From a candidate division FCPU426 bacterium (GTDB taxonomy: Bacteria > Oederibacteriota > Muellerivitia > Muellerivitales > DAHXKG01), in assembly GCA_027366525.1 (NCBI GenBank), contig DAHXKG010000007.1, positions 1 to 64,000 of the forward strand: a stretch of 64,000 nucleotides of DNA, read 5' to 3'. Position numbers and translations under genes: made by a program. Position 1 is the first letter of the stretch; each line of letters opens with the position of its first letter. Positions 1-64,000 of the stretch are shown in pieces. The notes below the pieces were generated by a model. That model saw only the letters and a program-made list of their open reading frames with translations, ran no database searches and was not told the origin of the DNA.

Positions 1-377
1 GGTTGAACTCTAGTTTGCGGGTTCATGTTTCCAGAGAAACGATTCGGTTGAGCATATGATCTATTAAACCATGAATTCGTCACTCTTCTTTGCGGCCGTG
101 GCTGAGGTTGCGGGCGCACATTGATTTGATAATTTCTAATTGGCGCCTGTGGCCTTGATTGCACCGGTCGAGGAGCATAGTGCTGCTGTGGAGCATGAAA
201 AACGGGATGATAATTAATATTGGCACTATTTCCAAGCCAATTGCTACTTGCCGCGTGATTGGGTCTATAACTATGATTCCGATTATTCACCGGGCCCCAT
301 CCAAATCCTTGAGCCCAAACCTGATGCATACTCATGCCCAAGAAAATCATTCCCAATAATAATGCATATCTTTTCAT
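1..377 (-). CDS. Small secreted Asn/Gln/Pro-rich protein (partial)
   Basis: The ATG at 375-377 opens a frame of 125 codons that runs off the left edge without a stop. The first 22 residues form a clear Sec signal peptide: MKRYALLL, a hydrophobic core, and a cleavage site after VWA. The mature part is low-complexity and rich in Asn, Gln, Pro, His and Arg (for example YRPNHAASSNW and VRPQPQPRPQRR), with no enzyme motif. The ribosome-binding site is weak (GTGAG about 9 nt upstream). Exported protein of unknown function; the C-terminus is outside the window. Confidence 0.65.
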   Translation of the reverse strand, partial: MKRYALLLGMIFLGMSMHQVWAQGFGWGPVNNRNHSYRPNHAASSNWLGNSANINYHPVFHAPQQHYAPRPVQSRPQAPIRNYQINVRPQPQPRPQRRVTNSWFNRSYAQPNRFSGNMNPQTRVQ

Positions 378-1068
378 AAAAAGTTCTCACTTTAATTTAA
401 ATTGATGATTTGACGTATTGTAGTATCTATTTTTCGCAATTATATACTCAACTTGTAAATTTAGCGAGTGATATTCTCGAGTTTACGATTAACAAGGCCT
501 AACAACCCTAGAATGTATTTTATAGTTTTAAAACATTTTTTAGGATTTTAAAATGACCACTACTGCTTTTTTATCGGTTGGTCAATATCCCAGCGTCCTT
601 TGCTCCTAAACCTTCTGCTCCTGAAAAGTTTTTAAAAAATTCGAATTGGATCAAGCTAAGGCACCGGAAGGATTGGCCAAAATAATCCTTTAAAAAATGA
701 AATTCCTCATCAAAAAACAAAAAAATTTACGCCCTTGTCATCCACACTCAGAATTAGAGCCATTTTGAAAGACAGCTGATGATGAAACTTCTTCAGGGCA
801 TTTATGATTTGACACTTAAAAAACCTCACACACTAAAGCAATCCAACCTGGGCACTAAAAAAGTAGATCGGGGTAAAAACATATAAATTTTTTTTGTGGT
901 TTGAAGTTCAAACGGTAAGGTTCCCCCCAGTTGCAGACCTTGAATCAAATAATTTCATGGGAAGATTTCTGCCATCGGTTCCGCTTGATGCGACAAAAAT
1001 AAATACCTAATCAGGAAGAGACCCGTGACGTGTTGATTTTACAGACTCGTTTTGCAGATCTTCTACCC
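378..1068. other. Intergenic, no gene seen
   Basis: About 690 nt of AT-rich DNA separates two minus-strand secreted-protein genes. I found only very short open frames (for example 18 codons from 553 on +) without ribosome-binding sites, and no tRNA or strong hairpin. It may hold the promoter of the gene at 1-377 and old gene debris. Confidence 0.5.
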
Positions 1069-1968
1069 TTAATTGTATACCGATGCGGTACTGGGCATAA
1101 GTTCATTAGCTATATAGATTCCGTTGGCATTAATGGCAATGCCATCGGGTTGATCGAGATATCCGCTCACAGCCGGAGTGTTCCATTGAGTAATATAGAT
1201 TCCGCTAGAAGAAAATTCCTGAATTCGATCACTCGAATCATCTGCAACAAAAACATTTCCAGAAGAACTGATCGCTATCCCCGCCGGGGCGGAAAATTGA
1301 CCTGCTGAATTACCTTTGGATCCCCATTGGGTGATATAAGTACCCGTAGAGGTGAATTCCTGTACGCGTTGATTTCCAAAATCAGCTACATACACATCCC
1401 CCGAAGTATTATTCACCGCAATCGCCGTGGGTGTATTCAACTGTCCATTTCCATGACCCAAAGAACCCCACGCACCAAGATAGGTGCCGGTTGAAGAAAA
1501 TTCCTCAATTCGACAATTAATACTATCGGCTACATACACAATACCAGAAGCACTAATGGCGATTCCATTGGGACTTTCAAATTGACCTTGACCCTTTCCA
1601 AAAGTGCCCCATTCTGTAATAGGGCTGCCATTTGAAGAAAACTTATCAACCCGATTATTTCCTTCATCAACTACATACACATTACCTGAAGGACCAATGC
1701 CAATTCCCGCTATGGACGGTGTCCAAACTCCATTGCCCCACTGAGTCATCGGGGTTCCATTTGCCGACAATTGACTAATCTGTTTATTTTCAACGTATAC
1801 ATCACCTGAAGCATTCAATGCAACTCCCACTCCAGGAGTTCCCAATTGGGCAGTGTAGAAGATCGACATCGATACTGGAGAGGTTGGAGAAACGGGGCTT
1901 CTCTGGCAGCCCATTGTAAATAATAAACCTGATAAGACCAACATCATTACACTCACACGGGCTTTCAT
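1069..1968 (-). CDS. NHL-repeat beta-propeller lipoprotein
   Basis: 299 aa. Residues 1-21 form a lipoprotein-type signal peptide ending in LLFTMGC, so Cys21 is the likely lipidated residue and the protein is membrane-anchored outside the cytoplasm. The rest consists of about six NHL repeats of 40-45 aa with the pattern PxGIAIxxxGxVYVADxxNxRIxEF followed by a WG turn, as in VYVADFGNQRVQEF and VFVADDSSDRIQEF. NHL propellers usually bind proteins or ligands or hold degenerate enzyme sites; no catalytic residues can be assigned. The last blade looks short (ends STASVYN), so the C-terminus may be truncated or closed by the N-terminal strand. It is a single gene, facing away from the glycosidase gene. 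Confidence 0.85.
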   Translation of the reverse strand: MKARVSVMMLVLSGLLFTMGCQRSPVSPTSPVSMSIFYTAQLGTPGVGVALNASGDVYVENKQISQLSANGTPMTQWGNGVWTPSIAGIGIGPSGNVYVVDEGNNRVDKFSSNGSPITEWGTFGKGQGQFESPNGIAISASGIVYVADSINCRIEEFSSTGTYLGAWGSLGHGNGQLNTPTAIAVNNTSGDVYVADFGNQRVQEFTSTGTYITQWGSKGNSAGQFSAPAGIAISSSGNVFVADDSSDRIQEFSSSGIYITQWNTPAVSGYLDQPDGIAINANGIYIANELMPSTASVYN

Positions 1969-2446
1969 ATTTCATTCTCCTCATCAACTTTAAAACAAAT
2001 TATGAAACAAATATTAAGTTACCACAAAATAATTGTTTGTCAAATGAAGCTTTCTAGACGACTTTGTCTTGCAACATTATTGCCCTCCGTTTCCATATTT
2101 ATTTAGCAATTATCGTCTTATCGTCTAATCTTCGTATGCTATCTCCCCAGTCGCATCGCCAGTTGTCCAATCCATGACCATCCTTAATTTCACATTTCCG
2201 AACGACCATATGCTTGATTTTTTTCAAAAAACAACTGCTTCAGTGGCATGAAAAAACGATCTTTTCCTTATTTCAATTTCAGTCTCCAAAATTTTCTTCA
2301 TAAAAATTCAGGTGATAGGATGTTCTTAAAAACGAATAAAAATAAACCTGTAAAAGAACCTTTTCTATCCGTTCTCGCTCTATCGTATTTCTTAAAAACT
2401 GTCTCTCTTTTTTTCACGGCCCACCTGACAGTGGCGGAGGCAAGGT
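1969..2446. other. Divergent intergenic region
   Basis: 478 nt between the divergent NHL lipoprotein and GH30 genes. A TTGACA-like -35 box on the minus strand (around 2035-2042) may serve the lipoprotein gene, but I see no convincing -10 at proper spacing. A 100-codon plus frame in this region overlaps the real GH30 start and has no coding character. Confidence 0.4.
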
Positions 2447-5446
2447 ATGATGCGGTTTGGATTGATCTTAAATCGATTTTTCTTTTTATTTCTTCTTATC
2501 CTCTTATGGGGGAGCTATGCATTTACATGGGCTGGTTCGTGCACCGTTGATGCCACTCAAACCTACCAATATATTCGTTGCGTCGGAGCTTCCAGCGCAT
2601 GGAGCAGTGTCGGAAATTTTGGACAAGCCCTGTTTGCCGTTGACAATATCAATGGACATCTCGGGCTGTCTTCGCTAAGAACCCGCATTGATCCTACCGC
2701 CATCAATGGCAACACGGGTGCCTGGAACACCGAATTAAATAATATCATTGCTGCCCATGCAGCCAATCCTAACGTTCTTTTCTGGAGTACTGAATGGTCT
2801 CCTCCGGCAGAATACAAAGGCAATGATAACGTTGATGGTGGTTCCGCCAGTTCCACTTTCTTAGGATCGGTTTCTGGTGCTCCCAACAGTGCTGACACCG
2901 GATACGCCCAGTACCTCACCCAATATGTTCAATATTGCAAAAGTTATACTGGGGTCAATCTTTACTCACTTTCGCCACAAAACGAAGCCAATTTTAATCC
3001 GAACTATGAAGCCTGTACTTGGGTAGCTGGACAATTTGCCGTTTTTGTTCCCGTTCTGTACAACGACTTTCAAAGTGCCGGCCTTTCTACCAAAATCATG
3101 ATCCCTGAACCCGATAATGAATACGGCATGAACTTAGCCTCGACCACCATGGATAATGCCAATACAGCCTCGATGGTCGGCATTCTTTGTACCCATCTCT
3201 ATGGAGAAAATCCTCTACCACTTTCTTCTTTTGGGTTTACCAATGTCACCAACCAAGAATGGTGGGAAACGGAAATATCTGGCTGCCCCGGTTCGGATGC
3301 CAATTGCAACACCGATATGAACGGAGGTTTGGAAGTCGCCAGCTGGGCCTATATGTCCTTTGTCAACGGCGATATGAACGCGTTTCATTATTGGTGGCTC
3401 CAGGACCTTATTGTCAATAATGCCCTCGACGATAAAGCTTATGCCTTAGGTAATTTTAGCAAATTCATCCGGCCTGGATATTACCGTATGGGGGCAACAG
3501 ATATTCCCACTGCGGGAGTCTCGGTATGTGCCTTCAAGGATACCAACAATGCTTCTCCTCAAACCTTTGTTATCGTGGCCATCAATGGAAATAACGCCGT
3601 GGTGAATCAAGTTTTTAATCTCAACGGTCTCACCGTATCGTCTATTACGCCGTGGCTGACCGATGCCAGCAATGGCCTAGTTCAACAGCCTTCGGTCGCA
3701 GTGTCCGGAAACAGTTTTACCTACTCGATGCCTGTCTCCAGTATCGTTTCATTTGTCGGAGTCAACGTAAGCGGCCCCACTCCCACTCCAACGATAACTC
3801 CAACACCAGTGGTCGCCACCACATGGCGGATCAATGCCGGCGGACCCAATTATACGGACACCTCTGGAAATCTTTGGGTAGCAGATACGAATTACACGAA
3901 CGGAGCCGCCATCACCATGGGCGGCACCATTTCCAAAACTTCTAACTCCACCCTTTATGATACTCAACGTTATGGAAGCAGCTTCTCCTATACCTTTCAT
4001 GTCCCCCCAGGAACTTACCAAGTCACACTCCGGTTTTCGGAAACGTATTCAGGAGACTTCTCCGTCGGTGCCCGAGTTTTCAATGTCGCCATTAATGGAA
4101 CAACGGTTCTGAACAACTTGGATGTTTATGCCCAAGTGGGAGCCAACACCGCCGATAACCAAATCCTCAATAATATTTCACCCAGCGGTGGAGTCATCAC
4201 CATTCAATTTACGGGTACGAACAGTCCCGATACCAATGCCATGGTGAACGCCATTCAGATTATTCCACAGCCACCCACTCCAACTCCCACGGCGACCTCC
4301 ACAATCACACTAACACCAACCCGGACTCCCACGGCGACGTGGACCTCCACGTTCACTTCTAGTCCCACCGCTACAGCAACCCGAACTTCTACAACTACAG
4401 CCACTCCCACTTTCACAAGAACACCCACCGCCATCCTGACACCCACTTTCACGGCCACCTCTACACCTACATTGACTATCACCCAAACCCCAACCCCTTC
4501 TTTCACTTCCACTTCTACTCAAACCAAGACTCCCACTCCCACTTTCACGGTAACCTCAACCTTCACTCTGACTCCCACTCCCACGACTACCTCTACACCT
4601 ACGCTGACTATCACCCAAACCTCAACCCCTTCTTTCACTTCCACCGCTACTCAAACCAAGACTCCCACTCCCACTTTCACGGTAACCTCAACCTTCACTC
4701 TGACTCCCACTCCCACAACCACCTCTACCCCCACACCGGTGGCCACTTCAACTGCCCTCCCCGTTTTGAATTTAAGCACCCAAGTCTCCAACTCCTTAAC
4801 TTATCCCGGTGGATTCGAAACATTTATACTTACCTTGACTGTAAGCGGGAGCGCACCCAATCAGGTTTCCCTAACTGATACGATTCCATCTCAAACAGGA
4901 TTCGTTCAGTTTGGCAGTGGGCTTGCCTCTAAAGGACAACTCAATGGTACTCAGGTCAAGTGGAATCTGGGAAATCTGCCGACAGGCACTTATACCTTAG
5001 CGTTTACGGTCCAAGTCAACACTACCGTTCCCAACGGAACTTCCTTAATTAATCGTTCTCAAATTACTCTTCCTGCAGATGTAGGCGGTATCTTTGCCAG
5101 TTCAATTACCGTAATTTCCAACCAATTAACTCCCACGCCAACTTCTACCCCTGCTTTCAGTGGAACGATTTCTTTACCCTATCCTAATCCGTCTGGACCA
5201 GGCCAAGTGGTACACATCCAAATCCAAGTTCATCAACCTTCGACAGTAGACTATCGCGTCTTCACTACTGCTTTTCGCATGATTTTCCAGGCTTCTCAGA
5301 ATGTGAATGGTCTTGGAATTCTTAACTGGGATCTAAGGGATGAAAATGGAGATCCGATGCCCAACGGTCTCTACTATCTCCAAGTCATCGTTCGCAATGA
5401 CGCTGGTACCATTCAAAAAATAGAAAAAATTATTATTTTGAACTAG
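2447..5446 (+). CDS. Secreted multidomain GH30 glycoside hydrolase
   Basis: 999 aa; the start is supported by GGAGG ahead of ATGATG. Residues 1-30 are a signal peptide. Residues 32-445 are a GH30 (clan GH-A) catalytic domain: [15 protein letters not shown], the acid/base Glu180 in SLSPQNEAN and the likely nucleophile Glu276 in WWETEISG. Residues about 455-603 match a malectin/di-glucose-binding-like domain (WRINAGG to NAIQI). A Thr/Pro linker spans 605-765. Residues about 773-892 are a DUF11-type Ig-like domain. Residues about 905-999 resemble a FlgD-like C-terminal domain (YPNPSGPG to NGLYYLQV). GH30 enzymes cut xylan, beta-1,6-glucan or galactan; the substrate cannot be assigned here. The next gene is an AraC regulator in the same direction, which may control it. 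Confidence 0.88.
4457..4720 (+). repeat. Two-copy 132-bp tandem repeat in the Thr/Pro linker
   Basis: Two adjacent 132-bp units (4457-4588 and 4589-4720) are nearly identical and encode 44-aa units beginning [12 protein letters not shown] partial third unit follows. The period is in frame, so copy-number change would alter linker length without breaking the enzyme. Confidence 0.8.
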
Positions 5447-5561
5447 AATCTTGGGAAATGAAAAAGGAATGCTTTGTGCCGAATCATTTTTTATTCCTTA
5501 GCGCATTTCTATCCTATTGGCCCTTGGCCGGAAAGGATCTCTCAACTTTTTTAAAGCTTCC

Positions 5562-5586
5562 AACCGGACTACATTCCGGTTTTTTC
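5562..5586 (+). terminator. Rho-independent terminator after the GH30 gene
   Basis: AACCGG, an 8-nt loop and CCGGTT followed by a T run, about 115 nt past the glycosidase stop and before the AraC-type gene. It separates the two transcription units. Confidence 0.7.
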
Positions 5587-5688
5587 AAAAACCTTTTCCA
5601 ACCCATGCCTTCAACAAATTCATATTTATTATTAAATTTTCCAAAATGGGTTTAGAATGAATCAAAGTGAAGGATTCCAAACCAAACG

Positions 5689-7482
5689 ATGAATGAAAAA
5701 GTCTCTTCCTGGGCTCATCATCTCAAGGACTGGAATGGAAATTTCCAAGCCCAAGTCCTTTTTCGAAGTTTTTTTGCCAATTTTTTGAATCTAGAATGTT
5801 ACCTTATCCCCGCCGATAACTTTAACAGCTGGCAGGTGATTCATGCCTTGTATGAAAAATCCCTAGCCGTGGATTATGAACGCGTCTCACCCGTTATTCA
5901 AAGCCGGTTTGAATACAACCGGAAAGCATTCCGTACCGTGATCCGGAGTTGCCAGCCTTACTGTGCCCCTCACTTGAGCACTTATGGATTGTTTGTCCCC
6001 ATCGTGGAATCTGGAAAATGCACCGCCATCCTTCAAACTGGAATTTTTCTGCGCACGGTTCCTACGGAACCAATCCTAGTCAGAAACTGGAAAAAGCTGA
6101 CCGGAACTTATCCCAAACCCATGGACAATGAATTTCTAAAGTATGTCCAAGTCGTGTTGGAAGCCCCCATCTTGGGCTTCAACCATGTTGAACGTCTCCA
6201 GCAGGCCCTCCAGTGGTATGGAGAACTCCTGACTGGACAAAAAAAATGGAAGACGGTCTTGGAATTTTTCAAAGACTGCCATCGTTTTTTTTCAAAAGAG
6301 TTCCCACACCTTCAATGGCTTCACAATGTACTCGTGGAAAACAAATTTTTCCGACACCCTGCATACGCCCGGAAATTGATGGATTGGGAAGCAGAAGAAC
6401 TGGATTTATCTCGATTTCCCACTGCGGTGTTGGCTGTCCGACAGGAAAGCAGTGGACAAGAATTGCCTGATCTTTTGAATGCCCGCAAACTGCAGAATAT
6501 TGCATTTAAAACTGCTCGGCAAATGGGCAACCTGTTTTCTACACCCCTAAGCCATTATGGTTCAATTTTAATCACCTCCCCGCCGGATAACCTGAGTCCT
6601 TCTCAACAAAAAACGAACCTAAAAGAAACGGCACTCTTGCTGGAACACCAACTTTCTCAAAAATTAAAAGCACGAGTTTTCATCGGTATTGGATACCGTC
6701 TTCGTCCAACCATGAACCTGATGACTTCTTATAATGAAGCCGTTACTGCGCTACATTTAGCTGAATTACAAAAACAATCGGTGTTGTTTTTTGAGGATTT
6801 AAAAGAAACCCCCTTGCCTTCTTTTTCCTCACGACATTTCGCTAAACAGCTGGTGGATTTCATTTTAGAAAATGGAAACAAGGGGTTTCCGGCTTTCAAA
6901 GACAATTTTATCAGTCGAATTCTTAAACTGAGTGCCCGTCGGCCGGAATCTGTTCGGCGCATCTTCCTAGAAACCATCCATCGAATGGCTGAAGCCATTG
7001 AAGGATGGCACACTATTGCGTCCCCTTTGCTAGATCAACTGGAAAAAGATATCGAAGACGACTTCGATGCTGCCTATCGTATGAATGAACTGATTGATCG
7101 CTTTGAAAAAGCTTTGAACCGACTCATTCCATTGCTTAACCAACCCTATAAGGCTGAGAAACAGATTCGAATTCAAAAAGCCCAGCAGATTCTGGAAATG
7201 CATCCCGAAAAAAACTGGACACTCCCCATCTTGGCCAGCCAATTTGGATTTTCCATTTCATCTTTTTCCAAGGAATTTTCCCGATTTACCGGCCTACCAT
7301 TTTCCGAATACTTACTAAACCAGCGTATTAACAAATCTAAACGACTACTTCTGGGAAGATCACTTCCCTTAGACCATATTGCTCAAATTTGCGGTTTCTC
7401 TACCACCAACTATTTTTTTCAAGTTTTTAAAAAAAAAGTTGGTCAATCTCCCCGAAAATACCAACAATCCGGCGTCCTCTAA
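5689..7482 (+). CDS. AraC-family transcriptional regulator with large sensor region
   Basis: 597 aa. The C-terminal 100 residues (about 495-595) form a two-helix-turn-helix AraC domain: LPILASQFGFSISSFSKEF, then LDHIAQICGFSTTNYFFQVF ending GQSPRKYQ. Residues 1-180 form an unassigned sensor-like region. Residues about 230-370 look like a degenerate GGDEF-like module of the type found in CdaR/AraC regulators (RVFIGIGYRLRP, SYNEAVTALHLAE), with no diguanylate-cyclase active site. No transmembrane segment or phosphoacceptor motif is visible. It is codirectional with the GH30 gene but separated by a terminator, so control of carbohydrate use is a guess from position only. Confidence 0.85.
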   Translation: MNEKVSSWAHHLKDWNGNFQAQVLFRSFFANFLNLECYLIPADNFNSWQVIHALYEKSLAVDYERVSPVIQSRFEYNRKAFRTVIRSCQPYCAPHLSTYGLFVPIVESGKCTAILQTGIFLRTVPTEPILVRNWKKLTGTYPKPMDNEFLKYVQVVLEAPILGFNHVERLQQALQWYGELLTGQKKWKTVLEFFKDCHRFFSKEFPHLQWLHNVLVENKFFRHPAYARKLMDWEAEELDLSRFPTAVLAVRQESSGQELPDLLNARKLQNIAFKTARQMGNLFSTPLSHYGSILITSPPDNLSPSQQKTNLKETALLLEHQLSQKLKARVFIGIGYRLRPTMNLMTSYNEAVTALHLAELQKQSVLFFEDLKETPLPSFSSRHFAKQLVDFILENGNKGFPAFKDNFISRILKLSARRPESVRRIFLETIHRMAEAIEGWHTIASPLLDQLEKDIEDDFDAAYRMNELIDRFEKALNRLIPLLNQPYKAEKQIRIQKAQQILEMHPEKNWTLPILASQFGFSISSFSKEFSRFTGLPFSEYLLNQRINKSKRLLLGRSLPLDHIAQICGFSTTNYFFQVFKKKVGQSPRKYQQSGVL

Positions 7483-7631
7483 CATCCAAACCATTAACAG
7501 CATCGCCGATCAGAATTTTTTAAAGGACATATTCTATTTACCCATTTCTTGTGAAAAAAGCGATTCAAGAGTTACTCAGTCCATAAAACATCCCAAAACT
7601 GAACCCTTGGTGGATTCATGGATTGCGATCG

Positions 7632-8093
7632 CTATTTTACATGGGGCGAAGTATGCCTAGCCGGGACTCGGAAAGCCACCATGAATCGATTCCACGCATT
7701 GATGGCCACAATGGTATGTGTTAAGTCCACGGTTTCCTTTTCATCGAAGTATTTACGAACTTCCTGGTAAATCTCTTCGGAGGCATGACTTATGGAAATA
7801 TGGGTCAAGGATTCAGCCCAGTCCAAAGCCGACTTCTCCCGGTTAGTGTAAAGTTCAGACTCCCGCCAAGTGCTCAACATAAAAATCCTCTCTTCGACTT
7901 CGCCAAGTGCCCGTGCGTCTTTGGTATGCATATCCAAACAAAAGGCACAACCGTTGATCTGGGAAACCCTGATTTTCACTAATTCTTTCAAGAGAGGTTC
8001 TAAACTGGAAGTCTTCGTGTAGTTGCTGAAGTCCAGCATAGCTTTGTATCCAGCCGGAGCTACTTGAGCGTAATTCAACCGTTGGTTTTCCAT
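7632..8093 (-). CDS. AhpD-like carboxymuconolactone decarboxylase-family protein
   Basis: 153 aa. The family signature is clear: YKAMLDFSNY near the N-terminus and LVKIRVSQINGCAFCLDMHT, with the redox CxxC pair at Cys49 and Cys52 and His56. Members act as peroxidase partners (AhpD) or as gamma-carboxymuconolactone decarboxylases; the CxxC-x3-H arrangement favours an alkylhydroperoxidase-type antioxidant role. The length is normal. AAGGA lies just upstream of ATG. It stands alone with its own predicted promoter. Confidence 0.9.
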   Translation of the reverse strand: MENQRLNYAQVAPAGYKAMLDFSNYTKTSSLEPLLKELVKIRVSQINGCAFCLDMHTKDARALGEVEERIFMLSTWRESELYTNREKSALDWAESLTHISISHASEEIYQEVRKYFDEKETVDLTHTIVAINAWNRFMVAFRVPARHTSPHVK

Positions 8094-8105
8094 TTCATTT
8101 CCTTT

Positions 8106-8134
8106 TAGTAAAATTTAGCCTACTATCCTGTCAA
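8106..8134 (-). promoter_or_regulatory. Predicted sigma70 promoter for the AhpD-like gene
   Basis: On the minus strand, TTGACA (8129-8134) is followed after 17 nt by TTACTA (8106-8111), a few nucleotides ahead of the ribosome-binding site. The -35 is perfect and the -10 is weak. Confidence 0.4.
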
Positions 8135-8635
8135 ACCGGAAACCAGACATCGTTTTAAATATAGTAAATTTAAATAATATCGAAAAGCATATCAAAAAGA
8201 AATCCTTGATCAGGTGAATTGCTACCATTTCCAATTTGAAAAAGTCTTTTTATTTAAAATCACTCGATGAATTTTTAAAGTTCTATAGTGATAGGGCAAT
8301 GTTGAACGTGTTTCATCTCCTCAAATCCAACAAAGTTTTATTCCAATGCATAGCTTTTAAAAAATCACATAAATGGTTTCATAGATACAAGCACTTTATG
8401 TGTATTCTAAAAAATTTAGTTACTCGTTTCAAAAATTTTTGGTATCTGGCATTTCAATTACTAGAAAAAATTTTACTCTATTCACTTGTTATTTTAAAAA
8501 ATAAATGGTGGCTCGTCAGGAACTCTAAATGGTTTAAATACCCTTGAACACATCCTGCCTAAAATTGTTCTTGTCCTATGGCTGAAATTGGTTTGATTTC
8601 GAAGTTTTTCCTTGATCCAGTTGTGCCAAAAGCGG
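8135..8635. other. AT-rich intergenic stretch
   Basis: About 500 nt of very AT-rich DNA. A plus-strand frame (TTG at 8236 to 8547, 103 codons, Lys/Phe-rich) exists but lacks a ribosome-binding site and its composition reflects AT bias; I do not call it a gene. No RNA gene seen. Confidence 0.45.
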
Positions 8636-8830
8636 TTAAGCATCCTGATGAAGAACGCTTAATGCTTCCTTTTGAATATGGGCTTCATCCACTTCCTTAT
8701 AATCCTGATTGATCTCAAAAAAATGCTTTTCTTTCCGGATCCCTAGACTCCACAAGAAGTTTTTCACCCTGTGTTCCGCTTCTTCTTCTCGATGATGATC
8801 TAAAGCCTTCTGAATTAACTTCGCTTCCAT
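8636..8830 (-). CDS. Small hypothetical protein
   Basis: 64 aa, highly charged (MEAKLIQKALDHHREEEAEH), soluble, predicted mostly helical, with no recognised family. It lies 33 nt downstream of the broken secreted-protein gene on the same strand, so it could be the second gene of that unit. No strong ribosome-binding site was seen; it could be a chance frame. Confidence 0.35.
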   Translation of the reverse strand: MEAKLIQKALDHHREEEAEHRVKNFLWSLGIRKEKHFFEINQDYKEVDEAHIQKEALSVLHQDA

Positions 8831-8863
8831 TGCTAAATGATGACAAACTCGATCCGATAAAAT

Positions 8864-9428
8864 TCAATGTTGTTCACATGCCGATTGCACATCACTCAAT
8901 AAATCTCCGGGAACAACGAGTCGGGTAATTTTCAGCACTTGATCTTGAGGGTTAAATTGAACATTCAGTTTTCGAGTTACATTTGGCGAAACCAATAGAG
9001 TCACCAATTCGTCATTTCCTTCTTGAACATTTTCCCAATATTCGGTTATAAACTTCACCGAATTCAACCCCGAGGATACCCCTTTGCAAAAAGCAGTATA
9101 GGTTTGAGGCCCATTACAATAAATATGAATAACCCAATCCGTAGGTGGAAGTGCTGGACCCTTAGCATTAAAATTATTTTGTTCGACATAAGAATCTGGG
9201 ATTTCTTGAAAATCGGATTGTTGCATACCCGATGCACTAACAGACAGATTGGGATTCGCACCAATAATTCTCCCTTGAGCATCTTCAACATACAACAACA
9301 TGGGGGGAGTATCTGTATCCAAATATAATTCATATCGAGATTGTGGGCTTAACCCATAGGCTTCGGCAAATGAAACCCCTACGATCAGCAATAATAATTC
9401 CAGCAATCAAAAAAATATTTTTTCTCAA
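8864..9428 (-). pseudogene. Secreted protein gene with a frameshift in the signal peptide
   Basis: The body (about 170 aa from FAEAYGLSPQSRYELYLD to the stop at 8864) is open, but its only in-frame start is a TTG with no ribosome-binding site, directly after a stop. A perfect AGGAGG (9435-9440) lies 6 nt before a TTG at 9426-9428 in another frame, which begins LRKNIFLIAG. Removing one A from GGAATTATT at about 9398 joins the two into a textbook signal peptide (FLIAGLLLLIVGVSFAEA). So this was an exported protein of unknown function, broken by a 1-nt insertion or by a sequencing error. Confidence 0.65.
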
Positions 9429-9541
9429 TTTAATCCTCCTCATCTTTGAATCACCACGAATTCGGTCGGTGTTGCATATTGGGACAAGAACGTTTTCGAA
9501 AATCCTGGATCCGCAATCGTGAAATCGCACTGCGTCCCGTT

Positions 9542-10145
9542 CTATTGTTCGCCGGTCATTAAAACAAAATGAGGATCTCCATAAGGGTCTAAAACTCTTG
9601 CCATAACAATTTCTTGTGGAACTGCTTCTAAATCCTGTTCCAAATCTTGATCCACACTACTAACATCTGGCATTAATATTGAACTGTAATTGACCACCCA
9701 AGCAGCACGGCTGCCCGTTTATACGCTAGGTCATGCTGAAAATTAAAAGCATCCTTGATACCCCTAAATCCTTTCTCCCGAACTCCTTTCCCAATTGAAG
9801 ACTCTTTCCTTAAAAAGCTCATTCATCGCGTTCAGTTGTGTTGGTATTAGACGGAGGACAAAAACTGGATCCGAAAATAATTCGACACTATCCCACCCGA
9901 TCTTTTTATCTCTGCCAGCTTTACTCGAACCATTCCTATTCCATTCAGTTCCTGGAAAGAGGACGATGATAAAATATATCCTTCTTAAAAATAACAGCAA
10001 ATTGTCCAGTTAAGCTTCCAAAACATCTCTTCAGCAAAATTTGATGCTTGGATACTCTTGCTCGCATTATTTTTTCCAATCCACGCTGACGAAAAAGCAT
10101 CGACTTTTTCGGATGTAAAATTTTTAAAATGAAGATTAAAGCAGA
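9542..10145 (-). pseudogene. Multiply frameshifted gene of unknown function
   Basis: Protein-like segments appear in successive frames on the minus strand: DAFSSAWIGKNNASKSI, then GQFAVIFKKDIFYHRPLSRN, then SVELFSDPVFVLRLIPTQL, then GFRGIKDAFNFQHDLAYKRA, then RVLDPYGDPHFVLMTGEQ and a stop at 9542. At least four frame changes are needed to join them. The composition is normal for a soluble or secreted protein. I do not recognise the family. The first segment lies within the R1 repeat. Confidence 0.5.
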
Positions 10146-10216
10146 GCTGTTAAGGTGATAAGATAAAAGTTCAAAATATCTATATGTGGCTAGCTGTAAT
10201 AAATGCTTTTCGAACT
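10034..10216 (-). repeat. Diverged repeat element copy R1
   Basis: About 180 nt that align along their length with 13828-14011 (R2). Shared blocks include TAAAAGTTCAAA, ATATGTGGCTAGC, AAAAGCATCG and TCGCATTATTTT. It starts right after a CopG-type antitoxin gene on the minus strand and includes a coding-like peptide with the core DAFSSAWIGKNNA. Confidence 0.6.
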
Positions 10217-10231
10217 TGTTTAGATTCCACA

Positions 10232-10489
10232 GCTAAACCACTTTCGCAATTCTATGAATGACTTCAGAAATATAGCTTTGGTAAGGGATTTTATGCTTCT
10301 GGGCCATTTTTTTATCCGATTAATATCATTGCGATTTACTCTAATAGTAAGAGTCATGTCTTTCTTTCTGGCAGCCAATGCATCAGCCATTCTTCTTAAT
10401 TCTGGCCCAGTAACTGACCTATACTCATCTCGCTCAATAGCTTCCATGATTTCCTTTTCTTCTTGGTTTAAGTATTGTTGCTTTTTCAT
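10232..10489 (-). pseudogene. CopG-type antitoxin, frameshifted in an A7 run
   Basis: The ATG at 10489 opens a frame whose first 65 codons encode an antitoxin of the CopG type (ELRRMADALAARKKDM, TLTIRVNRNDINRIKK). At an A7 tract (10307-10313) the annotated frame goes wrong. Adding one A restores the family C-terminus MAQKHKIPYQSYISEVIHRI and a stop at 10232. The uncorrected frame ends at 10220 with an unrelated tail. The ATG overlaps the toxin remnant's stop by an ATGA junction. Transcriptional slippage on A7 could still make some correct protein. Confidence 0.65.
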
Positions 10490-10745
10490 TTATCTGCTCC
10501 TTTCAAATATTTCTTGGTATGTTTACGACTTGGAAATGCTGTTTTAAGAAAATAAAAGCCTTTACCTTCGACATATGGTATTACCCAAACTTGTCTTTTA
10601 TATTCAACCGACATTAGTCTTTGATGGATTTTTTAGGATGTCTCTCTATTCCAACAAATCAGGCGTTGATCAAATTTTCAAAACCGGTCTTACGAACTTG
10701 CCTTAGCAAGGCATCTTTTTCAAAACTCCAATAAAATTTATTCAC
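10486..10745 (-). pseudogene. Toxin remnant paired with the CopG-type antitoxin
   Basis: From GTG at 10745, the frame VNKFYWSFEKDALLRQVRKT runs to a TGA. Family-like sequence resumes (FVGIERHPKKSIKD) and then shifts frame to VWVIPYVEGKGFYFLKTAFP and SRKHTKKYLKGADK before its stop at 10486. The order DALLRQVRKTGFENL, VPYVE, FLKT, PSRKxTKKYL is that of BrnT-like type II toxins that precede CopG-type antitoxins. It has an internal stop and at least one frameshift, so it is inactive as written. Confidence 0.6.
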
Positions 10746-10915
10746 AATTTGATTAATTTTACAAATGTAAATACAATGATAATTTTTATTCAAAGCTCAA
10801 TCTAAGAGTCAACTTTTTAAAATAACCCGGAAGAATATCCACTTAAAATAATCTGATCCAAAAATTTCAAAATAAAATGTTTAATTTTTTTAGAAGAACT
10901 TCTCTTTAAAATGCT

Positions 10916-11010
10916 TTAATAGATGGGTAGTTCTGACACATTAATTGTTGCTGGGCGACTCATCCATTTAGAAGTGAAAGCATCGGTTTCGAATGTCCGT
11001 TTCGTCCGCT
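10916..11010 (-). repeat. Possible third, weak copy of the repeat element (R3)
   Basis: A minus-strand coding-like segment (TFETDAFTSKWMSRPATINV, stop at 10916) shares DAF-x-S-x-W and the AAAGCATCG core with R1 and R2. Identity is much lower than between R1 and R2. It sits downstream of higA on the same strand. The remaining sequence between 10746 and 11063 shows no gene. Confidence 0.3.
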
Positions 11011-11063
11011 TTTCTAGACAATAAAAAGTTTTCGATTTTTTAACGTCGAATTGCCTATAAAAA

Positions 11064-11174
11064 TTAAAGAAAAATCTCAACTTCAACACCACGAACTCTA
11101 CAAATTTTTTGAAAGACGGGCATAACTAATATCACGCGTTTTAAAGAAACTCCATATTTCAAGAGAGTTTTCAC
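11064..11174 (-). CDS. Possible 36-aa peptide downstream of higA
   Basis: GTG at 11172-11174 opens a 36-codon frame (KTLLKYGVSLKRVILVMPVF, ending VRGVEVEIFL) starting 18 nt after the higA stop. Codon use looks coding-like, but the length is at the noise level and no family is recognised. It could be the 5' end of another broken gene. Confidence 0.25.
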   Translation of the reverse strand: MKTLLKYGVSLKRVILVMPVFQKICRVRGVEVEIFL

Positions 11175-11192
11175 ATCCAACAGGCTGCTTCG

Positions 11193-11543
11193 CTAAACAT
11201 GTGCAGGTGTGCAGTGAAGTTTCTTATTATTTCCTTTTCGAACAACCGAAAGAGCAAATCCCGCAAAACCAAATACCTTCTCGATTGTTGACAAATCTGG
11301 AATTCTTTCCCCTGAAAACGACCTATAAAGGGATGTTCGGTTTAGGCCAGTTGCCTGTGAAAGTTTCCCAATCCCCCCAAGTGCGTCCACAATATTACGG
11401 AGCTTTTTACCTAAGAGAGCCGGATTATTTTCTGCCAAAGCGTTCTTGATATATTCCTCTCGAAAATCAACATCGCTTCGAAGCATTTCGATGGTCATTT
11501 CAGAAAGGCTACTTCCTAAGGATTTTCTGCTTTTTTTACTCAT
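11193..11543 (-). CDS. higA: HigA-type antitoxin (helix-turn-helix)
   Basis: 116 aa from ATG at 11541-11543. This start is preferred over an upstream in-frame one because AAAGGAT lies just before it and the extra residues fall inside the toxin gene. The core is an XRE-like helix-turn-helix typical of the HigA/YdaS-like addiction-module antidote family: IVDALGGIGKLSQATGLNRT and SLYRSFSGERIPDLSTIEKV, ending FALSVV. It overlaps the toxin stop by 8 nt (toxin first, antitoxin second, the usual HigBA order). The antitoxin binds the toxin and represses the operon. Both genes look intact, unlike the surrounding modules. Confidence 0.85.
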   Translation of the reverse strand: MSKKSRKSLGSSLSEMTIEMLRSDVDFREEYIKNALAENNPALLGKKLRNIVDALGGIGKLSQATGLNRTSLYRSFSGERIPDLSTIEKVFGFAGFALSVVRKGNNKKLHCTPAHV

Positions 11544-11880
11544 ATTTTTTATCCTTTTGGACTTTATAATCAGCCCAATATTTTTCTGCCGTAAGAATGT
11601 CTTTCTTTTGCGTTCCTTTATCTCCTCCACAAAGAAGGATGACTAAAACTGGTCCGTCAAACCCGAAGTAAACCCGATAACCCGGTCCAACATCAATCTT
11701 CAACTCATGGACTTCACCAGCCGAGCGAGTTTTACCCAAATTTCCCAACTCGATCCTTTCTAATCGATCGATAATTCTCCCTTTTCCGTAAATGTCCTTA
11801 AGAGTAAACAACCATTCCTTAAACGGTTCTTTCCCGTTTGGTAATTGAAAATTTTTTATCTGACGAGGCTTCGCCTGCAT
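11536..11880 (-). CDS. higB: HigB/RelE-type mRNA interferase toxin
   Basis: 114 aa from ATG at 11878-11880. The family core is complete: FQLPNGKEPFKEWLFTLKD, RIIDRLERIELGNLG, VHELKIDVGPGYRVYFGF and VLLCGGDKGTQKKDI, with a C-terminal YWADYK. This is the Gp49-like/HigB branch of the RelE superfamily, which cuts mRNA on the ribosome. An ATG nine codons upstream is in frame, but it lies inside the predicted promoter, so the shorter start is chosen. Translation is coupled to higA. Confidence 0.88.
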   Translation of the reverse strand: MQAKPRQIKNFQLPNGKEPFKEWLFTLKDIYGKGRIIDRLERIELGNLGKTRSAGEVHELKIDVGPGYRVYFGFDGPVLVILLCGGDKGTQKKDILTAEKYWADYKVQKDKKYE

Positions 11881-11886
11881 TGAATT

Positions 11887-11915
11887 ATTGTCGTCTTCTA
11901 GCGACATATTGTCAA
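11887..11915 (-). promoter_or_regulatory. higBA promoter and possible operator
   Basis: On the minus strand a perfect TTGACA (11910-11915) is followed after 17 nt by GACAAT (11887-11892). Transcription should start near 11880, exactly at the higB ATG, implying a leaderless mRNA. A small palindrome GACAATATGTC overlaps the -35 end and is a candidate HigA operator. Confidence 0.5.
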
Positions 11916-11969
11916 GACCTTGAGGTGTAAAATTCCTTTAGTTTCTCATCGACACTACAACCCTTTGGG

Positions 11970-12829
11970 TAAAAGTATTAAGACGATCTTTTCATACAAC
12001 CGAATCCCTTGATTTGAAAATAAATCTCACCCTTCCTTGAAAACCCGACAGGCCCAGAACCTCCCTTGAAATCGAAAGCTTTATCCTCCATTGGGCCCAG
12101 GATAATCCCGGCTGGGGTTATACCTCTCTTCACAAAGCTCTTAAATCCAATCACTTCAAAGCCAGTGATACCACCATTGCTAAAATACTGAAAAAACATG
12201 GTCTCGCATCCTCACCCCACCATAAGCAACAAAGACCCTCTTGGAAGAGTTTACCCAATCCCATTGGGAAGCCTTGGTGGGTTGCGACTTTTTCACTTGG
12301 GAAATTTTAACTCCTTTTGGACTCGTCACCCATTATGTTTTCTTTTTCATTCGTCATCGCACCCGACAGGTGCATATTGCGGCATTACCACTCACCCTCA
12401 TGAGCGCTGGAGGATGCAATTGGCCAGGAATCTCACCATGTCCGACTGGGGATTCCTCAAAAAGGGCCTGATGGTCCTTCATGACCGGGATAAGAAGTTT
12501 TGTGCTACCTATCGGCGCATTCTCCAGAACGAAGGAATTCAAACCCTGATGATTCCCTTCCAAAGTCCCAATTTGAATGCTTATGCCGAACGTGGGTTAA
12601 ATCCGTCAAAGAAGAGTGCTTATCTAAGATGATCATCCTCAGTGAGCCCATGTTACGAAGGGTTCTCAAGGAATATTTGGAACACTATCACACCGAAAGG
12701 AATCATCAAGGCCTCAACCAAATCCCTTTTCCATCGCCGGAATTAGCCCGTGGTAGCCCCCAAGGCAAGATCGTCCGTCACAAAAGACTCGGCGGACTCC
12801 TCAATTTCTACTACCGGGAGGCCGCATGA
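11970..12829 (+). mobile_element. Decayed IS transposase (rve/DDE integrase core)
   Basis: Three frames together encode an IS481/IS3-like integrase-core transposase. The N-terminal part has KPDRPRTSLEIESFILHWAQ and NPGWGYTSLHKAL. The first catalytic Asp is in ALVGCDFFTWE, the second in LHDRDKKF, and the Glu in NLNAYAERW, followed by HYHTERNHQGLNQ. Frameshifts fall near 12250, 12385 and 12595, so no full protein is made. I saw no clear terminal inverted repeats. It lies between HigBA and the TacA remnant and is probably the mobile source of part of this accessory region. Confidence 0.75.
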
Positions 12830-12915
12830 TGATCGTTTGAATAAATTTACCTAAAGGGTGTCGAAATGCCGTGAAATTGAATGAATTTCGATCGATAGCA
12901 ATAGTTCAGAAGAAC

Positions 12916-13190
12916 TCAAACGTAACCATGTCTGCGAGCAGCGGTTTTCAAAGCTTTATTTGGAAGAGAAGGATTTTCCATAACTTTCATGAAATGTACC
13001 CACTCTGCAGAGTTTAAAGAAATTCTACTTTGTGTCGTAATACCTTCTTGAACAACTTTAAGAGCATTAGAAATCAAAAAGGCACTAAGACTTAAACCAA
13101 TAACAGCAGCGGCTTCTCCAACAGTATTTTGTCTTTTGTGCGAATACGAATTTCAATTCTTTTCTCTCTTGTTTGAATAGCAGATTACAT
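12916..13190 (-). pseudogene. TacA-type (DUF1778) antitoxin remnant
   Basis: After correcting a frameshift near 13120, the minus strand encodes RIEIRIRTKDKILLEKAAAV, then IGLSLSAFLISNALKVVQEG, then SLNSAEWVHFMKVMENP and KALKTAARRHGYV, with a stop at 12916. This is the ribbon-helix-helix plus toxin-binding-tail layout of TacA antitoxins. A stop sits right after the likely ATG (13188-13190). No GNAT toxin (TacT) gene is left downstream, where the IS remnant lies, so the toxin has probably been lost. Confidence 0.6.
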
Positions 13191-13344
13191 TTCAGTCCCA
13201 TCTTAACTCGTGTATTCATAGACAACGATGTACGGATATTGTCTATACAAGAGTAAATTCAGGATTTTAGTCATTCAGGCGCCTTCTTTTTCAAACTTAT
13301 TTGCTAGATTCTTTAAGGCCGGATGATCCCTTTTGGCTCTCTAA

Positions 13345-13680
13345 CTAGATTTCAAGGCACATGGGCTGATTCAGGTTCACCAAGAATCGGATGGGCTGTC
13401 CCTCGTGGAAGAGATTGGAGGCCGCCACGACCAAGCTACTTCCCCGCAGTCCGCTGCCTTGACCGTCCACTTTCCATTCTTTATTTTTTCTTCTGTATTG
13501 GTTCCAGAATCAGACATCTGAATTCTCAGTGAGTCAAATATTTTTTGAGCAATGGACGATTGAATAAATGATTGACGGAGCTGAGCCGCGTTCTCAACTA
13601 TCACCATCCACAGAATGTCTCGGGCAACAAAGATCTGGACCTTGACGACGGCTGGTTCTCCACACAACTGAAGGGTTTCA
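13345..13680 (-). pseudogene. Broken gene of unknown function
   Basis: Two frames on the minus strand give continuous protein-like sequence: ETLQLCGEPAVVKVQIFVAR, VENAAQLRQSFIQSSIAQKI, SDSGTNTEEKIKNGKW, then after a frameshift near 13455 VDGQGSGLRGSSLVVAASNL and GQPIRFLVNLNQPMCLEI with a stop at 13345. A stop also precedes the first segment. I do not recognise the family. It lies downstream of repeat R2, as the 9542-10145 pseudogene lies downstream of R1. Confidence 0.4.
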
Positions 13681-13827
13681 TCCTATTGGATGCCGTTGGG
13701 TAAAATATTATTTGACCTTTATTACCGCAATCAAAATGACGAACCTGTCAAGGTCTTAGCATAAAAGCAAAGCTCAATAATATTTGGATTCAACTTTACC
13801 GCTAGCGCAGTTAAGTCGAAAAAGAAT

Positions 13828-14011
13828 CAAAATTTGATGATTTGATGCTCTCAATCGCATTATTTTGGCCAATTGGCATTACCAAAAAAGCATCGGCCTC
13901 TTGGAATGTAGAGTTTTTCAAATAAAAATCAAAAGAAATCAGTTAAGACGGTAGGGTAAAAGTTCAAAGCATCGATATGTGGCTAGCCTTTATAAATATT
14001 TTTCAAACTTT
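13828..14011 (-). repeat. Diverged repeat element copy R2
   Basis: Aligns with R1 (10034-10216) over about 180 nt. On the minus strand it follows brnA directly, as R1 follows the other CopG-type antitoxin. It encodes a coding-like peptide with the core EADAFLVMPIGQNNAIESIK. Many substitutions keep the peptide similar, which suggests it was once protein-coding. Confidence 0.6.
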
Positions 14012-14034
14012 TTTCCCAGCATGATTCGTTTCAC

Positions 14035-14322
14035 TTAACGATGAATTGAATTTGTCATTAATTCTTCTTCAATCTTTTCAGACAAATAAACCTTCATTAG
14101 AGATTGATATGGGATATCTTTCTTATTCGCCAGCATCTTTATTTTATTTAATGTTGGAAGAGGCAGTCGTAAAGAAATACTTTTAGAAGCTGGCTTCAAA
14201 TTTGGAAAGACAGTCCTTTTAGCTTTTGACCAATCTACAAATTCTGTTGAATCATGAGTCATCCAAAAATTTGCCCATTCCTTTTCCGAGTTGAATTTAG
14301 GTATAGGCTTAAGCTTTTCCAT
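14035..14322 (-). CDS. brnA: BrnA/CopG-type antitoxin
   Basis: 95 aa from ATG at 14320-14322. This start is chosen because AGGAGA lies 9 nt upstream, inside a longer in-frame extension. Family features: FWMTHDSTEFVD, then the ribbon-helix-helix SISLRLPLPTLNKIKMLANK with DIPYQSLMKVYLSEKI. These antitoxins dimerise on operator DNA and neutralise BrnT. The gene is intact and overlaps the end of the brnT reading frame, but the partner toxin carries an internal stop, so this may be an orphan antitoxin or repressor. Confidence 0.8.
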   Translation of the reverse strand: MEKLKPIPKFNSEKEWANFWMTHDSTEFVDWSKAKRTVFPNLKPASKSISLRLPLPTLNKIKMLANKKDIPYQSLMKVYLSEKIEEELMTNSIHR

Positions 14323-14611
14323 ATATTTTTCTCTCCTTGCCATTCATATTTCTTACGGATATGACACGTATTAGTTTTTCACGAACTGTAAATACAACAA
14401 CCAGATACCGACCTTGACTTGAATGTCCAAGAACTATCCCTCTATGCTCGCGCTAAGAATGTTTTTCATCCTCAAAAAATAATAGTGGCTCATTAAAAAA
14501 AACTTCCTCCGCTTCTTCTTGTCGCACATTATGTTTCACCCAATTCTTATAACTATTCTCTTTATCCCACAGGAATCCTTCACAACTATTTAATATTGAA
14601 TCAATATTCAT
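14309..14611 (-). pseudogene. brnT: BrnT-type toxin gene with an internal TAG stop
   Basis: ATG at 14609-14611 opens MNIDSILNSCEGFLWDKENS with the BrnT features YKNWVKHNVRQEEAEEVF and EPLLFFEDEKHS. A TAG then interrupts the frame, and the same frame continues with REHRGIVLGHSSQGRYLVVV and REKLIRVISVRNMN to a TAA at 14309. Apart from the TAG the length and motifs are those of a full DUF497 (BrnT) ribonuclease toxin. A single point mutation would explain the loss. Confidence 0.75.
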
Positions 14612-14622
14612 CTTACTAATAT

Positions 14623-14641
14623 GTATATCATTAAAATATAC
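14623..14641. promoter_or_regulatory. Inverted repeat upstream of brnTA
   Basis: GTATAT (14623-14628) and ATATAC (14636-14641) form a dyad 12 nt upstream of the brnT start. BrnA-type antitoxins bind such dyads over their own promoter, so this is a candidate operator. Confidence 0.3.
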
Positions 14642-14791
14642 AATTTTAAAAATCCCAAAATGGTTTTATTGTCACAAAAATCTCAAGGTTTTGAAACCAA
14701 TAAACAAAATCAACATTTTTCTGGAATTTTTACATGGGCACAGTTTGAATTTAAACTAAATCGATTTAGTGACCAAAAGTTCATTTTAAAA

Positions 14792-14866
14792 TGGCTGGGG
14801 CGGTAGGATTCGAACCTACGCATGCGGGATCCAAAATCCCGTGACTTACCGCTTGTCGACGCCCCA
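14792..14866 (-). tRNA. tRNA-Gln (UUG)
   Basis: 75 nt including an encoded CCA. The acceptor stem is TGGGGCG pairing with CGCCCCA, the anticodon stem-loop CGGGA-TTTTGGA-TCCCG puts TTG at 34-36, and the T arm has GGTTCGAATCC. The U1-A72 weak first pair and the sequence TGGGGCGTCG are typical of bacterial tRNA-Gln. Confidence 0.95.
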
Positions 14867-14961
14867 CCTAAAATCTGTATAAGTAATTGTAAGTATTATT
14901 TGCTTTGAATCAAGGAATTTTTAAATAAGACTTACCTTAAATTCATATTATTCTCATAAAC

Positions 14962-15936
14962 TTAAATAAACTTATTTTTTGGAAACCCTTTTTTAATTTC
15001 ATTTAAAAAATTCAAAACAATCTTTTCATATATCATTTTAAAAGCATTGAATGTTTTGGCATGTTGAGCATTAGGAACAAATACGAGTTGTCGATGTGGA
15101 CAAGCTGTACAATTAAATAAATGACGAATAGCCCGGGAAGAAATCAACTGATCTTCCTCTCCAACAAAATAAAGCACTGGAGTATGTCGCAATTGCTTAA
15201 CAACATTACACAAATTGAATTCTCTCAAACGCAGTGGAAGTCCTGTTTTTTGATCATAAATCGATAGACATTGCCTTAAAAAATAGGGCAAATACACTAT
15301 CCATCCCACCCATCTCTTATGGGCAACAAATGATTGAATATTTGGAAGTGGACTATCGGCAATAACTCCTTTTACAGACGGATGATGAACTGCAGATCGA
15401 AGTGCAGCCATGGCACTTAAAGACAATCCAAAATAAATAATTGGTGCTTGATTTTTATGAATTTTTTTTAAAAACTTTAAAGCCCCACTAAAATCTTTAG
15501 CTTCAAATACTCCACCTGAAAGCGGGAAATATTGACTCTCGCCATTGCCACGCAAATCAAACAATAAAATTTGATATCCGGCTTTTGATAAAAATGCCGC
15601 TCTTGATAACATCTGGTCACGATTATGTCCTAATCCATGGGACATAATAATCGTTCCTAGTGGATAACCTCGCTTCATACTCGGAATCCACCAACCCACA
15701 ATTTTAATGTGATCGGATGTTTCAAATGTAACCGATTGATATTTCAAATCATATTTTCCAGGTAATACCTCAATCGGTTTTCTGATTTTCGATTCCGCAA
15801 TAATTGACTCAGCCACGCGAGTAGGTAAATATAAATATACCAACCCTAATCCAATAAGCAGCAATCCTAATAATCCACCGCTCAAAATGAAAATTGTTTT
15901 TTTAAAAACTTTTTTATTTAAATATTTTTGTGCCAT
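14962..15936 (-). CDS. Membrane-anchored alpha/beta hydrolase
   Basis: 324 aa. A single transmembrane segment (about 14-36) anchors an S33/Hydrolase_4-type alpha/beta hydrolase. The oxyanion region is MSHGLGHNRD (about 98-107), the nucleophile is Ser172 in YFGLSLSA, and the likely acid and base are in GEEDQ (about 262) and NAQHAKTF (about 292). The nucleophile elbow GLSLS lacks the usual final Gly. Relatives are annotated as lipases, esterases or acyl-peptidases; the substrate is unknown. Its start overlaps the ispE end by 19 nt, so the two are co-transcribed. Confidence 0.85.
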   Translation of the reverse strand: MAQKYLNKKVFKKTIFILSGGLLGLLLIGLGLVYLYLPTRVAESIIAESKIRKPIEVLPGKYDLKYQSVTFETSDHIKIVGWWIPSMKRGYPLGTIIMSHGLGHNRDQMLSRAAFLSKAGYQILLFDLRGNGESQYFPLSGGVFEAKDFSGALKFLKKIHKNQAPIIYFGLSLSAMAALRSAVHHPSVKGVIADSPLPNIQSFVAHKRWVGWIVYLPYFLRQCLSIYDQKTGLPLRLREFNLCNVVKQLRHTPVLYFVGEEDQLISSRAIRHLFNCTACPHRQLVFVPNAQHAKTFNAFKMIYEKIVLNFLNEIKKGFPKNKFI

Positions 15937-16808
15937 TCAATTCCACCTAAAATACTTTGACATTTAAAAACATCCAATCCCCATGTTTTTGTTTTTATAA
16001 AAAAATCATCCTGATCTTTTTCCGCCTCCAAAATAACAAATATTGTTGGTCCACTTCCAGAGACTAAGATCTTTAATGGTTTCATGAGCGCTAGGCTTCC
16101 TTTGATTGCCGCAATTTCCGGCATCAAACTTAAAATAGCTGGTTCTAATCCATTAAAAAAAAACGGAATAAGTTGATTCACATCTGAGCGATTGCACCAT
16201 TTTAAAAATTCTTGTGTTTGATGAGGTTCAGATGAAAAAATAATTTTTTCATGTTGATAGACTTGTGCGGTCGAAAGTTCTTTTTTTATTTTCAATAAGA
16301 CCATATAGAATTGAACTTTTGATGAAATCGGCTGTATTTGATCGCCTCGCCCTGTTCCCCAAGCCATCCCGCCAGTTAAAAAAAATGGGACATCGGCCCC
16401 TAGTGTCCTGGCCAGTTGCTGCATGCGAGTTAATGGTAAGTCTGTTTGAAATAGCTGATTCAGCCCCACTAGCATCCCTGCGGCATTACTTGAACCTCCA
16501 CCTAATCCGGCCGCAATAGGAATTTGCTTCTTAAGGCGTATGGATATTCCTGCCTTTTTTTTCAAAACATTTTCAAAAAAAATTTCAACCGCTTTCATAA
16601 CCAAATTGGAAGGATCGGCCTTTAAGACGTCCGGAGGTTCAATTTGAAAATCAATTTTTGAATGAGTTGCGCTGATTGTTATTTCATCATAAAGATTAAT
16701 GGCCTGAAAAATAGTTGATATCTCATGATACTGATCCGGTCGTTTTTTAAGAACCTCTAGCACAAAATTAACTTTTGCTGGAGTTCGAATAAATATTTCA
16801 GAATTCAA
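15918..16808 (-). CDS. ispE: 4-diphosphocytidyl-2-C-methyl-D-erythritol kinase
   Basis: 296 aa, normal length. It phosphorylates CDP-ME in the non-mevalonate (MEP) isoprenoid pathway in the cytoplasm. GHMP-kinase features: the substrate motif PAKVNFVLEVL (10-20), the ATP loop PIAAGLGGGSSNAAG (97-111) and the C-terminal GSGPTIFVI. The start is TTG, 4 nt after the stop of the upstream TPR gene and just behind AAGG. It supplies precursor for undecaprenyl phosphate, linking it in function to uppS and the WecA-like gene elsewhere in the window. Confidence 0.93.
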   Translation of the reverse strand: MNSEIFIRTPAKVNFVLEVLKKRPDQYHEISTIFQAINLYDEITISATHSKIDFQIEPPDVLKADPSNLVMKAVEIFFENVLKKKAGISIRLKKQIPIAAGLGGGSSNAAGMLVGLNQLFQTDLPLTRMQQLARTLGADVPFFLTGGMAWGTGRGDQIQPISSKVQFYMVLLKIKKELSTAQVYQHEKIIFSSEPHQTQEFLKWCNRSDVNQLIPFFFNGLEPAILSLMPEIAAIKGSLALMKPLKILVSGSGPTIFVILEAEKDQDDFFIKTKTWGLDVFKCQSILGGIEWHKNI

Positions 16809-16812
16809 GCCC

Positions 16813-18501
16813 TTATTCCATGTACGGCATTTTGATGCTATGTATATACTTGATGGTCTCTGGATTTAAAATAACCGCCTTTTTCCATACCGATTCTGCT
16901 TTTTGTTTTTTTCCAAGTTTATAATACGTTGCACCCAAATGATCTAATATAACTGCATCATCTTTGTGTGGATGCTTTAAATATTTTAAAGCCATTTTGA
17001 TATATTTATTGGCTTGCGGATATTTTTGTTCCTGATAATACACCCACCCTAAACTATCCAAATAATAGGCATTGTTGGGTGATAGTTTTAAAGCCGTTTT
17101 AATTAATTGTTCTGCTTGATGAAGATGCATATCATGTTCAGCATATGAATATCCGATATAATTATAAGCATCGGGATTATCCGGTGAATACTTGATAACC
17201 AGTTTCATTTGTCGAATTGCTTTTTTAAACTTATTCAATTTGTCCCACACAATGCCCAAGTCAAAATGCGCTTCTGCATTTTTGGGGTGACGACTTAATA
17301 TCCTTTGATAGGGGATACTCGCTTTTTGGAACTGGTTCGTTGTTTCAAGGTACATGCCTTGTACTAATAATAACGAAACACTATCGGGATTATATTTCAA
17401 GCCTTCCTGAATTGTTTGATATTCCTGATGCATTCTTTTGCTCATCTTATAAATCAGCGCTAAACGAATCCATGTCCCCGCATCCTTTTTATCATGACTT
17501 AAAATATTCTTAAAAATGTGGATGGCCGAAGTGTATTTTTGGGTTTGGATATCCGTGGCAGCCAAGCGATACTGGAAAAGTTTATTTTCCGGATACGTTT
17601 TTAAAGCGTTTTTAAAGTATGTGGCCGCTTTCGGGAAGCTTTTCATTTGATAGTAACACAAACCAATATCACTTTGTATCATGGCATCCTGAGGAGCCAA
17701 AATGGAGGCTTTTAAAAAAATCGGCAAGGCCTCCTTGTACTGGGATTGATTGAAATATAATTTTCCAAGTTCTAAATAAGTTTCTAAATTTGTCGGATCA
17801 ATCTTTAGCAATTTTTTATATATAGAGATTGCCTTCTTGCTTTGCTGATTTAATTCACAAAGTAACCCTAACATGCTATAAGCACGCGTCATGTGAGAAT
17901 CATGAACAATGGCTGCTTTCAAATAGCTCTCTGCTTGAGAAATTCTATCGAGGCGAGTATATAGAAGCCCCAAATCATAGTCAGCCAGAGCACTATCGAC
18001 ATTGCTTTTTAAAATTTTCTTATAAATGTGCCGTGCCAAGCGAATATGCCCTTGGGTGGCATTAATTCCCGCTAAATAAAAAAGCGCTTCTGTGTTTTTA
18101 GGACTAATGGAAAGAATTTTTTGATACGTTATTTTAGCTTGATTTAATTTGTTCTGGGTCGTATAAAGTTCAGCCAAAACCGCCAGCGTTTTTATGTTGG
18201 AAGGCTGAATCGCCAATGACTTTTTCAATTCGTGCTCGGTTTGACCATTCATACCCAAAGCATAATAATCATAGGCTAAGTGATTTCGGATAATCATGGC
18301 CTGGGGATCATCATGAGCCGCTGCTTGTAATTCAACAATCGCTTGATTTAAGTTCCCGGTTTGTTGTGCATATAATGCATTGGCGTAATGCCAAAACGCA
18401 TTCATTTCCTGCGTTGAAATACGGGTTGCATACGCGGACCCATTTTTTAAACCCCAGCCCAATCCCATTAAAACAATTAAACTTTTTAAAAATTTTTGCA
18501 T
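16813..18501 (-). CDS. Exported TPR-repeat protein
   Basis: 562 aa with a signal peptide (about 1-25, ending GSAYA) and roughly 13 tetratricopeptide repeats filling the rest, for example AEAHFDLGIVWDKLNKFKKA and NPDAYNYIGYSYAEHDMHLH. TPR arrays are protein-protein scaffolds; in diderms such proteins often act in the periplasm or on the inner face of the outer membrane in envelope assembly or polysaccharide export. No catalytic domain. It lies between a cyclic-nucleotide-binding protein gene and ispE in a tight operon-like run. Confidence 0.85.
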   Translation of the reverse strand: MQKFLKSLIVLMGLGWGLKNGSAYATRISTQEMNAFWHYANALYAQQTGNLNQAIVELQAAAHDDPQAMIIRNHLAYDYYALGMNGQTEHELKKSLAIQPSNIKTLAVLAELYTTQNKLNQAKITYQKILSISPKNTEALFYLAGINATQGHIRLARHIYKKILKSNVDSALADYDLGLLYTRLDRISQAESYLKAAIVHDSHMTRAYSMLGLLCELNQQSKKAISIYKKLLKIDPTNLETYLELGKLYFNQSQYKEALPIFLKASILAPQDAMIQSDIGLCYYQMKSFPKAATYFKNALKTYPENKLFQYRLAATDIQTQKYTSAIHIFKNILSHDKKDAGTWIRLALIYKMSKRMHQEYQTIQEGLKYNPDSVSLLLVQGMYLETTNQFQKASIPYQRILSRHPKNAEAHFDLGIVWDKLNKFKKAIRQMKLVIKYSPDNPDAYNYIGYSYAEHDMHLHQAEQLIKTALKLSPNNAYYLDSLGWVYYQEQKYPQANKYIKMALKYLKHPHKDDAVILDHLGATYYKLGKKQKAESVWKKAVILNPETIKYIHSIKMPYME

Positions 18502-18523
18502 GCATTATTCCTCGCTTACTGTG

Positions 18524-18970
18524 CTAGACCTGCTTGATCGCCTCATTCGCTTTTCGTAATCGCTCATTGGCAACCATTAAAAATTTCATTAGCAATGAAA
18601 TCATGAGATTTGGATGTTTTTCTTTAATGGTCACAAACGCCTTTTTCGTCATCACCAACAATACTGAATTCTCTGCAATGCGGGCCGTCGCCGTTCGTGG
18701 TCGGTTATCCACAAAGGTCATTTCTCCTAAAAAATCGCCTGCATTTAATTTGGCCAGAACAAATTCCTGATTCTCTGCGTTTTTTTTGGTGAGTTGAACA
18801 GAGCCTTGCTTAATAATATACAGCACTTCGCCTTCCATCCCTTCAACAAAAAGAGTCGATCCAATGGAATAATTCCGTTCAAAAATTAAACCCGATAAAA
18901 TTTCCAACTCTTGTGCAGGCAAATTCTTAAACAAAAACTGAGATTCAAGCACCTTAATATCTACCGGCAT
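18524..18970 (-). CDS. Cyclic nucleotide-binding domain protein without DNA-binding domain
   Basis: 148 aa, a single cNMP-binding (CRP-type) beta-roll: GSTLFVEGMEGEVLYIIKQG, then the phosphate-binding cassette GDFLGEMTFVDNRPRTATAR, then a helical C-terminus of about 30 aa too short for a CRP helix-turn-helix. It may sense cAMP or c-di-GMP and act by protein contact. GAGGG precedes the ATG. The TPR gene starts 22 nt downstream, suggesting a shared transcript. Confidence 0.85.
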   Translation of the reverse strand: MPVDIKVLESQFLFKNLPAQELEILSGLIFERNYSIGSTLFVEGMEGEVLYIIKQGSVQLTKKNAENQEFVLAKLNAGDFLGEMTFVDNRPRTATARIAENSVLLVMTKKAFVTIKEKHPNLMISLLMKFLMVANERLRKANEAIKQV

Positions 18971-19084
18971 ATTTCCCTCATAAATTAATCGACGTAATAG
19001 ACTTCATAGTATCACAAGAATATTCCCAATTAAATCCTCTTTAAAAGTTTATATCTATATACAAATGCTTCGTTGCCAGATTTA

Positions 19085-20401
19085 TTAGGGATGGGATCGT
19101 TTGTGAATCGTTTCGGCTATTTCCAAGCCTTGTGCAATAGCACTTTCCATGCTCCCATATTCCCACCGCCCATATCGACCAATGGAGTAAATCTTATAGT
19201 GTTCCAACCAAGCCAACAGATGCTGAACAGTTTTTTCCCGATGATCATCATAAATGACATAGGCGTGCGGAAGATCCAAATCCACTTCAACTTCAATATC
19301 TTTTTCACTTCGAATCCAATGAAGGCGTTGCAGTTGTCTTCGAGCATCTTTTTTGAATTGCTCCCGATTCGATTGATGACCGCGATAGGAATATTCGACA
19401 TAAAGCGTACTCTTATTTCGGGGTGCAACACCTGTGACGCAAGCACTGACGGATCCCGCACGATGAAATCCAAATTCTTTTTCAGGAAAATAGACCCAGC
19501 TGTAGGGAATGGGTTGTGGAATATTCAGACCAAAATTAATGTTGAAAACCGATGTGGCTTTCAGACGTTTAGCCTGTTTTTTAAGCGTATCCGGTATGCC
19601 TTCAATTTTTTCAATCAAGTAAGGAAGAGGAATACTTGAAACTAAAAACTCATATTGAATTTCCGTGCCATTGGCAATCACTGCTTTCTTTTTCTTCACA
19701 TTTAAGTGAACCAGTGCTTGAGATGTAACTATATTCGATAAATTTGAAGCAAGCACCTTTGGAAGTGCGGAAATCCCATTGGATCGAGGATAAAAAAAAA
19801 CAGCATTATACCCTGTTGATGATTGTGTTTGCCCCAAGGCCCCTTTGATCATTTGATGGATTTTAACTTGAGGAACAAAACGTCCCATCCAATGGGTTGT
19901 TAATTGACTTAAAGGAAATTTCCAAAGTTTCCGATTGTAGGGAATCATAAAATTTTTGGCGATACCCCTGCCAAAATTTTGATAGCACCAATCTTCAAAA
20001 TGACCGGATGAACCTGACTTATGGCGGTGTGTCTGAAGGAGTTGCTGGTTCAAAAATTCATGAATATTTTCCTGAATAATTTCAAACGGAAGTCCAAAAT
20101 TATTTTCTTGGTAAGGGTATTCGGTATACGTTTGGTGACTAAAGATAACCGCATGGCGTCGTCGCGTTTGAAACCCTTGTGGAAATTGCTGAAGAATCCA
20201 CTGTTGAATTTTAGGGTTTTTGAAATGAAGAAAGTGACCGGTATAATCAAATGTAAACCCTCGGGATTGAATAGACCGGCATAGTCCACCGATTTCTGCT
20301 TCTTTTTCAACAATTAAATATGCTTTCGATTGCGTTTGTAGTTTTTTAGCACAAGCCAGCCCTGCTAAGCCTCCACCAATAATCAACGTTTGAATTTTCA
20401 T
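19085..20401 (-). CDS. FAD-dependent amine oxidase/UGM-like oxidoreductase
   Basis: 438 aa. The N-terminal FAD-binding motif is LIIGGGLAGLACAKKL (about 6-21), followed by the family sequence EAEIGGLCRSIQSRGFTFDY and the C-terminal SIGRYGRWEYGSMESAIAQG. It belongs to the protoporphyrinogen-oxidase/UDP-galactopyranose-mutase-like superfamily. The start ATG overlaps the WecA-like gene stop (ATGA). Next to a polyprenyl-phosphate sugar transferase, a role in surface-sugar synthesis fits, but the reaction is not proven. Confidence 0.82.
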   Translation of the reverse strand: MKIQTLIIGGGLAGLACAKKLQTQSKAYLIVEKEAEIGGLCRSIQSRGFTFDYTGHFLHFKNPKIQQWILQQFPQGFQTRRRHAVIFSHQTYTEYPYQENNFGLPFEIIQENIHEFLNQQLLQTHRHKSGSSGHFEDWCYQNFGRGIAKNFMIPYNRKLWKFPLSQLTTHWMGRFVPQVKIHQMIKGALGQTQSSTGYNAVFFYPRSNGISALPKVLASNLSNIVTSQALVHLNVKKKKAVIANGTEIQYEFLVSSIPLPYLIEKIEGIPDTLKKQAKRLKATSVFNINFGLNIPQPIPYSWVYFPEKEFGFHRAGSVSACVTGVAPRNKSTLYVEYSYRGHQSNREQFKKDARRQLQRLHWIRSEKDIEVEVDLDLPHAYVIYDDHREKTVQHLLAWLEHYKIYSIGRYGRWEYGSMESAIAQGLEIAETIHKRSHP

Positions 20402-21462
20402 GATGAACGCTTTTTAGATGATTTGATCGCCGATTTGATTTTCTTGGAAGGGAGTGCCATATCCATGGGAACCATCGAAATAAAAATAGTGCCCAACATA
20501 ACTAAAAATACAATGACGATAAACAATACTAATGCCCTCTTTTCAGAAACCCTCACGAGTATCCGTGCCGCAAGAATTCCCAAAAGACTAAGACCCCAAA
20601 GAATACTGACCACTTGTTTGACCGAAAAGCCTAGTGCTTTTAATCGTAGCGCCAAGTGATCATTTGATCCTCGAAACATGGACTTACCTTTTAAAAATCT
20701 TAAAAACATGACCAGAATAGTATCAAAAATAGGAACACCCAAAATAAGAATGGGCGCATAAATGGCAACCACATTTCTAGCCGTATAGGACTCCCCCATC
20801 GATATACCGGCTAAAATGAATCCTACAAACAGCGCACCGGTGTCTCCCATATAGATCTTCGCTGGCTGGAAATTATAAATTAAAAACCCAAGGGTACTCC
20901 CAGCTAAAATAGAAGCCACAAGATTGACATAACTCATTTTTTCAGAAAAAGGCACAAATAAAAAACCCAAGGCGGCAATAATGACTACGCCTCCTGCTAA
21001 GCCATCCATAATATCAATAATATTTAAAGCGTTGGTAATGCCGACAATCCAAATAATGCTTAAAATCCATGAAATAGGCGTGATCGAAATAAATTTCATG
21101 CGTATCCCAAATCCAACGATCAAGGTAGCCGCTAATGTTTGAACTAAAAATTTCACCAAAGGCGTTAATGAAAATAGATCATCCACCAATCCCAGAAGGG
21201 CCATGATGGTGGCTCCCACCAATAAAGCCAATCCCGGTAATTCACCAATGAGTTGAAATTTGACAATGGCAATCATCAATACGAGCAGGAAGGCAAAATA
21301 AATCGCCAATCCCCCTAAATAAGGAACGGGAGCGGTATGTTTTTTTAATTGCCCCGTGGGGGTATCAATAAAATGGGTTTTTATCGCGATTTTTCGAAAC
21401 AGCGGTGTTAAAAATGCGGAAATAATAAATGCCAGAATAAAAAGAGCCAAAAATAAAAACAG
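20398..21462 (-). CDS. WecA/TagO-like polyprenyl-phosphate sugar-1-phosphate transferase
   Basis: About 350 aa with 10-11 predicted membrane helices. It carries the acidic motifs of the MraY/WecA family: LVDDLFSLTPLVKF, NIIDIMDGLAGGV, YMGDTGALFVGF, and the cytoplasmic loop RGSNDHLALRL. It should load a UDP-activated amino sugar onto undecaprenyl phosphate, starting a cell-surface polysaccharide. Start choice: AGGAGG lies 6 nt before a CTG at 21460-21462, while the next in-frame TTG (21448-21450) is too far from it, so CTG initiation is likely. It overlaps the FAD-oxidoreductase gene by 4 nt. Confidence 0.88.
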   Translation of the reverse strand: MFLFLALFILAFIISAFLTPLFRKIAIKTHFIDTPTGQLKKHTAPVPYLGGLAIYFAFLLVLMIAIVKFQLIGELPGLALLVGATIMALLGLVDDLFSLTPLVKFLVQTLAATLIVGFGIRMKFISITPISWILSIIWIVGITNALNIIDIMDGLAGGVVIIAALGFLFVPFSEKMSYVNLVASILAGSTLGFLIYNFQPAKIYMGDTGALFVGFILAGISMGESYTARNVVAIYAPILILGVPIFDTILVMFLRFLKGKSMFRGSNDHLALRLKALGFSVKQVVSILWGLSLLGILAARILVRVSEKRALVLFIVIVFLVMLGTIFISMVPMDMALPSKKIKSAIKSSKKRSS

Positions 21463-21537
21463 ACTCCGCCTCCTAAAAATTGATATAAATCGTTAAAATA
21501 CGAATATACTCAAAAATCGGAGAAAGAAAAATGAAAA

Positions 21538-21568
21538 TAAAAAAGCCTCGGTGGGTCAAACCGAGGCT
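21538..21568 (-). terminator. Terminator of the sigma54-activator transcription unit
   Basis: On the minus strand AGCCTCGG, a 9-nt loop and CCGAGGCT are followed by TTTTTT. It sits 197 nt downstream of the activator gene and before the WecA-like gene, isolating the two. No other feature is seen in 21463-21764. Confidence 0.8.
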
Positions 21569-21764
21569 GGGGAGATAGTTGTCAAGTGATATAGGTACTT
21601 AACAATTCTCTCAACCTTAACTTAAAGCATAAATAGTGCCAAAAGCTTATACAATCGTGAGCCCAAAAAAAGCAATAAATAGAATGATTTTTAAAAATTC
21701 GTTTTAAAATCACATTCCAAAAAGTGTAAATAATACTTACATTTTTTATAAATGTTGTTTTTTT

Positions 21765-23651
21765 TTACACTTTTAAATCGCTGGAATCCAAATGATACTT
21801 GCGAATTTTTTCATAGAGTGTAGGGCGACTAATGCCTAAACGACGAGCCGCTTTTTGTTTATTAAAATGAACCAAGGCTAAAACGCGTAAAATATTCTCG
21901 CGTTCAATCGACTTCAAGTTATCGTTTTGATCCTGCGGATAAACTTTTAATATTTGCTTAGTTTGCAACAACTCCTTGGGAAGATGCTCAAGACGAATCA
22001 CTGCATCATCATGCAGCGTCACAATACGCTCGATAATATTCTGAAGCTCGCGAACATTGCCCGGCCAACTATAATTTTGCATTACCACCAAGGCTTCCGA
22101 TGAAATATCATGAAATAAACTTGAGCGCTGCACGCGCATCGTATCCAAAAAATGTCGTATTAAAAGTGGGATATCCTGAACACGTTCGCGTAGTGGAGGA
22201 ATTTCAACCACAATCACATTCAAACGATAAAAGAGATCCTCCCGAAAAGTGCCGCGTTCAATTTCTTCCTTAAGATTGCGGTTGGTTGCAGCTAAAATGC
22301 GCACATTTACATGAATGCTGGTATTGCCTCCTACACGCTCAAATTCACGTTCTTGTAGCACACGTAAAAGTTTAATCTGGGTAGAAAGTTGAATATCTCC
22401 AATTTCATCTAAAAAAAGAGTGCCCTGATCTGCCAGCTCAAATTTACCAATTTTCCGAGATGTGGCACCGGTAAATGATCCGCGTTCATGGCCAAACAGC
22501 TCACTTTCTAAAAGGGATTCATTCAAGACTGAGCAAGCTACCGGCACAAAATTCTTCTCAAAGCGATTTGACTGTTGGTGAATCATGTGCGCAATGAGTT
22601 CTTTCCCGGTTCCACTTTCCCCCAGAATCAGCACCGTGGCTTCACTCAGGGCGGCTCGATGCACGAGTTCTTTAACTGCCTTGATTTTGGTATCTTCGCC
22701 AATAAGATTTAAATTGGTTTGATTCCTTTTTTTTTGGCTTGAGACTGCGGAGATCATGGATTTAGAAAGCGAGAAAAGAATGGAGGCCGCATTCTCAGAG
22801 GATTTAATAAATTCTTCATAATCTTTTTTTACGCGCCCCGTCAGTCCTTCACAATAATAGACTTGGCCCAAATTATAAATGGCATTGATATTATCGGGCT
22901 CTTCTTTTAAAACCATTTTAAAATGGGAAATGGCTTCTTCGATTTTCTCACTTTTAAAATATGCAATTCCTATATCATTTAATAGATTCAATCGGTCTTT
23001 GGTTTCGGTCGCCAATTTGAGCGCACGCTTGTATGCGTGTATCGCCTGCGTATATCGTCCCAGAAGAACCAGACCATCGCCGAGATTTTCCAACGCGAGA
23101 ATACTTTTGGGATTCATGGCCAAAATGAGTTCATACTGATGGACTGACTTTTCAATTTCACCTAATTCTTTAAATAAAATTCCCAGATAAAATCGACATT
23201 GTTGGATAAAACGATTTTGATCGTAAAACAAACCCAGATAATAATGGTTCACATTCAACGGATAAACACGATCAATGACTTCCATAAATGAAAAGGTGGC
23301 ATTGTTCACACGCCCTTGTTGGACAAAAATAAGGCCTAAGTTAAAGTAAACATCCAGTAAATTGGGATTCAAGCTAAGGGCTTGTTGGTAATAGTCAAAC
23401 GCTTTTATGAATTCCTGCTGGTGAAACAATCCATGCCCAATATCACGAAGATTCAAGGCATCCCCTGGAGATTTTGAAAGCGCAGCTTCAAACCACTGCG
23501 TCGCTTTTTTGTATTCACCTTGCTTAAAAAGTTCAACCCCTTTTTGAGTTTCAATCGGCCAAGGGATCACTGGTTCATTGCAAAAGGAACAAACCTGAAC
23601 ATTTTCCAAACACTCATTTCCACAATTACGACACTGGAGCCCTGGATTCAT
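21765..23651 (-). CDS. Sigma54-dependent activator with zinc-ribbon and TPR sensor
   Basis: 628 aa. Residues 6-23 form a zinc ribbon (CRNCGNECLENVQVCSFC). Residues about 35-290 are TPR repeats (AFDYYQQALSLNPNLLDVYF, IHAYKRALKLA). Residues about 315-550 are the AAA+ core with Walker A GESGTGKE (about 345), the sigma54-contact loop GSFTGA (about 387-392) and Walker B TLFLDEIGDI. Residues about 585-622 are a Fis-type helix-turn-helix (KAARRLGISRPTLYEKI). There is no receiver, GAF or PAS domain, so the signal probably enters through the TPR region. Targets would need -24/-12 promoters; none was convincing in this window. Confidence 0.92.
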   Translation of the reverse strand: MNPGLQCRNCGNECLENVQVCSFCNEPVIPWPIETQKGVELFKQGEYKKATQWFEAALSKSPGDALNLRDIGHGLFHQQEFIKAFDYYQQALSLNPNLLDVYFNLGLIFVQQGRVNNATFSFMEVIDRVYPLNVNHYYLGLFYDQNRFIQQCRFYLGILFKELGEIEKSVHQYELILAMNPKSILALENLGDGLVLLGRYTQAIHAYKRALKLATETKDRLNLLNDIGIAYFKSEKIEEAISHFKMVLKEEPDNINAIYNLGQVYYCEGLTGRVKKDYEEFIKSSENAASILFSLSKSMISAVSSQKKRNQTNLNLIGEDTKIKAVKELVHRAALSEATVLILGESGTGKELIAHMIHQQSNRFEKNFVPVACSVLNESLLESELFGHERGSFTGATSRKIGKFELADQGTLFLDEIGDIQLSTQIKLLRVLQEREFERVGGNTSIHVNVRILAATNRNLKEEIERGTFREDLFYRLNVIVVEIPPLRERVQDIPLLIRHFLDTMRVQRSSLFHDISSEALVVMQNYSWPGNVRELQNIIERIVTLHDDAVIRLEHLPKELLQTKQILKVYPQDQNDNLKSIERENILRVLALVHFNKQKAARRLGISRPTLYEKIRKYHLDSSDLKV

Positions 23652-23657
23652 ATCGGC

Positions 23658-24026
23658 CTACTGTTTTAAGGCTTTTTTCAAGGTGGGATTGGACATCTGC
23701 TTAATTTGCAGGGAAATCAACTGGCAAATTTCTGGAAATTTTTTGTATTTTTCATAGAGCTTTTGGTAGTGGGTCAACGCCTCTTCGCGGTTGCCTTTTT
23801 GTTCCAGCTGATATCCTAGACGAAGCTGTTTTTCAAATTTAATGAGTCGATCTTGTTGGATTCTTGAAAGACGTGTCGTCCAAAAATGGGCAAATTCACT
23901 TAAAGCCGCAATAGTCATCAACTGAATAAAATAGGGAGGAAAAACAAAGGTCGATAACAATGTGGCAATTGTAATCAAACCCCAATCTTCTTTTTTTAAT
24001 ACTGATTTTTTCAAAGGGGACTCCAA
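23658..24026 (-). CDS. Small membrane protein with a TPR-like tail
   Basis: 122 aa with one or two hydrophobic segments (about 15-48) and a charged helical tail containing a TPR-like helix pair (GNREEALTHYQKLYEKYKKF). TTG start. The zinc-ribbon/TPR activator gene begins 7 nt downstream, so they are co-transcribed and may interact. Family unknown. Confidence 0.65.
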   Translation of the reverse strand: MESPLKKSVLKKEDWGLITIATLLSTFVFPPYFIQLMTIAALSEFAHFWTTRLSRIQQDRLIKFEKQLRLGYQLEQKGNREEALTHYQKLYEKYKKFPEICQLISLQIKQMSNPTLKKALKQ

Positions 24027-24065
24027 TTTAAAGTCCTTTTCCCCCCCTATTATACGCCAAAAAAA

Positions 24066-26171
24066 TTATTTAAAATCTGAAATATTTAAATCTAAAACTT
24101 CCTTCCGTGAAAGTTTTATTTTTTTAGTTTTGGGATCAATGCCAATACATTTCACCAATATTTCATCGCCTTCCTTCAACACATCTTCTACGTGTTCCAC
24201 ACGTTTATTATCCAGCTGAGAAATATGCACTAAACCATCCGTGCCTGGAATAATTTCAACAAAGGCACCAAAATCCATGATTTTTTTGACATGGCCAACA
24301 TAAATCTTGCCTTCTTCTACCTCCGCTAAAAGATTTTTAATATAGCCTTGTGCTTTTTCAATTGATTTTTCATTGGCCGAAGAAATATGCACCGACCCAT
24401 CATCTTCAATATTAATATCTACCCCACACTCATCTGTTATTTTCTTGATTGTCGCCCCGCCCTTACCGATAATCTCGCGAATACGGTCGGCTGGAACTTT
24501 CATTGAAACAATACGGGGAGCATAAGGCGAAAGTTTATTTCGCGATGCAGAAATGGACTGATCCATAATATCCAAAATGGTCAATCGACCCTCGCGCGCT
24601 TGAGCTAAACCCTTATCAATAATTTCAAAAGGCAGACCTGAAATCTTGATATCCATTTGAATGGCGGTGATACCCTTTCGAGTTCCCGCGACTTTGAAAT
24701 CCATATCGCCAAAATGATCTTCTAATCCCTGGATATCAGTTAAAATAGCATATTTGGAAAGATCGGCGTTTGAAACCAATCCTAAAGCTACCCCTGCACA
24801 TGCATTGCGAACCGGGACTCCAGCGTCCATCAGGGCGAGGGACCCTCCACAAACGGTCGCCATAGACGAGCTTCCATTGGACTCTAAAATATCGGAGGTT
24901 ACTTGAATAGTATATGGAAAATCGGGTTCTTTGGGCAACAAGGAATCTAAGGCTCGCTCCGCTAAAGCTCCATGTCCGATTTCTCTTCTTCCGGGTCCTC
25001 GTAGAGCTTTGATTTCACCTACTGAAAATGGAGGAAAATTATAATGCAACATAAACCGTTTCTTTTGTTCCCCTTCCAATTCCTCTAGAATTTGCTGATC
25101 GTCCGCAGTTCCTAAAGTCACCACAACCAAGGCTTGAGTTTGACCGCGAGTAAACAAGGCCGAACCATGTGTGCGTGGCAAAACACCTATTTCAATGGTA
25201 ATGGGTCTGAATTCCGTAAAGCTTCTTCCATCTTGACGTTCGCCACGAACTAAAATGGCTTCGCGCACTAAGTCGGATTCTATTTTGTGAAGTATGCTCT
25301 CAATATCTTTTTCTTTCTCCTTGAATTTTTCTTTGAAAAATTCAAGCGTGTCTGTTTGAACCTGACTCACCAAATTTTGCCGTTTGAGTTTGTCTTTTTC
25401 CTTTATCGCTAACGCTAATTTAGAATATGCAAAGGATTTTGTTTCCTCTTGAAGTACTGGGTCCACTTGCACCAAAGTCAGTGGACGTTTAGGTTTTCCT
25501 GCTTTTTTTACTAATTGTTCCTGAAGATCAATAATTTTCTGAATTTCTCGATGCGCTAATTTAATGGCTTCAAAAATAACGGTCTCAGATTCTTCTTTCG
25601 CTCCACCTTCCACCATCACAATTGCTTTACGGCTCGCCGCAACAACTAAGTCCAACGTGCTCGTGCTCATTTGCTCAAAGGTTGGGTTGACCATTAATTC
25701 CCCATTGATTCTTCCAATACGAACACACCCAAACATATCTAAAATGGGAATATCCGATACCGCCAAAGCGGCTGAGGCACCATTGACCGCCAAAATATCA
25801 GAATCATTTTCCTGATCCGATGAAATAACCGTGGCCGTAATTTGAACTTCATTAACAAAACCATCGGGAAACAATGGACGAACTGGTCGATCAATTAATC
25901 TTGACGTTAATGTTTCTTTCGTCCTCGGCCTTCCTTCACGTTTAAACCAGCCTCCGGGAATTTTTCCTACGGAGGACGCTCTTTCGCGATATTCAACCGT
26001 TAGTGGAAAAAAATCCTTGCCGGGACTGGGTTCCTTCGCCCCAACAACTGCCACTAACACCATCGTTTCTCCCAATTGCACTAACACGGCACCATCGGCT
26101 TGTTTGGCCACACGACCCGTTTCAAATGATAACACCGAGTTGGCAAATTCACATTTAACACATTCTGACAT
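24066..26171 (-). CDS. pnp: Polyribonucleotide nucleotidyltransferase (PNPase)
   Basis: 701 aa, full length. It degrades RNA 3' to 5' with phosphate. Two RNase PH domains (about 1-220 and 320-550; FTRGQTQALVVVTLGT, LRGPGRREIGHGALAERAL) flank a helical domain. A KH domain (VPADRIREIIGKGGATIKKI) and an S1 domain (IYVGHVKKIMDFGAFVEIIP) follow. It stands directly after rpsO, the classic rpsO-pnp order. Confidence 0.98.
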   Translation of the reverse strand: MSECVKCEFANSVLSFETGRVAKQADGAVLVQLGETMVLVAVVGAKEPSPGKDFFPLTVEYRERASSVGKIPGGWFKREGRPRTKETLTSRLIDRPVRPLFPDGFVNEVQITATVISSDQENDSDILAVNGASAALAVSDIPILDMFGCVRIGRINGELMVNPTFEQMSTSTLDLVVAASRKAIVMVEGGAKEESETVIFEAIKLAHREIQKIIDLQEQLVKKAGKPKRPLTLVQVDPVLQEETKSFAYSKLALAIKEKDKLKRQNLVSQVQTDTLEFFKEKFKEKEKDIESILHKIESDLVREAILVRGERQDGRSFTEFRPITIEIGVLPRTHGSALFTRGQTQALVVVTLGTADDQQILEELEGEQKKRFMLHYNFPPFSVGEIKALRGPGRREIGHGALAERALDSLLPKEPDFPYTIQVTSDILESNGSSSMATVCGGSLALMDAGVPVRNACAGVALGLVSNADLSKYAILTDIQGLEDHFGDMDFKVAGTRKGITAIQMDIKISGLPFEIIDKGLAQAREGRLTILDIMDQSISASRNKLSPYAPRIVSMKVPADRIREIIGKGGATIKKITDECGVDINIEDDGSVHISSANEKSIEKAQGYIKNLLAEVEEGKIYVGHVKKIMDFGAFVEIIPGTDGLVHISQLDNKRVEHVEDVLKEGDEILVKCIGIDPKTKKIKLSRKEVLDLNISDFK

Positions 26172-26230
26172 GGATCACTCTCTTTCACACACTAAAAGTT
26201 TTATTTCAGTTTTCAATTGAATATACGTAG

Positions 26231-26497
26231 TTATTTTCGAAGCCCTAATCGTTCTAAAAGAGTAGAATATCGCACAACATCTACTCGCTTCAAATAATCC
26301 AGTAATCGACGACGTTGCCCAACCATTTTGAGCAATCCGCGTCGCGACGCATGATCTTTTTGATGGGATTTAAAATGATCGGTTAGATACTTAATACGCT
26401 CCGTAAGCAGCGCAATTTGTATTTCCGGTGATCCTGTATCTCCCTCTTTTTGCTTAAATTCATTAATCAATTGTGTCTTTTTTTCTTTTGTTAACAT
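26231..26497 (-). CDS. rpsO: 30S ribosomal protein S15
   Basis: 88 aa, normal length. Typical S15 sequence: [17 protein letters not shown], [19 protein letters not shown] motif ([20 protein letters not shown]) and [20 protein letters not shown]. It binds 16S rRNA in the platform. First gene of the rpsO-pnp unit. Confidence 0.98.
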
Positions 26498-26625
26498 AAA
26501 AATTCTTCCCTCAATTTTCTTTCTATAAGCTCCCCCAAACCGAGCGAGTCGTTTGAGTCAACAAACTGCCAAGATTTAGGATCTTTGCTATAATAATTAT
26601 TTTTAAGAATCGACTGAACCTTCTT

Positions 26626-26654
26626 TTTATACCCACAACTCTTAAAATATACAA
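26626..26654 (-). promoter_or_regulatory. Predicted promoter of rpsO-pnp
   Basis: Minus-strand TTGTAT (26649-26654), 17-nt spacer, TATAAA (26626-26631), about 130 nt before rpsO in the gap after ribF. The leader is long enough for S15 autoregulation, but I could not define a structure. Confidence 0.4.
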
Positions 26655-26701
26655 TTATTTTAAATAGTTTAATCTTAAGAGTAAAGAAGATAAAAACGAA
26701 T

Positions 26702-27625
26702 TTAAAGACTCTTCACCACCGACTGCATGTTCCATTGACGCGCGGCAGCAATATCGTGATGAATTTGTTGAATTAAATCCGAGGGATTTGAAAATTTTTT
26801 TTCATTTCGCAAATAGTGGAAAAGATAAACTTTCAAATACTGCCGATACATATTTTGATCAAAATCCATAATATGAACTTCGGCAATCCGACTTGATGAA
26901 TTTTTTCTAAAAAAAGTTGGGCGCATTCCCAAATTCATGATCGCGGGATAAAATTTTCGTTTCCAAAGCACTTTGGCCACATAGACCCCGTCTTTCAAAA
27001 CAGGATTGGAATCGATGGAAAGATTTGCTGTGGGGATGTTCCACGTTCGGCCACGGTGCCGTCCTGGAATCACGCGCCCAGATAAATAATATGTATGTCC
27101 TAGCATGGCATTGGCTTGAGCAACCTTACCTTGGGATAATAACCTCCGAATTTTCGAAGAGGAAATCACCTGGTGATGTAATTGAACTGACGGAGCACCC
27201 CTGACTTTAAAACCGCATTTCTTACCTAATTTTTTCAAGGTATTCAAATTGCCGCTTGCTTGAAATCCAAATCGAAAATTTTCGCCAACAATAATTTCCC
27301 GAAGATGGCCATACTGTTGCCGAATCCATTGAATAAAATCTTCCGGGCTCTTCTTTGAAAATGCTTTTGTAAATGGAATTATTTTGATGTGATCCACCTG
27401 AAATGTGGAACGCAACATCTCAAACAGATCTTGGCGACGCATGAGGAGCGGAATCGAGGCATGTCCCTGAATAATATGCAGGGGATGATTTAAAAAAGTC
27501 AAAACGACGGATGTGCCTTTTTTCTGGGCCCGTTGTTTCAACGCTTGGATAATAGCTTGATGCCCCCGATGCATTCCATCAAAAAAACCAATGGTTATAA
27601 AAACCGATTTATGATTCATTGGCAT
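26702..27625 (-). CDS. ribF: Bifunctional riboflavin kinase/FAD synthetase
   Basis: About 307 aa. It converts riboflavin to FMN and FAD. The N-terminal nucleotidyltransferase domain has ITIGFFDGMHRGHQAII and ISSSKIRRLLSQGKV; the C-terminal kinase domain has GRHRGRTWNIPTANLS and MNLGMRPTF. A longer upstream frame is entirely within truB, so I place the start at ATG 27625 or the ATG six nt further on; both overlap the truB end slightly. Last gene of the rimP-ribF operon. Confidence 0.93.
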   Translation of the reverse strand: MPMNHKSVFITIGFFDGMHRGHQAIIQALKQRAQKKGTSVVLTFLNHPLHIIQGHASIPLLMRRQDLFEMLRSTFQVDHIKIIPFTKAFSKKSPEDFIQWIRQQYGHLREIIVGENFRFGFQASGNLNTLKKLGKKCGFKVRGAPSVQLHHQVISSSKIRRLLSQGKVAQANAMLGHTYYLSGRVIPGRHRGRTWNIPTANLSIDSNPVLKDGVYVAKVLWKRKFYPAIMNLGMRPTFFRKNSSSRIAEVHIMDFDQNMYRQYLKVYLFHYLRNEKKFSNPSDLIQQIHHDIAAARQWNMQSVVKSL

Positions 27626-28520
27626 CTTGCGTCCCGCAAACAAAAACTTTTTTTGGAATAATCCATGTTTGTGAACCACCATCAGTGCGTATTTGAGCAA
27701 GACCGATGAGTTGATGATTCAAATTCACGATACTCACCCATTCCGTTAAATCAACATCTTTTTTAATTTTTTGACCATGCCTAAATTGCTGAAGCTCACC
27801 ATCAGTTAAACCAATTTGGGGCACATGGGGTATTAAAACCAGTGGATCCAGCAAAAAACGATTTTGAATTTCTTCTCGCGTTAACGTTTGAAGTTGATTG
27901 AAAGAAACCGATTGATCAATATGAAAGGGTCCTGCGGCAATACGGACTAATTTTTCCAAGCAAGCTCCAATGCCTAACTGTTCGCCCAAAAGTTTACAAA
28001 GACTTCGAATATATGTGCCCTTGGAACACACCACTCGAAACGAAACCCTGGACTCGACAATGGTCACTACTTCGGATTCATAAATACGAATGGGTCTTGG
28101 CATCCGCTCGACCTCTTGACCCAATCGAAATTTTTTATACAAGCGTTGTCCTTGCACTTTAACCGCCGATGCCATGGGTGGAATTTGTTGTTGAATTTGT
28201 TTAAAACTTTGGACGATCTGCTGAATTTTTTGGGGGGGAATCGGTGGCACAGGCTCTTCGGAAATCACTCGTCCAGAGATGTCTTCCGAATCAGTACGAA
28301 TGCCCAGTAAACAAGTGGCTAAATACTCCTTCTGAGAATGGGCCAAGTCCGCTAATCGCGTGGCGTATCCAATCAAAATGGGTAATACGCCGGTCGCCAA
28401 TGGATCCAACGTTCCAAGATGACCTACCTGTTTAAGCCCTAAAAAATGTCGAATTTGATTCACGACATCATGGGAAGTCAGGCCGGACGATTTATTAAAA
28501 TTCAAAACACCGTGGATCAA
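27609..28520 (-). CDS. truB: tRNA pseudouridine-55 synthase
   Basis: 303 aa. It modifies U55 in the T loop of tRNAs. The catalytic Asp is in VGHLGTLDPLATGVLPI (about 40). Other family motifs are KSSGLTSHDVVNQIR at the N-terminus and GTYIRSLCKLLGEQL. The start overlaps the rbfA stop (ATGA). Confidence 0.97.
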   Translation of the reverse strand: MIHGVLNFNKSSGLTSHDVVNQIRHFLGLKQVGHLGTLDPLATGVLPILIGYATRLADLAHSQKEYLATCLLGIRTDSEDISGRVISEEPVPPIPPQKIQQIVQSFKQIQQQIPPMASAVKVQGQRLYKKFRLGQEVERMPRPIRIYESEVVTIVESRVSFRVVCSKGTYIRSLCKLLGEQLGIGACLEKLVRIAAGPFHIDQSVSFNQLQTLTREEIQNRFLLDPLVLIPHVPQIGLTDGELQQFRHGQKIKKDVDLTEWVSIVNLNHQLIGLAQIRTDGGSQTWIIPKKVFVCGTQDANES

Positions 28521-28894
28521 CTAGAGGCCTCAGGGGTGGAACTTGGATTGCTTTTAATTTGATCTAAAATTTGCTTGATCCGCATCGCGTGATCGAGCGA
28601 ACGATCAAGAATAAATTGTATTTCCGGTGTATAGCGGAGTCGAATTTTTTGCCCTAGTTCTTTTCTAAGAAATTTCTTGGAAGTTTCCAAAACAAGCATG
28701 GCGTGTTCTTTGGTGGATTCATCGCCCAGAACGGAGATAAATATTTTCGCATGACGTAAATCTTTGGAAGATTCCACGGCAGTGACCGTGACGAAATTCA
28801 TGTCGGGCTCTTTCAATTTATTCATAATTAAAAGGCTCATTTCCCGCTTAATGGCTTCCGCAACCCGATCGGATCGTTGAAAAGTCATGGCCAA
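28517..28894 (-). CDS. rbfA: Ribosome-binding factor A
   Basis: 125 aa KH-type 30S maturation factor: RSDRVAEAIKREMSLLI, NFVTVTAVESSKDLRHAKIF, and IRLRYTPEIQFILDRSLDHA. Normal length; sits between infB and truB as in most bacteria. Confidence 0.97.
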   Translation of the reverse strand: MAMTFQRSDRVAEAIKREMSLLIMNKLKEPDMNFVTVTAVESSKDLRHAKIFISVLGDESTKEHAMLVLETSKKFLRKELGQKIRLRYTPEIQFILDRSLDHAMRIKQILDQIKSNPSSTPEASS

Positions 28895-29006
28895 CTCCTA
28901 AAATTCTTTTACTGGTTAATCACCCATTAATTCAGGCATCGCTCAATTGGTTGCTTCCCCTGAGTTGACTCAAAATGAACGATTGAAATTTTTCAAGCTT
29001 CACGGA

Positions 29007-31271
29007 TCAATTGAGTTTTTGCGATACCATTTCGGTTGCATAAGCTTCAATCACATCATGAATCTGGAGATCGTCGAAATTTTCAATCCCAATGCCACAT
29101 TCAAAATTAGAAAGGACTTCTTTAACATCATCTTTAAAATGCTTTAAAGACTGAATACTCCCCTCAAAAACCATTTGATTATTTCGGATAATTTTCACTT
29201 TAGACTGTTTGAGAATTTTTCCTTGAAGCACCATACAGCCGGCAATATTCCCTTGAGGGACTTTAAAAATCTGGCGAATTTCTGCCTTCCCCATTAAAAC
29301 CAAACGATAATGGGGTTCCAAAAGCCCTTCCATGGATTTTCGAACGTCTTCGATCACATCATAAATAATATTATAAAGTCGAATATCGACATTTTCTTTT
29401 TCGGCAATCACTTTTGCATTCGGATCGACTTTGATATGAAATCCAATGACAATCGCATTTGATGCTGAAGCCAATAGGATGTCCGAGTTCACGACATCAC
29501 CGGTTGCACGGTGAATTACTTTTAAAATTACTTTTTCCGTTGAGAGTTTTTCCAAGGATTGCGTCAATGCTTCCACTGAACCTTGAACATCGCCCTTCAC
29601 AATTACTTTGAGTTCTTTAATTTGGCCTTCTCGAATTTGCTCAAACAAATTATCTAAAGTAATATGTTTAGGAATGTATTGGACTCGATTGTTTTTAAAA
29701 GCTTCCACGCGTTTTTCCGAAATGTCCCGAGCAATTTTAGAATCGGTCACGACATAAAACAAATCGCCCGCTTGCGGGACGTCAGACAATCCTAAAATCT
29801 CAACTGGTGTCGCGGGCAAGGCAGATTTCAATGACACGCCTAAGTCGTTGTGCATGGCTCGAACGCGACCGTAGGTGTTCCCCGCTAAAAAATCATCGCC
29901 GATTCGAAGTGTTCCATCTTGAATCAATAAGGTCGCAACAGGACCGCGCCCTTTATCCAGCCGTGCATCTAAAACTACCCCTTTGGCTGGCCGGTTGGGA
30001 TTCGCTTTTAATTCCAAAATTTCCGCTTCCAGTAAAACCATTTCAAGCAATTTATCCAGATTCATTAATTTCTTGGCCGAAATAGGTACAAAAATGGTTT
30101 TTCCACCCCATTCCTCTGATACCAAACCAAATTCCGACAACTGGCTTTTGACACGGTCCACGTTCGCTTCTGGTTTATCAATTTTATTTATGGCCACTAC
30201 TACTGGAACCTTGGCTTCTTTGGCGTGATCAATAGCCTCGATCGTTTGAGGCATGACGCCATCATCGGCCGCAACTACTAAAATTACAACATCGGTGACT
30301 TTGATTCCTCGAGCCCGCATCATTGTAAAAGCCTCATGACCGGGTGTATCTAAAAAGGTCACGATTCCCCGATTCGTTTGAACCTGATAAGCCCCGATAT
30401 GTTGAGTAATGCCTCCGGCTTCACTTCCGATTAAGTTGGATTTTCGAATTGCATCCAGCAGTAAAGTTTTTCCATGGTCCACATGTCCCATAATGGTTAC
30501 CACGGGGGGGCGAGGCTTGAAATCCTTGGGATCGGATTCGATCAATTCTTCAAATATGGCTTGGCCGTACAATGGAACCACTTCCACTTCTGCATTATGG
30601 GCACTCGCGAGGGTTTCGGCGACCGCCATTTCAAGTTTTTGATTCATCGTGGCCAGAATTTTCAAATCCATTAATTCTTTAATCAAAATATTCGCTTTGA
30701 CATTTAATTTTCGGGCTAATTCGGAAACGGTAATTCCTTCTGTAATTTTGATTTTAGTAATGGGCACTTGTTCCGCCACCGGTTCAGGCTGAGGTTCCTC
30801 TTTTTTTATTTTTTCATCCAATTTAGCGGTTGGTTTTCCAGCGGCCAAGCCATGACCACCCGTTTTAACCGGTATGGGTTTGGCCAAACTGCGCTTGACG
30901 GGAGTTTTGGTTGTCATGCGCGGCGGCGGCGTTGGATAGGTCGCGGTTGGACCAAAATTTAAATGCGTGTGCGTTTCGCGATTAACTTCTTTCGCCACAG
31001 CAGTTCCTGTTGCCGGAACTAGAGGAGCCGCCACAGGCGGCTTACTCACATTTGAATTAGTCGTCTTTAAATGTGGAGTATTTTCATGGACTGGTGGTGT
31101 AACCCCCACGTCGGAAATCAGACCCAAGTCTTTCCGAATTTCCGATTGGATTTTTTCTTCCATCACCGTTAACTGGCTTGCAATCGAAAATCCAAGTTTC
31201 TTGCATCGTTCCAGTACTTCTTTACTGGTCAAGCCTAATTCTTTTGCAAATTCAAATACGCGTTTCCCCAT
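29007..31271 (-). CDS. infB: Translation initiation factor IF-2
   Basis: 754 aa. It delivers fMet-tRNA to the 30S subunit. A short IF2N helical domain (2-52: FEFAKELGLTSKEVLERCKK) and a Pro/Lys-rich linker precede the GTPase: G1 GHVDHGKT (about 261), DTPGHEAFT, and NKID. Domains II-IV follow, ending near DVIEAY. Three nt after the nusA stop. Confidence 0.98.
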   Translation of the reverse strand: MGKRVFEFAKELGLTSKEVLERCKKLGFSIASQLTVMEEKIQSEIRKDLGLISDVGVTPPVHENTPHLKTTNSNVSKPPVAAPLVPATGTAVAKEVNRETHTHLNFGPTATYPTPPPRMTTKTPVKRSLAKPIPVKTGGHGLAAGKPTAKLDEKIKKEEPQPEPVAEQVPITKIKITEGITVSELARKLNVKANILIKELMDLKILATMNQKLEMAVAETLASAHNAEVEVVPLYGQAIFEELIESDPKDFKPRPPVVTIMGHVDHGKTLLLDAIRKSNLIGSEAGGITQHIGAYQVQTNRGIVTFLDTPGHEAFTMMRARGIKVTDVVILVVAADDGVMPQTIEAIDHAKEAKVPVVVAINKIDKPEANVDRVKSQLSEFGLVSEEWGGKTIFVPISAKKLMNLDKLLEMVLLEAEILELKANPNRPAKGVVLDARLDKGRGPVATLLIQDGTLRIGDDFLAGNTYGRVRAMHNDLGVSLKSALPATPVEILGLSDVPQAGDLFYVVTDSKIARDISEKRVEAFKNNRVQYIPKHITLDNLFEQIREGQIKELKVIVKGDVQGSVEALTQSLEKLSTEKVILKVIHRATGDVVNSDILLASASNAIVIGFHIKVDPNAKVIAEKENVDIRLYNIIYDVIEDVRKSMEGLLEPHYRLVLMGKAEIRQIFKVPQGNIAGCMVLQGKILKQSKVKIIRNNQMVFEGSIQSLKHFKDDVKEVLSNFECGIGIENFDDLQIHDVIEAYATEMVSQKLN

Positions 31272-31274
31272 AAT

Positions 31275-32624
31275 TTATTCTTGTGCTCCTTTGTCGGTGG
31301 CATCTGTTGAATTGGGCTCCCGTTTCAAATCAGATGGTGAGGCAGAAGCATCTGAGGATTCTTCATTGGGCAAAGATGAAAGCGACGGCAAATTTTTTAG
31401 CAAAGGATCATTCTCCACGGACATTGACTGGGCTGATTCGGGGTCGACCGGCACTGCTTCACTCACATCGCCGTTGACATTGACTGCTTGGGTTTCCGCT
31501 TCAACAGCCGGATCCGTGCTTTCGTCCTCAACCTTGGTCATGCCCGAAACCTCTACAAAATGAGCATCCATACGGGCCCGTTCTTCTTTGGCATATTGAT
31601 CATCCGTTTTAATATCAATCTTGGTTCCGGTTAATCGAGCTGCCAAGCGTGCATTTTGTCCGCGCTTACCAATGGCCAGTGAAAGCTGATCGTTGGACAC
31701 AACCACTTCAGCAGATTGGGTTTCCGCGTGAAAAGCAATCCTTGAAATTTTGGCAGGGGCCAAGGCATTTGAAATATAGGTCTCTGGAACTTCATCCCAC
31801 GGAACAATATCAATTTTTTCGCCGCGAATTTCATCGACCACATTTTGAACGCGAATACCCTTAACACCAACACAGGCACCCACCGCATCAATGCGCTTAT
31901 CTCCAATGGCACGAACTGAAATTTTAGTTCGAGCGCCCGGTTCGCGAGCCACGCTTTCAATTTTGACAATGTTTTCGTAAATTTCCGGAACTTCCAATTC
32001 GAACAGTTGTCGAATAAGATTGGGGTGAGCTCGACTGACGATAATCGATGGTCCCTTAATCGTTTTACAAACTTCAATAATTAAAAATTTCATTCGGTCG
32101 CCAGCCGAGTAGCGTTCGCGCGGAACTTGGTCTTTCGGCATCAGGAGCGCTTCCGCATCGGTCAAAGAGATAATAACATTTCGACCTTCATGGCGCAGAA
32201 TAGTTCCGGTCACCAGATCCCCTTCCTTCGCCTTAAATTGGTCAAACACGCTTTGACGTTCAGCATCTTGAACCCGCTGAATAATAACTTGTTTCGCGGT
32301 TTGCGCGGCAATTCGCCCAAATTGATCCGCTGAAATTCTGACTTTAATAACATCACCCAATTGTGCCTTGGGATCAAACGTTCGCGCTTCTGATAACGTT
32401 AATTGAGTTCCTGGATCCACTATCGGGTCAACAACTTCTTTAAGATAGTAGGCTTTAAACTCCGTATTAAATTCATCAAATTCCACTTCAATTTCATGGC
32501 CCATACCAAATACACGCTTCGCCGCACTCACGAGTGCCGCTTCAATGGCTTCAATAAGTTGCTTCTTGTCAATTCGTTTTGTATGTTCAATTTGGCTCAT
32601 CACGAGAGCTAATTCATTACCCAT
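31275..32624 (-). CDS. nusA: Transcription termination/antitermination factor NusA
   Basis: 449 aa from ATG at 32624, which has GAGGA just upstream; a TTG six codons earlier is in frame. N-terminal RNAP-binding domain, S1 domain (GDLVTGTILRHEGRNVIISL), KH1 (GACVGVKGIRVQNVVDEIRG) and KH2 (LAIGKRGQNARLAARLTG). An acidic Ser-rich tail of about 95 aa replaces the C-terminal repeats of gamma-proteobacterial NusA. It binds RNAP and stabilises pauses and hairpins. Confidence 0.97.
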   Translation of the reverse strand: MGNELALVMSQIEHTKRIDKKQLIEAIEAALVSAAKRVFGMGHEIEVEFDEFNTEFKAYYLKEVVDPIVDPGTQLTLSEARTFDPKAQLGDVIKVRISADQFGRIAAQTAKQVIIQRVQDAERQSVFDQFKAKEGDLVTGTILRHEGRNVIISLTDAEALLMPKDQVPRERYSAGDRMKFLIIEVCKTIKGPSIIVSRAHPNLIRQLFELEVPEIYENIVKIESVAREPGARTKISVRAIGDKRIDAVGACVGVKGIRVQNVVDEIRGEKIDIVPWDEVPETYISNALAPAKISRIAFHAETQSAEVVVSNDQLSLAIGKRGQNARLAARLTGTKIDIKTDDQYAKEERARMDAHFVEVSGMTKVEDESTDPAVEAETQAVNVNGDVSEAVPVDPESAQSMSVENDPLLKNLPSLSSLPNEESSDASASPSDLKREPNSTDATDKGAQE

Positions 32625-32652
32625 AAAATCCTCTTTATTCAAAAATACTTGG

Positions 32653-33114
32653 TTATAACTCTACCACGAGCTTTGCTTCCTTGACATTGTCAAATTCAAA
32701 TTGAATTCGATGCCCATTTGCTAATAGCACTTGGACCTGTTCGGCCTTTCCTCCATCAAGACGTCCCTGATAGGTATATTGCCCATTAATTGGCTGCTTA
32801 AAAACAAATTTGGCCAAGCGCCCTATAAATCGTTCACAATCCTGGACGTGCCTCAATGGACGATCCAGTCCAGGTGAAGTTATTTCCAAAACATAAGGTT
32901 CAGGCATCCAATCCATTTCATCCAACTTTTTCTCTAATTCTCGACTAATCAGAGCGCACTCTTCCAAGCCGACATATCCACTGCGTTTATCTAGCGTAAT
33001 CACGAGTACGGTTTTCCCTTTCAACTTCGTCACGGTAATACCAAAAAGATCCAGAAAATTGTCCTTCACGATCGGTTCAACAATATGTTGAATTCTTTTC
33101 TCTATGGGTTCCAT
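32653..33114 (-). CDS. rimP: Ribosome maturation factor RimP
   Basis: 153 aa from ATG at 33112-33114 (an upstream in-frame extension runs through a hairpin and is not conserved). Family motifs: IVEPIVKDNFLDLFGITVTK, ECALISRELEKKLDEMDWMP and EITSPGLDRPLRHVQDCERF. First gene of the rimP-nusA-infB-rbfA-truB-ribF operon. Confidence 0.95.
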   Translation of the reverse strand: MEPIEKRIQHIVEPIVKDNFLDLFGITVTKLKGKTVLVITLDKRSGYVGLEECALISRELEKKLDEMDWMPEPYVLEITSPGLDRPLRHVQDCERFIGRLAKFVFKQPINGQYTYQGRLDGGKAEQVQVLLANGHRIQFEFDNVKEAKLVVEL

Positions 33115-33141
33115 AAAAACTCCAATCTTGTGTAATTGGAG
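33115..33141 (-). promoter_or_regulatory. Hairpin over the rimP ribosome-binding site
   Basis: On the minus strand CTCCAAT, an 8-nt loop and ATTGGAG form a perfect 7-bp stem whose 3' arm contains the rimP GGAG ribosome-binding site. Five T residues and then the ATG follow at once. It could block translation, act as a pause or attenuator, or both. Confidence 0.5.
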
Positions 33142-33209
33142 CCTGCTCAGAAAAATAAAATTCAATTTTCTTTTTTTATATCCATCTTTAAAGCATGGGC
33201 TCTTAAAAA

Positions 33210-33240
33210 CAAAAAAGTGAGTTTTTCGAACTCACTTTTG
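33210..33240 (-). terminator. Terminator of polC
   Basis: AAAAGTGAGTT, 5-nt loop, AACTCACTTTT, with a T-rich run on the minus-strand exit. About 120 nt past the polC stop; it separates polC from the rimP operon. The stem is symmetrical, so it could work in both directions. Confidence 0.75.
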
Positions 33241-33358
33241 GTTTTCTACAATTTAAGTATGTGGGTATTTTATGGCAAATCTTCTTTAGAAGCAAGTGAA
33301 CAATTTACTCGCCTAAATCCCCGTTTATTATTTCTGTTTTTTAAATTTGTCTTATAGT

Positions 33359-36300
33359 TTATTTAAATAATGCTCCTTGATTTGATTCAGGTAATAATTG
33401 CAAACATCCATGGTGCCTTAAGATTTCAACAACCGTTTTATTAATTCCACACCGTACGACTAAATCCTCCACGGATGTAAAATCCCCATAGTTACGTTCT
33501 TCAACAATTTTACTTGCCGCAGTATCACCTAATCCACTTAAAGTAATCAAGGGGGGACGTAGACTTAATGTGTCCGTGTTTTTTTCAATTAAAAATTGAT
33601 GCGTGTCGGATCGATAAAGATCAACCGGCAAAAATTCAAATCCCCGTACCATCATTTCCTGAGCGACTTCTAAAATGGATAATTCTTCCTGTTCTTTAGA
33701 TGTTGGTTTCCCAAGACTCTGCAATGTTTTCAAATGTTCTAAAAAAACATCTTCTTGAGCACAAATTTTGACTGCATTGAATCCCGAGGCTTTATTGGTG
33801 AAATAATCGGCATAAAAAGCTAACGGATAATGCACTTTAAAATATGCAATACGAAAACTCATAATGCAATACGCCACTGCATGTGCTTTCGGAAAGATAT
33901 ATTGGATTTTTCGGCAACTATCAATATACCAATTCGGAATCCCGGCTTTTTGCATAGCCCCTTGCATATCTGGGCTCAAACCTTTCCCCTTTCGAACAGA
34001 CTCCATAATTTTAAAGGCTAATGATTCATCCATTTTTTTGGCCACCAAATCAGTGAGCATATCATCGCGCGTTGAAATAACCGTCGACAAGGTTGCAACT
34101 TTATTTCGAATCAGATCCTGTGCATTGCCCATCCAGACCGAAGTTCCATGCGCTAACCCAGACAAGCGGACCAAGTCTTCAAATTTTCGAGGTTTCGTGT
34201 CCCTTAACATTCCCATAGCAAACCCCGTTCCAAACTCCGGAATTCCTAAAGTCCCTAAATCAAGTTTCATTTTCTTTTTCAACTTCAACGCCACAATTCC
34301 AGAAAAAAGGCTCATGGTCGATGGATCATTTAAGGAAATGGTGACGGGATTCACTCCCGTCATCTTTTGAAGTCGTCTTAAGCTAGTGGGATTATCATGT
34401 CCGAGAATATCCAGTTTCACTAAGCAATCATGCATACTATCGTAATCAAAATGCGTCGTTACTACATCCCCATTTTTGTTGTCGGCTGGATACTGAACTG
34501 GACACACATCCGTAATTTCCAAGTTCTTTGGAAGAATCACAATCCCTCCAGGATGCTGACCGGTAGTTTTAGCAACACCACTACACCCTTTGACCATGCG
34601 GTTCAACTCCGCGGTTCGAACCTGCTTTCCCGTTTCTTCAACATATTTTTTCACAAATCCAAAAGCAATGCGGTCTTTGACTGCTGAAATCGTTCCGGCT
34701 CTAAAGCAATGATCCTTGCCAAATAACTCTTCAACATATTTATGCGCAATATGCTGATATTCCCCTGAAAAATTCAAATCAATATCAGGCATCTTATCCC
34801 CATGAAACCCCATAAACACTTCAAACGCAATCGCAAATCCATCGTGAATCATCGGCTGATTGCAGTGCGGGCAAAATTTTGGAGGCAAATCCACACCCGC
34901 AGTCGATACATAATTTTCAGGAAATTCATGATAATGGCCTTGCGCACATCGCCAATGTGGCGGCAGCGGATTGACTTCCGTAATACCACATAAAAAGGCA
35001 ACCAATGAACTTCCTACACTACCTCGACTTCCGACTAAATATCCATCCTCCAGCGATTTTTGAACTAATTTCATGGCAATGACATACAACGTTGAAAATT
35101 GATTATTAATAATGGCATCCAACTCTTTATGCAACCGTTTTTGGATAAGCTCGGGAAGCGGATACCCATAAAGCTGTTTCGCCCGATCTTCAGCCGCTTT
35201 GCGTAATATCGCATCAGCATTTTCTAAATGCGGGCTGAGGGTTTCTTGAGGCAGTGGTTCAATCGACTCAATTTGATCTGATATTTTTTGAGGATTGGTT
35301 ACCACCAATTCATGGGCAATGGCCTCTCCAAAAAAATCAAAATTCGACTTTAGTTCATCGGTGGTTTTAAAATAAAGCGGAGCTTGACGTTCAACGCCAT
35401 ATCCCATTCCACTATGGAGAATTTTTCGATATACCGCATCTTGGGGATCCAGGAAATGCGAATCGCCGGTAGCCAGCACCATTTTCCCGCGGGATCGAGC
35501 AAACTCGTAAATCTTTTTGGTATTGGCCTGCAGTTCCTCCAGCGTTTTGAAAAATCCTTCATCAATCGTGAACATATTGTTCTCACACGGTTGTAACTCA
35601 ATGTAATCATAAAAATCAAAAATTGGTTCCAGCGCGACGTCGTGTTTCAACCAATGCTGCCAAACTTCGCCTTGTTCACATGCCGAGCCGATAATCAGAC
35701 CCTCTCGATACTGATTTAAAAGAGCCTTGGGAATCAAGGGACGTCGATAAAAATATTTTAAATGGCTCTCTGACACTAATCGATAAAGATTTTTTAACCC
35801 AATTTTATTTTTGACCAATACGATGACATGATAAACGGATAAATTTTTCTCTTTTTTAAATTCATCAACCAGATAGCCTTCCATGCCCAAAATCAATTTA
35901 ATTTTGTGCTGTTTAGCAATCACCCAAGCTTCCGGATAGGCCTGAACTACCCCATGGTCGGTGATCGCAATGGCGCGATGCCCCCATTGAGCGGCCCGGC
36001 TCACCAATTCATCAATTTTAGAAAGTCCATCCATACGACTCATGAGCGTGTGACAGTGGAGCTCGACCCGTTTTTCGACGGCTTGATCGATCCGTTCCGA
36101 AGGATGAACTTGAACAATATTTCGAGCTACTAAGTACAGATCCCCTTCAACGCTTTCCGGTCCGCCCTCTTTTTTATTTCTAAAAATATCCCGTTTTAAA
36201 CTCCCTTCCACTAAAATCCAGTCCTTGACTTTTAAGCCGCCCCGATACGATGTGTGCGCATCCACCCAAAATTTTATTTCGAGCGAGTCGCTATAATCCG

Positions 36301-37084
36301 TTACATTAATTTCGATTTGAGTGCGTGCATTATTATTAAAATCAGGTTTGGAATTAATCGAAAGGATTTCCCCTTGAACCACACATTTCTGATGGGTCTC
36401 ACGAATCGTCTCCATCCGCTCTGGTGAGGCTGTAAACGAGTTACCTAAAATAGTTTTGGGAAACTGAGGGGATAATTCCGGCGCGCGCTCGTCTTGTTTT
36501 TCCTCGGAAAAATCCATTACTTCTTCTGGAATTAAATCGCGAGCCACTTCCAAGGTCACACAAGCGGATTGTCCAATCCGTTGTTTCAGAAATTTTTCAA
36601 AAATTTTAATGCATTGCTTTTTTTCAAATTGCTGTCGGGCTAATTCATGAGGGAGTTTAACGCAAATGGTTTCTTTTTCCCAAGTGAGTTTCGCATGAGA
36701 ACTCCACTCCTCGTTAATATCGGCGGCCATCACCAAACAGGGCATTAAATCATTTTGGTGAATGGCTAAATAATCTTCGGGCGTCACGGTCTGCCCAGGG
36801 TAATGAACATCCCAAATAATACGCTTAATTTGAGTTAATTCGCGCGTCAAATCTTTTGCCAGGCATTGATACGCGTCATTGGAAACTTTGTCGGGCATTA
36901 AAATCGACAGGACTAGAACTTTATTGGGCAATACCAGTTGGACCTTCAAAATTTCCAATTGCAGGAATCGTTCTTTTTCAAAACAACCCAAACTAGATTT
37001 TTCAATCGATTCAAATAGCAAGTTGGGCGAATGAACTTGGGTCGACAACGAAATGCTACCTTCCGATATCCATAAATATTTCAA
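33359..37084 (-). CDS. polC: DNA polymerase III alpha subunit, PolC type, lacking the exonuclease domain
   Basis: 1241 aa. N-terminal region, OB fold (about 232-300), PHP domain starting VELHCHTLMSRMDG (about 338), palm with MPDIDLNFSGEYQ, the motif TLGIPEFGTGF, and a C-terminal helix-hairpin-helix (LSGLGDTAASKIVEE). The order matches Firmicute PolC closely (YLVGSRGSVGSSLVA, KTTGQHPGGIVILP, FPKAHAVAYCIMS), but the DEDDh exonuclease normally nested in the PHP domain is absent: GYLVDEFKKEKNLSVYHVIV joins directly near residue 408. The zinc site reads CAQGH instead of CPEC. It is about 200 aa shorter than Bacillus PolC. The start is TTG with no good ribosome-binding site. Confidence 0.96.
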   Translation of the reverse strand: MKYLWISEGSISLSTQVHSPNLLFESIEKSSLGCFEKERFLQLEILKVQLVLPNKVLVLSILMPDKVSNDAYQCLAKDLTRELTQIKRIIWDVHYPGQTVTPEDYLAIHQNDLMPCLVMAADINEEWSSHAKLTWEKETICVKLPHELARQQFEKKQCIKIFEKFLKQRIGQSACVTLEVARDLIPEEVMDFSEEKQDERAPELSPQFPKTILGNSFTASPERMETIRETHQKCVVQGEILSINSKPDFNNNARTQIEINVTDYSDSLEIKFWVDAHTSYRGGLKVKDWILVEGSLKRDIFRNKKEGGPESVEGDLYLVARNIVQVHPSERIDQAVEKRVELHCHTLMSRMDGLSKIDELVSRAAQWGHRAIAITDHGVVQAYPEAWVIAKQHKIKLILGMEGYLVDEFKKEKNLSVYHVIVLVKNKIGLKNLYRLVSESHLKYFYRRPLIPKALLNQYREGLIIGSACEQGEVWQHWLKHDVALEPIFDFYDYIELQPCENNMFTIDEGFFKTLEELQANTKKIYEFARSRGKMVLATGDSHFLDPQDAVYRKILHSGMGYGVERQAPLYFKTTDELKSNFDFFGEAIAHELVVTNPQKISDQIESIEPLPQETLSPHLENADAILRKAAEDRAKQLYGYPLPELIQKRLHKELDAIINNQFSTLYVIAMKLVQKSLEDGYLVGSRGSVGSSLVAFLCGITEVNPLPPHWRCAQGHYHEFPENYVSTAGVDLPPKFCPHCNQPMIHDGFAIAFEVFMGFHGDKMPDIDLNFSGEYQHIAHKYVEELFGKDHCFRAGTISAVKDRIAFGFVKKYVEETGKQVRTAELNRMVKGCSGVAKTTGQHPGGIVILPKNLEITDVCPVQYPADNKNGDVVTTHFDYDSMHDCLVKLDILGHDNPTSLRRLQKMTGVNPVTISLNDPSTMSLFSGIVALKLKKKMKLDLGTLGIPEFGTGFAMGMLRDTKPRKFEDLVRLSGLAHGTSVWMGNAQDLIRNKVATLSTVISTRDDMLTDLVAKKMDESLAFKIMESVRKGKGLSPDMQGAMQKAGIPNWYIDSCRKIQYIFPKAHAVAYCIMSFRIAYFKVHYPLAFYADYFTNKASGFNAVKICAQEDVFLEHLKTLQSLGKPTSKEQEELSILEVAQEMMVRGFEFLPVDLYRSDTHQFLIEKNTDTLSLRPPLITLSGLGDTAASKIVEERNYGDFTSVEDLVVRCGINKTVVEILRHHGCLQLLPESNQGALFK

Positions 37085-37210
37085 GCTTTATTATCGAACT
37101 ATACAACCTCTTGGCCAGATGTCAAGTAGGTAAAAACATAGAAAATGATTTGAAAAGCTGTAAAAATAATTTTGAAAACCTCAGTTTTGCAAACCCATAA
37201 GCGTTTTGAG

Positions 37211-37774
37211 CTACTGACCAAGTACCTCGGAATAATTAAACGGCCGGTTGCATTGCACTTCAAATCCGCAACGCTTTCTCGGGTCTTCTTCTCCGCTCCA
37301 TTGAAAAGTATCATTTGGAAATAGTTGTTTTGAAAAATTTTTAATCAGTTTTTCTAATTTCATTTGATGCTCATAATCGTTGGGCGCTTCCAATCGATCG
37401 TTAATCCAAACTGAAAAATGGGAGGGTGAAAAAGTAATTTTACCTCGGAGTTGGGGATCCGATTCCAGCAGCGAACAACATTGAACGGCTTTGCGGTAAG
37501 CGTGAATAAAACCATCCTCGTTTGATCTTGAACGTTTTTGATCATATAAGAAACCTAGGCGTCCGTCGGTTTCATCCATGGCATAGTTCGCTTGATAAGC
37601 CACCAAGATCACGCCGGGACCCTGAAATACATGGGTGTAGTCGGCCACATCAATCAAAATATCATCAACTTGGCTGTCCTGAATCCATCGGTTAAAAATT
37701 TCGACAAACGTCCACAGCGGCGTTGGTTGATGTATTTGTGAAAATATTTTAAAATTTATTTTTTGAAGATCCAT
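37211..37774 (-). CDS. Conserved hypothetical protein paired with nirA
   Basis: 187 aa, soluble, no signal peptide. Features include VDDILIDVADYTHVFQGPGV, MDETDGRLGFLYDQKR and a final Cys-containing stretch (KRCGFEVQC). It starts 38 nt downstream of the nirA-type gene on the same strand with AAAGG before ATG, so it probably shares that transcript. I do not recognise a family with a known function; a role in assembling or regulating the reductase is a guess from position. Confidence 0.75.
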   Translation of the reverse strand: MDLQKINFKIFSQIHQPTPLWTFVEIFNRWIQDSQVDDILIDVADYTHVFQGPGVILVAYQANYAMDETDGRLGFLYDQKRSRSNEDGFIHAYRKAVQCCSLLESDPQLRGKITFSPSHFSVWINDRLEAPNDYEHQMKLEKLIKNFSKQLFPNDTFQWSGEEDPRKRCGFEVQCNRPFNYSEVLGQ

Positions 37775-37812
37775 TGCTATGCCTTTATCTAAATTTTACC
37801 AATTCGGATTGC

Positions 37813-40059
37813 TTATATCGTCCCCACGGGATTCGACAACACATTATACAATTCATGAATCGCATCCAAAAATAATTGCGCTTCTTGAATACGACGATGC
37901 AGTTCTTCTTCTGAAAGCACGCGACCCACGGATTCCGAAGCTCTTAAAAAATAGGCCACGGCAGGACCTGAAAATTTTCCACTTTCGATTATTCTTTTTT
38001 TGAATTCCAATGCGGTTTTTTCGGGAGATCCTTGATACTCGCGATCAAATACTCTCAAACAAGCTTCCGCCGCATGAATCATCGACAAATAGGCCAAAGT
38101 CGCGGCTTCAGAAAAATTTCGATTATCCATCCGAACCTGGGCTTCAAACACTTCCCGCTCTGAAGCCGATAACGCAAATTCAGCTGGTGTTACGATTTCA
38201 CCGGCACATTCCCCTTTGCCAATGTCACTATTGGTATATTCCCGAACATCACCCCAGTCCGAGTACAAGGTTTTATCGCTATCATGGGGCGGAACAATCA
38301 TTAAATCTTGCAAACGGTTTTTTACTTCAATTTTCCCCATCCGCTTGATAAAGTCCTGAAAGGTTTCTTGTTTTAACCGATTGGTGACATACCAGTCGAG
38401 AATGCGATGCAGCGCTTCAGGAATACGTTTTGAAGGAACGGCTCCGACGGCAAGTCCATAGGTTGCCGCATTTTCCTTCATTTGTCCGCCTAAAACCAAT
38501 TGAAAATGCGGCACGGTGTATCCGGAAAATTTGCGGCTGACGCCATAAAATCCAATATCGGCGATATGATGCTGCCCGCAAGAATTTGGGCACCCACTAA
38601 TTTTGATTTTTAATTTTTTCACTTCTTCATCTAATGTTTCCCGCTGATTATACAATTCTTGCGATAACTTCCGTGCCAATCCACGTGACGAAGAAATACC
38701 CAGTTTACACGTATCGGTTCCTGGACACGACGTAACATCTGAAATTTGATTCACACCACATTGCGCGAGTCCCAGCGCTTGAAGCTCCAAGAACACTTCC
38801 GTAAAATCTCCTTCGGAAATCCAGCGAAGCACAATGTTTTGCTCCACGGTAACCCGAATCGTGCCTTTGGTGTACTTGCGAACCATTTGCGCTAACCCGC
38901 GTAGTTGCATCGCTGTCAGATCCCCTAAGGGAGCTTTAATATACACTACACCATAACCATATTGGGGTTGTTGAAAAGTATTATTTTTTTTCCATTCAAG
39001 GAAACCGGTCGGATAGGTACTTGATTTCAATGTGGAAGGCGGTTTCAACGCCTCTTCGGGCTTATAGTTAGCTTGTAAAATCAAGCTCGTCCAACGCGGA
39101 TCATACTCCAATATTTTTCGCTCTTCCATTACCAAGCGTTTAAATTCATCGATGCCCAATTTTGCAACTAAGAACTTAACACGTGCCATGCCCCGAATTT
39201 TTTTTTCGCCCAATCGTGCAAAAACCCGCGCAATCGCTTGCGTCAACGGTAAAAGTTCTTCCGGAGCCACAAACGATGCCAATAATTTGGCTTTATATGG
39301 AACGGGACCCAATCCTCCCCCCACATATAAATCAAACCCTCTGATCGACTTTCCATTGATCTGCTTCAACACGCCCACCACGCCCAGATCATGCATATAC
39401 GCTAAGCCACAGCCTTCCTGTGAGCACCCGGAAAAAGAAATTTTAAATTTTCTTCCGAAATCTTGAGCATCTGGATGTCCTAACAAGAATTCAAAAATCG
39501 CTTGAGCATACGGCGTCACATCAAAGGATTCCGTTCGGCAAACGCCTGCAATAGGACAAGCCGTTACATTTCGAACGGCATTGCCGCACGCTTCGCGTGT
39601 GGTAATGCCGACCGCCGCAAGACGGCGCATGATATCGGGCGTATCTTCAATATGAACAAAATGCAATTGAAAATCCTGGCGCGTAGTAATATGTGCAATA
39701 CCATCCGAGTATTCTTCACAAAGATCCGCCAAGACTTCCAATTGATTGGCCGTTAATCCCCCAAATGGAAATTTAATACGCTGCATCCCCGGGGCATCCC
39801 ACTGTGTACTTGGTCCCTTCGAGGTCTGCGTGTTGGGAAATGGAATTTTTCGCAGTATTTTGCCATCATGCCGATGTCCGTTATCGTAGCGCTGCCCATA
39901 GGCTCCGCGTCTCAAACGGGTTTCGGCAAAAATTTTTTCATCCATCTTCCCTTGTTTTCGAAGCTCAATTTGAGTTTCATAAACATCAATTTCCTCAGCC
40001 CAATCGGAAGGGATTTGATCCTTTAAAAGAATTTTCCATTTTTGATTATTTAACTCCAT
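37813..40059 (-). CDS. Ferredoxin-type nitrite/sulfite reductase with C-terminal extension
   Basis: 748 aa. It reduces nitrite to ammonia or sulfite to sulfide with six electrons from ferredoxin, using siroheme and a 4Fe-4S cluster. Two ferredoxin-like half-domains are present (LTANQLEVLADLCEEYSDGI and LTAMQLRGLAQMVRKYTKGT). The cluster ligands are TSCPGTDTCKLG (about 443 and 449) and SGCPNSCGQH (about 489 and 493). The N-terminal half also keeps ACPIAGVC and GCSQEGC. Residues about 615-748 are an extra helical domain (HEPN-like appearance, SMIHAAEACLRVFDREY) not found in the basic enzyme. Nitrite versus sulfite cannot be decided from sequence here. AAGAGG lies before ATG. Confidence 0.9.
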   Translation of the reverse strand: MELNNQKWKILLKDQIPSDWAEEIDVYETQIELRKQGKMDEKIFAETRLRRGAYGQRYDNGHRHDGKILRKIPFPNTQTSKGPSTQWDAPGMQRIKFPFGGLTANQLEVLADLCEEYSDGIAHITTRQDFQLHFVHIEDTPDIMRRLAAVGITTREACGNAVRNVTACPIAGVCRTESFDVTPYAQAIFEFLLGHPDAQDFGRKFKISFSGCSQEGCGLAYMHDLGVVGVLKQINGKSIRGFDLYVGGGLGPVPYKAKLLASFVAPEELLPLTQAIARVFARLGEKKIRGMARVKFLVAKLGIDEFKRLVMEERKILEYDPRWTSLILQANYKPEEALKPPSTLKSSTYPTGFLEWKKNNTFQQPQYGYGVVYIKAPLGDLTAMQLRGLAQMVRKYTKGTIRVTVEQNIVLRWISEGDFTEVFLELQALGLAQCGVNQISDVTSCPGTDTCKLGISSSRGLARKLSQELYNQRETLDEEVKKLKIKISGCPNSCGQHHIADIGFYGVSRKFSGYTVPHFQLVLGGQMKENAATYGLAVGAVPSKRIPEALHRILDWYVTNRLKQETFQDFIKRMGKIEVKNRLQDLMIVPPHDSDKTLYSDWGDVREYTNSDIGKGECAGEIVTPAEFALSASEREVFEAQVRMDNRNFSEAATLAYLSMIHAAEACLRVFDREYQGSPEKTALEFKKRIIESGKFSGPAVAYFLRASESVGRVLSEEELHRRIQEAQLFLDAIHELYNVLSNPVGTI

Positions 40060-40083
40060 AACGACCTCTTGCGTTTAAAATAC

Positions 40084-40104
40084 TTAATGTATTGTATACA
40101 CTAA
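40084..40104. promoter_or_regulatory. 21-bp dyad upstream of the reductase gene
   Basis: TTAATGTAT-TGT-ATACACTAA has 9-nt arms with a single mismatch, 25 nt upstream of the start. It contains a -10-like TATACAAT on the minus strand, so a bound regulator would act on the promoter. The form resembles sites of dimeric regulators such as CRP/FNR or Rrf2 types; the actual protein is unknown. Confidence 0.45.
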
Positions 40105-40137
40105 CTAATTTTGATCCAAAAATCAACCTTATGTTCA

Positions 40138-40166
40138 TTTGACCCGCGGGGGGGGGGGGTCAAAAC
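40138..40166. repeat. G12 tract inside an inverted repeat after guaB
   Basis: A run of 12 G (40148-40159 on +) lies directly after the guaB stop. The arms TTTGACCC and GGGTCAAA flank it, giving a stem-loop. It is the longest G/C homopolymer in the window and lacks a T tract. Confidence 0.7.
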
Positions 40167-41665
40167 TTATATTCGTCCATGCCCTCTTTAAGTTGTATGC
40201 TGTAGGTGTTTTCCAAAAAACTTTGTTGCGATACCATCGTAATTCGAGACTCCCGTCGGAATTCATCCAAATTCGAAACCCCACAATTACACATGGTTGC
40301 TTTGATTTTATACAAAGTAATATCCAAATTATCTTTCAGGCGTCCGGCATAGGGAACATAGCCATCCACGCCTTCCTCAAAAACCAAATCCTGCTCGCCC
40401 CCAAGATCATAGCGTTGCCAATTTTTAGCTCGTTGTGAACCCTCGCCCCAATATTCCTTAACATGTTTGTTGCCGACTTTGACCATTTTATTGGCCGCCT
40501 CATCAAAGCGTGCAAAATATCGTCCTAACATTAAAAAATCAGCGCCCATGGCCAACGCTAGCGCCATATGATAATCATACAGGATACCCCCGTCGGAACA
40601 GAGTGGAATATACCATCCGGTCTCTTGGAAATAATGATCACGGGCTTGGCACACGTCCATTAATGCACTCGCCTGTCCACGCCCAATGCCCTTTTGTTCG
40701 CGCGTAATACAAATCGATCCTCCGCCAATACCGATTTTAATAAAATCCGCACCCGCCTCTGCCAAATATCGGAACCCGTCGGCATCGACCACATTCCCAC
40801 CGCCCACATAAACCTGAGATCCATATTCATTTTTAATATTGACGATCGCATCATGTTGCCACTCCGTATAGCCATCCGACGAATCGATACAAAGCAGGTC
40901 CACCCCCGCTTCTAAAAGCGCCGGAACCCGCCGCTGATAATCATGGGTATTAATTCCGGCACCCACACGAAGTCTTTTTTTCCCATCGACTAATTCCGTG
41001 GGATATTTTTTATGCTCTTCATAATCTTTTCGAAATACCAGATATTTTAAATTGTTTGCTTCATCTAAAATCGGCAAACAATTCAACTTGTGTTTCCAAA
41101 TAATTTCATTGGCTTCACTTAACGTTTGAATATTGCGCCCGACCACCAATTTATCACTGGGAGTCATGCACTTGGAAATTTGTTGATTTAAATCCGTATA
41201 CCCTGGACGAAAATCACGACTCGTCAGGAGTCCAAGTAATCGGCCGTTTTCTTTGCCATCCTGAGTTACTGCAATGGTGTGGTGGCCTGTCTTTTTTGAA
41301 AGTTGAACGGCGGTTTTCAAAGTGGCTGTCTCCGGTAAATTGGAATCGCTGACCACAAAACCCGACTTATAACTTTTGACTTTACGAACCATTTCAACTT
41401 GACTTTCAATCGGCTGCGAATGAAAAATAAACGACATACCCCCACATCGGCTCAGGGCAATTCCGAGGTCTGGCCCAGAAACAGCTTGCATCACACTTGA
41501 TACCAGCGGAATATTTAAAACCAGTTTGGTCGACTCCCCTTTACGATATTTGACCAGGGGCGTTGTTAAATTAATGGAGGAGGGAATATGACTTTTTTTC
41601 GTAAGACCCGGAATTAATAGAAACTCACTAAACGTTCTTGATATTTCATTAAAATATTTTGCCAA
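40160..41665 (-). CDS. guaB: IMP dehydrogenase
   Basis: 501 aa from TTG at 41663-41665, chosen because AAGGAGG lies 5 nt upstream. It oxidises IMP to XMP, the committed step to GMP. TIM barrel with two inserted CBS domains (about 105-230). The catalytic loop is [19 protein letters not shown] with its Cys near 317, a variant of the common GIGPGSICTTR seen in a branch of bacterial IMPDHs. The flap and C-terminal region follow ([19 protein letters not shown]). Isolated gene between the reductase and the intron-containing tRNA. Confidence 0.93.
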
Positions 41666-41783
41666 GAAATCCTCCTTTGCCCTCAAATGCTTTATCCATC
41701 ATTTTTAAATTGCCAATGCGTTAAAATTGATGAGGTGTGTCTTCCATTTTTTAGAAATGCTTTCCTAAACTTCTTAGATCAGG

Positions 41784-42087
41784 TGGTGGGGCGTGCTGGA
41801 TTCGAACCAGCGACCAAGCGATTCTGGTTTGTGTTGCTTTCGCAACTCCCTGGACTATCTCTTCACCCCAATACCAGTGGGTGTGGGATACTTTTAACAC
41901 GGTTATTAAGAGGACTTCACCTCTCCGTTAGTCTCTGCACCTTCTTCCGGTGTACCGAAAGTTTGGCTCAGGATTGCCACCGACTACTTTGGTTTCCCTG
42001 AATTCATCCCAATTCATTCAATAATTTTCACTATTGATGCACAGTTAAAACTATGAGTCGCCTGCTCTACCGCTGAGCTAACGCCCC
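41784..42087 (-). tRNA. tRNA-Ile (CAU) gene split by a group I intron
   Basis: The exons are 42053-42087 and 41784-41823; joined they make a 75-nt tRNA with encoded CCA. The acceptor GGGGCGT pairs perfectly with ACGCCCC. The D arm is GCTC...GAGC, the anticodon stem GGCGA/TCGCT with loop CTCATAA, and the T arm GCTGG-TTCGAAT-CCAGC. The anticodon arm and variable loop (GGCGACTCATAATCGCTTGG) match the bacterial minor tRNA-Ile2 type, whose CAU is modified to lysidine-AU by TilS. A G1-C72 pair excludes initiator tRNA. Elongator Met is less likely but not excluded. The intron sits between positions 36 and 37. Confidence 0.9.
41824..42052 (-). ncRNA. Self-splicing group I intron, IC3-like
   Basis: 229 nt. 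The 5' exon ends in U and the intron ends in G, as required. P1 pairs the exon CAT with intron GTG through a U-G wobble, extended by AGTT/AACT. P2 is CAATA/TATTG. Core signatures nearly identical to the Azoarcus tRNA-Ile intron: GGGAAACC, GAAGGTGCAGAGACTA, GGTGAAGAGATAGTCCAGGG, a P9 stem GTTGC-GAAA-GCAAC, and ACACAAACCAG at the end. P8 is AGAGG/TCCTCT. There is no room for a homing endonuclease. It should splice by two guanosine-initiated transesterifications. Confidence 0.92.
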
Positions 42088-42344
42088 CTGATGTTCTCTT
42101 CCCTACATAGACTAAACGAGATATCAAAAATCTTCCACTTTAAAATTAATCCAAAACGCGCCTTCTTCCTGAGTTCAACTTTGGCCGCGTGATCGGTGAG
42201 ACGTAATCCTTGAAAAAAGATTATCCCTGCATCCTCGAATCCTAACGTTGTTTCCCATGATTCGATCATATTTTAGAGTCGCACTCAACCGGTGGATAAA
42301 TTCAAAAAACTCAATTTTTAGCTTCCAGAAGATGCCGAGGATCC
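42088..42344. other. Spacer between the tRNA and the small ORF
   Basis: 257 nt. A 63-codon minus frame (42078-42269) ends inside the tRNA and is not called. No other signal except possible tRNA promoter sequence. Confidence 0.35.
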
Positions 42345-42494
42345 TTACGTTTGGGAATATTGAACGTTAGAGTTTAACCCCTGGGTGACCTGATCCAGCC
42401 AGCCGCTAAAAATTCCATGTTTGCCATGGACGCGTTTCTGTCCAGCCGTCGCTAACCTGTTCACGCTGTGGTCATACGTCCCAGCGAGAATCAT
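42345..42494 (-). CDS. Possible 49-aa protein, or structured RNA, after rpoD
   Basis: ATG at 42492-42494 opens 49 codons (MILAGTYDHSVNRLATAGQK, then RVHGKHGIFSGWLDQVTQGL) ending at 42345, 36 nt after the rpoD stop on the same strand. There is no clear ribosome-binding site. The DNA is GC-richer than its surroundings and contains hairpins (CCATGGCAAACATGG; GGAC...GTCC), so a noncoding RNA is an equal possibility. Confidence 0.3.
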   Translation of the reverse strand: MILAGTYDHSVNRLATAGQKRVHGKHGIFSGWLDQVTQGLNSNVQYSQT

Positions 42495-42530
42495 TCAACG
42501 TTCTTGACCCGCTAACCTTCGGGGATTTCA

Positions 42531-44390
42531 TTAATCTAAATAACCTTTTAATTTCCGACTTCGCGAAGGATGTCGAAGCTTTCTTAAAGCCTTGGCCTCA
42601 ATTTGTCGGACGCGCTCACGTGTAACTTTAAACGTATTTCCGACTTCCTCGAGTGTATGCGGGTATCCATCATTCAATCCAAATCGCAATCTTAAAACTT
42701 CGGCTTCTCTTTCTTTCAGGGTTCCAAGCACCTTGGAGATTTGCTCTTGTAACAGGACAAAGGCCGCTGCATTGGCGGGCGAAATGACTTCTTTATCTTC
42801 AATAAAATCGCCTAGATGACTATCCTTTTCTTCGCCAATCGGCGTTTCTAAAGAAATGGGCTCTTGGGCAACTTTGAGGATTGCGCGCACTTTTTCAACC
42901 GGCATGTCCAAGCGTTCTGCAATTTCATCCGGGAGTGGCTCACGCCCCAATTCCTGAACTAAATCTCTTGAAACTTTAATGGACTTATTAATGGTTTCAA
43001 TCATGTGCACGGGAATGCGAATGGTTCGTGCTTGATCGGCAATCGCCCGGGTAATCGCCTGACGTATCCACCACGTTGCATAGGTTGAAAACTTATACCC
43101 ACGGCGATATTCAAATTTTTCAACCGCCCGCATCAATCCAATATTTCCCTCTTGAATCAAATCCAAAAACGGCAACCCTCGATTCGTATATTTTTTCGCA
43201 ATTGAGATGACTAATCTTAAATTTGCCTCAACCAATTCCATGCGAGCCTGATAAGCCTCCCGTTCCCCTATACGAATATTACGCATAATGGTTTTTAACT
43301 GTTCCGAGGTGGCCATGGCTTCTTTTTCAATTTTTTTAGCACTTTTCCGTGCATCATCCCAGGTCCGACACGCTTTGAAAAAGGCTTCATCTTTCAGCTC
43401 GCTTTTTTTCTCAATTCCCTTCATTTCGGAGCTTTCAAAGCCTTTTTTAAGATATCCCCGAAGTTTAATAAAATTTTCAGGCGTTAACTTTAATGTCTTT
43501 TCTTGAAGATGAATCGTATGCTCTAACTGTTCTAATGATTCGCCCACAGTGCGAAGCCGCTCAATCCGCCGGACATTGATTTTTTTCTGAAATTGACAAT
43601 CTTTAATGAGCCAAATCAAGTCAATTAATCGAACATCGTGCTTCTCTTCAACTTTTTTTCTCCGTTCCGCCCGAACTGATTTCAATGACAATTCATGTTG
43701 GTATTTTTTAATTTCCTTTTCGAGTTTTTTAAATTTTGAATAATTCTTTTTCAACTTATTATAAATTTGCTTTTCAGGGATAAAGGGTTTATCCGCATAG
43801 GGTTCTAAATCAATGGTTTCTTGAAGCGTTCTCTTTTTTCGTAAAATACTCATAAATAATTCATGTAAATCCTGGAATCCTAGCGCGGAGCCTAAAACAG
43901 CTTTTTCAACACGGAACTCTCCCGCTTCAATACGCTTAGCAATCGCAATCTCTTGTTCGCGCGTCAATAACGGAATGCGGCCCATTTCATGTAAATACAT
44001 CTTGACCGGATCACCCATTCTCGTTTCAGTCCCTGAAGTTGCAAACTCATCAATATCCTCTTCCTCCTCCTCTTCTTTTAAAAGAGCTCCACTCACGGAC
44101 AAATCAATTTCTTTTTCTTCATCAGGTAATTGGGTGGTTTTTTCTTCCTGCTCAACGATTTTGATGTTGTTTTCACCCAGCATCAATAAGATATCGTCAA
44201 TTTCTTCCGATGAAACCACTTCTTCGGGCAAAATATCGTTAACTTGCTTATACGTAATTTTCCCTTTCTCTTTTCCCACTTCTAAAATTTGGGACCGGTA
44301 ATCATTACTGGTAATCTTTACGGTTTCAGAAGTCATCGTCACTTCTATAATTTTTTCTTTTTTTTCTTTCACTTTTGAATTGTTTTTCAT
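42531..44390 (-). CDS. rpoD: Primary sigma factor sigma70
   Basis: 619 aa. It directs RNA polymerase to housekeeping promoters. Region 1.1 is at the N-terminus, region 1.2 is [20 protein letters not shown], a nonconserved insert of about 200 aa follows, then region 2 ([40 protein letters not shown]), region 3 and the region 4 helix-turn-helix ([20 protein letters not shown]). The start overlaps the dnaG stop (ATGA), the classic dnaG-rpoD pair. Confidence 0.98.
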
Positions 44391-46165
44391 AAAGATTCCA
44401 CTCCCAAAATTTGCAATTTAATTTCTCTAATTTTTTCACCCAACTCAACTGCTTTAATCATATTTGATTCTTTCTCAGCCATTTTTTGTTGCTCTTTAAG
44501 CGTTTGAATTTGTTCTTTAAAATATCGTTTTTTAATCGTCTGCAATAATTCAATCAGCATTTCGCGCCAGTTTTTATACTGATCCGGAAAAGACTCAATC
44601 TTGATTATCCAAGACTCCACTTCCGGTTGATGCATTAAATCTTTCCCCCCAAAATGTTCTTGTGTGATTCGTTCAAAAACTGCTTGTCCTTCCTGCGTTA
44701 CAAACATCTCCTTGGCAAGCTCGGTTTTAATCCAGGGAATATATTTGCCTTCATCTTTCGACAATAATGCAAAAAAGCATCCCTCAATTTCCCAAGGATC
44801 GATGGAGCTTAATGGGGGTTCGGTATTTACCTTGGTTTTCCCCCTGGGTATGCGTTGGCTTTTTTTTCGAGCCTGGTTCACTAAGTCTAAAAACGTGCGA
44901 TAATCTAATCCTACTTCTGATTCGACAGCCATGCAAGCAGCTTGAATTTCAATTTCTTGCGGTATCTTGCAGATCAATGGCACCAGTTCATTCAATATCC
45001 TCAGTTTATCTTCGACATGTTGACTCTGGATTAACTGGGGTTTGAGCATCCGAGCCCACCACCGAAATAAATTCGGGGCTTTTTGAAGCAACTGCGCCAT
45101 TTCCTGGCTCGAATATTTTTTTAAAAACTCATCCGGATCCTTCGCATTTTCTAACGTTAAAATGCGAACGGCTAATCCATTATCCAATAATATTTCTCCT
45201 CCACGGATGGCTGCATCCCGGCCAGCCCGATCCGCATCAAAAAACAATACCACCTCTTGGCTATAGCGTCGAAGGATGGTCGCATGCTGTAAAGTTAACG
45301 CCGTTCCTAAGGTTGCGACCACATTTTCAAAACCAGCTTGATGCAGACTAATGGCATCAAAGTATCCTTCCACCACGATGGCCTGATTTTTTTGTCGCAT
45401 TGCTGATTTAGCATTATCCAACAAATATAAGCACTCGCCTTTCTTAAAGAAAAGAGTTTCCGGTGAATTCAAATATTTCGGAGCGGACCCCATTTCTTCA
45501 ATCAGCCTTCCGCCAAAAGCTATAATCCTACCATAAATATCTTTGACAGGAAAGATAATGCGGTTCCTAAATTTATCATAAATACGTTGCGTTTCCACGT
45601 GGTGAGCCAGAAGACCCGTCTGTAGAAGTATTTTGGTGTTCCAACCTTCTTTCTGAGCAGCTTGCTTCAAAAGATCCCACCCTGCGGGCGCATACCCGAG
45701 TTGAAATTTTTGAATCCCTTCTAAATTAATTCCTCGTTGTTGGAGGTAATTTTGGGCCATGACGCCTTGAGGACTTAACAAACGTTCCTGAAAGTATTTC
45801 GCCGCCCACTCTTGGAGCTTTAAAATTTCATTGCGCAGTTCATCTTGTTGCACTGTAGCGGTATCTAGCTTCTTGGATTCAAGAACGATCCCGGCCCGTC
45901 GCGCCAATAATTGCACGGATTCCGGAAAAGTTATTTTTTCAACTTCCATCAAAAAAGTATAGATCGTTCCCCCCTTCGAACATCCAAAACAATGAAAGGA
46001 CTGCCGTGAGGGCGAAACAATAAAACTTGGTGTCTTTTCATGATGAAATGGACATAATCCCTTGTAGTTTTTCCCAGATTTAGTTAATTTAATGCGTTCA
46101 CCAATAAATTCAACAATATCAATCGAATCTTTAATTTTGTGAATTAGCTCATCCGAATACCGCAT
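44387..46165 (-). CDS. dnaG: DNA primase
   Basis: 592 aa. It makes RNA primers for replication. The zinc-binding domain has [13 protein letters not shown] and FHCFGC (about 39-64). The TOPRIM catalytic core has [15 protein letters not shown] and [15 protein letters not shown] helicase-binding C-terminal domain of about 140 aa follows. AAAGGAT is before ATG, 4 nt after the mutS2 stop. Confidence 0.98.
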
Positions 46166-46169
46166 AAAA

Positions 46170-48563
46170 TCAAAAATCCTTTTTAAAGTAAATCACTGTA
46201 ACTCCTGATCCACCCTGATTTAATGGGGCAGTCTGAAATGTTAATTCTTCTTTTCGTGTCCACAGATAGTGTTCCACCGCTTGTTTGAGCTTGCCCGTAC
46301 CCTTTCCATGAATCACGCGAATAAAGGGTAACTCCGATATTAAAGCTTGATCTAAAAATTTTTCCAATATCGGCAATGCCTGATCAACCCAATAACCACG
46401 AATATCGATATCTAAAGTAGTCGTTTGATCTATATTATTCAATCTTTTCACCAATGGTTTCTTGGGAGCCTGAGGATTATTTGATAATAAACTAGACAAT
46501 TCTTGAACTCCACAAGAAAACTTCATTCCAGATTCGTTTTGAACCTGAACTTTTAACCGTTTGGGATCAACTGCTACCACTTTCACGAGTTGTCCAGTAG
46601 CCAAAAATTTTCGATATTCCCCCGGTTGCACGTGGGTTGTAGTTTGAGCCCCAATAGTAGGATTCTGGTTCCTTTTTAGGGCTTGCTCTAATTGAATGCG
46701 AATCGTATTTAACGATTCTTTCTTTTGAAATGCGGTAGGCGGTGTCGTATGCATTTGCTGGATAAAATGCTCCATGGTTTTTCGTGTTTCAAGAATTAAT
46801 TGGTTGGCCTCCTGATAAGCGCGTTCCCGGATTTTGATCGATTCCACTTGCCATTGGTGCTGAGCTTCATCTATTTTTTGCTTTAATTGCTTTGCTTCAT
46901 CAAAAAGGCTGGTTTCTTTTAACTTGATTTCATGCATTTCCTGATATTCATGTTCCAAACGATTCAACCAATTCGAAAAATTCTTTTCAGGGTCTGGAAG
47001 AATTAATTTAGCGCGCTGAATAATTGCCTCGGGAATACCCACCGTGGCCGCTAACTGAAGAGCATTGGATGTACCCAAAGAGCCCTGCTTCAATTGGAAC
47101 GTCGGTTTTTCCCGTACTGCATCATAAATCATGGCCGCTCGTCCAATTTCAGGATGATCATAAAGATATTTTTTTAAAAAAGGCTGGTGTGTCGTTGCAA
47201 AAACCCATGTGGACGTGGCATGTAAATACTCTAAAATTGACCAGCTGAGTGCACCGCCCTCTTCGGGATCGGTTCCGGATCCAAGCTCATCCATCAGCAA
47301 CAAACTGTTCTTCGAAGCCTGATCCAACATCCGTTTTAAGGCCAACAGTTTAGCTTCATACGTGCTTCGATGATCGATTAAACTTTGTTCTTCCATTAAA
47401 TCGGTTTCAAAGCAGGCAATGAGCGGTAATTGCGTTGATGCTCCTGACACAACAGGCAATCCTGCTTGAGCCATTGCACACACCAAGCCAATCGATTTTA
47501 AAACAACCGTTTTCCCTCCTGCATTGGGTCCCGACACCACTAAAATTTTCTGATTTTCAGGCATACTCAAATTCAACGGGATCACGTGCTCTTCAAAATG
47601 ATCGCCGAAATCAAAACAAAGCAACGGATGCCGAATCCCATCCAACTGCATCGAAGGAGTTTCTGAAGGCAATACCAATCGAGCTCGATACCGAAGCGCA
47701 AATTCGGATAAACCCCAGTGTGCATCAATTTCCCGACAGGTTTCAATGGTTTGGGATAAAATTTCACGTTGTTCCCAAATCCTATCGGCAGTCGCTCTTA
47801 AAATCTTCCATACAATTTCTTCCTCTTGCAAAATCATTTTTTTTAAATCATTATTTTTCTGAACCGCTTCTTCTGGTTCAACATACAACGTAGCTCCAGA
47901 GGCGGATTGGCCGTGAATAATGCCGTGTACAACACCCATAAAACTTTTACGGATTGGGACCACCCATCGGCCTTCGCGTTCCGTCACGATCGGATCCTGT
48001 AAGGCTTTTTCAATATCGTGACGCCGAATAAATTGTTCATACTGTGTTCGAATTTGCCGATTTAAACGATGAATACCTTCACGACACGATTTGAGTTCGG
48101 GAGAGGCGGCATCCAAGACGTTGCCCTCGTCATCCACTAATTGCAGCAAGTGTGTTCTTAATCCTTCCATTGGATTTAAAGACTTTCGCCAAAACTCCAA
48201 GTCGTTTTCCATTGAAGCTGCAAATAAATATGTTTGAAATCGAGCTACCTGCGATAAAAACAACCCGACTGATGACAATTCCAGCCCACTTAAAATTTGT
48301 TTTTCAACTAAAAACCTTTGAAACGCATCATAAAATTTTTCTGGATTAGGAATCGGGGCGGTGTTGTATTTCAAACGATGATTCAAAATAGCTTGGGTTT
48401 TCAGCTGACGCACGCGAATGGGTTCGATCTGATAAAGCGGTTGAAAGGCCTGGAGATACGATCGTCCCAACTCGGTTTGGCACCCCTCACTAATCTTTGC
48501 CAGTACGGTGGGGTACTCTAAGGCTTTCGAAACGCTTGTTGAGAACGCATGCATATGATTCAC
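46170..48563 (-). CDS. mutS2: MutS2 family ATPase/endonuclease
   Basis: 797 aa. N-terminal MutS core and clamp, ABC-type ATPase with Walker A VVSGPNAGGKTVVLKSIG (about 340), Walker B LLLMDELGSGTDPEEG, a coiled coil (about 520-620), and a C-terminal Smr nuclease domain (LDIDIRGYW, FIRVIHGKGTGKLK). MutS2 acts in recombination control or in splitting collided ribosomes rather than in mismatch repair. GTG start. Unusual partner between mpg and dnaG. Confidence 0.96.
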   Translation of the reverse strand: MNHMHAFSTSVSKALEYPTVLAKISEGCQTELGRSYLQAFQPLYQIEPIRVRQLKTQAILNHRLKYNTAPIPNPEKFYDAFQRFLVEKQILSGLELSSVGLFLSQVARFQTYLFAASMENDLEFWRKSLNPMEGLRTHLLQLVDDEGNVLDAASPELKSCREGIHRLNRQIRTQYEQFIRRHDIEKALQDPIVTEREGRWVVPIRKSFMGVVHGIIHGQSASGATLYVEPEEAVQKNNDLKKMILQEEEIVWKILRATADRIWEQREILSQTIETCREIDAHWGLSEFALRYRARLVLPSETPSMQLDGIRHPLLCFDFGDHFEEHVIPLNLSMPENQKILVVSGPNAGGKTVVLKSIGLVCAMAQAGLPVVSGASTQLPLIACFETDLMEEQSLIDHRSTYEAKLLALKRMLDQASKNSLLLMDELGSGTDPEEGGALSWSILEYLHATSTWVFATTHQPFLKKYLYDHPEIGRAAMIYDAVREKPTFQLKQGSLGTSNALQLAATVGIPEAIIQRAKLILPDPEKNFSNWLNRLEHEYQEMHEIKLKETSLFDEAKQLKQKIDEAQHQWQVESIKIRERAYQEANQLILETRKTMEHFIQQMHTTPPTAFQKKESLNTIRIQLEQALKRNQNPTIGAQTTTHVQPGEYRKFLATGQLVKVVAVDPKRLKVQVQNESGMKFSCGVQELSSLLSNNPQAPKKPLVKRLNNIDQTTTLDIDIRGYWVDQALPILEKFLDQALISELPFIRVIHGKGTGKLKQAVEHYLWTRKEELTFQTAPLNQGGSGVTVIYFKKDF

Positions 48564-48593
48564 AATTTTATTGGCTTTAAAATTTTCTAATCT

Positions 48594-49175
48594 TTAACTT
48601 GTTCTTTTTTCTGAAACAAACGGATTATTTTTAACAAAAAACCGCAAGGGCAATTTGCTCCCTTGGGATAATCCAATTCTCGAACTTCGCCCAATGGTTC
48701 CCGTAAAATCGCGCTTCTGAATATAGAGTGGTTTCCGAACCATCGACATCTGATTATGCACCTTGGTAATTCCAAATGCTTGAGTTAATTTTCCAGGTCC
48801 ATTGGTCAATTGTCGAATGTCTTGCTTGCGACGATTGCGCTGCATCCATTCAATTCCATCTATGGGTTCCACTGATCGAATTAAAACCGCTCCTGGCACA
48901 TTTTCTTTTTCGGTTACTACATTTAACAAAAAATGATTCCCATAACAAAAATAGACATAACTAAATCCTGGGGGACCAAACATGACCGAATTCCGTGGGG
49001 TTTTGCCTCCCGCGGCATGACATCCCGGATCACCCTCGGGTAAATAGGCTTCCACTTCAACAATTTTTCCGGCTAAAACGTATTGGGGGTGTTCAAAAAC
49101 CAGTAATTGACCTAATAACTCTGGTGCTACACGTTGGGTAGGTTGTGCATAAAATTTTTTAGGCAAAATCATCAT
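48594..49175 (-). CDS. mpg: 3-methyladenine DNA glycosylase (AAG/MPG family)
   Basis: 193 aa. It excises alkylated purines from DNA. Family motifs: RVAPELLGQLLV, GKIVEVEAYLPEGDPGCHAA with the catalytic Glu, FGPPGFSYVYFCYGNHFLLN and LTNGPGKLTQAFGI. Normal length. It lies inside the macromolecular-synthesis operon, between yqeY and mutS2. Confidence 0.95.
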   Translation of the reverse strand: MMILPKKFYAQPTQRVAPELLGQLLVFEHPQYVLAGKIVEVEAYLPEGDPGCHAAGGKTPRNSVMFGPPGFSYVYFCYGNHFLLNVVTEKENVPGAVLIRSVEPIDGIEWMQRNRRKQDIRQLTNGPGKLTQAFGITKVHNQMSMVRKPLYIQKRDFTGTIGRSSRIGLSQGSKLPLRFFVKNNPFVSEKRTS

Positions 49176-49202
49176 TCAGTCAGTTTAAAACTTATTCAAA
49201 CA

Positions 49203-49661
49203 TTAACTTAATTTGGATCGAACGCGTGAACTCACTTGAGATAAATCACTTACCCGACCTTTAACTTTGGGTGTTAACCATGCCATCACTTTGCCCATAT
49301 CTTTTAACGTCATTGCTTGATTAACCTGTATCGCCTCTTCAATTAACCTTATGACCTCGTCTTCCGGCAAGGACTCCGGTAAATAGGTTTCAATTAATGC
49401 CAATTCTGCTTTTTCTTTTTCCGAGCTATCCAGTCGTCCGCCTTTTTCAAATTCATGGATGGATTCACGATGTTGTTTAGCCATGTGGGTAAGTACATCG
49501 ATCACCTCTTCATCGCGAATCGCTCGTTTTAAATCAACTTCTTTATACTTAATCGCTGATTTAATCATACGCAAAGTTGAAACTTTAAGTTCATGCTTAG
49601 ATTTCATGGCGTTGATTAAATCGGCGTTTATTTTTTGCAATAATGCTGACTCGTCCGCCAT
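49203..49661 (-). CDS. yqeY: GatB/YqeY domain protein
   Basis: 152 aa helical protein: INADLINAMKSKHELKVSTL, LRMIKSAIKYKEVDL, LIETYLPESLPEDEVIRLIE and MGKVMAWLTPKVKGRV. It resembles the tail of GatB; a role in tRNA-dependent amidation or tRNA binding is inferred from the fold. Linked to rpsU as in many bacteria. Confidence 0.95.
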   Translation of the reverse strand: MADESALLQKINADLINAMKSKHELKVSTLRMIKSAIKYKEVDLKRAIRDEEVIDVLTHMAKQHRESIHEFEKGGRLDSSEKEKAELALIETYLPESLPEDEVIRLIEEAIQVNQAMTLKDMGKVMAWLTPKVKGRVSDLSQVSSRVRSKLS

Positions 49662-49691
49662 AATTTTTCAACTCATTCCATGTATTTTAAT

Positions 49692-49895
49692 TTAAGAATC
49701 GAATCGAGCTTTCATTGCTCTGCGTCGAGCTTTCTTGCGGGCCGCAGCTTCGCGTTTTTTTCGACGCTCACTGGGTTTTTCATAAAACTCACGTTTTTTC
49801 ATTTCTGAAATCAACCCTGAATTTTGAACGACCTTCTTAAAGCGTTTTAAAGCGCTTTCAATGGTTTCATTTTCTTCCAATCGGACTTCAATCAC
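49692..49895 (-). CDS. rpsU: 30S ribosomal protein S21
   Basis: 67 aa: [20 protein letters not shown], then [20 protein letters not shown] with a basic tail. GTG start with GGGAGAG upstream. First gene of the rpsU-yqeY-mpg-mutS2-dnaG-rpoD run. It helps 30S subunits engage mRNA. Confidence 0.97.
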
Positions 49896-50098
49896 TAAAA
49901 TTCACTCTCCCTTTATAAATTAAAAACCTTTGACGCCAGCTTAAGCACAATCATAAAAAATGAGTTTACCCTTTTCATAAAATCTTGTCAACTTATTCAA
50001 TGATCTGAAATCTCGTGCCCATAAGGCCCAAAGGGCTCCCGTCCAGAATCATCGAAAAGATACGAGAAATTATACCTTTTTATCTTCCAAATGGGTTT

Positions 50099-51583
50099 TT
50101 ATTCGCTTTCGATGGATTCAATTTCTTCATCCAACGTATCTTGAAACTCCAGCACTTTTTTTGCAGGATCTTCAGGCAATTCTTGAATATCTCTGAGTTT
50201 TTTTCCAATGGATCGAGAACGCTGTTGAACTTTATCAATGGTACTGGAGGCTTGACTTAACTTTTGTTGTACTTTTTCTAATAAACTGCCATATTGATTC
50301 CAGTCAGTTTTAATAGCGGCCAAAAGATCCCAAACCTCACTGGTATGCTTCTGAATCGATAAGGTTCTAAACCCCATTTGCAAACTATTTAAAATAGCCC
50401 AAAGCGTGGTGGGTCCTGCTAAAACAACCCGATTTTTACGTTGAATAAAATCAATCAACTCCGGTCGGCGAATAACTTCTGCAAACAAACCCTCAATGGG
50501 TAAAAATAATATTCCAAAATCGGTCGTTCGAGGCGGACTTAAATATTTTTCACTGATCGCTTTCGCACAATCTTTGACTCGACTATCCAGCTGTTTGCCC
50601 GCCTCCTCCGCACCTTCTGCATCCGAACGTTCTTGCGCTTCAATCAACCGCTGATAATCTTCTATTGGAAATTTTGCATCGATCGGCAACCAAACCGGCT
50701 CCTCCTGTTCACTGGACAAGCCGGGTAGTTTAATGGCAAAATCAACACGCTCATTGGTTCCTTTCGTTGCAACATTCGCCGCATATTGATCGGGATGAAA
50801 AACTTGTTCTAACAAGGACTTCAATTGAATTTCTCCCCAAATCCCTCTTGTTTTGACATTTGCTAATACCTTCTTTAAATCACCCACGCCAATGGCCAAA
50901 CTTTGCATTTCTCCCAGTCCTTTATGTACCTGTTCTAATCGTTCGCTGACCTGTTTAAACGATTCTCCTAATCGCTTTTCCAAGGTTCCTTGTAACTTTT
51001 CATCCACGGTTTTCCGCATTTCGTCCAACTGTTTAGAATTTTCCGCCCTTAATTGTTGCAGTTGTCCTTCAACCGTATTTCTCAAGGAGTCCGATTTTAA
51101 TTCAATCGATTCCAATCGATCATTTTGATTTTTCGATAACTCGCTCATGCTATTTAATGCATTGGCCGATATGCCATGAATACCCGTTGTAATTTCTTCT
51201 CGCAGTTGTTTAAAGTTCGAAGACAATTCAGCCCGCATGCCGTCCAATTGATCTGAAAACGACGTCAACTGACTTTTTTGTACATCAGCCACATCTTTCA
51301 TTTGTGTTAGTATCGATTGACGCAACTCGCGAAAAACCTCCATGAGCTCTTGGCGTTGATCGCGCTGAGCTTTAATCATGAATTCGCGTTCTTGTGCCAT
51401 GTCTTCTCGAACGATGCGTTCTAGGCGTTCTTGTGTTTTTTCAAATCCATCCATTCGAGCATTAAGGTCCGGACTTGATTTTTCATTCTTTTTTTTCCCT
51501 AAAACCCATAAAAATCCAAGCCCCAAGATCCACACCCCTACATTGATCATGTCCCAAATATGACGCATCCAATACCTTTCCAA
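50099..51583 (-). CDS. rmuC: DNA recombination protein RmuC
   Basis: 494 aa. One N-terminal transmembrane segment (about 12-29), a long coiled coil (about 40-230), then the RmuC nuclease-like domain (ARGIWGEIQLKSLLEQ-type KTRGIWGEIQLKSLLEQVF, WLPIDAKFPIEDYQRL, DFGILFLPIEGLFAEV). It limits DNA inversions and may cut branched DNA near the membrane. The start is TTG, or an ATG 15 nt further in. Confidence 0.93.
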   Translation of the reverse strand: MERYWMRHIWDMINVGVWILGLGFLWVLGKKKNEKSSPDLNARMDGFEKTQERLERIVREDMAQEREFMIKAQRDQRQELMEVFRELRQSILTQMKDVADVQKSQLTSFSDQLDGMRAELSSNFKQLREEITTGIHGISANALNSMSELSKNQNDRLESIELKSDSLRNTVEGQLQQLRAENSKQLDEMRKTVDEKLQGTLEKRLGESFKQVSERLEQVHKGLGEMQSLAIGVGDLKKVLANVKTRGIWGEIQLKSLLEQVFHPDQYAANVATKGTNERVDFAIKLPGLSSEQEEPVWLPIDAKFPIEDYQRLIEAQERSDAEGAEEAGKQLDSRVKDCAKAISEKYLSPPRTTDFGILFLPIEGLFAEVIRRPELIDFIQRKNRVVLAGPTTLWAILNSLQMGFRTLSIQKHTSEVWDLLAAIKTDWNQYGSLLEKVQQKLSQASSTIDKVQQRSRSIGKKLRDIQELPEDPAKKVLEFQDTLDEEIESIESE

Positions 51584-51657
51584 AAGTATTCAAAAACCAA
51601 TGTCCTTACTTTCTGGTTTAAGTGCCTATTAGTCCGACCCGAGTGGTTTGATTATTT

Positions 51658-52722
51658 TCAAATTGATTTCAGTGTACTCATATTAATAACAAAACGATAT
51701 CGCACGTCCCCTTTAACTGTGCGATCAAATGCCCTATTCACTTCCTCCATTGCTATTGTTTCAATATCGCACGTAATATGATGCTCACCACAAAAATCCA
51801 GCATTTTTTGCGTTTCCGCAATCCCTCCAATTAATGAACCGGCTATTGTACGTCGTCGGAAAATCAGGAGTGCACCATTAACTCGCGTAAGCGGCTCGAC
51901 CGCACCGACGACCACCATCGTGCCATCGTTTTTTAACAAATCAATATATGGATCCATATCATGCCCCACTGGAATGGTATTTATTAAAAAATCAAACTGC
52001 TCGCGTTCTTTTTGAATGGATCCCGCATTTTTAGAAACCAAGACTTCCTGGGCACCCAGTTTTCTTGCCTCCACTGCTTTTTCCAACGTTGTGGTGATTG
52101 CTACGACATGTGCACCCATGGCACTAGCCAATTTCACACCAATATGGCCCAAGCCTCCTAAGCCAATGATGCCGATTTTTTTTCCTGGTCCCATACCCCA
52201 ATGGTTTAATGGGGAATACATCGTGATGCCGGCACAAAGCAGTGGAGCAGTCGCGGCTAAGTTGAGATTTTTAGGAATACGTAATACATATTGTTCATCC
52301 ACCGTAATTTTATTGGAATAGCCGCCAAAGGTATATGAATGCGGTGTCCCACCGATTTTATCAGTCGAACCCCAGGTCCCTGTAAATCCACTTGAACAGT
52401 ACTGTTCCACTCCTGAATGACATGAATCACAGACTCGGCAACTGTCCACCATGCACCCTACCCCGACTAAATCTCCAACCTCAAACTTTGAAACGTTGAT
52501 TCCTTTCGCACTGATACGTCCAACAATTTCATGGCCGGGAACAAATGGATATGTTGTTCTTCCCCATTCATTCCGCGCAGCATGAATATCTGAATGGCAG
52601 ATCCCACAATACAAAATGTCTATCACCACATCCTCTGGACGTGGATCCCGGCGTTCAAAATGAAAAGGTTTCAACGGATTCTGAGGCAATTGTGTCGCAT
52701 ATCCATAAGCCTGAATAGTCAT
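51658..52722 (-). CDS. Zinc-dependent NAD(P) alcohol dehydrogenase (YahK/CAD type)
   Basis: 354 aa MDR-family enzyme. The catalytic zinc site has CGICHSDIHAARNEWG and PGHEIVGRI; the structural zinc has four Cys in CRVCDSCHSGVEQYC. The Rossmann motif is GLGGLGHIGVKLA (about 185). It reduces aldehydes or oxidises primary alcohols, probably with NADPH; substrate unknown. Single gene. Confidence 0.92.
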   Translation of the reverse strand: MTIQAYGYATQLPQNPLKPFHFERRDPRPEDVVIDILYCGICHSDIHAARNEWGRTTYPFVPGHEIVGRISAKGINVSKFEVGDLVGVGCMVDSCRVCDSCHSGVEQYCSSGFTGTWGSTDKIGGTPHSYTFGGYSNKITVDEQYVLRIPKNLNLAATAPLLCAGITMYSPLNHWGMGPGKKIGIIGLGGLGHIGVKLASAMGAHVVAITTTLEKAVEARKLGAQEVLVSKNAGSIQKEREQFDFLINTIPVGHDMDPYIDLLKNDGTMVVVGAVEPLTRVNGALLIFRRRTIAGSLIGGIAETQKMLDFCGEHHITCDIETIAMEEVNRAFDRTVKGDVRYRFVINMSTLKSI

Positions 52723-52806
52723 CTCGCTGGCTCCCTAAACTTTTATTTTTAAAACTCAATCGATACCCAACGCGGTCTTGTTACTATCCCTCGGATTAAT
52801 TTAAAT

Positions 52807-53151
52807 TCATCCTGGAGGCCATAACATCGGCCTGCCCCCCATCAGATGCACATGCAGATGCGAAATCGTTTGTCCACCCTCGGGGCCACAATTGATAACC
52901 AGCCTGAATCCCTTGGAATCTATTCCATTTTTTTGGGCTTGCTGAATGGCACACTGACTTAAATGCGTCATCAAATAACTCTTTTTAGGAAGTTCCAGTA
53001 AACTGGCAATATGAATTTTAGGAACTATTAAAAGATGAATCGGGGCCTGGGGATGAATATCATTAAAAACGATTACCTGGTCGTCTTCATCAATCAAGGG
53101 GGTAGCTAGCTGACGGTGTACAATTTTACAAAAAAGGCAGTCTAATTCCAT
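52807..53151 (-). CDS. HIT-family nucleotide hydrolase (HinT-like)
   Basis: 114 aa from ATG at 53151 with AGGAG 7 nt upstream. N-terminal CLFCKIVHRQ, middle APIHLLIVPKIHI, catalytic triad HLHVHLMGG near the C-terminus. It probably hydrolyses AMP-lysine-type phosphoramidates. Standalone. Confidence 0.94.
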   Translation of the reverse strand: MELDCLFCKIVHRQLATPLIDEDDQVIVFNDIHPQAPIHLLIVPKIHIASLLELPKKSYLMTHLSQCAIQQAQKNGIDSKGFRLVINCGPEGGQTISHLHVHLMGGRPMLWPPG

Positions 53152-53192
53152 CAAAATACTCCTGTAGATCAGGGAATGGACTTCAATTAATT

Positions 53193-53831
53193 CTATCGTT
53201 TTTTATACAAATAAACAGTCTGATCTTGATCTAGATATTGACTTACAATACTAAAGTGAGTGTTGGGTAAGGAGTTCAAAAAGACAACTAATTGATCCAT
53301 ATTAAAATAATAAAGGCCTGGCTCATTGACAAGCTTATCATATGCTAAAACATTAAAAGCGATACCGTGCGTAAAAAATGGGAAAATTTTATAGATCACG
53401 TCCTTAAAAAATTCCCAATTATTTAAAAGCTGAATGTTGAACAAACCGCTCATTAAAATATAATCCCATGACCCTGTGAGTGGTTTTTTAAAAATATTCC
53501 AATATTCAAATACATGCTGGGCCTCGGGATGGAGTTGTTTGGCCTCTAGAACCATCATTTTCAAAAAATCATACCCCGTATAGGAGCCCTGCCATCCTTG
53601 CCCTATCAGAAAATCATATAATCCGCCTAATCCACACCCCAGATCTAAAATATTGCAATGATTTAAATTATCGATGGCGATGAGTTTTTCGAATCGGATT
53701 GTTTGATTATAGGCTGATTTCCAGCCTACACGATGGGGCCCTTTCTTAAAGGTCTTCAATCGATCCCGGTAATAAAAATAAAAAATTAAAAAATCTCTCC
53801 ATCGAAAAGATGGCGAAAATCGCCGAGTCAC
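53193..53831 (-). CDS. Class I SAM-dependent methyltransferase
   Basis: 212 aa. The SAM-binding motif I is ILDLGCGLGGLYDFL (about 62-76), then TGYDFLKMMVLEAKQL, and WDYILMSGLFNIQL as the motif IV region. Substrate unknown. The start overlaps the mtaB stop (ATGA), so it is co-translated with that tRNA-modification enzyme. Confidence 0.85.
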   Translation of the reverse strand: MTRRFSPSFRWRDFLIFYFYYRDRLKTFKKGPHRVGWKSAYNQTIRFEKLIAIDNLNHCNILDLGCGLGGLYDFLIGQGWQGSYTGYDFLKMMVLEAKQLHPEAQHVFEYWNIFKKPLTGSWDYILMSGLFNIQLLNNWEFFKDVIYKIFPFFTHGIAFNVLAYDKLVNEPGLYYFNMDQLVVFLNSLPNTHFSIVSQYLDQDQTVYLYKKR

Positions 53832-55126
53832 TGTATGGGCTTGGCCAAGCCGATGATGGACCCGGGCTTGGTGATGGATTGAACAAAAACTTCATGGCCT
53901 ATTTGAAGCGCATCCTCCGAATCAATAATAAATCGCTCGCCCCACGGAGAAAGCCCCGCCATTTGATGATGATTATAGTGTTCAACCACCATCCAAAATT
54001 TTTTTCCCACACTTTTTTCCAATGATTGTCGGACACATTGCTTTTTCATACTTAACAATCGGTTCATTCGCTCGTGAATAATTTTACTGGAAACCTGGTT
54101 CTCAAATAATTCCGCTTTGGTTTTTGCTCGCGTAGAATAGGGAAACGGATGGAAATCATTAAACTGAAATTCGCGAATTTGAGATAGGGTTTGGTTAAAT
54201 GCGTCATCGGTTTCACCTGGAAATCCCACAATAATATCGGATGTCAGATGGATCTCGGGAATTTTTTTTCGCACAGTTTCAACTACACGAGCAAATTGCG
54301 ATATGGTATACGGTCGTTGCATGTGTTTTAAAACCCCCGCATCCCCGCTTTGAAGGGGCAGATGCAAATGCGGGCAAATACCTTTTTGTGAATGCATATA
54401 CTCCAGCAACTGCATTTCAAAGTCCGCAATAGAGTAAGAGGATAACCGTATGCGGTGAAGGCCTTGAATTTTAAGCAATTCACGAATTAAAAGCGAAAGA
54501 CGCGGCTCGGTTCTTGAAAACCCCCAATCTCTCCCATATGAAGCCAATTGAATGCCGGTCAGAACAATTTCATGAAATGCTTGATCTACCAAACGATGGA
54601 CTTCGTCAACAATCGATTCCACTGGACGACTAATATTTTTACCGCGAACGCGGGGAATGAGGCAAAACGTACAATGAAATTGACATCCATCTTGCACTTT
54701 AACAAACGCACGTTGGTGTCCGGCAAATTTTGAAATACCGTGGATCCAGTGCGGGTCTTCCACTAACTCCGATTGGTTTGGGGCTGGAAACCAATGTTGA
54801 ATTTTGGTCGCAATTTTAAATTTTTCATTATTAGATATAACCAAATCCACCCCTTCAATGGCCGCAACTTTTTCGGGTTGGTCTTGGGCTAGACATCCAG
54901 TAACTAAAATGCGTGACTGGGGTGCAAGTTTTTTCGCGCGACGAATCAACATCACCCCTTCAACATCCGCCGCTGCAGTCACTGTGCATGTATTGATAAT
55001 ATAGATATCCGCCTGCTGCTGAAATGGAACAATTTGAAAATTTTGTTCTTCTAACAGCTCGCGAATAGCTTGCGTATCATATTGGTTAACCCTGCACCCC
55101 AACGTAATTAAAGCTGCAGTCGGCAA
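53828..55126 (-). CDS. mtaB: tRNA t6A37 methylthiotransferase MtaB
   Basis: 432 aa. It adds a methylthio group to t6A37 of ANN-decoding tRNAs. The N-terminal UPF0004 domain has LITLGCRVNQYDTQAIRE and INTCTVTAAAD; the radical SAM motif is DGCQFHCTFCLIPRVRG (about 150); TRAM domain at the C-terminus. The three N-terminal Cys for the second cluster are present. TTG start after AAGAG. Confidence 0.94.
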   Translation of the reverse strand: MPTAALITLGCRVNQYDTQAIRELLEEQNFQIVPFQQQADIYIINTCTVTAAADVEGVMLIRRAKKLAPQSRILVTGCLAQDQPEKVAAIEGVDLVISNNEKFKIATKIQHWFPAPNQSELVEDPHWIHGISKFAGHQRAFVKVQDGCQFHCTFCLIPRVRGKNISRPVESIVDEVHRLVDQAFHEIVLTGIQLASYGRDWGFSRTEPRLSLLIRELLKIQGLHRIRLSSYSIADFEMQLLEYMHSQKGICPHLHLPLQSGDAGVLKHMQRPYTISQFARVVETVRKKIPEIHLTSDIIVGFPGETDDAFNQTLSQIREFQFNDFHPFPYSTRAKTKAELFENQVSSKIIHERMNRLLSMKKQCVRQSLEKSVGKKFWMVVEHYNHHQMAGLSPWGERFIIDSEDALQIGHEVFVQSITKPGSIIGLAKPIQ

Positions 55127-55171
55127 GGTCGCTCTTTACTTTTCAGAATCGCTTAACTTGTTATTTTGGAA

Positions 55172-56668
55172 TTAAAAGAACAAATTAAAGTTCAAATTAG
55201 CTTGTACGCCACTTAAATCCATTTTTAAGTTCTCAAGATTTGCATTGGTGGAACCTTTAGGTTGAAACTGAATAACATTGGTGGATGAATTAAACATTAA
55301 ATTTCCACTTTGAGAACTTCCCGCTCCAGTATAGTTGTTCATCGTTCCTGAAAAATTCGAAATCGAAACCGACTGGTATGTTAACGATGGCGAAATACTA
55401 AAGTTACTGGAAAGAACATAGTCAACTCCAATAATGCCGGCGATTCCAACTCCAGTGGCCGTAAAAATTCCATTAATACCCGTTGACGTTGACGGCGAAG
55501 CGGTTTCCAGTGTCTGCGTATAGGTGATTTTTCCAGAATAATAATCCGCCCCTAATCCAACAAAAAACTGAAGTGGTGGAGGACCAAAATAAATTCTTCC
55601 TTCGAGTCCAAAGCGGTTAACATTAAATGTATACATCGTTGCAATGGAAGTATATGTATTATAGGTCGGATTCATGGACGGAGCTAAAATATTCGAAGGA
55701 CCTTGACCCCCATTCCAGTTCCATGCGTAATTCCCCATCGGCATGGTTCCAAAATCTAAACCCAATTCAAGCGTTTGATTAATGCGATAATAGGGTTGTA
55801 AATCAAATGCAAAACTGCCTTCGGGTGCTTGCCCACTATAGGTTACATCGCCGGCTTGCTTCGCCGCATTTTCATAACTTTGAGCATCATCTTCAAAATC
55901 AGCCATTTTAAAAGTAGCTAAGCCTGGCATAAATCGGAACCCAACCGTATTTGCAACAACATAAGTTGAATTCAACTGATCTTTAACCCATAGCTGATCG
56001 CTCGGAGATAAAGTCTTCTCAAGTTGAAGTGCATAGGCTTCTATCGCAGAATTCGGATGCCTTTGGTTGGCTCTTTCAAAATTCAAGGCGGCATCTTTGG
56101 CATCCCCGGTCATGTATTGGCAATACCCTAAATAATAATATCCCCGATAATCCTGAGGTGCCGATTGGATTGCTTCTTGAAAATCAGGAATGGCTTGTGA
56201 ATATTGCTTCTGTTGAAAATATTGAATGCCTTCTTGCAATCCAGGTTCCGCCGTAGTTGAAGTCGTAGTAGTCGCGGTTGTACTCGTACTGGCTGAAGCT
56301 TCGGTACTCGTACTCAGTTGTCCCTGAAGATTTCCAACAAATTGTGCCAATTGACTGTTATTCGGATTTAAAGCTAATGATTTTTGATAGAGCGAAAGCG
56401 CTGATTGTTTTCTTCCTAGAATATAATAACAATTTCCTAGTCCTTCATAAGCGGTCGCATCATTTGGGTTGAGTTGAATGGCAGCATCATAATATCGAGC
56501 GGCCTGAACATATTGTTTAGCAGTATAAAATTGATTCCCAGCTGCATCGTATTGAGCGGAAGTAGCTTGTTGTGACCTTCCAGGCGATGGAATGAAGAGT
56601 AGTAGACCCAAAACAAACATGACAATACTTTTAAAGTTCATTGTTAAACTTTTTACCCTCTTTCCCAT
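55172..56668 (-). CDS. TPR protein with C-terminal outer-membrane beta-barrel
   Basis: 498 aa. Signal peptide (about 10-33, ending GRSQQ), then TPR repeats (AARYYDAAIQLNPNDATAYE, AIPDFQEAIQSAPQDYRGYY) separated by a Ser/Thr-rich linker (about 122-142), then about 270 residues of alternating beta-strand sequence (YRINQTLELGLDFGTMPMG) ending NLNFNLFF with a terminal Phe, typical of barrel proteins. Probably an outer-membrane protein with a periplasmic TPR part. AGGAG before ATG. Single gene. Confidence 0.85.
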   Translation of the reverse strand: MGKRVKSLTMNFKSIVMFVLGLLLFIPSPGRSQQATSAQYDAAGNQFYTAKQYVQAARYYDAAIQLNPNDATAYEGLGNCYYILGRKQSALSLYQKSLALNPNNSQLAQFVGNLQGQLSTSTEASASTSTTATTTTSTTAEPGLQEGIQYFQQKQYSQAIPDFQEAIQSAPQDYRGYYYLGYCQYMTGDAKDAALNFERANQRHPNSAIEAYALQLEKTLSPSDQLWVKDQLNSTYVVANTVGFRFMPGLATFKMADFEDDAQSYENAAKQAGDVTYSGQAPEGSFAFDLQPYYRINQTLELGLDFGTMPMGNYAWNWNGGQGPSNILAPSMNPTYNTYTSIATMYTFNVNRFGLEGRIYFGPPPLQFFVGLGADYYSGKITYTQTLETASPSTSTGINGIFTATGVGIAGIIGVDYVLSSNFSISPSLTYQSVSISNFSGTMNNYTGAGSSQSGNLMFNSSTNVIQFQPKGSTNANLENLKMDLSGVQANLNFNLFF

Positions 56669-56847
56669 AACTCCTCCATATAATTAATCTGACTGCTTAT
56701 CAAAACGTTTTAAATTTTAAATTTGAAATTAATGTATTCGTTAATTTTAAATTTTTTTATCTAACGTTCAGAAAAAAGGCCATCTTCTGTATTTAAACTT
56801 AGACTTACCGATTATACACGATTTCCCTAATTTGAAAAGCAATAAGG

Positions 56848-58035
56848 TCATTCTTCTTTTTGAATTCCATCACCAGCATCATAAATGTAACATTGAGGGG
56901 AAATATTGACCTGATTCTTGTAGTCCCGCTGGACTTGGTCAATAAATGGTTGTATTTGGGCTGTTTTTACTAGACAAATCATAGTGCCACCCCAACCCAT
57001 CCCGGCCATTCGCGCTCCTAAACACCCAGATTTACGACATATTTGTGACAGAATATCAATTTCAGGACAAGTAATTTTTAATTTTTCAGCTAATGCATCT
57101 TGAGATTCATTTAAGAGCGCTCCGAATCCAAGATAATCGCCTTTAATTAAAAATTCCTTAGACTTTTGAACTCGATGGTTTTCAAAAACGATATAGTCCA
57201 AGCGTTTGCGCATAAGAATGTCAATTCTTTTTCGTGCAGTTTCGTATAAATCAGGCGTAAGATCGCGCAAAGTAAGAATTTTAGGAACATGTTTTCTCAC
57301 CTCATTTAATAATTGCTGAAAAACTTCCAGCCGCTTATTAAATTCTTGTTCAACATTGCTTTTATTTCGGACGCCACTGTCAATCACCACTAATTTAACC
57401 TGATCATGATCAAAGGGGACATAGTCCGGTTTAAATGAACGAGGATCAAAAATTACCAAATGATTTTGTTTCCCAAATCGTGAAGCAAAAGGCGAATAGT
57501 AATCGCCGTGAATTTGTAAGAACTGCGTTTCTACACGTTGAGAAAGTTTCACTAAGGTTGCATCATCTAAAGGACGTGTACCTAAAACGTTACAGGTAAA
57601 TGCAACTGCCATATTGAGCGCAGCCATTTCTTTTAAACACATCTGTTCCGGAATTTCATTCAGCACCGCTAATTGAATCCCCTCCAATTTTCGACCCATG
57701 CGTTCATAAAAATACAAAATCCCTTTCGGATAATTAGCCCATCCATCCATTTTTTCAAATTTTAAAGAGCCCAGTGGGGATGAAAATTTTTCATCATAAT
57801 TCAACGAGTAAACCATCGCCTGTCGATCGGTTCGCACCTGAGCCGCAATGTATACGCGATGCTGACCTGTCGCCAATAAGCTGAAGCCGTCTTCATGTTC
57901 CGTATAATCGCCCCCCAAAAGATTTAAAACACACGGCGCTGAAACAATGGTAATTTTTTTAGAATTTTCACCATATTGATGGGAAAAAGCATTCTTTAGT
58001 CTTGAAATCGTTTCCAAATGGGTATGTTCCTTCAT
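56848..58035 (-). CDS. Galactokinase-like GHMP protein lacking key motifs
   Basis: 395 aa. The fold assignment comes from the N-terminal sugar motif (APCVLNLLGGDYTEHEDGFS, cf. GRxNLIGEHTDYxxG), the FASRFGKQNHLVIFDPRSF region, and the C-terminal GHMP motif GARMAGMGWGGTMICLV. The ATP phosphate loop, normally PxGxGLSSSAS, is replaced by EIPEQMCLKEMAALN, and the catalytic Asp of xIMDQF is replaced (GDYYSPFAS). It may be a pseudokinase or use another chemistry. Placed 73 nt after cdsA on the same strand. Not a broken gene: the frame is intact and the composition normal. Confidence 0.75.
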   Translation of the reverse strand: MKEHTHLETISRLKNAFSHQYGENSKKITIVSAPCVLNLLGGDYTEHEDGFSLLATGQHRVYIAAQVRTDRQAMVYSLNYDEKFSSPLGSLKFEKMDGWANYPKGILYFYERMGRKLEGIQLAVLNEIPEQMCLKEMAALNMAVAFTCNVLGTRPLDDATLVKLSQRVETQFLQIHGDYYSPFASRFGKQNHLVIFDPRSFKPDYVPFDHDQVKLVVIDSGVRNKSNVEQEFNKRLEVFQQLLNEVRKHVPKILTLRDLTPDLYETARKRIDILMRKRLDYIVFENHRVQKSKEFLIKGDYLGFGALLNESQDALAEKLKITCPEIDILSQICRKSGCLGARMAGMGWGGTMICLVKTAQIQPFIDQVQRDYKNQVNISPQCYIYDAGDGIQKEE

Positions 58036-58108
58036 TCAATATTTATCGACTCATTCAAACCCAAGCAATCTAAAATTGATTTTTAATACTGGACCGGCCG
58101 CCTTCGAT

Positions 58109-58918
58109 TTAATGAAGTCCCATGCTCTTTAAGCAATAAAATAAAACCATGCCATTAATCAGCACACTATCCAGGCGATCAAAAATGCCACCATGGGACA
58201 AAAAAATAGAACCCGAGTTTTTAGCGGATAAACTACGCTTGATCATGGATTCCATTAAATCACCGATTTGCCCCGTCACCGCTAATATCACGCCCAGGAG
58301 AATCACCGTATTTAAATTTAAAAAGTTTATTTCGCGGACAGCGATCTTATCCAGAAAATATAAGCCTAAAACACTTGTGACGATTCCTCCATAAAACCCT
58401 TCCCAAGTTTTTTTAGGCGATAGTTGCGGCGCAAGTTTATGTTTTCCAAAGAACGTCCCCCAAAAAAACGCCCCAATATCCGTGGCCCATGTGGCCCCCA
58501 ATAAAACTAGTAACGGTCCAATGCCTTCTTGACGAAGCAGATAAAAATAAGACCCTAAAATTCCAAAATAAAATACGCCCAACATGGTTGTTCCCATTGA
58601 ATCAATCAAATGAAAATTGGGATGTTTTAAAAAAATCAGAGCGCCTAAAAAGGGAACCAAAATCGCTAAACTCAACGCTGCTGGCAAATGAAATGCTTGG
58701 CTTATGTTTAAATAAGGCAGTAATAAAAGAAACAACGCGATGACTCCCAGCACAATCATCGGCTTTTTTCCGGCAGTTTGACTCATATACAAGAATTCCA
58801 ATAGTCCAAGCAACAATACGACTGTCGTTATCCAGTTGAAAAAAGCGATGGATCCCCAAAACAGCAACATAAAAACCAAAAACATGGCTACAACAGCAAC
58901 TAATGAACGTTGAATCAC
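58109..58918 (-). CDS. cdsA: Phosphatidate cytidylyltransferase
   Basis: 269 aa from GTG at 58918, which overlaps the uppS stop (GTGA) and has GAGGAG 4-5 nt upstream; a longer in-frame extension lies wholly within uppS. About eight membrane helices. The signature region reads LSPKKTWEGFYGGIV and SMIKRSLSAKNSGSIFLSHG-GIFDRLDS. It makes CDP-diacylglycerol from phosphatidic acid and CTP. The usual KDxxxxxPGHGG is altered (KN, LSHGG). Confidence 0.93.
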   Translation of the reverse strand: MIQRSLVAVVAMFLVFMLLFWGSIAFFNWITTVVLLLGLLEFLYMSQTAGKKPMIVLGVIALFLLLLPYLNISQAFHLPAALSLAILVPFLGALIFLKHPNFHLIDSMGTTMLGVFYFGILGSYFYLLRQEGIGPLLVLLGATWATDIGAFFWGTFFGKHKLAPQLSPKKTWEGFYGGIVTSVLGLYFLDKIAVREINFLNLNTVILLGVILAVTGQIGDLMESMIKRSLSAKNSGSIFLSHGGIFDRLDSVLINGMVLFYCLKSMGLH

Positions 58919-59691
58919 TGAACTCCTCGAACATTCTTCAATCCACCAAATCGTCGGTTTCGACATTGAAATGCTTGAATGGACTGTATCAATTCCTGTT
59001 CCCGAAAATCAGGCCAAAGCGTTGGCGTAAAATACAACTCCGCATATGCGAGTTCCCAAAGCAAAAAGTTAGATACTCGCATTTCGCCGCTAGTTCGAAT
59101 AATCAAATCCACTTCAGGCAATTCCGCTGTTGACAAAAAATTTTGAATGGTTGGTTCGTTGATGGTTTCCGCGCGCAAGGTACCTTTTTGAACCTCCGCC
59201 TCTATTTTTTTAAACGCATCGATTAAATCCACACGGGCACTATAGGATAATGCCAATACCAGGGTTAATCCTTTATTATGTGCGGTTTGTTGGGTGGCAT
59301 AATGCAATTCTTGCTGAACCGAGTTTGGGAGTAATTGAATCTTGCCTATTGTTTTTAATCGAACATTATTTCGGTTCAGCTCTTTTAATTCTTGACGCAG
59401 ATATTTTTTTAAAAGCCGCATTAAAAATTGAACTTCTTGATTCGGACGACGCCAATTTTCCATTGAAAAAGCATATAACGTCAATGCCTGGACACCTAAT
59501 TCACCGCAGAGTCGAACAATGGTTCGAACTGATTCCGCTCCCGCTCGATGCCCCGCAATGCGCGGCAAGTGCTTATTTTGTGCCCATCGTCCATTTCCAT
59601 CCATAATAATTCCAATATGTCGTGGAATCTGTTCTTGAAGTTGATATTTCGAAATCAGTTTTTCGCGTTTTTTATTCGTCATGTGATCCAA
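58915..59691 (-). CDS. uppS: Undecaprenyl diphosphate synthase
   Basis: 258 aa. It extends farnesyl diphosphate to C55-PP for cell-wall and polysaccharide carriers. Motifs: HIGIIMDGNGRWAQNKHLPR with the catalytic Asp, GHRAGAESVRTIV, LTLYAFSMENWRRP and IIRTSGEMRVSNFLLWELAY. The start is TTG, or an ATG nine nt further in. Part of the frr-uppS-cdsA run. Confidence 0.97.
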   Translation of the reverse strand: MDHMTNKKREKLISKYQLQEQIPRHIGIIMDGNGRWAQNKHLPRIAGHRAGAESVRTIVRLCGELGVQALTLYAFSMENWRRPNQEVQFLMRLLKKYLRQELKELNRNNVRLKTIGKIQLLPNSVQQELHYATQQTAHNKGLTLVLALSYSARVDLIDAFKKIEAEVQKGTLRAETINEPTIQNFLSTAELPEVDLIIRTSGEMRVSNFLLWELAYAELYFTPTLWPDFREQELIQSIQAFQCRNRRFGGLKNVRGVQ

Positions 59692-59734
59692 ATATCCAAA
59701 TAATTATTGCTCCTCATAACACCTAATCAAATGA

Positions 59735-60295
59735 TCAAAAATCCAAAATCTCTTTTTCTTTATGTAACGCTAACTGATCGATTTCTTGCGAATAGTGGTT
59801 GGTCATTTTCTGAATTTTTTCTCCAGCATCCTTAGCTACGTCTTCTGAAATATGCTTTTCTTTTTTTAATTGATCAATCGTTTTATTAGCTTCTTGTCGA
59901 ATGGCTCGAATTCCCACTTTCCCTTCTTCAGCATCTTTCTTCACCGTTTTAACCAATTCTTTTCGACGTTCTTCTGTCAGTAAAGGAATACTAATCCGTA
60001 TTAATTTTCCATCGTTATTTGGCGTTAATCCCAATTCGCTTTTCAGTATCGCTTTTTCAATATCCACTAATGCGGTAGCATCCCAAGGTTTGATTTCAAT
60101 CGTCCGTGCATCCACAACCGTAATATTAGCGACTTGATTTAATGGGACGAGGGTTCCGTAATATTCTACTCGAATGGTTTCAAACAAAGCGGATGAGGCT
60201 CTCCCGGTTCGAACATTTACAAATTCACGCTTCGTTGCTTCAACGGCCTTTTTCATTTTTGATTCTGATTCTTGATATATCTTCTGGACGTCCAT
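59735..60295 (-). CDS. frr: Ribosome recycling factor
   Basis: 186 aa, normal length. Family sequence: VNVRTGRASSALFETIRVEY, YYGTLVPLNQVANITVVDAR, LTEERRKELVKTVKKDAEEG and RQEANKTIDQLKK. AAGGAGG upstream of ATG. It frees ribosomes after termination together with EF-G. Confidence 0.98.
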   Translation of the reverse strand: MDVQKIYQESESKMKKAVEATKREFVNVRTGRASSALFETIRVEYYGTLVPLNQVANITVVDARTIEIKPWDATALVDIEKAILKSELGLTPNNDGKLIRISIPLLTEERRKELVKTVKKDAEEGKVGIRAIRQEANKTIDQLKKEKHISEDVAKDAGEKIQKMTNHYSQEIDQLALHKEKEILDF

Positions 60296-60326
60296 CTATC
60301 CTCCTTCACATCACCGGTCTTGGTTT

Positions 60327-61055
60327 TCAGCTACACACCATGGTTCCCAGTTTCTGCCCTCGAATTACCCGTGCAATATTCCCGATGACATGCATATCAA
60401 AGACAATAATGGGAAGATGATTTTCCATACACAGCGTAATCGCGGTGGCATCCATGACTTTTAATTTCCGATCAATCACTTCCAAGTGTGTCAATTGCTG
60501 AAACCGGGTGGCCCGTGGGTTTTTTTGGGGATCATCATCATAGACACCGTCAACATGCGTTGCTTTCAAAATAATTTCCGCATTGATTTCAATCGCTCTT
60601 AACGCCGCTGTGGTGTCAGTCGTAAAATAAGGATTCCCGGTGCCTCCTGCAAAGATGACAATTCTTCCTTTTTCTAAATGACGAAGTGCCTTTCGCCGAA
60701 TATACGGTTCCGCCACTTTCGACATTTCGATGGCGGTCATCACCCGAGTATATGCCCCGGCTGTTTCCAACGCGTTTTGGAGTGCTAAGGCATTGATAAT
60801 GGTTGCCAACATCCCCATGTAATCACTTGAAACACGATCCAGCCCCATTTTTTCACCGTTAGCGCCACGGTAAATATTGCCTCCACCAATCACCAGAGCA
60901 ATTTGCACGCCATCTTTTTGGATTTGATGCACCTGTTTCGCAATTCTTTGAACAACTTCTGCATCAATGCCGTAGCTTTGAGTCCCTGCCAGGGCTTCGC
61001 CCGAAATTTTCAAAAGCACGCGATGATAAGCATATTTTGATTTAGGGGTGTTCAA
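60327..61055 (-). CDS. pyrH: UMP kinase
   Basis: 242 aa amino-acid-kinase fold. [12 protein letters not shown] at the N-terminus, [40 protein letters not shown], and [20 protein letters not shown]. It phosphorylates UMP for pyrimidine nucleotides. TTG start preceded by AAAGG. Confidence 0.97.
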
Positions 61056-61089
61056 AAGCTACCTTTGTGATCATTTTGCAAAAACAATT

Positions 61090-61680
61090 TTATTCTCCAA
61101 TTTGAAATCTACAAAATCTGCGCACAACAATATTTTCTCCGAGTTTAGCCGCTATTTCCGTAATCAGTTGATGAACACTCTTTTTAGGATCACGAATATA
61201 CGGCTGATCCATTAGACAAACCTGCTTAAAATAATTTTCGACTTTGCCTTCCAATATCTTTTCTAATACAGATGCCGGCTTGTTCGATTTTTCAATTTCG
61301 ATTCGATAAATCGATTTTTCTTTTTCCAATTCATCCATGGGTACTTCTTCACGGCGAACATATTTAGGAATGGAAGCGGCAATTTGCATTGCTAATTCTT
61401 TGGACAACATTTGAAAATCGTCTGTTTTAGCAACAAAATCAGTTTCGCAATTCACTTCAACAATAACACCCACTTTCCCTCCGTGGACATAACTGCCAAT
61501 CCAGCCCTGATTGACACTTCGACCGACTCGTTTGGCAACCTGTACGGCCCCATGTTCTCTTAAATAAACCACCGCTTTTTCAAAATCACCTTGTGATTCC
61601 ATCAAAGCTTTTTTACATTCCATCATTCCGGCGCCTGTTTTTTCTCGCAATTCCTTTACTGCTGATGCATCAATGCTCAT
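61090..61680 (-). CDS. tsf: Elongation factor Ts (short form)
   Basis: 196 aa. N-terminal UBA-like helix (VKELREKTGAGMMECKKALM), core VNCETDFVAKTDDF, and a short C-terminal domain; the second core subdomain of E. coli EF-Ts is missing, as in the Thermus-like short form. It recycles EF-Tu. GGGAGG before ATG. Confidence 0.97.
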   Translation of the reverse strand: MSIDASAVKELREKTGAGMMECKKALMESQGDFEKAVVYLREHGAVQVAKRVGRSVNQGWIGSYVHGGKVGVIVEVNCETDFVAKTDDFQMLSKELAMQIAASIPKYVRREEVPMDELEKEKSIYRIEIEKSNKPASVLEKILEGKVENYFKQVCLMDQPYIRDPKKSVHQLITEIAAKLGENIVVRRFCRFQIGE

Positions 61681-61727
61681 TTGGGCCTCCCAATTTATTC
61701 CAATTCAAAACTGATGATTTTTGGAAA

Positions 61728-62681
61728 TTATTCATCCCGTAATCGTTTGGTTCGAATTCTCTCAACTTTTTCATCAGCTAACTCGTCGGCAAAAGCAGCC
61801 ACTGTTTGAGCATCGCCTGCTAAATGTTCCACACTTGAAACCAGCAATTCGGGCTCTTCCGATGAACGTTCTTTTAAAAATTCTTGATTCACTTCTTCAT
61901 CTAGGATAATCGGTTTTTCCAAATCGGATCCCGTACCAAAGGTAGCATCGACTATAGTCGTTGAACTGGTTTCAGATTTGCCGATTTCCTTGCCTTCTAA
62001 TTCTTGGCTACGCCCATCCATAATCGCGGTCGAAATAACCGAAGTGATCAACTTAACTGCTCGAATTGCATCATCATTACCGGGAATCACTAAATCGACT
62101 TCATCTGGATCACAATTAGTATCAACAACCGCTATTACTGGAACTCCTAACTTTCGGGCTTCTTGAATCGCAATATGTTCTTTTTTAGTATCAATGACAA
62201 AAATGGCACCCGGCAATTTAGGCAAGTTTTTAATACCCCCTAATGTGCGTTCTAATTTTTGTTTTTCTTTATTTAAGATGGCTTGTTCTTTTTTGGAGCG
62301 CTTTTGTAATTCTTCCGGTGTCAAGCGTTCCAAATCTTTTAAATAGCCAATCGATTTTTTAATGGTTGAAAAATTAGTAAGCATCCCGCCTAACCACCGA
62401 TAGTTGACGTAATGCATTCCACAGCGTTCGGCTTCTTCTCGAATAGAATCTTGAGCTTGCTTTTTCGTACCAATAAAAATAACACTTTCACCCGCAACTG
62501 AAATTTCTTTCACAAATTGATAAGCTTCTTTAAGCTTTTTGACCGTTTTTTGAAGATCAATAATATGAATCCCATTGCGCGCACCAAAAATGTAAGGGGC
62601 CATCTTGGGATTCCACCGGCGAGTTTGATGTCCAAAATGTACTCCAGCTTCCAACAATTGCTTCATCGATACTGTTAACAT
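61728..62681 (-). CDS. rpsB: 30S ribosomal protein S2 with acidic C-terminal extension
   Basis: 317 aa from ATG at 62681, with AAGGAG 8 nt upstream; a GTG two codons earlier is possible. S2 motifs: [30 protein letters not shown] and [20 protein letters not shown]. About 80 extra acidic residues follow the S2 domain and end in a basic [13 protein letters not shown]. First gene of rpsB-tsf-pyrH-frr-uppS-cdsA. Confidence 0.97.
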
Positions 62682-62845
62682 ACCCACATCTCCTTAACCT
62701 AGAGTTTTTCCTCTGCTATTTAAACGTTTCCGCTAATTTTCTTGAATAAACTCGTTGTTTTAAATCACAACACTCTTTGAACAAGAAATTAAATAGCATG
62801 TGAATTATGACTTAAATATAAAATTTAAAGTCAATTTAACTCATG

Positions 62846-62875
62846 GTTATATCACATTCGTACAGAAGCTTTCAA
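62846..62875 (-). promoter_or_regulatory. Predicted extended -10 promoter of the rpsB operon
   Basis: Minus-strand TTGAAA (62870-62875), 18-nt spacer ending TGA, then TATAAC (62846-62851), giving an extended TGn -10. A weaker second promoter (TTGACT 62829-62834, CATAAT 62804-62809, 19-nt spacer) lies closer to the gene. The leader would be about 155 nt. Confidence 0.45.
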
Positions 62876-63315
62876 GCAGGAACCTTGTCTTTTCTCAAGT
62901 TTATAAATTTTAACCTCACTGCGTGATAAAACAAATTGGGGGATTTGGATTTATAAAATAAATCCTGACTGATTGACGCCCCTGAGTTGGATTATACTTT
63001 TTAGCTTGCCACAGGTCTTTGTGCCCTACTTGGATAATTCGTTTTCCTAAAATTGAAAACGGTTCCACGCTTTTTTAGACGTCCAGTTTGAGTTTCTATA
63101 TATTGGGCTATTTAAGATTAGTGACCACAATCTGTTTAGCCGTATATCAAAATAGCTTTTACATCCCACCCATTGATCCTGTAATCGTTGATCTCCCAAT
63201 CCATTCAATTTAAAAATTGATTCTTTTTTTCAAATAGGGAATAATAACGTTGACAACGTTTAAAGCTTGATTTGCTGCTAATCCAAATCATCCAATCCAC
63301 AGCTGTGAGGAATGC
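62876..63315. other. Divergent spacer between the rpsB operon and the NUDIX gene
   Basis: About 440 nt with no coding frame I trust. It must hold the NUDIX promoter; no clear -35/-10 pair was found on the plus strand. A 121-codon minus frame at 63205-63570 is a shadow of the NUDIX gene. Confidence 0.4.
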
Positions 63316-64000
63316 TTGCATACAATTCGACAACTTCCAGTTATCCGAAAAAAATGGGGTTATCCCTACCGACTCTGGATCACTCAAGAATTTGATGATC
63401 TCGGATGGAATTTGGTTGAACAAAGTCGAAGGCAAGGGAGAATTCACGATGTGACCTTGTTTATTGAGGACCCTCAAGGCCGTTTTGCATTGATGAGCAA
63501 ACACTCTTATCCCCCGGGCATTTTCCGATCCCCCTCCGGGGGTGTTCACCTCCATGAACCTTTTGATCAAGGTGCGATCCGGGAAGCTAAAGAAGAAACG
63601 GGATTAAATATTCAATTGCAATCTTTTGTTTTACATATCACTTTGGAAATTACCCATCAAGAAGATTCTATAACTTGGGAATCGTATATATTTCATGCTA
63701 CCACCCACCAAACACGACTTCAGCCCGTTGATCTTAAAGAAGTTCGAGAAGCTATTTGGGTAGATCCGACTCAAATGCATTTGATGATTCAAAAACTCAA
63801 GAACACGGAGAATGGTGGGTTGATCTATCGAGCCAATTTAACGGAAGCCTTTTTATGGTCACTCCAAAATCCATTCAAACTGGAATCAGCGGATATATAT
63901 CAAATTCCAATTTATGAAAAAATAAAATCCAAAATCAAATCGCCTGAACTATTGGAAAAAACATTTTTCTTTAACGCCAGTATTCAACATCTCTGGGCCG
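63316..64000 (+). CDS. NUDIX hydrolase domain protein (partial)
   Basis: 228 codons from TTG at 63316-63318, preceded by GTGAGG; it runs off the right edge. The NUDIX box is complete: GGVHLHEPFDQGAIREAKEE followed by TGL (G-x5-E-x7-REx-x-EE-x-GL, about residues 71-93). N-terminal sequence RKKWGYPYRLWITQEFDDLG precedes it, and about 135 residues follow (WESYIFHATT, REAIWVDPTQM). It hydrolyses a nucleoside diphosphate linked to another group; substrate unknown. The first convincing plus-strand gene for 48 kb. Confidence 0.82.
   Translation, partial: MHTIRQLPVIRKKWGYPYRLWITQEFDDLGWNLVEQSRRQGRIHDVTLFIEDPQGRFALMSKHSYPPGIFRSPSGGVHLHEPFDQGAIREAKEETGLNIQLQSFVLHITLEITHQEDSITWESYIFHATTHQTRLQPVDLKEVREAIWVDPTQMHLMIQKLKNTENGGLIYRANLTEAFLWSLQNPFKLESADIYQIPIYEKIKSKIKSPELLEKTFFFNASIQHLWA

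Follow-up and report, generated by a model that had tools for sequence, protein, structure and literature searches.

PolC polymerases are described as occurring in Firmicutes, Fusobacteria, Tenericutes and Thermotogae (PMC4070872). In the canonical enzymes of Bacilli (structures 3f2b and 9qpc), a DEDDh exonuclease (Exo) is inserted in a loop of the PHP domain that lines the groove, or path, to the PHP site (PMC5636811), and a PHP ligand is often changed from aspartate to asparagine. The PolC of G. kaustophilus, with one PHP ligand changed, has no PHP exonuclease activity (PMC5636811). Timinskas (2014) described Exo-less PolC, which made up 6% of the PolCs and came from Clostridia and Negativicutes, with a single copy from Thermotogae; in the published systems combining PolC with DnaE1, the PHP site of DnaE1 is conserved (PMC3919608). 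A functional analogue is M. tuberculosis DnaE1, a polymerase without a DEDDh domain whose complete nine-ligand PHP site holds three zincs and proofreads, an activity abolished by single aspartate changes (PMC5636811). Whether the PHP domain alone can proofread in a PolC replisome has long been an open question, given that an Exo is present in the PolCs studied to date and that the PHP of the first one solved is damaged; no report of biochemical PHP exonuclease activity of any PolC was found in the literature searched. According to a generalisation made in 2026, PHP becomes inactivated in Pol III whereas DnaQ does not.

The PolC studied here is encoded in the window, i.e., the whole stretch of 64,000 nucleotides that was analysed, from a genome of the phylum Oederibacteriota. 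It belongs to the same family as the Exo-less PolCs of Clostridia and Negativicutes (e.g., Moorella, Desulfosporosinus, Selenomonas), with which it shares the absence of Exo from the same PHP loop, intact PHP ligands and a DnaE partner. It differs from these in coming from a non-Firmicutes phylum whose checkable PolCs are all Exo-less, and, unlike in the published PolC and DnaE1 systems, the PHP of DnaE is broken in the window's order. With the canonical Bacilli PolC it has in common the OB-PHP-palm-finger-HhH order, the clamp motif and the polC-rimP-nusA gene order, whereas the Exo in the PHP loop and the frequent ligand change set the Bacilli enzymes apart. The activity of M. tuberculosis DnaE1, a member of the DnaE1 family, was measured, while that of the window PolC, from another family, is predicted. 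Two points are new, namely a phylum of Exo-less PolCs that is not part of Firmicutes and the condition of the remaining proofreaders in the order to which the window belongs: no report of the phylum's PolC, or of a replisome with the PolC PHP as its sole intact site, was found in the open-access literature searched.

A PolC with a PHP domain continuous through the Exo site

The polC gene spans positions 33359-37084 on the minus strand, as do all features below, and is an open reading frame of 1241 aa with a TTG start, in agreement with a sequence-only reading of this DNA for frame, strand and length. The full-length protein scores 1344.8 bits against the NCBIfam PolC model NF001688 (cut-off 873) and 1221.3 bits against TIGR01405 (cut-off 1043), and a Foldseek search matched it to G. 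kaustophilus PolC at 40% identity across OB-PHP-palm. Since the PolCs of same-order relatives begin aligning at about residue 18-26, translation may actually begin some 20 codons after the TTG. Residues 1-215 (36440-37084) had zero Pfam matches; by position and length they would correspond to the two-part N-terminal domain of other PolCs, which is poorly conserved (PMC3919608).

The domains recognised by Pfam are OB, PHP, Pol3-alpha, finger and HHH. The OB fold (residues 235-315; 36140-36382; PF01336 at cut-off and five strands in the AF2 model) precedes the PHP domain, which starts at residue 341 in the Pfam match. The N-terminal half of the latter (residues 339-402; 35879-36070; PF02811) holds ligands H343, H345, D352, H377 and E402, and the C-terminal half (residues 419-560; 35405-35830), delimited by Pfam, ligand conservation and AF2, holds H419, C469, D541 and H543. 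Between the two lies a junction loop (residues 403-418; 35831-35878), the position of the Exo of about 200 aa in other PolCs, as located by alignment to 9qpc, segment lengths and AF2. The polymerase palm/thumb (residues 626-815; 34640-35209; PF07733) contains the catalytic motif PDIDLNFSG and is followed by the fingers (residues 898-1034; 33983-34393; PF17657) and a helix-hairpin-helix region (residues 1148-1233; 33386-33643; PF14579). Direct reading gave a C-terminal beta-clamp-binding-like motif, QGALF (33365-33379), whose counterparts in relatives are QVSLF or QTTLF, with Q1236, L1239 and F1240 invariant.

A rimP-like gene lies directly downstream of polC (32653-33165, by direct reading) and is followed by nusA, an arrangement that matches the polC-rimP-nusA order of Firmicutes and was found in 7 of the 30 phylum loci, mostly in the window's order. 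Within the window (1-64000), 41 of the 43 listed genes are on the minus strand and the coding strand has an excess of G (skew 0.12), a pattern that PolC genomes with strand bias would be expected to show. At 41787-42080 on the minus strand, between a guaB-like gene and rpoD, lies a group I intron (Rfam RF00028, 69.9 bits), which splits the anticodon loop of an apparent tRNA gene with a CAU anticodon that ARAGORN misses.

The central claim of the sequence-only reading, a PolC without the nested DEDDh exonuclease, was borne out. Pfam found no RNase_T/DEDDh domain anywhere in the 1241 residues, neither at the usual site nor elsewhere. In the alignment with the PolC of 9qpc (1474 aa), residues 153-408 match chain positions 187-431 and residues 409-1240 match 631-1471, i.e., about 199 residues corresponding to the Exo are absent at 408/409, the junction having been placed near 408 beforehand. 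An AF2 model of residues 216-720 (pLDDT 85; best match PolC 3f2b) shows a continuous PHP fold, in which strands 396-406 and 418-424 are joined directly without an Exo between them. The segment from E402 to H419 measures 13-40 aa in Exo-less PolCs versus 199-220 aa in complete Exo-bearing PolCs; the loop has 16 residues here, close to the 18 given for Taq (PMC5636811). With no Exo at the PHP insertion site, the protein is therefore classed as an Exo-less variant rather than as a canonical PolC.

The PHP motifs HCHT, TDHGVV and GDSHFL had been described as intact, and so they are, together with the other ligands. All nine (HHDHEHCDH) conform to the pattern HHDHEH[C/H]DH of PHP-exonuclease proofreaders and do not vary among the 29 phylum PolCs compared; overall, 47 of the 225 PHP columns are invariant, giving a hypergeometric P of 4e-7 for sequences that are not independent. 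The ligands are likewise intact in the 33 Exo-less Firmicutes PolCs, a set biased by having been fetched partly with the peptide AITDHGVV, one of whose residues is a ligand. In total, the PHP is kept in 51/51 PolCs without a functional Exo and broken in 8/40 with one, the Firmicutes part of this count carrying the bias of the fetch pattern, and a phylogeny-independent test of Exo loss versus intact PHP, based on 4 independent pairs, gave no support. Stability, or a different activity of the PHP domain, could also account for the conservation of intact ligands.

Loss of the Exo versus primitive absence

At least 33 of the 45 phylum genomes carry a PolC, and a 34th (G040) has a PolC fragment at a contig edge; three families (f4, f5 and f12) are without PolC. 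Every phylum PolC that covers the region is without Exo, and in the 29 that are sufficiently complete for measurement, 17-34 residues separate E402 from H419.

The sequence-only reading considered this form to be either ancestral or secondarily reduced. Had the lineage branched off before the Exo entered the PHP loop, its PolC would be primitively Exo-less, and some trees agree with this. When compared with Firmicutes PolCs only, the phylum falls on one side of a branch with full support; a DnaE-rooted tree from a first sampling placed the Exo-less phylum PolCs at the base; and the phylum clade is not rejected in a wider set (AU 0.56). However, once PolCs of other phyla were added, the basal placement was not reproduced and the trees gave no resolved root, and the DnaE outgroup branch, at about 5 changes per site, makes for weak rooting. 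We consequently regard primitive absence as a rather unlikely explanation, also in view of the PolCs that neighbour those of the phylum.

Those neighbours come from two other phyla, each represented by two genomes (G062/G209 and G176/G313), group near the phylum PolCs in the wider trees and carry an Exo-sized insert at the homologous site from which the DEDDh residues are gone. Exo profile scores are 67-75 bits for the first pair (L200 of G062 and L205 of G209) and 7-8 bits for the second (L224/L215 of G176 and L234 of G313), versus 205-320 for an intact Exo. Similar decayed inserts occur in a Christensenellaceae PolC (L112, 60 bits) and in another from Bacillota (L071, 49 bits), and the nine PHP ligands are kept in all six decayed-Exo PolCs. 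The L112 insert has a predicted DnaQ fold (TM 0.85 to 8h2f), which is expected as the alignment included intact Exo. The G209 gene has one in-frame TAG near codon 644, which could mean that it is a pseudogene, that the assembly is wrong there or that the stop is recoded. The decayed inserts look like intermediates of loss; as exceptions, they contradict the generalisation of 2026.

Because nearby PolCs of two other phyla carry an Exo devoid of its active site at the same position, secondary loss is favoured over primitive absence. The reduced form is thus the favoured half of the earlier alternative. Phylogenies of PolCs with and without Exo further indicate that the Exo-less proteins are not one clade (AU test p 1e-64, in a set sampled by similarity to the Exo-less query), the Exo state changing at least several times on the tree (11 in one reconstruction).

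Other candidate proofreaders

Proofreading had been proposed to come either from a separate DnaQ-like protein or from the PHP domain. The genome that contains the window is a 33-contig draft of 2.02 Mb, 97.5% complete, in which an RNase_T profile search retrieved a single protein, identified by NF003765 (256 bits) as an oligoribonuclease. No dnaQ was found with this profile in it or in eight genomes of the same order, which yielded oligoribonucleases only (three of the same-order proteins typed by profile, the others by clear sequence likeness); of the two proposals, a separate DnaQ finds no support in this search and the PHP is the remaining candidate. DnaE is present as a single copy of 1144 aa that resembles E. 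coli DnaE by its length and match, and its PHP has lost ligands by D to E (HSQFSILES) and H to K (TDK) changes. The PHP is also broken in the DnaE of all eight same-order genomes, with more ligands gone. Pol I (L185, contig C11) has a 3'-5' exo domain in which at least three catalytic residues, Klenow D424, Y497 and D501, are replaced, by L, F and N, respectively. The missing dnaQ, the broken PHP of DnaE and the replaced Pol I ligands leave the PolC PHP as the only intact candidate site found on a replicative polymerase or Pol I of this genome, judging by its residues.

In the phylum genomes that lack PolC, the PHP of DnaE is intact, and DnaQ is present as well in two of the three families concerned. 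Families f4 and f12 encode a standalone DnaQ-type DEDDh protein; that of f12 (L117, L120) resembles the PolC Exo more than other DnaQ models, its best score being to the Exo part of NF001688 (positions 415-611, 193 bits). Family f5 has no DnaQ, but all PHP ligands covered in its DnaE are intact. In each genome examined, therefore, one or more candidate sites are intact. Families f8, f11, f15 and f16 have a further DEDDh protein, of the CIDFETAN type.

An unrecognised or highly diverged exonuclease might instead proofread in trans, the PHP of PolC being only structural. Noncanonical proofreaders have been suggested for other bacteria that lack both an active DnaE1 PHP and a canonical DnaQ (PMC12926913), the window's genome encodes other PHP-family proteins, and 2.5% of it may be missing. 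Still, the oligoribonuclease is alone in answering to the RNase_T profile across nine genomes, and all nine ligands are kept in PolC but lost from the DnaE of the same genomes, which makes such a nuclease distinctly improbable. Even less probable is that there is no proofreading at all, a high error rate being tolerated and mismatch repair relied on: the broken Pol I exo and DnaE PHP, and the presence of MutL, would fit this, but a complete PHP site persists in PolC across deep divergence and the PolC-less genomes of the phylum keep the DnaE PHP, with DnaQ as well in two families out of three. Finally, a deletion or mis-assembly that removed the Exo from the window gene, which the sequence-only reading had allowed for and which is suggested by nothing beyond its a priori possibility in a 33-contig draft, is ruled out by the same layout with an intact frame in all checkable phylum PolCs, from genomes of 16 families.

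A predicted replisome with PHP proofreading

The explanation that we consider probable is a PolC and DnaE replisome without a detectable DEDDh proofreader, in which the Exo was lost in an ancestor and the PolC PHP proofreads. PolC would be the leading replicative polymerase, its Exo having presumably been dropped from the PHP loop in the ancestor of the phylum's PolC. The primer end would fray away from the polymerase site and be hydrolysed at a trinuclear zinc site formed by the nine PHP ligands, as in M. tuberculosis DnaE1; metal binding, DNA cleavage and proofreading by this domain are predictions drawn from that likeness. DnaE, with its broken PHP, would be a non-proofreading partner like the DnaE3 of Bacilli and may act as a primer extender. 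The PHP domain of PolC is hence most likely the proofreader. A broader reading, to which we give even chances, is that the whole order is left with this single proofreading site, all DEDD-type replicative proofreaders having been lost, and that the PolC Exo repeatedly died and was excised, dead intermediates surviving to this day, contrary to the published view that the DnaQ proofreader of Pol III is never inactivated.

An Exo-less, PHP-intact PolC also bears on the behaviour of PolC inhibitors and nucleoside analogues. The PolCs with a dead Exo offer an evolutionary path to its loss and correct a recent generalisation. If our explanation is true, these bacteria would represent a natural experiment on a PHP domain that alone proofreads a PolC replisome.
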